DNA of 26,127 nucleotides from a virus: the IMG/VR virus record IMGVR_UViG_3300034190_000476, positions 1 through 26,127 of that record; one strand, given 5' to 3'. Each line of letters opens with the position of its first letter. The first letter of the stretch is position 1. Below, one piece after another: positions 1-26,127 of this stretch. A program made the translations under genes and the position numbers. Under the pieces are notes generated by a model. The model had not been told where the DNA came from. It ran no database searches and saw only the letters and a list, made by a program, of their open reading frames with translations.

Positions 1-46
1 GGGGGGGGAGTTTTCTTCCCTTCTCTTAGGGGCAACCTAATTGATT
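1..46. other. Window end downstream of terL, no gene
   Basis: These 46 bases lie 3' of the terL stop on the transcribed (minus) strand. They begin with eight consecutive G and contain a short palindrome (TTAGG at 26-30 against CCTAA at 36-40, 5-nt loop) that belongs to a motif repeated at 20871-20890. In the minus-strand direction a purine-rich stretch follows that could be a ribosome binding site for a gene beyond the window. The G run may be real or a sequencing or contig-end artefact; the sequence alone cannot decide. Confidence 0.5.
22..41 (-). repeat. Copy 1 of a 20-nt near-repeat (after terL)
   Basis: The 20 nt at 22-41 match 17 of 20 positions of 20871-20890, in the same orientation. 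The last ten bases, GCAACCTAAT, are identical. Both copies sit at module borders: this one just after terL, the other at the end of phoH before the structural block. Each copy can form a small hairpin (here a 5-bp stem with a 5-nt loop). A shared regulatory or promoter element is possible; chance similarity is not excluded. Confidence 0.4.
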
Positions 47-1768
47 TCACCATTTCATATTGGATGTATCGCCACCTAAGTGGCCTGTAATTACAGCTAG
101 TCCCATCTCGGCTGACCTACGGACTTTATTGACTTCATCCATGAGCATTTCTTCTCTGCGGGAGTTGATCTGCCTGTCTGCGTCTTGGGCCATTGCATCT
201 ACCCAGTATTGAACTGCCATAGCTAGAGAGTCCAAGCGGTCATCGTTAGACAACGCTCCTCTCTCTGCAGTTACCCTAGTTAGCTGGTACATCAGCTGGT
301 ATCTTAGAGATTGTTCAGGAGGGAGATGCTGGGTGCTTTCGTAGTCCTGCTTGATTAGCTTTTTGTCCATGACAAGTTTGTGCTGGTTCATCACAGGTTC
401 GAGAACATCGATGATGCGTTTCTCTTTCTGTGTGTTGTGTCGCACTTCACTCAAGGTAACTGGATGTATCTTAGCGAGAACTGGAGTAATCAGCTGGTTA
501 AACATACCGTCACCAAAGTTACTCTCTACGATAATCTCGTTTACCTGTTCTTCCTTAGCAATCATGGAGAGTTTCTGCAGTGCTTCCTCTGAGTACCCGC
601 CAGCTACCCCACCACATCTACGGACATACAGGTATCCGTTGAGCATCTTAACTACAGCGTAACCTGTTTCATCCTTACCTCTACCAGAGGGGTCAATAGA
701 CATAACAGACCCGCTGTATTCTACGAATTGATCGGAGATATACATGGGTTTATGGTAGTGGTCACCGTTGAAGGCTACGTTAGGTAGCTCTTGGACTACA
801 TACTGCTCACCAGATGCCCACACGACCTTCTCAGGAGCCTCCTCAGTGGGTATATCCATGATTACTAGGTCAGACACCTTGAGAGGGTATCTTTCCGCAT
901 CAGAGAGCCTTGTATCGAGCATGAACTGCAAGGCAAACCCAGAGCGTCCGTAGGATGCTTCCCGTTCTGCTAGGTCATAGTCGTTGAACCTGTCAGGGTC
1001 TGTAGATTTACCTACAAGTTCTGGGTCATCATCTATCTCTCGCCGTACTTTAGGTGCCAACTTGTCCCCTAGAGACACCAATTGGTCTTCGTTAGGATAC
1101 CTAGCTGGCCAGATGCGTACCTTGTACCCACGATCTGGTAGTTTGTTGTAGAGGCTTTCTTGGTTCTGCGGCGTACCAAGGTAGATGATACGTCCGTTAG
1201 GCTTCAAGATAGCGTCAAATTCTTTCACAGCTTCTGAGAGTTTATCTCTCATGCCCTGTGTGGCTGAGTTGTTAGGAACCTCGATGTCATCTGCAATCAA
1301 TACGTCAGCGCGAGACCCTGCTAGCTGTCCTGTAACACCTACAGATTTCACTGAGGGTGCGTGGGATGCATTTGCTGGTCCTACGTCGAAGCTGATTTTA
1401 GATTGTCGCTGGTCACTATTAGGGATGAGGTGCTGTAAGATTGGCATCTCGTTAATCAGGCGCAGCGTAAAGGTTGTGAAGTCATCTGCGCGTGTCTTAG
1501 AGGCAGATACAACCAAGATGTTTAGCTGCGGGTTCATGTATAGCAGCCATACGACATAGGCGGATGTAATCCACGATTTCCCTACACCTCGGAAAGCTTC
1601 CACGATGATCCGCTTCTCACCGTTCTGGATGTGTTTAGCTATGTCGTATTGTACTGGTGTAGGGTCTGGTAGGTTCAGGTGTTGCCAACAGACAAATAAA
1701 AATTTGCGGAAGTCGCTTAGAGGGTCTTTATCTGTTGGCACACCGAGTGATGTACGATCTGTGAACAT
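47..1768 (-). CDS. terL: Terminase large subunit (T7 gp19-like)
   Basis: 573 aa, close to T7 gp19 (586 aa). It is the packaging motor that pumps phage DNA into the procapsid through the portal and cuts the concatemer. Visible motifs are a Walker A-like AFRGVGKS (residues 58-65), Walker B LIADDIE (157-163), the coupling motif YLGTPQ (196-201), a nuclease-domain acidic site SIDPSGRGKDETGY (357-370), and a C-terminal DDRLDSLAMA that carries further nuclease aspartates. The start ATG at 1768 lies 3 nt after the small terminase stop, so the two are co-translated. The gene is full length and is the last one before the window end. In T7 the terminase also closes the late region, which fits the order here. 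Confidence 0.95.
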   Translation of the reverse strand: MFTDRTSLGVPTDKDPLSDFRKFLFVCWQHLNLPDPTPVQYDIAKHIQNGEKRIIVEAFRGVGKSWITSAYVVWLLYMNPQLNILVVSASKTRADDFTTFTLRLINEMPILQHLIPNSDQRQSKISFDVGPANASHAPSVKSVGVTGQLAGSRADVLIADDIEVPNNSATQGMRDKLSEAVKEFDAILKPNGRIIYLGTPQNQESLYNKLPDRGYKVRIWPARYPNEDQLVSLGDKLAPKVRREIDDDPELVGKSTDPDRFNDYDLAEREASYGRSGFALQFMLDTRLSDAERYPLKVSDLVIMDIPTEEAPEKVVWASGEQYVVQELPNVAFNGDHYHKPMYISDQFVEYSGSVMSIDPSGRGKDETGYAVVKMLNGYLYVRRCGGVAGGYSEEALQKLSMIAKEEQVNEIIVESNFGDGMFNQLITPVLAKIHPVTLSEVRHNTQKEKRIIDVLEPVMNQHKLVMDKKLIKQDYESTQHLPPEQSLRYQLMYQLTRVTAERGALSNDDRLDSLAMAVQYWVDAMAQDADRQINSRREEMLMDEVNKVRRSAEMGLAVITGHLGGDTSNMKW

Positions 1769-1771
1769 ATA

Positions 1772-2002
1772 TTAGTGGCGCATTTCTGACGCATCTGCGT
1801 CTTCGTCGTTAAAGTTCGGTAGGGTAGCTACAAGGTCACCAAGGGGACTGTCGTTTGTAGGTATACCCTCGATGTGGTTATCCTTCAGGAACTGACGGGC
1901 TACGTTCAGGTCCGATGACTTTGCTTCAGGGTCTTTCACGCGAAGCAGGAGATTTTCTGCAAGTGTCTTATGCAGTAGCTCCATCATTTCTTTTTCGGTC
2001 AT
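1772..2002 (-). CDS. terS: Terminase small subunit (T7 gp18-like)
   Basis: 76 aa; T7 gp18 is 89 aa. It recognises or regulates packaging DNA and stimulates the large subunit. The core (residues 19-42) with LRVKDPEAKSSDLNVARQFL is the conserved segment of gp18-type DNA maturase A proteins of T7-like phages; the C-terminus is strongly acidic (DEDADASE). ATG at 2002 overlaps the holin stop by 4 nt (ATGA), has an AAAGGTG ribosome site upstream, and the stop is 3 nt before terL. Family assignment rests on that core and on the position next to terL. Confidence 0.88.
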   Translation of the reverse strand: MTEKEMMELLHKTLAENLLLRVKDPEAKSSDLNVARQFLKDNHIEGIPTNDSPLGDLVATLPNFNDEDADASEMRH

Positions 2003-2391
2003 TTCGTTGCACCTTTGTATTTCTCAAATGTTCTCATGCCGCCAAGGCCTAAAAGCGCCATAACTAAGCTCATGAGTTGCTCACCCGCTAATACGGGTAG
2101 TTCTGCGGGTAGTTGGGCATATGCGTTGATAAGACCTGCGAACGGTAAAACGAGGAACTGATACCCCAAGCCAAGGGCAGCGACCCAGCCTATGCATGGT
2201 CGCCACCCAGCCACAAATATCGAGCGATGCTTGGCACCTTCAATATTTGCAACTGCTTGGAGCATGTGAGGTTGCTGCATTAGTGTAGCTAGTTTTAGCT
2301 TTGCAGCTTCCCGCTCTTCTTCAGATGTGAAGAGTTCGTCTAAACCTTTCGCAAGCCCATCGACGATACCGCCGATTGGATTGAGGTTCAT
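1999..2391 (-). CDS. Holin, 3-TM gene-transfer-agent type
   Basis: 130 aa. An amphipathic N-terminal region (residues 1-55, with a charged TSEEEREAAKLKLATLMQQ stretch) is followed by hydrophobic segments at about 58-90 (probably two passes, containing AGWRPCIGWVAALGLGYQF) and 104-121 (EQLMSLVMALLGLGGMR), ending in the positive tail TFEKYKG. This pattern, especially the AGWRP-IGW segment and the GLGGxRTFEK end, matches what I know of the Holin_3TMs family, named for Rhodobacter capsulatus GTA release. It would form inner-membrane lesions that let an endolysin out. It overlaps terS by 4 nt; T7 also places its holin (gp17.5) between fibre and terminase genes. No endolysin is visible in the window. 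Confidence 0.85.
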   Translation of the reverse strand: MNLNPIGGIVDGLAKGLDELFTSEEEREAAKLKLATLMQQPHMLQAVANIEGAKHRSIFVAGWRPCIGWVAALGLGYQFLVLPFAGLINAYAQLPAELPVLAGEQLMSLVMALLGLGGMRTFEKYKGATK

Positions 2392-2400
2392 AATGTATCC

Positions 2401-2862
2401 TTAGATTTGGGATTTTAAGAAAAGTATAAAATAAAAGAAACCAACTAAGCCGCTTACGAAAAGTGCTATGGCAACACCCACAGAGACTTTGAACATCATC
2501 TCTTCGCGTAGGCGTTCAGCTTCCTTTTCAGCTTCCCTGCGATTTACTCGCGCTTCTTTCTGAAACATTAGCCAGCTATCCCATAGCCCAGCGCGGCCTG
2601 TGTAAATCATCAGCTGCTTCAAGTCGGCCTCGGCTTCCCTGATTGACTCTAATGCCATAAATTCTTCGAGGTCCGTGGCTTGCTGGGGTTTCAGCGCACC
2701 CATAAAACCGCTGCGCTTCTTCTTTATTTTTTTCTGGAGTTTATCTTTGCTCTCGGCAATGATGCCTATCTGTTTCGCACAGTCAGCTATAGACCTGCCG
2801 TTTTGTACGAACTTCTTGACGATGCCGAAAGCTGCGTTACACGCGGCTAGTTCAGCTAGCAT
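2401..2862 (-). CDS. Tail-anchored membrane protein, unknown
   Basis: 153 aa, family not recognised. The first 50 residues are mixed and end in a very basic patch (KLQKKIKKKR, 41-50). A long charged helical region (about 62-123, with REAEKEAERLREEMM) has coiled-coil character. One clear membrane segment follows at about 127-149 (VSVGVAIALFVSGLVGFFYF), leaving only a few residues beyond it. This is a C-terminally anchored topology with most of the protein on one face of the membrane. Its place between the fibre chaperone group and the holin makes a lysis role (antiholin, or part of a spanin-like pair with the next gene upstream) reasonable, but that is inference. The stop is 9 nt before the holin start. 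Confidence 0.7.
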   Translation of the reverse strand: MLAELAACNAAFGIVKKFVQNGRSIADCAKQIGIIAESKDKLQKKIKKKRSGFMGALKPQQATDLEEFMALESIREAEADLKQLMIYTGRAGLWDSWLMFQKEARVNRREAEKEAERLREEMMFKVSVGVAIALFVSGLVGFFYFILFLKSQI

Positions 2863-2871
2863 TTCTGTTCC

Positions 2872-3141
2872 TTAGTCTTGGTCAGCCATCTTCTCGACAG
2901 CCCCACGAATATGTTGGATGTTTTCGTCGATACGAGCCATGCTTACCGCTTGGTTCTGTACCATACTCTCGACCTTAGACACACGCTCAGAAAAGCCTAT
3001 TAGCTTCTCAGTATTCTGCTGAATGTCCGCCATCATCATAGAAACTGTCCAGACAATGGCGGCTGCTTGTGTCACTAGTCCGAGAAGAAGAGTTGCGGGT
3101 ACACTTTTGGATAAGTGCCAACCTTCCTGTTTAGAGGTCAT
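2872..3141 (-). CDS. Small membrane protein with coiled coil
   Basis: 89 aa. One hydrophobic segment occupies about residues 14-38 (VPATLLLGLVTQAAAIVWTV), followed by a polar helical region (40-85) with heptad-like spacing of hydrophobic residues, e.g. KLIGFSERVSKVESMVQNQ. The layout (short N-terminus, single TM, coiled coil) resembles inner-membrane spanins of the Rz/gp18.5 type but is shorter than those, and no lipoprotein partner is apparent. A membrane-bound structural or lysis accessory is equally possible. It starts 2 nt after the preceding stop and ends 9 nt before the 153-aa membrane protein, so the two are likely co-translated. Confidence 0.7.
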   Translation of the reverse strand: MTSKQEGWHLSKSVPATLLLGLVTQAAAIVWTVSMMMADIQQNTEKLIGFSERVSKVESMVQNQAVSMARIDENIQHIRGAVEKMADQD

Positions 3142-3143
3142 CG

Positions 3144-3365
3144 TTATTCTTCGCGTTCACCTTTAGGACCTACGAGCCACCAGCGGTCATAGCTAGGTTC
3201 TTTGAACCATGCTGTAGAGCCTCCGTTGGTTGTAGGGTCCACGAGAACCAGTTCTTCATCTAGGTCTTCACCATAAACAATGTTCTGGAAATCTTGAGGA
3301 TATACAGTGTCACTAAAGTTGTTCCCGATGCCGTACTGGCTCAGGTTTTCTAATGTAATTGTCAT
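3144..3365 (-). CDS. Hypothetical protein, acidic, 73 aa
   Basis: Family not recognised. The protein is acidic in the middle (YGEDLDEELVLVD) and rich in aromatic residues at the C-terminus (AWFKEPSYDRWWLVGPKGE). No membrane segment or cysteine is present. It lies between the fibre chaperone gene (12 nt upstream) and the small membrane protein (2 nt downstream) in an uninterrupted co-directional series, which supports it being translated. Small virion-tip or fibre accessory proteins are found in this position in marine podoviruses, but nothing in the sequence proves that role. Confidence 0.65.
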   Translation of the reverse strand: MTITLENLSQYGIGNNFSDTVYPQDFQNIVYGEDLDEELVLVDPTTNGGSTAWFKEPSYDRWWLVGPKGEREE

Positions 3366-3377
3366 GATAAATTCCTG

Positions 3378-3794
3378 TTATTCTGGCTTAGTCGGCCAAG
3401 TTATTTCCGTTGGGAAGCCAGCTTGATCTGTGATGTCAAGCAAGGCAGTTCTGTAGGAAGACCACTCAGATTGCTTCTCAGCGGTCATCTCTGCCCAGCG
3501 CAAGTTATTGGACACAACAGGGTCAACTTCTCTGGTTAAGATGTTGTCACGCTGGTCACGCACCTGTGCCTCTGCAGTTGCATCTAGCTCTGCCTGAGTG
3601 GGTGCAACATACGCTGTAAAGTTAGAACCTATGAGAGCCATTACTTCATTGTTGTTGATGGTCGTATCCGTGTCGGCAGGGTCAAGAGTGTAAGTTATCC
3701 AGCCAAACTCAGGGTGGTTAATCTCTACGTCCATGCGAAGGTTGTCAGACTGTAGTGATGCCGCATTACGGACTTCTGTTATTGTAATGCCCAT
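3378..3794 (-). CDS. Tail fibre assembly chaperone-like protein
   Basis: 138 aa. The C-terminal half carries the signature of phage tail-fibre accessory/chaperone proteins: RDNILTREVDPV (82-93) followed by RWAEMTAEKQSEWSSYRTAL (98-117) and the ending GFPTEITWPTKP (126-137). The N-terminal half ([19 protein letters not shown]) probably contacts the fibre. Such proteins help trimerise or fold the distal fibre. Its start overlaps the stop of the collagen-like fibre gene by one base, a tight coupling that fits a dedicated chaperone. Family membership comes from the RD-NIL / W-YR / FP-WP pattern as I remember it; no search was done. Confidence 0.8.
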   Translation of the reverse strand: MGITITEVRNAASLQSDNLRMDVEINHPEFGWITYTLDPADTDTTINNNEVMALIGSNFTAYVAPTQAELDATAEAQVRDQRDNILTREVDPVVSNNLRWAEMTAEKQSEWSSYRTALLDITDQAGFPTEITWPTKPE

Positions 3795-5422
3795 TATGAA
3801 ATCCTCACGAATAGTGTAAAACGTGTAAAGCTGCTGGATGAACTATTCATAGTGCGGCCCATAGCACGCCAAGTCCCACTAAGAGCGCTTCCGCCTTGGG
3901 TATGTATGAAACTTCCACTTCCGCTGTCTGCTGAAAGACTGGTCAGATAATAAAAGTCCCCGGCAGGAGTAATACTGCTTCCAGCCTTTGTGGAACCCTC
4001 TGTGATACCTGTGCCTGAAAAGTACCCCCAAACATAAGTCCCAACAGCGCCGTATGTTGTACTAGCGCCACCTATGCCAGCTGAGGTGATTGCCGAAGCC
4101 GTGGTGCTGTCTATGCTGGCGATGTTCTGTAATTGCCTAGAAGAACTAATGACATCAGTCCCTTGGACTTCAAGCATATAAACATTCACAACTTGGGAAC
4201 GAACTTCAAGACTTTCGTATCCGCCGCATACAACTCGCCACTGATCCGATGCGTGGAAATTCATGTACGTGTTGGTGTCACCGTGGTGAAAGATTTGATC
4301 GACGCCGTAGATGTCGTTGTTATTCATATCGAGGTAATGACTATTCATCTCAATATTAGCGGCTACGTTTATAGTGCTGTTATTGACCTCAAGACGTTCA
4401 GTACCGCCTGTAACAACACGCCATTGGTCTGCAGCATGAAACTGCGTGTAAGTATTAGTATCGCCAGTTGAATAAATAGCATCATCAAGATAAATGGCCT
4501 GAACGTCATTTATGGAATTGTCCCCAAAAGTTACATTTCCTGTGAACGTACCACCACCGAATGGGTTACCGGACGGGCCAGTATTACCTTGAGGACCTTG
4601 AGAGCCTGTAGGGCCTGCGGCACCAGTATTACCTGTAGAACCCTGTGGACCTGTAGAACCCTGCGGTCCTGTCGCACCTTGTGGGCCTGTATTCCCTTGA
4701 GGACCTGTTGGGCCTTGAGAACCTGTTGGTCCAGTTCCACCTGTGGCACCCGTGTTACCCTGTGGGCCTTGCGAACCGGTGTTACCTTGTGGACCTGTAG
4801 CGCCAGTAGCACCGCGAAGGTTTGTATATGAACCATTCGTTCCATTTGGGTTTGTGAAGCGTAGTGAATAGCCACTCCAGTTATGCGCAGGCGCAGCACC
4901 TGTGGCACCCGTTGCACCTGTAGAACCAGTGCCACCTTGTGGCCCTTGTGGGCCTGTCGCACCAGTGCTTCCTGTTCCTCCAGTAGCACCTTGCGGACCA
5001 GTGTTACCTTGTGGACCCTGTGGACCAGTAGCCCCAGTGTTACCTATTCCACCCTGTGGACCTGTCGGGCCTGTATCTCCATCATCACCCTGCGGCCCTG
5101 TAGGACCGGTGGCTCCGGTTGGACCAGTTGCACCAGTGCTGCCTTGTGGGCCTGTAGGCCCTTCATCGCCTTGGATACCCTGTGGTCCTGTTGCGCCTTG
5201 TGGTCCAGTAGCACCATTAGCGCCGTTGGTCCCGTTAGTTCCCTTTTGGGCAACTTGCTGCCAGTAGGTTGTGTTAGTTGTTGCTGTGCCGACAGGTACA
5301 TCGATTTTGGCAACAAATGTTTCACCGCTATAATAAACGGCATCTTGTGCAACGTAAGTTGTGGTGGAACTCCATGTTCCTTTCCAACCCATACGCACAC
5401 GTCCAATATTTAATGTTCCCAT
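3794..5422 (-). CDS. Collagen-like tail fibre / receptor-binding protein
   Basis: 542 aa. Domains in order: an N-terminal module at 11-56 ([20 protein letters not shown] ... YWQQVAQKG) resembling small carbohydrate-binding modules of the CBM5/12 type; collagen-like tract 1, 39 G-X-Y triplets (61-177); a 26-residue non-collagen insert with [17 protein letters not shown] (178-203); collagen-like tract 2, 28 triplets (204-286); a region with a duplicated 27-residue motif (320-346 and 381-407); and a C-terminal tip (about 452-542) rich in G, S and T with GTWRAMG and ending in LFVRIS, a pattern I associate with tips of marine phage fibres. It probably trimerises and contacts the host surface. It starts 2 nt after the first fibre gene and overlaps the chaperone gene. 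Confidence 0.85.
4202..4282 (-). repeat. Fibre motif copy 2 (27-residue DQWRVV repeat)
   Basis: Encodes residues 381-407 of the second fibre protein: [18 protein letters not shown] followed by CGGYESLEV. It is the second copy of a motif at 4385-4465, matching at 20 of 27 residues. The bases have diverged more than the protein, so the duplication is old or selected at the protein level. Each copy is preceded by a short D-x-IY / Q-IFHH type segment. It probably forms a repeated fold unit along the fibre. Confidence 0.8.
4385..4465 (-). repeat. Fibre motif copy 1 (27-residue DQWRVV repeat)
   Basis: Encodes residues 320-346 of the second fibre protein: [18 protein letters not shown] followed by TGGTERLEV. 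Partner of the copy at 4202-4282. The centre-to-centre distance is 61 residues, and the segment between has [13 protein letters not shown], so the full unit may be about 60 residues long. Confidence 0.8.
4565..4813 (-). repeat. Collagen-like coding tract 2 of the second fibre
   Basis: 28 consecutive G-X-Y triplets (residues 204-286), mostly [12 protein letters not shown] and GSQ. DNA repeat units of about 9 nt (e.g. CCTTGTGGA variants on the plus strand) recur with silent changes. It is a likely substrate for slippage or recombination with the other two collagen tracts. Confidence 0.9.
4892..5242 (-). repeat. Collagen-like coding tract 1 of the second fibre
   Basis: 39 consecutive G-X-Y triplets (residues 61-177) beginning [15 protein letters not shown]. 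It is Pro/Gln/Thr rich with some acidic triplets (GDE, GDD, GDT) near the middle. It is separated from tract 2 by a 26-residue non-collagen insert. Confidence 0.9.
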
Positions 5423-5424
5423 TT

Positions 5425-6753
5425 TTACACCGTACTCACTGATAAGAACCCGTTGGCATCGATTGAGAAATCGTTGTCATCAGCATCCCCATAATATTCC
5501 ATTAAAAGCTCACCATCCGAATTGATGGAGAACGTACCGAAGGCTAATCCTAACGGCGTAGAACCCATTGCGCCTGTTGGTCCTGTAGATCCGTCTGGCC
5601 CAGTATTGCCCTGAATACCTTGGGTTCCTTGAGGACCAGCTGGACCTGCATTACCCTGTGGGCCGAGTGGTCCAGTTGCTCCAGTAATACCTTGAGAACC
5701 TGTAGGTCCCTGAGAACCTGTCGCTCCGGTTGCTCCAATTGGTCCTTGGTTTCCGGTTGGGCCGATTGGTCCCTGTGCGCCAGTTGCACCTTGCGGTCCC
5801 TCTGTGCCTGTTGGCCCAGTTGGTCCTGTTACACCTGCATCACCTTGCGGTCCTTGGTCACCATCAGCGCCAGTAATCCCTTGAGGTCCTGTTGGACCCT
5901 CTGGTCCCTGTGGACCTGTGAGACCCGTTACACCTTGCGGCCCTGTAGAACCTGTTGCGCCAAGATTACCTTGTGCGCCTTCTGGCCCTACATCACCTTG
6001 GTTACCCGTTACGCCCTGCAAACCTGTCGGGCCTTGCATACCTGTCGGGCCTGCCGGACCTGTATCGCCTGTAGCACCAGTCGGTCCTTGCGGACCTTGG
6101 ACACCTTGGATGCCTACCGGACCTTGCGGCCCGTTGGGTCCTGATGGACCTGCAACACCTTGGACACCTTGAGGACCCTCAGAGAGGCTGAACTCAAGAT
6201 TACCATTTTCGGCATCATAAGTTGCATAGCCTGCAGACCCATAAGGCAGGGACACCATTGAGGTTGTCAGGTTGTATAACTGGTCACGAACACCTTGAGC
6301 GCCAGCTAAGATTGAAGCTCCGGAGTTATTTACGAAGCCTCGGGTGGCTACCTCATCGTCTGTTAAGGGTTCCCCAATATTCTTTAATCGGTAACCTTCA
6401 GCATCCCACCTATTATCTAAGTCACTTAGTTCCATAGAATTTGAAGCGCGGTCATCAGCTTCTTCTGCAAGGAACCTTGCTTGCTTGTTTGCTAGGTCTA
6501 AGTCAGCTTCAAATAGCGTTGAGCCATCTGTGAAATCGACCAACGGCACCTTCGAAGTTTGCCGTTTTATAGTAACTATAGAGTCTACTGTTGGGGTTGT
6601 TGTAATCGATACTGTTGTATCGTTTATGAATGTAAATGGGGCCGCTGTCCCTGCAACTAAAACAACAACGTCCACACGGTTGATATAGTTGAACGGTATT
6701 GAAAATTCTGTTGTAGAACCGTCAGCCACATATTTGACTATACTGTCAGCCAT
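5425..6753 (-). CDS. Tail fibre, gp17-like N-terminus, collagen shaft
   Basis: 442 aa. Residues 1-145 resemble the T7 gp17 N-terminal domain that docks the fibre on the tail: [19 protein letters not shown] near the start, then [20 protein letters not shown] and [20 protein letters not shown]. Residues 193-399 are 69 uninterrupted G-X-Y collagen-like triplets, an unusually regular shaft. A short C-terminal piece (400-442) with [21 protein letters not shown] follows, too small for the usual receptor-binding tip. This suggests it is the proximal (docking and shaft) part while the next gene product is distal; that division is inference. The start at 6753 has AGGAGA 6 nt upstream and follows a hairpin at 6773-6794. 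Confidence 0.9.
5557..6177 (-). repeat. Collagen-like coding tract of the first fibre
   Basis: 69 uninterrupted G-X-Y triplets (residues 193-399), mainly GPQ, GPT, GVT, GAT and GNQ. X is often Pro and Y often Gln or Thr, the usual bacterial/phage collagen composition that folds without hydroxyproline. Many near-identical 9-nt units occur in the DNA. The plus strand of this tract gives Pro/Thr/Cys-rich open frames that are compositional shadows. Confidence 0.92.
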
Positions 6754-6772
6754 AATGTCTCCTGAAAGAAGT

Positions 6773-6794
6773 AGACCCCTCCGAAGAGGGGCCT
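6773..6794 (-). terminator. UUCG-loop hairpin between gp16-like and fibre genes
   Basis: In the minus-strand RNA a 9-bp stem with one G-U pair (AGGCCCCUC / GAGGGGUCU) closes a UUCG tetraloop in the exceptionally stable C(UUCG)G context. The A-C mismatch on the plus strand (6775/6792) becomes a U-G pair only in minus-strand RNA, which supports that strand. The downstream run (UACUUCUUUC) is only moderately U-rich. It may therefore be a weak terminator, a readthrough site, or an mRNA-stabilising or processing structure before the fibre genes. Confidence 0.7.
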
Positions 6795-6801
6795 GTTGTT
6801 G

Positions 6802-9800
6802 TTATTTAAAGATGTTGTTCATATCTATCTCTGGCTTTTCTACTGGCCTGCCAGCTTTTAAACTGCGTTGATATCGTTTATAGTTTTGAACGGACTCCTT
6901 TAACTCTGGCACTTCACGCAAAAGCATTTTTCTTGCCCTAGTTTTATAGTCACTAACGATTGATCTAATTTTATCTACGCGAGGGTCTTCTTGTGTAGTC
7001 CACTCACCATCAAACTGGCTGTAGGCTTGGTAACGATCTTTTTTGATTTCATGGGCCAGCCGCTCTGTTAGAGTTTTACCGCCTAGCTTAACTGTTCCCA
7101 TAAGTTCGTTCCAACGATTGTGTTGCTCTCCGGTTAACTCCACACCGCCAATAGACCGATCTGGACCTTGTGCTGCATAACCCAATTTACGCATTTCAGC
7201 CTGAACAAGCGCGACTTCTTTGTCTTCGTTCTTCAGTTCTTTCTTCGTAATATGGGGTAATATCTGCAGGCTCTCTGGTCCTTCTACAGCCTCTCCGGTA
7301 AGCCAATCATACTTAGTTGGTAGACCACCACGAAGGAATATTGATTTACTTTTGATTGTATCAACATAGCCACGAGCTTCGACCAAGTTCTCTTCAAATA
7401 CACTAGCAAGCTGTGTGTTCATTGAGGAGTAAGGCATGAAGGATGCCAATCGTTGCTGTAGAAAGCGATCAGCTTCTTGCGGCCTATCTTTGGAATTGAT
7501 GACATTCACGATGTCAGAAATACCCTGCAAGTAAGTCTTGGATATTACGTTATTGCCTACCGAAGCAATAATTGCAGCCAACATAGAAGTGTGGTCTTGA
7601 TTGGGGTCACCCACCCGTGATGTAATTTCTACCGCATCACCCACGATACCAAACAGTGTGGTGTGGGGGTCGAGCTTTTCAAAGGATACCCAGTAAGGGT
7701 TTTCATGTGTCCCAAAATTTACCGAATAAGGTTGCCAATCTTTAGACTTCCGCCAGTTAGCAGCTTCCCTACGGTCGGTAGGACCACCGCCTGTGATACG
7801 TCCCTGCATTGCAAGTAGCGACAAAGCTCCTACCGTAATAGTACCTGTAGCCAGCTTACCGATAGCCTCGGCTCGAATAGCTTCGTCTGGGCTATTTAGT
7901 GCCTGTTGATACTCTGCGTGTATCAGGTTAAGTCCCGGTGTCCTATCCCAAGCAGTCTTCATGATGTTCATGGGTGTCTGAATGAATGGGATGATCTGCC
8001 GAGCAAACGGGTGCCGATTAGCAAACTCTTGGATCGAGTGGCCTGTAGTACCCTTCTGCAGTGGCGTGGTGAATGTTGCGGCACGAGCTTCACGAATAGC
8101 AGCAATAGCGTAGCTATTACTTTCATTGAAGGAACCTAAAGCATTCTCAATAAACTTCTCTTTAACTTCTGGATCATCAAGAACCTTACCCATTAGAGCA
8201 AGCTCTTGAAATTTCTCCGCAGCATCAGATTTCTGAGTAAAAGCCTTTTCAACCTCTGCTTCAAACATTTCATCTTTAGACGAATAACCTTTAGACTGTA
8301 TATCTTCTAATGACATATCTTCGATATCAAACTCGATCATAGCTTTTAAGCGCGACCGGAATGCTAGCTGTTTAAAGAATTCATCTTCAGCCATTAGGAA
8401 GCGCGAAGGAAGACGCGCAGCTTTACCAACTACATCTACAGCCGTTCCTGTGTACTTACCTGTAACGCCTAAATTCTCAGCTGTGATTGACTTATTATTA
8501 GCGCCAGCGCCAATATCGAATTTAACCGCGCTATCGAGTGTTGTGTTCTCTCTGCCGAAAGTTCTTGCTGCAAGGTGCAAGGATTCCGTCATCGAGTGCA
8601 TAAGATACTTATACTGTTTTGCGGCAATCTTGGCTTCTTTAAAGCCTTGGCCCCGCATCCCCTGATAAATACCACCCATAGCTCTTTCGGCAGGTAGGAG
8701 AAATAGATTAACTGAGTTGGATGATAGGTTAAGCATGTGTGTTTTAAAGCCAGATAGGATTGTGTTAATCCAATATTCGTTCAAAACACCTAGCCATTTA
8801 CGCTCAACAGCTTTGGCCACAATACGACCAGTGCTTTCACCGTCTTTAACGTAGCGAAGTTTCTTAGCAAGGTCTCGGACACGCAGAGAACCACCGAATG
8901 CTGATAGACCGTCTAGAGTATCTGCAGATAACATAGCGTCAGTACGGATACGGCCAGCTGATGTAGCCCTAGCAGCTGCAGTTTGCATGCTCTTTACGTT
9001 TGCCTGAACTTCCATGTGCATTTGCATTGCGTTGAACAAGGATCGTTCAGCTTCCTCAGTGCCCTTATTAGCATTGACAGCATCATCTAGGATGTTTGAA
9101 AGATCGGTAATCTTACGGGCAGTGGTTTGGAGCGCCATTTTACCGGCAACAATCTTAGTGGCTAAGTCTCGCGTCATAGTTTCAGTGGCATTCAAATCTT
9201 TAATAAGAACATTCACATCCTTATTAGTAGTCCTTGAAATGTATTTTAAACTTTCCGCAGCCGTTTGTTGTAGCGTTACTGGGTCTTCAAACTTGAGAGC
9301 CTTTGCAACACCCTCGTCTTTGAGTGTCTGGTGGACCGCATCGATCAACCTATCTCCGGTCATTAGACCGTCCATAGTATCTACGTTAAATGCGCCGCCA
9401 TCTTCCAGAGCCTTAATGTCTGTGAAGTTCATTTCTTTCATACGCGCAATAGTGGCACGAAGAACAGGCTCATCCACGATAGAAACTTTAGGAAGCGTGG
9501 AGATTTTCTTAGGTCTAGTCTGGTCAGCCAGTGCTTGGCCATCTAGCTTCTTACCCTCAATCTTAGTCATAGCAGAAGGTTCTGGAGATAGTACCTGAGC
9601 GGGTGAGTTACCCACCTCTGGGGCATCTGGAGCTTCTGGTCTAGCTGGTAGATCAGGGTTTAGTGAATCGTCAAAAAGACTAATACGGTCTGAACCTGAC
9701 GTTCCCACATCTGGAGCCTCGGGTTGGGTTGGCGCTGCTGTATTAACTTCAGGCGGCTTACTTACTATTTTCAGTTTGTCGCCATCTGGTTCATATACAG

Positions 9801-10737
9801 TACCATCTGGTCCCTCAAAGGTTCCATCATCTTTAGCTGTTAGGTTTCTATTTTGGGCTTCAGCTATTTCGGCAATTTCAGCGTCGAGTTGTTGTATCTC
9901 TGCGCTAGTTTCGTCGGAAACCTTACCGAGAACTTTAATTTCCTTCCGCGCTCTACGGGTTGCCGCAACCATGCGAACACCCTTGATAACGCCATCCACA
10001 GCAATACCAGCAATACCACCTTCAATTGAGTTGCGCAGCCGGTTCTGCCATTCAGGATCGTCTGGGTTAGTAGCTAGTGTTGCCAACGCTCGATCTAGAT
10101 GTGGTCCTGTCCACTCAGCCTCTTCAGCCATCTTGGATAGGTTTGCCTCATAAGGATCAAACACAGTTGCATCAACTACAGCACCTGTAGCTAGCGCCCG
10201 AATAGCACCACCCTTGCCGCCGCCTAGAAGTAGGAAGCCTGAGAGAAACTGTGAGAACCCCTTAGTGACGCTACCAGCCATTCTCTCTGGCTCTGGAACG
10301 ACATCTAACTCTTCCATAAAACCAGTTAATGGGTCTTGGTTGAGCATTGCAGCGTTCTCAACAACCTTCTCTCTGGGCCAGTAAGATGGGATGAGGTCAA
10401 CCTTACCGTCACCGTCTTTATCTTCCCAAACCAATCGACCTGTGTTTGTCTTTTCCTCGATCCATTGGTTTACGGAATTTAATGTTTGACCGGTTTCGTT
10501 AATAGCCTGCTCGACACCATCAGCAACACCAACCAACACATCTTTAAAAGTTGACCGGCCTTGTTCTGCTTCTAGTGCTGCCGCACGGGCTGCTGTTTCT
10601 TCTGGATTTACATACTCATCATTTAAAATGGCGTATGTTGCACCCTCTCCGTACCTCTGATCAAACTGGTTTCCAGCATCAGGGTTTTGTTTTAGGAACT
10701 CTTTTGCCCCTACAATGTCGATTACCGTATCAACCAT
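6802..10737 (-). CDS. Internal virion/DNA ejection protein (T7 gp16-like)
   Basis: 1311 aa, close to T7 gp16 (1318 aa), and in the gp16 position after the gp15-like gene (1-nt overlap). It should be part of the ejectosome that carries phage DNA across the envelope. Visible parts: an N-terminal region with a calcium-loop-like DKDGDGKVD (106-114); a hydrophobic Gly/Ala segment (165-192) and GGIAGIAVDGVIKG (240-253), possible membrane-interacting helices; a Pro/Asp-rich linker (about 330-390) with repeated PEAPD; long helical regions; and PFIQTPMNIMKTAWDRTP at about 915-932, a motif I associate with large podoviral ejection proteins. I cannot recognise the lytic transglycosylase domain that T7 gp16 has at its N-terminus. 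Function is firm by synteny and size; details are inference. Confidence 0.85.
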   Translation of the reverse strand: MVDTVIDIVGAKEFLKQNPDAGNQFDQRYGEGATYAILNDEYVNPEETAARAAALEAEQGRSTFKDVLVGVADGVEQAINETGQTLNSVNQWIEEKTNTGRLVWEDKDGDGKVDLIPSYWPREKVVENAAMLNQDPLTGFMEELDVVPEPERMAGSVTKGFSQFLSGFLLLGGGKGGAIRALATGAVVDATVFDPYEANLSKMAEEAEWTGPHLDRALATLATNPDDPEWQNRLRNSIEGGIAGIAVDGVIKGVRMVAATRRARKEIKVLGKVSDETSAEIQQLDAEIAEIAEAQNRNLTAKDDGTFEGPDGTVYEPDGDKLKIVSKPPEVNTAAPTQPEAPDVGTSGSDRISLFDDSLNPDLPARPEAPDAPEVGNSPAQVLSPEPSAMTKIEGKKLDGQALADQTRPKKISTLPKVSIVDEPVLRATIARMKEMNFTDIKALEDGGAFNVDTMDGLMTGDRLIDAVHQTLKDEGVAKALKFEDPVTLQQTAAESLKYISRTTNKDVNVLIKDLNATETMTRDLATKIVAGKMALQTTARKITDLSNILDDAVNANKGTEEAERSLFNAMQMHMEVQANVKSMQTAAARATSAGRIRTDAMLSADTLDGLSAFGGSLRVRDLAKKLRYVKDGESTGRIVAKAVERKWLGVLNEYWINTILSGFKTHMLNLSSNSVNLFLLPAERAMGGIYQGMRGQGFKEAKIAAKQYKYLMHSMTESLHLAARTFGRENTTLDSAVKFDIGAGANNKSITAENLGVTGKYTGTAVDVVGKAARLPSRFLMAEDEFFKQLAFRSRLKAMIEFDIEDMSLEDIQSKGYSSKDEMFEAEVEKAFTQKSDAAEKFQELALMGKVLDDPEVKEKFIENALGSFNESNSYAIAAIREARAATFTTPLQKGTTGHSIQEFANRHPFARQIIPFIQTPMNIMKTAWDRTPGLNLIHAEYQQALNSPDEAIRAEAIGKLATGTITVGALSLLAMQGRITGGGPTDRREAANWRKSKDWQPYSVNFGTHENPYWVSFEKLDPHTTLFGIVGDAVEITSRVGDPNQDHTSMLAAIIASVGNNVISKTYLQGISDIVNVINSKDRPQEADRFLQQRLASFMPYSSMNTQLASVFEENLVEARGYVDTIKSKSIFLRGGLPTKYDWLTGEAVEGPESLQILPHITKKELKNEDKEVALVQAEMRKLGYAAQGPDRSIGGVELTGEQHNRWNELMGTVKLGGKTLTERLAHEIKKDRYQAYSQFDGEWTTQEDPRVDKIRSIVSDYKTRARKMLLREVPELKESVQNYKRYQRSLKAGRPVEKPEIDMNNIFK

Positions 10738-12413
10738 TATCTACCTCCCCCGAATTGACCTACGTCATATCCGAATTTCGATGTTGCTTCGACCAGTGCT
10801 GGTACTTTGGATGTTCCTGTTCCATCTTGATCGAAATACGATTTCTGAATTCCCTGGAAAACTTCGTAGACAATCTGCTCCATAATGGGTGGTGGTACTT
10901 CGCCTTGGCCTTCGTTTTCTGAAAACCATTTCTTAACCGCCTCCCGTATTTTATATTTTGCTAATCTTCGTACCCGCATCGACGTGTCCACATACTCTGG
11001 CTTAGTATAATTTTCGCTATCTTCATTCCCAAAGATTTGCTGATCTAACTGAGCAAGTAACTTCCCCTCTTCTGTTGATGAGGTGTTGAAGTTTAAGCCG
11101 AATGTTTCTTCGCCTTTTGGATTATAGTAGGTGTTCCAATCCTGCATGTACCGCCGTACAAATGCTTCGTCTTGGCCATTTTGTGTTGCAAAATCCACGA
11201 TAATGCTACGAGCCTCTGAGACACTTGCCACTCTTTCCAACTGCATCGAAAGAGTATTTAAGCTGGACGGGGATACTTCGAGTAGCTGTTTGTTAACTAA
11301 ATTATTTACTTTGTTAACATAATCCATGAGGCTAATAGCTTCGTCTACGTTCTTTTCGACGCCCGTAGCGATTAGCTGGTTTATTCTCGCATCGACAAAG
11401 TCTTTGTTATATCCTTCGCCGTGTACGTTGTTAAATATTTCTGCACTAATCTTACCTCGTAAGGCTTCATGGGCAGCATCAATCCGAGTATCTGCAGCTT
11501 TTCCTAGTGTTTCGTTATTTCTTGCAATGGTTGATCTAGCAGCTGCTATCGTTTTGAGGTTGTCAACAGATTTACCAATAAAGCCTGTACCAACTTTAGT
11601 TCTCATTAAGACATCCAGAACCTCCGGATCGCCTAGCTGAGTGGCCGCAAAGATAACGCCATTAACAATGGAAGAGTTTACCCTTGCATTATCTTGCCCA
11701 TCTAGCCGACCGTTCTCACTTTGAACCTGTATCCACTGAACTAATTTAGTTGTGGCTATGTCCTGATCTTCCTCAGATAGGTCATCCTGCAGAAGCGTTG
11801 AAACCATTTGAGCTACTTCAGCTTCTTTTGCCTTGTAGTTTTGCTCTTTTTGCCATGCGATATTTTTTGAACGCCAAGCAGCCCTGAAGCTCTCTTCGTG
11901 CTTGATTGCACTTGAACCGAAATACTCAGCCATCTCATGGTCTGCAAACTCAGACATCCCATTCTTTTTGATGAATTCTTCTTGGAAACTTTTAGTGAAG
12001 TTATCAATCGCCGCTGGATTTCCGTTAGTGTAAAGTTTTTGAGTAGCCAGCGCATTTTCTAGCTCAGTAGCGTATTGAGCTGATAAAGTATTCATCTGGG
12101 ATACGCGGTAACCTTTTCTAAGGTAGGGGCTTTCACCCTCGTCGATTAATCCCTGTTTAACAGCCTCACCTATGGCAACTCTGTTTTCTTGATGAAGTCG
12201 TATACCTTCTTGATATTCCCGCTCTGCGGCTCTCTGACGCTCACGCTCTAAGATTGGGCTAGCTTTTTGTTCTAGGTTTGAGAGTGTGTCTGCTAGGGTC
12301 GCAAAGGGAGACCGCTTAACTACACCTCGTTGATAAATGTCTACAGGAGTTGCTGTAGCACTCACAGTCCCAATTTGGTTCTCAAATGGGTTACCCACTA
12401 CTTGTCTAGCCAT
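10737..12413 (-). CDS. Internal virion protein (T7 gp15-like)
   Basis: 558 aa, shorter than T7 gp15 (747 aa). It is mostly polar and predicted helical, with charged stretches such as ILERERQRAAEREYQEGIRL (54-73) and several alanine/glutamate-rich segments. No enzyme motif is visible. Its position between the gp14-like and gp16-like genes, with one-base overlaps at both ends, gives the assignment: a core/ejectosome component that would form the periplasmic tube with the gp16-like protein. The sequence itself does not carry a signature I recognise, so the name rests on synteny and general character. Confidence 0.75.
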   Translation of the reverse strand: MARQVVGNPFENQIGTVSATATPVDIYQRGVVKRSPFATLADTLSNLEQKASPILERERQRAAEREYQEGIRLHQENRVAIGEAVKQGLIDEGESPYLRKGYRVSQMNTLSAQYATELENALATQKLYTNGNPAAIDNFTKSFQEEFIKKNGMSEFADHEMAEYFGSSAIKHEESFRAAWRSKNIAWQKEQNYKAKEAEVAQMVSTLLQDDLSEEDQDIATTKLVQWIQVQSENGRLDGQDNARVNSSIVNGVIFAATQLGDPEVLDVLMRTKVGTGFIGKSVDNLKTIAAARSTIARNNETLGKAADTRIDAAHEALRGKISAEIFNNVHGEGYNKDFVDARINQLIATGVEKNVDEAISLMDYVNKVNNLVNKQLLEVSPSSLNTLSMQLERVASVSEARSIIVDFATQNGQDEAFVRRYMQDWNTYYNPKGEETFGLNFNTSSTEEGKLLAQLDQQIFGNEDSENYTKPEYVDTSMRVRRLAKYKIREAVKKWFSENEGQGEVPPPIMEQIVYEVFQGIQKSYFDQDGTGTSKVPALVEATSKFGYDVGQFGGGR

Positions 12414-13024
12414 TATTCTGTTTCCGCTGCTAATCGTGATGTACTGTCGTAGTAATCGAGGCCAAACCCAGCGATGGGTTCTGCAACCTTGAATAGAGTT
12501 TCTGCAAACCCTACTGGTTGCATTGAGTTAATTCTGTTCTGAGCTTCAGTCTGATAGCCAAGCTTGTTGACTTCATTCTGTGCTTGCATCGACTCCAGCT
12601 TCTGCTCAATACGATCTGACATGACACCCTCAGAACGCTCAAAGTCGTTAATCAATTGATCGACGTTAGTACCTTGGACACCAGCACCACCGGCAGCTGC
12701 CATAGCTGTACCTTGTGACTTGAGAGCCTTCAGGTCAGCGTCTTGCTTCTGCATAGATGCTTGTGTTTGTTCTTGGAGGATACGAAGGTTAGACTGTTTG
12801 CTTTTTAGGAAGTAGGCGTCTTTAGCAGACTGAGCATTCTGAGCCACTGCAGCGTTCTGCTTATTAGAGGCATCTATAGCACCTAGTGCGCTAGTTGCTG
12901 CGCTAATACCTTTGATTGCTAGTGATGCCTGAGAGGCTGCAGCCGCTGACCCTACTGCACCTACAGTAGCGCCTGTCATACCTGCACCCATACCTGCCAG
13001 TGCCATTGTTACTGGTTCACACAT
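12413..13024 (-). CDS. Internal virion protein (T7 gp14-like)
   Basis: 203 aa, near T7 gp14 (196 aa). It starts MCEPVTMALAGMGAGMTGAT, then a Gly/Ala-rich hydrophobic N-terminus (residues 6-55), as gp14-type proteins have, suited to forming the outer-membrane pore. It continues with a long Gln/Ala/Lys helical middle (56-130) and GVQGTNVDQLINDFERSEG (115-133). It follows the gp13-like gene with no gap (stop at 13025, start at 13024) and overlaps the gp15-like gene by one base. The N-terminal signature and order make the assignment good. Confidence 0.85.
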   Translation of the reverse strand: MCEPVTMALAGMGAGMTGATVGAVGSAAAASQASLAIKGISAATSALGAIDASNKQNAAVAQNAQSAKDAYFLKSKQSNLRILQEQTQASMQKQDADLKALKSQGTAMAAAGGAGVQGTNVDQLINDFERSEGVMSDRIEQKLESMQAQNEVNKLGYQTEAQNRINSMQPVGFAETLFKVAEPIAGFGLDYYDSTSRLAAETE

Positions 13025-13486
13025 TTAATTTATCCTTACAAATTCATAGAACGGAAGCTTTTCCGCTCCGTATTTTTCGTGCTTGTTGATGAACGTGAAG
13101 CCCATCCAATCAAGCCATTTCATGTGGACAGTGTTTCGGGCATCGACACAGTTATAGAGGACAGCATAATCCCCTGCTAAATAGTCGAGGGCTGCTTTGC
13201 TTTGACGCAGAAAGGTCATCTGATATTGATAGATGTCATCTGTGGCGCACATCCAGACGACCCCTGCGCCTTCTAAAGTAGAAGGTACGACCCCACAGAG
13301 ACCAACACGGTCTCCGTTAGGAGCGCGTAGGGTCAGTGAGGTTCCCCCAAGATCGAGGGATTGTAGCAGCACCTGTCGAGGTCTCCGGCCTGTAGAGGCT
13401 AGACACTCTCTGTAGTCTGCTTGTCTCAATCTTGGGGCAACGTAGTCGATATCCTCCACCGTAGTTGGTGTAAGAAATTTATCCAT
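13025..13486 (-). CDS. gp13-like internal virion / acetyltransferase-fold protein
   Basis: 153 aa; T7 gp13 is 138 aa. It has a GNAT-like pattern: an N-terminal PTTVEDIDYVAPRLRQADYR, a central APNGDRVGLCGVVPS strand pair, and a C-terminal VDARNTVHMKWLDWMGFTFI typical of acetyltransferase-fold phage proteins. I chose the ATG at 13486: it overlaps the stop of tail tubular protein B by 8 nt and has AAGAAGAG just upstream. An in-frame ATG at 13567 would add 27 residues, overlap the previous gene by 89 nt, and lacks a ribosome site. It is either a virion or assembly protein; catalytic activity cannot be inferred. Confidence 0.8.
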   Translation of the reverse strand: MDKFLTPTTVEDIDYVAPRLRQADYRECLASTGRRPRQVLLQSLDLGGTSLTLRAPNGDRVGLCGVVPSTLEGAGVVWMCATDDIYQYQMTFLRQSKAALDYLAGDYAVLYNCVDARNTVHMKWLDWMGFTFINKHEKYGAEKLPFYEFVRIN

Positions 13487-15872
13487 TAACTCTTCTTGAT
13501 CTAAGGTGCATAGAACCTTCCCATTCTGCCGATAGAAACTGGCAAGGGAGGTGGCTATCACTTTCAATAATTACACTAAGTCGATCAGCCTTGGACATCA
13601 CAGGGAACCTGAAGTCACCTGAAGCCAGAGTTGTCGTACCTAGAACACCGGCACCACCACCAATCACACGTCCTGTGTAATCGTTAGTACCACCAAGTCC
13701 ATACTGTTGTAGAGGCCTATATCGGGGGAGAACTTTAACAGAAAAGTTACCACTATCTTGATAACGTAAGAGCCAATGCTTGATCTGTAAGCGACCACCA
13801 GTGATGGCAACACGGCCACCATTAGCTGTAGGTTCCTTCAGGGTAGGCTCTGAGAACTCGTAGGTCATAAGATAGTTCTCACCAATAAAGAACTCAGTAG
13901 AAGAATAGTCCCCGGTTAATACGATTATTGTCCCCGGTTCTACGCCATTAGGGGTAAACACATCAGGTACTAAGGGTATTACAGTACCCTGATTGGTCCC
14001 GCGAGTTACCACTGTTGGGGCTGTTAGTGCATATGGGATTGTGATGGTAGTTTGGTTAGATGCCGCATCATATACTGAAGTGACTGATGTCTCATCTAAA
14101 CGATAATCTAACCTCGTAACATAATCCTGATTGGTATCTGTACGTCCCGCGTCAAACTGCATCTTGTAAAGGATCGTCTTACCGGACTTATTACCTACAA
14201 TGTATAAAGCACTCTCGATGAACTCAGCGTTAAGAATGCTCAAACCATTCATGGTATACTTGAACCAAGCTGATTGAACCTTCTCTCTCCCGGCCCAGTG
14301 ATATTTGTAAATGTATAAGGCGTCTGCGTCTTGGGTTGTTAAGCAAACTAGAGCATTCTCTGTTGTGCTTGCAGCCATCTTAAAGACACCATCAGGTACA
14401 TACTTAGCAACGTGTGCGGTAACATCCTGAGCATCTGAACGATCTGTATCATCGATGACATAGTATTCACGAATTGATGTGAAGCCTCCACGCTTTGCGG
14501 GGAAGTATACAACATTACCGGCAGATGCAGGCTGTGCTAGTGTACTAGCTTCATACTCTGTGGTCTGACTGATCGATGTATTCTTAGGCGTGATGAAATC
14601 AGCACCTTTGAGAATGAACTGTGTCTGATCGGAGAACAGCAATAGCTTACGGTCAAACGCGATAGCATGCTTGAGTAGTGATACTTTTGTGTGACTAGCT
14701 GCTACATCAATCGGATCGTTATCTAGAAGTGTTCTTGCGGTGGTCGCGAAGAAGTCAAAGTATTCTGAAGTCCTCGACATCACAACATTCTCACCAGCAA
14801 GGAAACCTAGCCGGTTTTGGAAGAAGAATACGTCTGAAATCTTTCGGCCAATGAAGGAGGGATTAGGTACAGATGTTAAATCACCTACAGCCCTATCGCC
14901 CCACTCAGCTACCTCAAATGTAAATGAGCCATCCGGTTGACGTATCAAGAGATGGGGCATTGTTGCCGCATCAATTTCGTACTCAATGTTAGGTTCTACC
15001 CACTCGATCCATGTACCTTCACCGATCTTCGTTTGGGTTCCGTTATCAGATACAAACTTGACATAGTAATCGTCAAAGTCATTTGTCTGGTCACCCTGAA
15101 CATGAGCAATGTAACCTTCAGGGGCTTTGTTAGGTAGTTCGTCGAAACGCTGTACGGTTCCTACAGTGGCTGATAGCCCCTCATCTCCTAAGCTATCATA
15201 AGTAGCTAGATCAAATTCAGCGTTACCGGTCTTCGTTATAACAACCGTACTACCATCTGCACGGGCCGTGAAGCCTGTAACTAGGTTTATACCATCTGAG
15301 AGCCGGGTAGCTATATCGTCAGTCCTAGTCTGTATCTGATTAGTCGCAGAGGTCTCGATATTAACTGCTACAGCACCATCAAGGTACACTGTGTACCGCT
15401 GGTTGTAGTCACCCTGCTTAACAGAGATGAGACCGGTGTAGGGGTAGAGTGGGGTCAACGCGCTAGACATCGCTGTTGTTTGCGATGTGTTAACTATAAA
15501 TGTGTAGTCGGCTACAGTGACTGCGCGGAAGTCAGTAGCTGGTGTGGTACTGTTTAAATAAGAAGTACCATCTGGATATGTGACAGTCTTTGCCACACCA
15601 TCTAAATCATATATTGAAATTGCGTTAGAAGCGTTAATAAATAAAAAGTAACGCTCGGCTGTATCTCGGTTTATAAGATGACTAAATGATCCAATAGTTT
15701 CCGAGGTATTCATTACCGCTACGTTTTCCAGCGGTGGTCGCTTTTGTAGCCCCTCAACAAGTGAAGGAAATGCATTCTCCATTAGCTCTGCCTGTGAAGA
15801 CAGACGGAGCGCCGGTGATTGCTGAGAAACGCCTTGCACTAGGTTAGGGATGGCAGAACTAATTAGGCCCAT
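13479..15872 (-). CDS. Tail tubular protein B / nozzle (T7 gp12-like)
   Basis: 797 aa; T7 gp12 is 794 aa. It forms the tail nozzle under the gp11-like adaptor. The N-terminus SAIPNLVQGVSQQSPALRL (about 5-23) followed by QAELMENAFPSLVEGLQKRP is the hallmark of this family. FKYTMNGLSILNAEFIES lies in the middle, and the end (SADRLSV-type segment, FLSAEWEGSMHLRSRRVNG) also fits. The ATG at 15872 overlaps the gp11-like stop (TGATG); a GTG one codon earlier at 15875 is an alternative. It overlaps the next gene by 8 nt. Confidence 0.94.
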   Translation of the reverse strand: MGLISSAIPNLVQGVSQQSPALRLSSQAELMENAFPSLVEGLQKRPPLENVAVMNTSETIGSFSHLINRDTAERYFLFINASNAISIYDLDGVAKTVTYPDGTSYLNSTTPATDFRAVTVADYTFIVNTSQTTAMSSALTPLYPYTGLISVKQGDYNQRYTVYLDGAVAVNIETSATNQIQTRTDDIATRLSDGINLVTGFTARADGSTVVITKTGNAEFDLATYDSLGDEGLSATVGTVQRFDELPNKAPEGYIAHVQGDQTNDFDDYYVKFVSDNGTQTKIGEGTWIEWVEPNIEYEIDAATMPHLLIRQPDGSFTFEVAEWGDRAVGDLTSVPNPSFIGRKISDVFFFQNRLGFLAGENVVMSRTSEYFDFFATTARTLLDNDPIDVAASHTKVSLLKHAIAFDRKLLLFSDQTQFILKGADFITPKNTSISQTTEYEASTLAQPASAGNVVYFPAKRGGFTSIREYYVIDDTDRSDAQDVTAHVAKYVPDGVFKMAASTTENALVCLTTQDADALYIYKYHWAGREKVQSAWFKYTMNGLSILNAEFIESALYIVGNKSGKTILYKMQFDAGRTDTNQDYVTRLDYRLDETSVTSVYDAASNQTTITIPYALTAPTVVTRGTNQGTVIPLVPDVFTPNGVEPGTIIVLTGDYSSTEFFIGENYLMTYEFSEPTLKEPTANGGRVAITGGRLQIKHWLLRYQDSGNFSVKVLPRYRPLQQYGLGGTNDYTGRVIGGGAGVLGTTTLASGDFRFPVMSKADRLSVIIESDSHLPCQFLSAEWEGSMHLRSRRVNG

Positions 15873-16459
15873 CACAGTATCCTTCGATTAAATCCACGGT
15901 TCATAACGCGGGATACTGAATAGCTATCCATCATGTTGTAGTCTGCAGTATCGCCTTCAAATTCCTTGAGGTCGATCAGAGCGGATTGCTCATCCCTACG
16001 GACCATCTGGTGGATGGATTCAGAGTTCAGCATACGATCCGAATAGATACGCGCTGCGCGTGTGGTGATATATTTCTTTGCGACATCTGGGAGAACCGAG
16101 AAGTCTTGATAGTAAACTATAGTTACCGTAATAGCTGATGTGAATGTGAGGCTTCGAGCATCTAGGTCGAATAGTCGGCCATCCCGTATTACTAGGTTGA
16201 AATCATCAGCATCGATACGGGCTACATCATTCGGAACCACAAGTTGATTGGAAGTGTCGGGTGTAAGTTTTACACCATCTTCTGTGTTAAAGTGCCAGCC
16301 TTGTCCTTGAACTGTACGGCTAACCTCGTTCAAGACTTGCTTGGCTATGGATACGTCAGTCACTTGGTTTCCATCGAGTGTGTTGACGGGTGCCTCACCG
16401 ATAGTAGTGAGTAGGACGTTGACCGCTTCTAATTCGGTCATGGACGTTGGTTTGGTCAT
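15872..16459 (-). CDS. Tail tubular protein A / adaptor (T7 gp11-like)
   Basis: 195 aa; T7 gp11 is 196 aa. It forms the ring joining portal and nozzle, onto which fibres dock. The family pattern is visible: MTELEAVNVLLTTIGEAPVN (residues 7-26), VLNEVSRTVQGQGWHFNT (about 41-58), and the C-terminal RAARIYSDRMLNSES. I start it at ATG 16459: GAGGA lies just upstream, the family begins at this point, and the length then matches T7. Upstream in-frame codons (to 16567) would overlap the 66-aa gene. The stop overlaps the next ATG (TGATG). Confidence 0.93.
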   Translation of the reverse strand: MTKPTSMTELEAVNVLLTTIGEAPVNTLDGNQVTDVSIAKQVLNEVSRTVQGQGWHFNTEDGVKLTPDTSNQLVVPNDVARIDADDFNLVIRDGRLFDLDARSLTFTSAITVTIVYYQDFSVLPDVAKKYITTRAARIYSDRMLNSESIHQMVRRDEQSALIDLKEFEGDTADYNMMDSYSVSRVMNRGFNRRIL

Positions 16460-16466
16460 GATGTCC

Positions 16467-16667
16467 TCATACTGATTTCTTACCGCGACAGCCCCAAGCC
16501 TTACGACGAGCCTGAACTTTAGCAGTTGATTTTTGACCGCTAGAACGAGCGCAGTATGCGTCAGCACGTTTCGTACCTTTAGCGGATGTACGCTTTACAG
16601 TTTTGCCGTTAGAGCGGTATGTGGTGCCATTTGCATATTTCTTATCGGCGGAAGTTCTATTGGTCAT
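16467..16667 (-). CDS. Small basic conserved-type phage protein, 66 aa
   Basis: It is strongly basic (many K and R), with a pattern RADAYCARSSGQKS (35-48) and ARRKAWGCRGKKSV at the end. I remember similar small proteins with this Y-C-AR-S / W-C pattern beside capsid and tail genes of marine podoviruses, but know no function. Two cysteines could bind metal or pair. It is the first gene after the capsid terminator and lies 7 nt before the gp11-like gene; its stop TGA is part of that gene's ribosome site. It may be a minor virion or DNA-binding protein. Confidence 0.75.
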   Translation of the reverse strand: MTNRTSADKKYANGTTYRSNGKTVKRTSAKGTKRADAYCARSSGQKSTAKVQARRKAWGCRGKKSV

Positions 16668-16686
16668 GATTATCTCATTTTGTTAG

Positions 16687-16720
16687 AAAAAAATGGGCAG
16701 GCCCAGTATTGGACCCGCCC
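16687..16720 (-). terminator. Rho-independent terminator after capsid gene
   Basis: In minus-strand RNA a 10-bp stem (GGGCGGGUCC / GGGCCUGCCC) with a 6-nt loop is followed by A and seven U. The two non-Watson-Crick positions are G-U pairs in minus-strand RNA but A-C mismatches on the plus strand, which fixes the strand. It sits 9 nt after the capsid stop and before the tail genes, the same place as T7 T-phi after gene 10. It would reduce transcription into tail genes and raise the capsid-to-tail ratio. Confidence 0.93.
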
Positions 16721-16729
16721 GAAATATTA

Positions 16730-17692
16730 CTAAGCCGTGGTAATTTCTACCGCGCACTCAGGACGCAGGACACCGTGGCCCATTGCGTACTTAGCAGCCA
16801 TGAGTGTACCTTGGTACATGACTTCAAAGTCACCAGATGTACGCTCTACTGCGAGGTCCATCAATTTGACTGTACCAATAGCCTGCTTCTGCATAACCAG
16901 AGCTACGGTATTGGAGAAGTCACCTGAGTAGGTGTTATTCTCGCCGGATACTGCAGCTACGTTAGCTGTTGGCAAGTTGTTAGATTTAACAATCTCGATG
17001 CCAGCAACTTTCAGAACTGTACCCTCGGCGTATACACCGGCTCCACCCCAATCACGGTTGATTACAGAAGTCTCTTGGACCAAGTTGTAATACTGTGCAG
17101 GAGCTACGATAGCTACGCGCTCATTCTCTGGAACGTCTTTCTCATCCATTGCTTTCGCAGCGTCAAAGATAGCAGCGGCCAAAGCCGCACCAGTTGTACC
17201 AGCGTTTGCAGATACCAAAGTTGTACCGCCGTTACCGCCAGAGATGGTCGCAGATGAACGTGCGCCCAAGAGACCTACGCGCATTGTGCGTGTGTCAAAT
17301 TCTTTAGCCAAAGCCATACCCAAGAGGCGGCTATACTCAGCACGCACATCGTAGTGGTTTTTGGCTTCATCGATATTTGCGATGAATGTATCAGCAATCA
17401 GAACGTCATCGATGTTGATAACAATCTCATTGTGAGCAATTTTCTGTGTACCCAACAATGGAGTACCTACAGTGTGGTAAGCAGCGTTGGCTTTACCGGT
17501 CACTGGGAAAGATGCTGACTTACCGGACGCGATTGTGCGGGAAGTGTGCAGGTCTTTCATTACGTTTGTTTCGTCAAATGCGGTGAGAACTTCACCAGCA
17601 AAGACTTTCAGGAACAGGTTGTTCTCTGATGCGAAATCCGTTGGGGTCGCCTTATTGACAACACCTAGACGGGATGCAGTTACGTTTGTCAT
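16730..17692 (-). CDS. Major capsid protein (T7 gp10-like, HK97 fold)
   Basis: 320 aa; T7 gp10A is 345 aa. It is the shell protein assembled on the scaffold. Typical features: an N-terminal arm, then KVFAGEVLTAFDETNVMKDL (29-48), SGKSASFPVTGKANAAYHT (57-75), HNEIVINIDDVLIADTFIAN (87-106) for the E-loop and spine-helix region, and a C-terminal FEVMYQGTLMAAKYAMGHG followed by RPECAVE. AGGA lies 7 nt before the ATG. It is preceded by a 128-nt leader, the only long intergenic gap here, and followed by a strong terminator, so its mRNA is probably the most abundant. I see no sign of a gp10B-like frameshift product. Confidence 0.95.
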   Translation of the reverse strand: MTNVTASRLGVVNKATPTDFASENNLFLKVFAGEVLTAFDETNVMKDLHTSRTIASGKSASFPVTGKANAAYHTVGTPLLGTQKIAHNEIVINIDDVLIADTFIANIDEAKNHYDVRAEYSRLLGMALAKEFDTRTMRVGLLGARSSATISGGNGGTTLVSANAGTTGAALAAAIFDAAKAMDEKDVPENERVAIVAPAQYYNLVQETSVINRDWGGAGVYAEGTVLKVAGIEIVKSNNLPTANVAAVSGENNTYSGDFSNTVALVMQKQAIGTVKLMDLAVERTSGDFEVMYQGTLMAAKYAMGHGVLRPECAVEITTA

Positions 17693-17733
17693 TTTCTTAT
17701 CCTATGGAAAAATATTCTAGATTGAGAATGACT

Positions 17734-17744
17734 GTCGTTCATTA
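17734..17744 (-). repeat. Direct repeat copy B, TAATGAACGAC
   Basis: The second copy, nearest the capsid start, of an 11-nt repeat. Here it is part of a loose palindrome (AATGA ... TCATT, 7-nt centre). Spacing to copy A is 42 bp, four helical turns, which would put both on the same face of the DNA. Confidence 0.55.
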
Positions 17745-17775
17745 CTTGTCAGGGTTGTCGGACGCATCCGGCCTA

Positions 17776-17786
17776 GTCGTTCATTA
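17776..17786 (-). repeat. Direct repeat copy A, TAATGAACGAC
   Basis: The first copy of the 11-nt repeat in the capsid leader, identical to 17734-17744. It overlaps a GATAAT hexamer that could pass for a -10 element, though no matching -35 is seen. Confidence 0.55.
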
Positions 17787-17820
17787 TCGATAGTCTCAGC
17801 CACCTAAGAAGGTGTACTAG

Positions 17821-17958
17821 TTATTTCTTTTTTGCAGTCTTAGCTGCATTCTTAAAATCTTTTGCCGAAGGTGCGCCCTTTGCGCCAACCTTGCGAGGCT
17901 TTCCACCGCGTGCTTGTTTGGCGTGTATGTTTGCGTATAAGCCCCTTTTAGCTGTCAT
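17821..17958 (-). CDS. Basic micro-protein before capsid, 45 aa
   Basis: It begins MTAKRGLYANIHAKQARGGK and ends KDFKNAAKTAKKK, with 15 Lys/Arg. I recognise the KRGLYANIHAKxxR ... KGAPxAKDF pattern from small conserved proteins near capsid or tail genes in many phages, function unknown. The start at 17958 is chosen over a longer frame (to 18126) because AAAGGAAAG lies just upstream and the conserved part begins here; the extension would overlap the 19-aa gene and the scaffold. It could be a DNA- or RNA-binding or minor virion protein. Confidence 0.82.
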   Translation of the reverse strand: MTAKRGLYANIHAKQARGGKPRKVGAKGAPSAKDFKNAAKTAKKK

Positions 17959-17977
17959 AATCTTTCCTTTGTAAATT

Positions 17978-18009
17978 GACGGGGCGCAGTTGATACCTGA
18001 CACCCCGCC
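17978..18009 (-). other. Stable hairpin between two micro-ORFs
   Basis: In minus-strand RNA a 10-bp stem (GGCGGGGUGU / GCGCCCCGUC) closes a 12-nt loop. Three pairs are G-U in this strand but mismatches on the plus strand, which argues for function in the minus-strand transcript. No U-run follows, so it is not a simple terminator. An RNase processing site, an mRNA stabiliser or a translational control of the 45-aa gene is possible. Confidence 0.6.
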
Positions 18010-18016
18010 GGAAGGT

Positions 18017-18076
18017 TTACTTTTTCTTTGGTGGACGACCACGTTTTGTACCGTAAGTATCCTTACCTTTTGGCAT
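18017..18076 (-). CDS. 19-aa AT-hook-like micro-protein
   Basis: MPKGKDTYGTKRGRPPKKK: 19 residues, 8 of them Lys/Arg, with a KRGRPPKKK end matching the AT-hook core (GRP flanked by basic residues), a minor-groove DNA-binding element. It has a near-perfect ribosome site (AAGGAGAT, 4 nt before the ATG) and starts 12 nt after the scaffold stop. This is strong evidence that so short a frame is translated. I recall similar MPKGKxTYG...RGRPPKK peptides in marine phage genomes, usually left unannotated. It may bind or neutralise DNA during packaging, or be a minor virion component; this is inference. Confidence 0.78.
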   Translation of the reverse strand: MPKGKDTYGTKRGRPPKKK

Positions 18077-18088
18077 CCTAATCTCCTT

Positions 18089-18796
18089 TTAAAATACCGA
18101 AGACCGCCCCAGCTTATTTTCCACATCCTTAGTGTATGCGGTGTCCTTGCCGTATCGGGGGTCTTTCATTGCAGACACAACTTCCGCTGTGCTGCGGAAC
18201 TCATCCTTGGCAGGAGCAGATGCCTTACCGGCAAGCAACGTAGGCTCAGAGCCTTCTAATGCTTCACGCTTAGACACTAACCATTCGACTGCCATCTTTG
18301 CGTTATCTGTACCTGTCCCAACCATCTGGTTGTAGAGTTCTAGTTCTTTTGTATCGAGCGAGTCTCGCGCCCAATCTGTCAACTCTTTGTAGCCTTCCTC
18401 ACCGCCTACGACTCCCATAACTTGGGTAGCATCTGCGGTTTGTGCAGCGTTCATTCCGTTGATGTAGGTTTCCACCATTTCTTTGGGGTAACCCATAGCT
18501 TCTAACTCGGTGAAACTATCTGCGCTTAACTCGCCAGAGCTTGCAAATTCCTCAGAGAACTTCTCGAAGCTTACAGGTTCTGACTGACCTTGCGGCTCTC
18601 CATCCGTATCAGATGGCTCTGCGGCTGTGTCTGTCGATCCTGAGAGTTTCTTCTCAAGTTCACTGTAGGACTTTGCTAAATCCTCTGGTGAGTTAAACTT
18701 TTCTGGCAACCATTCTGGACGTTCAGATTGGTTATCCTCTGCAACGGGTGCGTCAGGGCCAGTTTCGTCTTCTGTGATTGTGATTGTTTCTGCCAT
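18089..18796 (-). CDS. Capsid assembly scaffold (T7 gp9-like)
   Basis: 235 aa; T7 gp9 is 307 aa. It is an acidic protein that directs procapsid shell assembly and leaves before or during packaging. The N-terminus is acidic and disordered (ITEDETGPDAPVAEDNQ), then RPEWLPEKFNSPEDLAKSYS (26-45) and ELEKKL, the usual start of phage scaffolds of this type. The middle contains FTELEAMGYPKEMVETYING, and the C-terminus is more basic and aromatic (KDPRYGKDTAYTKDVENKLG), the part that normally contacts the shell protein. ATG at 18796 follows the 42-aa gene stop by 2 nt. Confidence 0.9.
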   Translation of the reverse strand: MAETITITEDETGPDAPVAEDNQSERPEWLPEKFNSPEDLAKSYSELEKKLSGSTDTAAEPSDTDGEPQGQSEPVSFEKFSEEFASSGELSADSFTELEAMGYPKEMVETYINGMNAAQTADATQVMGVVGGEEGYKELTDWARDSLDTKELELYNQMVGTGTDNAKMAVEWLVSKREALEGSEPTLLAGKASAPAKDEFRSTAEVVSAMKDPRYGKDTAYTKDVENKLGRSSVF

Positions 18797-18798
18797 AT

Positions 18799-18927
18799 TT
18801 AGTGATCGATCCGTTTGATTGTGGATGCACCGTTAGAGATGGCGGGTGCAGCCAGTGGTTTCTTTTCAGGTGCAGCTTCTTTAGCCTTCACCTTCTCCAC
18901 TGCCTTGCTGTCTTTGGCTTTCAACAT
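18799..18927 (-). CDS. Lys/Ala-rich 42-aa protein overlapping portal end
   Basis: It begins MLKAKDSKAVEKVKAKEAAP and ends SNGASTIKRIDH. It starts inside the last 47 nt of the portal gene in another frame, with AGGAAA 7 nt upstream, and ends 2 nt before the scaffold ATG. The tight fit (AGGA site, TAA then AT then ATG) suggests real translation. In its own frame a TAG lies four codons upstream of the ATG, so a read-in from far upstream is excluded. A +1 shift late in the portal gene could theoretically fuse it to portal, but no shift signal is apparent. Function unknown; the Lys/Ala/Pro composition is like DNA-binding tails. Confidence 0.55.
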   Translation of the reverse strand: MLKAKDSKAVEKVKAKEAAPEKKPLAAPAISNGASTIKRIDH

Positions 18928-20440
18928 AAGAGTTTCCTAGTGCTTTTGCGCCTTCTTGAACGGCACCGGGACCAGCTTGCATCATCATCTGTTGCATCTG
19001 TGCCTGTTGCATTTCTTGCGCTATTTGTTCTTGAGTTTTTATCAAACCTTCTGTCTCGATACCGAGAGCCGTGGCTCGACGTTTGATGTAATCTTGGAGG
19101 TTGACGTATTGCTGTAAGACCTCTGGTCCAAGAGCTTGTGTCATACCTTGAATAAACAGGTCTAACTTTCGGAGGTCATGGCCGCGTCCGAGTGCTTCCA
19201 TACCAGTAACGATGGTGGGTTTCACCACATTGTCTGGTAGTTTGGGTAGCTTCTTGGCTTTGGTCAGGACATCAATCTTGCGGTTAACGTAAGGGAGTTG
19301 GAATTCCTGTGACAGGATCGAATAAATACCTGATAGGGTATCCTCTAGTTCTCCTGCGAGGTATCTAATTTCTTCCGCTGTAACTCGCTCTCCGTTTCGT
19401 TGAACAGAAGATTGAAGCATAAATTGCTGTGATAAGCGTTCTTCAATTCCCTGCATTGCCTGATAAGCCACACGGAAATCGTTAAACTTATCCATTTGCA
19501 GGACTGATACATCGTTACGATTACCCTCAATGATTGCTGTATTCTCAGCTTGAGCGATTGTACGCATGCGGGTTGTGCCGTTAGGGTTCACCATAAAGAG
19601 AACCTTGGCCGCTGCCGCTGCACCCTCGACGATTGCCTGTGACAATCCTTCAAGAGAACGTAAGTCGCCTAGAAGTTCTTCTACAAAGCCTCGACCATAA
19701 TCCTCACCATCAATGCGGGAGAACCGCAAGGGGAGGAAAGGTACTGAGCCTTCTTTATATTTACCTTTAGTGCCGGTTACTACTGTCCCCTTACACTCTT
19801 GGTACACGTTGTAGAACGCATTCTTCCGCTCGATGTGTGTATAGACTTCCACAGTCTTCTCATCACCCTCAAGCTTACCTGAGATGTTTGCGGCTGTCGC
19901 TTTGTCCAGAGCGTTGGGAGAGACATGCTCTACCACTACAATCTCCAGTATCTCTCCGTTGGGAGCGCGAGAAACTACATAACTATCTAGGTGTATTACT
20001 CTGGTTTTATCGGGTCCAACATGGAGTAGGACATTACCTCCGACAATTAAGTGTTTCAATGCTTCATGCACCGCAACTCTATCACCAGACGTTTCAATCT
20101 CTGACATAACTGCCCGTTCATACTCACCCAATTGCTGTTCAATTGAGGTACGAGCCGCATCATCTTGAGCCATCTCTTTAAGAGTGTAAGGCTCAACCAT
20201 GAAGCGGAAGAACGGAGAGTTAGGTGGCATCAAAGCCAAAGAAAGTTTCGAAGCTAGGTTATTCACACCTCTCGCACCGATACCTTGGAAAGGAGTATAC
20301 AAGTCACTCGTTTCGTTATGGACATCCGGTGGGATTAGTGAGGGAATAGTTAGCTCAGAACAATCTCTGGCTCGATCTAAATAAGATTGGCGTGTCTGTT
20401 CGAGTTGGCGGTAACGCGCTTCTGCGGTTCCCATACTCAT
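18881..20440 (-). CDS. Portal / head-tail connector (T7 gp8-like)
   Basis: 519 aa; T7 gp8 is 536 aa. It forms the dodecameric ring at one capsid vertex through which DNA is pumped and leaves, and docks terminase and the gp11-like adaptor. Family features: AEARYRQLEQTRQSYLDRAR (6-25), then DLYTPFQGIGARGVNNLASK (46-65), LSLALMPPNSPFFRFMVEP, GNVLLHVGPDKTRVIHLDSY, and VQRNGERVTAEEIRYLAGEL (about 350). The C-terminus is Gln/Met-rich (EMQQAQMQQMMMQ) and ends in a Gly/Glu tail. Either Met 1 or Met 3 may be the start; 20440 is 8 nt after the previous stop. Confidence 0.94.
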   Translation of the reverse strand: MSMGTAEARYRQLEQTRQSYLDRARDCSELTIPSLIPPDVHNETSDLYTPFQGIGARGVNNLASKLSLALMPPNSPFFRFMVEPYTLKEMAQDDAARTSIEQQLGEYERAVMSEIETSGDRVAVHEALKHLIVGGNVLLHVGPDKTRVIHLDSYVVSRAPNGEILEIVVVEHVSPNALDKATAANISGKLEGDEKTVEVYTHIERKNAFYNVYQECKGTVVTGTKGKYKEGSVPFLPLRFSRIDGEDYGRGFVEELLGDLRSLEGLSQAIVEGAAAAAKVLFMVNPNGTTRMRTIAQAENTAIIEGNRNDVSVLQMDKFNDFRVAYQAMQGIEERLSQQFMLQSSVQRNGERVTAEEIRYLAGELEDTLSGIYSILSQEFQLPYVNRKIDVLTKAKKLPKLPDNVVKPTIVTGMEALGRGHDLRKLDLFIQGMTQALGPEVLQQYVNLQDYIKRRATALGIETEGLIKTQEQIAQEMQQAQMQQMMMQAGPGAVQEGAKALGNSYVESQRQQGSGEGEG

Positions 20441-20448
20441 TCAGTGTC

Positions 20449-20682
20449 TCACTTATTAATCTGTAGTCCTGTACCTTTTCCTATGTTGGAAACGGTTGGG
20501 TCTAAGTCTACTTTCAGTTGCGAGGTTCCCGCAGCCTTATTGGATACCGCACCCTTTTCAGCTGCCATGCCACTCTCTGGGGAACTCGGGTCATACATAT
20601 TTGTCATGACAGGGTTCGCACTGGGTGGGGCCGCTGGGGGTGGTGCTGGTGCTGGTGTTGGGGCTGATCCGCCAAAGCACAT
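20449..20682 (-). CDS. Small tail/head assembly protein (gp7.3-like position)
   Basis: 77 aa, starting MCFGGSAPTPAPAPPPAAPP and ending in KGTGLQINK. I start at 20682: AGGAG lies 8 nt upstream, and the MCFGG beginning recurs in small proteins before the portal in marine T7-like phages. A longer frame to 20766 would overlap the 58-aa gene without a ribosome site. The Pro/Ala-rich N-terminus is low complexity; the rest is polar and probably unstructured. T7 gp7.3, in the same place, is a small virion/tail assembly protein with a similar G-xINx end. Assignment is by position and general character. Confidence 0.72.
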   Translation of the reverse strand: MCFGGSAPTPAPAPPPAAPPSANPVMTNMYDPSSPESGMAAEKGAVSNKAAGTSQLKVDLDPTVSNIGKGTGLQINK

Positions 20683-20684
20683 AA

Positions 20685-20861
20685 TTATTCTCCTAGTTTT
20701 GAAGCTTCTTGTTCTTCGTAAAGTGTTTGAATGAAATCTACGACTGAACGCTGACCACCTCGCCACATGAGTATATCATGCTGTTCAAGATATTGTGGTG
20801 CTTGAACAAGGAAACGGGAATTGAGTTCATCTAGTAGTTCTTTAGATATGTAAGGAAACAT
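20685..20861 (-). CDS. Hypothetical protein, 58 aa, first gene of late block
   Basis: It starts MFPYISKELLDELNSRFLVQ and ends EEQEASKLGE; it is helical and acidic overall, with MWRGGQRSVVDFIQTLYEEQ in the second half. No membrane segment. TTAGAGGATT upstream gives a ribosome site, and the stop is 2 nt before the next ATG, so translation is likely coupled. It sits between phoH and the gp7.3-like gene, where T7 has small genes 6.5-7. I do not recognise the family. Confidence 0.7.
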   Translation of the reverse strand: MFPYISKELLDELNSRFLVQAPQYLEQHDILMWRGGQRSVVDFIQTLYEEQEASKLGE

Positions 20862-20870
20862 TAGTTTAAT

Positions 20871-20890
20871 CCTCTAAGGTGCAACCTAAT
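20871..20890 (-). repeat. Copy 2 of a 20-nt near-repeat (end of phoH)
   Basis: 17 of 20 bases match 22-41 in the same orientation. It covers the phoH stop codon and lies just before the ribosome site of the 58-aa gene. It is nearly palindromic (AGGT-GCA-ACCT), so the transcript can form a 4-bp hairpin. It may be a regulatory element marking the start of the late block. Confidence 0.4.
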
Positions 20891-21569
20891 CAAAGGCCTT
20901 GGTCCACATTGCACAGATACCCGAGCGAACTACGTCTTCATGTGTGAAGTTACAGTGCGCTGCGGGTATGTTGTGTTTATGCATAAGGTCGATAGCAGTC
21001 TTGAGACCGCTAGTACCCTGAAGGTCGTGCTGGGATATATCCCCATTCACGATGACTTTGCTGTCCTCACCTATACGGGTCAGGAACATCTTCATTTCAT
21101 GTGGTGTTAAGTTCTGCGCTTCATCAAGAATGACGAAAGCATTATTGAAAGATCGGCCACGCATAACCTCGAATGGGACAATCTCGATATCATTCCGCTT
21201 ACGGGCTACCTCGAACCTGCCCTTACCTAGTCGAGCTTCCAGAACCTCAGTGAGTGGAATAACCCAAGGCGCAATCTTCTCCTCAATGGTCCCTGCAAAA
21301 TATCCTAGAGATTTACCTGCAGGAATGTTTGGGCGTGTTAAGATTACCTTGTGAATTGTATGGGCGTTGAACATATCCGCAGCTATAGCCGCAGCTATAT
21401 AGGTCTTGCCTGTACCTGCCGGTCCCGTGACAAATGTCTGGGGGAACCTCGCAATACAGTCCATATAGTTTTGTTGGGCAGAGTTCATAGCAAGAAGAGG
21501 CTGCACACGGGGACCGCGCACAACCTCAACTTCCTCCTGCTTACGTTTGTAAGTGGATTTCTTTCGCAT
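20886..21569 (-). CDS. phoH: PhoH-like ATPase
   Basis: 227 aa, the PhoH ATPase domain alone, as usual for marine phages. Walker A GPAGTGKT (49-56) preceded by RFPQTFVT, a conserved TRPNIPAGKSLGYFAGTIEE (78-97), Walker B FVILDEAQNL (145-154), and a sensor-like KVIVNGDISQHD (171-182). Members are RNA/DNA-dependent NTPases; in phages the gene has been linked to phosphate stress and nucleic-acid metabolism, but the exact job is unsettled. Here it follows nrdJ by 9 nt with AAGGTAAAA upstream, and its basic N-terminus (MRKKSTYKRK) may bind nucleic acid. It closes the nucleotide-metabolism block. Confidence 0.94.
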   Translation of the reverse strand: MRKKSTYKRKQEEVEVVRGPRVQPLLAMNSAQQNYMDCIARFPQTFVTGPAGTGKTYIAAAIAADMFNAHTIHKVILTRPNIPAGKSLGYFAGTIEEKIAPWVIPLTEVLEARLGKGRFEVARKRNDIEIVPFEVMRGRSFNNAFVILDEAQNLTPHEMKMFLTRIGEDSKVIVNGDISQHDLQGTSGLKTAIDLMHKHNIPAAHCNFTHEDVVRSGICAMWTKAFD

Positions 21570-21578
21570 TATTTTACC

Positions 21579-23555
21579 TTAACGGATGGGGCATGCCCCT
21601 GTTGCACATTCATCGTCAGTCAACTCATCAAAGGAGTTGGCATTCTCGATGTCTACTTCTGCAAGTGTTGAGACATACGCATCGTAAGTCTCTTTAGTTA
21701 CGACCTCTTGTGGCAGGTAGGCATAGCCCAAGTCTGCAGCGGTCTTTGTAGGATCGTTGCGGTAGATGAATGATACACCCACATAACTATCCCAGTTGTT
21801 TAAAATCCATTCAATGATTAAGGGGATTTCTGCTTGGTCATAGCTGATAGTGACAGAACAGTTATGATCTACATAATGGTCCATCATAAGCTTGTATCGG
21901 TCTAACTGTTCTACAGCTGTCTCAAGGTTTACAAACTTACCATCAACCTCTTCGAACTGTACATCATCATAGGCAACCGGGAAGGTAACCAACACGCTGT
22001 CAGGTTCAAATGGTTTCTCGATTACAGTATAACCAGCTGCGGTCATGATCGGTACGATTGGATCATGCTTAGAGAAGGTCACATTGTTAAAGAGATACTT
22101 ACCGAGAGGTTTGTGTACCCCCTCTGTAGTGGACATGATTTTACTCAGGGTTCCGCTTGGTTTTACTGTGCTGACTAGCTTAGGCCGAGGTAGACCTAGT
22201 TCATCAGCAATGCGGTTGGCGCCATTTCTGGCTGACGCGCGTAGCTGTTGTAGCATCGATTGGATGTTCTTGTGTTTATTGTGGTCCAAGAACTTCACGA
22301 TACCTGTAGCACCTACACCGCATAGACGCAGGAACTCATTCAACTCGTGCCATGATCGCTGCAAGATACCATCATCCAAGTTTACACAAGTCTGCCGGTA
22401 GTTTGCACGGGCTGCTAAGTATACAGCCTTTTTAAGTCCCTCGAAGTCGTTGAGGTATTTACCCCAATCAATTTCGACTAGGTTGCAAAAGCTCTTGTTT
22501 CCTAACAATATCTCCGCGCACGGGTTAACTCCCTTGAAGTGGGGTGCGCGTTTCTTTGCAGCTTCTGCGTTAATGAACCCCGGCTCAGAGCCACCAGCTT
22601 CAACCATACGATCGAAGATGTAGGACAATTCCCACTTGGTAGGCTTGTTCCAGAACATTAGGCTGTTGTTAGATTGCTGCCGGTGAGCATTGTCATGCAG
22701 CCAGAAGTCTTTCTTAGCTGAGATAAACTCATCGACCTCTGCATCTGTCACAGGCATCACAGCAATCTCTGCAGAACGCCGAGAGGATAGTGTAGTGCCC
22801 ATGTGGTTCAACACATCTAGGATATCCATGCGGGTCAGTAGTTGTCCTGCACGTTTATTCATGATGTCACAGATGCGGCCCAGTGCGATGTGAAGTGTAT
22901 CATCACCCGAGCTAATCCAGCCGTAACCTTTCAGGCGTGTGCCAGCTGGTCTGATTTCTGTGTAGTCCAAGATGATCTTGTCTACAGGTTCTTTAAGAGC
23001 CATCAGTTTACCTAAAGCTTTAGCCCAAGCTTTCGCGCTGTCACCGATAGATAGCTTGTATATACGCAGGTCACCTATGGTCCGAGTCTCTGCTAAGTTA
23101 CCCTCACGGCCTTTGGTTGTGCGGCTGGACCGGAATGTCTCAATTTCAGTTTCTTTCGCGAAACCATTGAGAGTACCAACCACAGGCTCGAAGCCCACAC
23201 CACATCCCTGCAGGAGTAGCCAGAAGGCATCTACTACATCATGGACTGTCTCGATCTTACCGAAGCTACAGTTGAACTGTGAGGCCTCATGTTTCTTGGC
23301 CACATCTGTACCACCCAGCCAAAGTGTACGGCCAGAGGTCAAAGCTTTTCGAGCAAGCATTAGTTCGCGGAACTCATTCAGTTCACCAAGTTCACCTTGG
23401 TTAAGTTTATCTGTTTTGGCTCGTTCCCACAGCCATTGCTGGTGGCCGATCACTCGGTCCACAGTTTGCTCCCAAGTTTCAAAGACTGTGCCTTCGTCAT
23501 TGAGAGGCCGGTTGTATGTTCTGCGTGTTACCACGCTTGCTCGAATGTCACTCAT
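21579..23555 (-). CDS. nrdJ: Class II (B12-dependent) ribonucleotide reductase
   Basis: 658 aa, the monomeric RTPR type (Lactobacillus enzyme 739 aa). It reduces ribonucleotides to deoxyribonucleotides with adenosylcobalamin as radical source and needs no oxygen. Catalytic residues can be matched: C96 (FNCSF) and C357 (SFCNLVE) for the redox pair, N344/C346/E348 in NPCAEI with C346 as thiyl radical, and the C-terminal shuttle C650/C655 (CATGAC). All expected residues are present, so it should be active. The ATG overlaps the mazG-like stop by 4 nt. A glutaredoxin gene just upstream could reduce the C-terminal pair. Host cobalamin is required, in keeping with Rhodobacteraceae, many of which make B12. 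Confidence 0.95.
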   Translation of the reverse strand: MSDIRASVVTRRTYNRPLNDEGTVFETWEQTVDRVIGHQQWLWERAKTDKLNQGELGELNEFRELMLARKALTSGRTLWLGGTDVAKKHEASQFNCSFGKIETVHDVVDAFWLLLQGCGVGFEPVVGTLNGFAKETEIETFRSSRTTKGREGNLAETRTIGDLRIYKLSIGDSAKAWAKALGKLMALKEPVDKIILDYTEIRPAGTRLKGYGWISSGDDTLHIALGRICDIMNKRAGQLLTRMDILDVLNHMGTTLSSRRSAEIAVMPVTDAEVDEFISAKKDFWLHDNAHRQQSNNSLMFWNKPTKWELSYIFDRMVEAGGSEPGFINAEAAKKRAPHFKGVNPCAEILLGNKSFCNLVEIDWGKYLNDFEGLKKAVYLAARANYRQTCVNLDDGILQRSWHELNEFLRLCGVGATGIVKFLDHNKHKNIQSMLQQLRASARNGANRIADELGLPRPKLVSTVKPSGTLSKIMSTTEGVHKPLGKYLFNNVTFSKHDPIVPIMTAAGYTVIEKPFEPDSVLVTFPVAYDDVQFEEVDGKFVNLETAVEQLDRYKLMMDHYVDHNCSVTISYDQAEIPLIIEWILNNWDSYVGVSFIYRNDPTKTAADLGYAYLPQEVVTKETYDAYVSTLAEVDIENANSFDELTDDECATGACPIR

Positions 23556-23872
23556 CTATTATCACCGCTTCCCTGCAGCGTCCCGCGTTCCATGCGAGAG
23601 GCCAACTTATCTAAATTTTTTTGTGCTAATACTGAGAGGGATTGATTGTGCTGCCGTGCCAGTTCGCTGACGAACCATAGTACATCGCCTAGTTCATCCA
23701 TGACATCTGCGTGTGGGTATGCGTTATCTTTACGATACCACTTGGCAATCTTACCTGTCAGTTCCCCGACCTCAGAAGTGAGGCCGAGTGTTAAATATTC
23801 CAAAGCTTTTTCTTGTGGATATATTGCGGTTGTCGCAGCTAGCTTTTGGTACTTGTCCATATTAAAGCCCAT
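23552..23872 (-). CDS. mazG: MazG-like nucleotide pyrophosphohydrolase
   Basis: 106 aa, the short phage-type all-alpha NTP-PPase fold. It has the metal-binding pattern E-x-x-E (E34, E37 in SEVGEL) and E-x-x-D (E60, D63 in DELGDVLW), with K41 and K44 nearby. It hydrolyses (d)NTPs to monophosphates; in marine phages it is proposed to adjust nucleotide pools or (p)ppGpp signalling, though the latter is disputed. I keep the ATG at 23872 because AAGGA lies 9 nt before it, although it overlaps the previous gene by 11 nt; an ATG at 23860 is the alternative. It is coupled to nrdJ downstream by an ATGA overlap. Confidence 0.9.
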   Translation of the reverse strand: MGFNMDKYQKLAATTAIYPQEKALEYLTLGLTSEVGELTGKIAKWYRKDNAYPHADVMDELGDVLWFVSELARQHNQSLSVLAQKNLDKLASRMERGTLQGSGDNR

Positions 23873-24101
23873 GGTCTTTGATCCTTAAATGATATGCACC
23901 CTCACTGCATTCCTGTGCAGCGATGATGTCTTGGAACTGGTTGGGGGTAATCATCAGGACTTGATACTCTCCCGAGTATTCGTCCCACTGACGTAGGAAT
24001 ACGAACCTTTCGTCTTGGATAACTTCCAAGTCTTCGAGGTCTCCTTGATCGTCTAGTGATGTGATGATGGTGGCGTCTGCGTCAAACTCCACCGTGAACA
24101 T
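23862..24101 (-). CDS. Hypothetical acidic protein, 79 aa
   Basis: Not recognised. It starts MFTVEFDADATIITSLDDQG, is acidic (about 19 D/E), and predicted mostly beta at the N-terminus with a helix near LMITPNQFQDIIAAQECSEG. No catalytic motif or membrane segment. It overlaps the glutaredoxin stop by one base (TAATG) and the mazG-like start by 11 nt, inside the nucleotide block. A regulator or partner of these enzymes is possible; there is no direct evidence. Confidence 0.7.
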   Translation of the reverse strand: MFTVEFDADATIITSLDDQGDLEDLEVIQDERFVFLRQWDEYSGEYQVLMITPNQFQDIIAAQECSEGAYHLRIKDHGL

Positions 24102-24331
24102 TAGCGACCTATTAGAACTTTAAGGTCTGCATAACCTCCGAGGTGTTCACCATCTGGCTTGAAGATTTGAGGTACTGTGTTTAGGTCTGCCATCTGTAGC
24201 AGCGTCCGCATACATGGATCGTCTTCTAGGTATACAATCGTAAAGTCTAAGTCTTCTTGCTCAAGGAGGTTGTAAGCTTCCTCACAGAACTTGCAGGTTT
24301 TAGTGGATATAACATAGTACTTGCTCATCAT
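24101..24331 (-). CDS. Glutaredoxin-like redox protein
   Basis: 76 aa, a single thioredoxin-fold glutaredoxin. It has active-site CKFC (C13-C16) after KYYVISTKT, the cis-proline motif TVP (52-54) in NTVPQIF, and GGYADL (65-70) for the glutathione-side loop. Proteins of this kind (like NrdH or T4 NrdC) reduce the C-terminal cysteines of ribonucleotide reductase, so it probably serves the nrdJ product two genes downstream. ATG at 24331 has AAGGA 7 nt upstream; a second ATG follows directly. It overlaps the DUF3310 gene by 4 nt. Confidence 0.92.
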   Translation of the reverse strand: MMSKYYVISTKTCKFCEEAYNLLEQEDLDFTIVYLEDDPCMRTLLQMADLNTVPQIFKPDGEHLGGYADLKVLIGR

Positions 24332-24567
24332 GTATCGATCCTTAAATGATCTATACGAACTTGAGCGTTTCGGATTACTTTCTGAAGATCGATAATCTCA
24401 CTATCTTCTGGCCCCTTGCCGGGGTAAAGTTTAAAGCCAGCCCTGAGCGCGTACTTAACTATATTACCGGTGTGCCAAGGCAGTTCGTTCTCAGTGATGA
24501 ACTCGATGGGTTGGATGGTGAACCGAGTGTAATGATCTGGATTATTTACTATGTCGGGGGCTTCCAT
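24328..24567 (-). CDS. DUF3310 protein
   Basis: 79 aa. The pattern VNNPDHYTRFTIQPIEFITE (7-26), then NIVKYALRAGFK (35-46) and a region with EIIDLQKVIRNAQVRIDHL is the DUF3310 signature: NPxHY, IxPIE, NxxKYxxRxxxK and a C-terminal D-x-xKA helix. These small proteins are common in phages of many types and are sometimes called nucleotide kinase-like or SaV-like; biochemical function is not established. It starts 19 nt inside the end of the exonuclease gene and overlaps the glutaredoxin by 4 nt. AAAGGTAA is the ribosome site. Confidence 0.9.
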   Translation of the reverse strand: MEAPDIVNNPDHYTRFTIQPIEFITENELPWHTGNIVKYALRAGFKLYPGKGPEDSEIIDLQKVIRNAQVRIDHLRIDT

Positions 24568-25286
24568 AGAATTACCTTTCCTGTGTTGAAATCAAAATCA
24601 GATGCACGGCAGATACGAGCGACCCGTGCCTGTGTTAGTGCAACCTCTTCTGAGAGTTTCTTTTTGGAGTAAGCTTGGACAACCGCTGCCCACATCTCCT
24701 TGACTGTCTCGCAACCGTCCAAAATTTTTTCGGCTGTTTTATCACCACAGCCAGCAAGACCCGCATAGCCATCCACTGGGTCACCTGTCAGGGTTTGCTT
24801 CATATGCAGGTAGTCTGCGTCAAACTCTGAGATGGTGCGTACTGCCTCATCCTTTGCGGGATTGAACAGCTGACAGGGAATGGTTGCTAGGTCTTTATCT
24901 TCCGAGACAATCACACAGTCAGTCTCGTTGGTGGCAGTGATGCCCAGAAGGTCATCGGCTTCCATCGAAGGAACCATGACCGCTCTCATGTTATCGAGCA
25001 TGTATTGCCGCAACGGCTGTAGAGTGAGCGGTTTACGCTGACCTTTGCGATTAGACTTGTAGCTGGGCAATACTTCTTTGCGCCAGTTCTCAGGGTCGGT
25101 GAGAAATAGACTAAACTCGCCATCACCCAGAGTATTCACGATCTTATGTAGATACGAATGTATATACTCAATGCCCTCATGCTCGAAAGCATGTAGGGTC
25201 CACATACCATCGCCCCAATCTATGGGTCGCTCGGTGCTTGCTGAAGCTTTGAAAGCCACGATGTCAGCATCAATAAGAAATTTCAT
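24549..25286 (-). CDS. 5'-3' exonuclease, FEN family (T7 gp6-like)
   Basis: 245 aa. It degrades host DNA and removes RNA primers during phage replication. Acidic metal-binding residues: D6/D8 in FLIDADIVAF, E109/D111/D112 in MEADDLLG, D130/D132 in SEDKDLAT, D169/D172 in TGDPVDGYAG. The basic helical arch segment SYKSNRKGQRKP (75-86) and the helix-turn-helix GLAGCGDKTAEKIL (176-189) are also there. It is shorter than T7 gp6 (300 aa). It overlaps the 56-aa gene upstream by 4 nt (ATGA) and the DUF3310 gene downstream by 19 nt. Confidence 0.94.
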   Translation of the reverse strand: MKFLIDADIVAFKASASTERPIDWGDGMWTLHAFEHEGIEYIHSYLHKIVNTLGDGEFSLFLTDPENWRKEVLPSYKSNRKGQRKPLTLQPLRQYMLDNMRAVMVPSMEADDLLGITATNETDCVIVSEDKDLATIPCQLFNPAKDEAVRTISEFDADYLHMKQTLTGDPVDGYAGLAGCGDKTAEKILDGCETVKEMWAAVVQAYSKKKLSEEVALTQARVARICRASDFDFNTGKVILWKPPT

Positions 25287-25453
25287 TGCATGGTTCCTTC
25301 TGGTAAAAGTGTGATGAAAACTCTGACAACTACATCAGAGAAACCTATGGTCATGTCGAAGTCATCTTCGTCACTTTGTGAGAGCATCTGGATTAGGTGA
25401 CCGAGTGGCATCTCTAATATCTCTGTGACCTTAGCTTCGTCATCTTCATCCAT
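25283..25453 (-). CDS. Hypothetical acidic protein, 56 aa
   Basis: It fills the only gap between thyX and the exonuclease. It starts MDEDDEAKVTEILEMPLGHL and ends ITLLPEGTMQ, and is acidic (13 D/E). The ATG overlaps the thyX end by 8 nt and the stop overlaps the exonuclease ATG by 4 nt (ATGA), the coupling used throughout this block. GAGGCTCTGACCA upstream gives a possible ribosome site. Function unknown; no membrane segment or cysteine. It is easily missed because of its size. Confidence 0.75.
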   Translation of the reverse strand: MDEDDEAKVTEILEMPLGHLIQMLSQSDEDDFDMTIGFSDVVVRVFITLLPEGTMQ

Positions 25454-26084
25454 TGGTCAGAGCCTCCCATGAATAGGGATACAAAGAGGCCATCTGTTCA
25501 CCGAGTAACTCGGCAAAATGTCTGGTCTCTTTTTGTGTGTCTGGCTTGATCCGCAGGTTATAAACGCGAGACCAGAACAGAAGACTGCCGGTCCATACCC
25601 ACTCAGTGATGGCACCTTGCGGAAGGATTGCCCGAGCTTGTTCAGCACAGATGCCCAGCGCCACCATCTTATTGTATGTAGCAATCGCATCGATGCAGAT
25701 GTCGTGGTATTCATCGATGAACTCCTCGGACCTGCGGTGTGGTTCGGAGGATGAGCCTTGCTTTACGTCAGCTGCAGATGCCCGAAAGAAATCAGGCTTC
25801 CAGTATGATGGTGAGGTCTTGATGTACCGGCGGCTCTCTTCATTCCATGTCCCACCCACTTGGTGCTTTGCCAGTTGTCGGCTTACAAAGATTGGTGCGG
25901 AACACCGGAAGGTGGCTTGAGGATGGGAGAAGGGGTGGAGGTGTTTTTCTCTAGCGAGAAAATCTATGAGGCTTTGGTTGCGACCTTCGCCGTAGTTATC
26001 AGCTTGCTTTGAGAACGAAACCCGAGCAGCATCCACGACCAAATCGTCTGACCCGTGATGGGCCATGTAAGAAACGTCTAGCAT
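25446..26084 (-). CDS. thyX: Flavin-dependent thymidylate synthase
   Basis: 212 aa. It makes dTMP from dUMP with FAD, NAD(P)H and methylenetetrahydrofolate. Features: DAARVSFSK (18-26), FRCSAPIFVSRQLAKHQ (59-75), the core WNEESRRY (80-87) equivalent to the NExSxRY half of the ThyX motif, and a C-terminal helix with SRVYNLRIKPDTQKETRHFA. The first half of the motif, normally RHRxxS, reads KHQVGGT and is one residue longer, a variant I recall from marine phage ThyX proteins. AAGGA lies 7 nt before the ATG. It heads the nucleotide genes; with RNR it supplies thymidine nucleotides. Confidence 0.93.
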   Translation of the reverse strand: MLDVSYMAHHGSDDLVVDAARVSFSKQADNYGEGRNQSLIDFLAREKHLHPFSHPQATFRCSAPIFVSRQLAKHQVGGTWNEESRRYIKTSPSYWKPDFFRASAADVKQGSSSEPHRRSEEFIDEYHDICIDAIATYNKMVALGICAEQARAILPQGAITEWVWTGSLLFWSRVYNLRIKPDTQKETRHFAELLGEQMASLYPYSWEALTNG

Positions 26085-26100
26085 ATGTAGTCCTTAACAG

Positions 26101-26127
26101 TTAGATTTTGATAAACTTTGGGATGTT
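26101..26127 (-). CDS. Possible C-terminal end of an upstream gene
   Basis: The last 43 nt of the window lie before thyX. In one minus-strand frame 8 codons (NIPKFIKI) end at a TAA at 26101-26103, 16 nt before thyX; a second frame gives TSQSLSKSNC ending at 26094. Either could be the tail of an upstream DNA-metabolism gene. Too little sequence is available to identify it or even to decide the frame. Confidence 0.2.
   Translation of the reverse strand, partial: NIPKFIKI

Follow-up and report, generated by a model that had tools for sequence, protein, structure and literature searches.

Judged from its sequence, the 19-aa open reading frame (ORF) between the scaffold and capsid genes of this phage is a member of a microprotein family that is absent from curated collections and is characterized by MPxGxGTYGxxxGRPxK plus a short lysine tail. 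We regard it as practically certain that this ORF exists as a gene. Diverse phages share its frame, its start and the 17 residues of its N-terminal motif, it is accompanied by ribosome sites or coupling overlaps, and it has frequently been gained and lost. We read it as an accessory gene of phage late operons that is translated and under selection. The window, i.e. the whole stretch of 26,127 nt that was analysed, is the 26-kb IMG/VR record IMGVR_UViG_3300034190_000476, and its genes mark the source as a T7-like phage that is kin to the Roseobacter phages CRP-114, CRP-361 and CRP-227. The minus strand carries, in this order, portal, scaffold, 19-aa ORF, hairpin, 45-aa ORF, structured leader and capsid:

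18089..18796, minus strand: scaffold (T7 gp9-like), upstream neighbour; Phage_T7_Capsid, phrog_1052
18083..18088, minus strand: Shine-Dalgarno sequence AAGGAG of the 19-aa ORF, directly 3' of the scaffold stop
18017..18076 including stop, minus strand: 19-aa micro-ORF of the MPxGxGTYGxxxGRPxK family, with G6D in the window copy
17978..18009, minus strand: hairpin GGCGGGG...CCCCGTC between both micro-ORFs, read from the sequences
17821..17958, minus strand: 45-aa micro-gene of the KxGLYANIHAK family, phrog_16028
16730..17692, minus strand: major capsid protein (T7 gp10-like), downstream neighbour; Gp10A-like, phrog_267

The 19-aa ORF encodes MPKGKDTYGTKRGRPPKKK and the 45-aa ORF, with AAAGGA upstream, encodes MTAKRGLYANIHAKQARGGKPRKVGAKGAPSAKDFKNAAKTAKKK. 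A preceding sequence-only reading had proposed two small basic genes with ribosome sites at this place, and both turned out to be real and conserved in frame between scaffold and capsid. It had also put the start of the 19-mer 12 nt past the scaffold stop, with which the positions of the AAGGAG and the ATG agree, the stop being located at 18091-18089 and the ATG 12 nt beyond. Codon 6 of the window copy (18059-18061) specifies D, while G is present in all other family members seen, including the near-identical contig L002; D thus occurs in 1 of 203 distinct proteins, in a search that admitted only G or D there, and may be a polymorphism or a sequence error. The hairpin at 17978..18009 is kept in relatives without either micro-ORF.

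Other small elements were observed around these genes. The leader before the capsid gene (approximately 110 nt, window 17693-17820, minus strand) is conserved in 23 related loci with or without the micro-ORFs and forms two hairpins backed by covariation, 7 of 12 pairs being changed on both sides; it matched no Rfam family and a tRNA search of it found none. In P-SSP7 (L332:5322-5823) and Syn5 (L333:5755-6018), the capsid gene is preceded by an acceptor-like stem together with one hairpin and another resembling a T-arm, in Syn5 GGTTCGATTCC; ARAGORN reported no tRNA in these structures, and their fold z-scores are -2.7 and -1.5. Located 3' of the capsid gene (window 16467-16667, minus strand) is a 66-aa basic ORF, KRTSAKGTKRADAYCARSSG, which has no Pfam, PHROG or NCBIfam match and represents another patchy small gene, because the capsid-to-tail-tube gap measures only approximately 57 nt in CRP-114, -361, -227, -171, -113 and -125. 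Furthermore, two adjoining genes at window 3794-6753 (minus strand; 542 and 442 aa) contain long collagen-like GPTGPQG repeats and probably encode tail-fibre proteins.

None of the Pfam, PHROG and NCBIfam models matches the motif of the 19-aa family and no PDB chain does so; the open-access literature, outside of which most subscription papers lie, yielded no published description of it, and an earlier one may exist. The family became visible through pattern scans. Scanning IMG/VR with MPKGxGTYG only returned at least 120 contigs. GRP, which was not part of this pattern, was found at the expected place (13-15) in all 120 contigs listed, its Arg codon took all six forms across them, and K was present at position 17 in 112. 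The second pattern, GTYGxxxGRPxK, gave 95 further cases among the matches listed; MPxG was located exactly five residues before GTYG in 89 of them, and four of the six cases without the expected MPxG start have Met one residue earlier. Two scans that were complete but restricted to few codon choices retrieved 42 and 18 contigs, with GRP in 63 of 63 copies when overlapping loci are counted. Scaling by the 8 of 120 listed MPKG contigs that use the scanned codon choices leads to about 900 MPKG-type contigs; K occupies position 3 in 11 of 79 second-scan matches listed, and the whole family may, as a rough estimate, comprise several thousand of the 2.9 million IMG/VR contigs. Among genomes of bacteria and archaea, 10 contigs matched MPKG, of which 8 contain true members of the family, all from metagenome-assembled genomes. 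The bare 20-mer gave no match in tblastn, probably due to masking of the lysine tail by the low-complexity filter, and relatives were found with a natural variant whose tail is less repetitive.

Across the 203 distinct proteins, P2, G4, T7, Y8, G9, G13, R14 and P15 are essentially fixed (partly through the search patterns) and K17 is present in 96%. Residue 12 is V in 94 (46%), R in 53 (26%) and K in 49 (24%); the window copy has R. Most members are 18-35 aa long, and a few, whose tails are basic or rich in glycine, reach up to 316 aa. Twelve members carry an additional short module, QKxLPxxLxxxI, which also stands alone in HTVC168P gp29. In the loci L106, L123 and L254, the micro-ORF is flanked by or fused to a further short motif, HxMPxGxxHxxxxH, and there may thus be a whole set of such basic peptides made late.

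The short length of the ORF and the adjoining RNA hairpins could be taken as signs of a spurious frame within a conserved nucleotide element. The codon pattern refutes this explanation, which we consider extremely improbable: synonymous codons vary freely at the invariant residues, the start is conserved, and the motif extends into positions by which the contigs had not been picked. The pN/pS ratio is 0.16 in the T7-like group and 0.25 family-wide for the 19-aa ORF, and 0.11 for the 45-aa gene, values to be read with the downward bias that motif-based picking introduces. An SD-like sequence precedes 191 of 241 family copies. Moreover, the next ORF begins at an offset of -1 in 65 and of -4 in 17 of the 203 distinct members, which is the pattern of translational coupling. 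The expectation that relatives would share the frame and the ribosome site was borne out far above chance, the frame being kept and the ribosome site present in most, with patchy presence of the gene itself.

This patchiness is obvious among close relatives. The closest isolates, CRP-114, -361 and -227 (91-93% DNA identity over the aligned part), lack both ORFs and have a scaffold-capsid gap of about 190 nt, CRP-125 has the 45-aa ORF only, and CRP-171 and CRP-113, which share approximately 70% DNA identity with the window, carry both, the 19-mer being MPKGKGTYGKKVGRPPKKK. Among 61 capsid-bearing loci, 20 possess the 19-aa ORF and 15 the 45-aa ORF, 11 have both and 37 neither. On the tree of these 61 capsids, at least 11 changes are needed for the 19-aa ORF and at least 7 for the 45-aa ORF, and the pairs L049/L050 and L038/L042 have identical capsid proteins and differ in micro-ORF content. 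Since presence differs on the capsid tree even between phages with identical capsids, both ORFs are accessory genes that were often gained or lost at one site. The scaffold-capsid interval of P-SSP7 and Syn5 contains neither ORF. This absence, together with the frequent loss, argues against a core packaging role, and the capsid-assembly function suggested in the sequence-only reading is unlikely to be essential, given that near-identical phages do without the gene.

Named carriers of the 19-aa gene also include Pelagibacter phages Jormungand and HTVC022P, Cyanophage SS120-1, P-GSP1, S-SBP1, P-SCSP1u, the uncultured S28-C3 and phage C75C1. The gene lies between scaffold and capsid in CRP-171, CRP-113, Jormungand, HTVC022P, SS120-1, S-SBP1 and S28-C3, and it follows the capsid gene in P-SCSP1u. 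As anticipated for so short a frame, it escaped the gene callers in most isolates carrying it, being un-annotated in the genomes of CRP-171, CRP-113, Jormungand, SS120-1, P-GSP1 and P-SCSP1u.

Terminase, portal, major head/capsid and scaffold families make up most of the commonest PHROGs among the 113 upstream and 112 downstream neighbours. The large terminase (phrog_2) accounts for 21 of 112 downstream and 8 upstream neighbours versus 4 of 111 in a distance control from the same contigs, which was only roughly length-matched (median 226 aa, versus 268 and 320 near the micro-ORF); portal and capsid genes also occur in both neighbour controls. Each of 39 long contigs has one copy of the family, at no fixed distance from the terminase; in 23 long contigs this distance spans 0 to over 10 kb. 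Terminase adjacency is therefore too loose to be a rule, and the claim was narrowed to a head/packaging neighbourhood. Glutamine-II riboswitches were detected between scaffold and capsid in SS120-1 (L325:3065-3116), just past the stop of the micro-ORF, in S28-C3 (L329:3838-3890) and in P-SSP7 (L332:5523-5576), and the P-SSP7 interval additionally holds hliP and psbA. The scaffold-capsid interval resembles a cargo site that accommodates very small genes. As hli, psbA and glutamine-riboswitch peptides share it in T7-like marine phages, the location of the 19-aa gene may reflect this cargo site rather than a head function.

The KRGLYANIHAK string of the 45-aa neighbour, singled out earlier as conserved-looking, is indeed the conserved motif of phrog_16028. 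The protein matches this family end to end (E 7.6e-15, residues 3-45 on profile positions 2-49 of 50), and tblastn detected matches in 125 phage records. Larger phage protein families contain the segment as well, and in the T4-like cyanophage ACG-2014e it lies within a 141-aa protein directly 3' of terminase gp16. AlphaFold predicted two helices with low confidence (pLDDT 69, pTM 0.32). A 41-aa protein of locus L097, MSLYRNINARKKAGTSRSKKKSTISAKAYKNMKAGFPNKKR, is encoded 7 nt 3' of the micro-ORF and is perhaps remotely related to the YANIHAK family.

The function to which we tentatively give preference, with a probability somewhat short of one half, is nucleic-acid binding by a late and dispensable micropeptide that belongs to the head/packaging module, for which we infer the following mechanism. 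The 19-aa peptide would be made late together with the head proteins and would bind nucleic acid via GRP and the lysines. The invariant GTYGxxxGRP segment would dock in a groove, its GRP core being AT-hook-like but permissive for the residue in front of it, and the lysines of the tail would counter the charge of the phosphates. In this way the peptide would help to organise or neutralise the phage DNA at packaging, or protect it, and the basic 45-aa neighbour with its two predicted helices could be a partner in the same late basic peptide set. The 19-mer may have a role in DNA condensation or packaging, as the sequence-only reading suggested. Evidence against a groove-binding peptide comes from V at residue 12 in 46% of the members, so that the RGR core, the part inserted into the minor groove, is not conserved. 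The more far-reaching proposal, that an uncatalogued microprotein family spreads among unrelated aquatic phages as mobile head-module cargo and acts as a minimal DNA-binding or condensing peptide hidden by gene callers, appears rather doubtful to us.

Two other functions were considered, each of which we rate as unlikely. The rigid PxGxGTYGxxxGRP part could bind a protein, namely scaffold, portal or terminase, and tune assembly, with the lysine tail being secondary. Such binding would be consistent with the strict N-terminal motif and variable tail, with the fusions to other short modules and longer tails, and with the frequent position directly after the scaffold gene. However, several families of major head protein, portal and terminase co-occur with the 19-aa gene, and phages with identical capsids differ in carrying it. 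Alternatively, the gene could be late cargo whose peptide is directed at the host and binds a universal component, for example rRNA or the ribosome. The patchy gain and loss (11 changes on the 61-row tree) and the parking of small peptides in the interval that also holds hliP, psbA and the riboswitches point in this direction, as does a local resemblance to the ribosomal protein bTHX discussed below, whereas genes for the head and for packaging are frequent neighbours across unrelated phages. Compared with both, the nucleic-acid-binding micropeptide remains our preferred explanation. Its role is directly testable with the cultured carrier and non-carrier pairs CRP-171 versus CRP-125 and CRP-113 versus CRP-361. 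In addition, MPxGxGTYGxxxGRPxK provides a precise, searchable signature of a phage protein that is among the shortest with strong conservation, from a family new to Pfam, PHROGs and NCBIfam and left without annotation in several cultured phages that infect SAR11, Roseobacter and Prochlorococcus.

Among known systems, bTHX (PF17070) resembles the 19-aa family in being a very short, basic chain in which RPxKK comes after GTYG, but the family is without the N-terminal half of bTHX (GKGDxxTRRGKI) and has two extra residues before RP. PF17070/TIGR04560 matched none of three family members, while T. thermophilus bTHX does match. With hhalign, the local GTYG..RPxKK resemblance obtained a probability of 29-43%. 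However, 2.3% of 300 shuffled versions of the T. thermophilus sequence, the only one used and confirmed in PDB, score as well and bTHX was chosen post hoc; allowing for this choice, the similarity is not significant, and the relation, for which no PDB chain matched either, is kept as a lead only. The short ORF downstream of the P-SSP7 glutamine-II riboswitch is likewise very short and located in the scaffold-capsid interval of a marine T7-like phage, but it has no sequence relation to the 19-mer, and a riboswitch precedes it whereas the window has none. Regarding the neighbour, phrog_16028 is a known family without assigned function, and the window form is without the RIxxGSGE insert of many members. 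The AT-hook is defined by a GRP core with basic flanks, of which RGR is inserted into the minor groove (PMC11354804; PMC5028900). The sequence-only reading had seen such a core in the 19-mer, and this holds for the invariant GRP with its basic flanks, which corresponds to the broad definition (PMC11354804), but not for a strict RGR(P) core, as residue 12 is V, R or K family-wide; the Pfam AT-hook model gave no match at E up to 10, such short models being weak. Like the HMGA-type AT-hook, the family has a GRP core with lysine and proline flanks and is short, basic and expected to be unfolded alone; it differs by the varying first R of RGR and the extra invariant MPxGxGTYG head. On these grounds the family may work like an AT-hook, with class membership being withheld, and if the DNA-condensing reading is true, it would represent the phage counterpart of protamine or AT-hook peptides.
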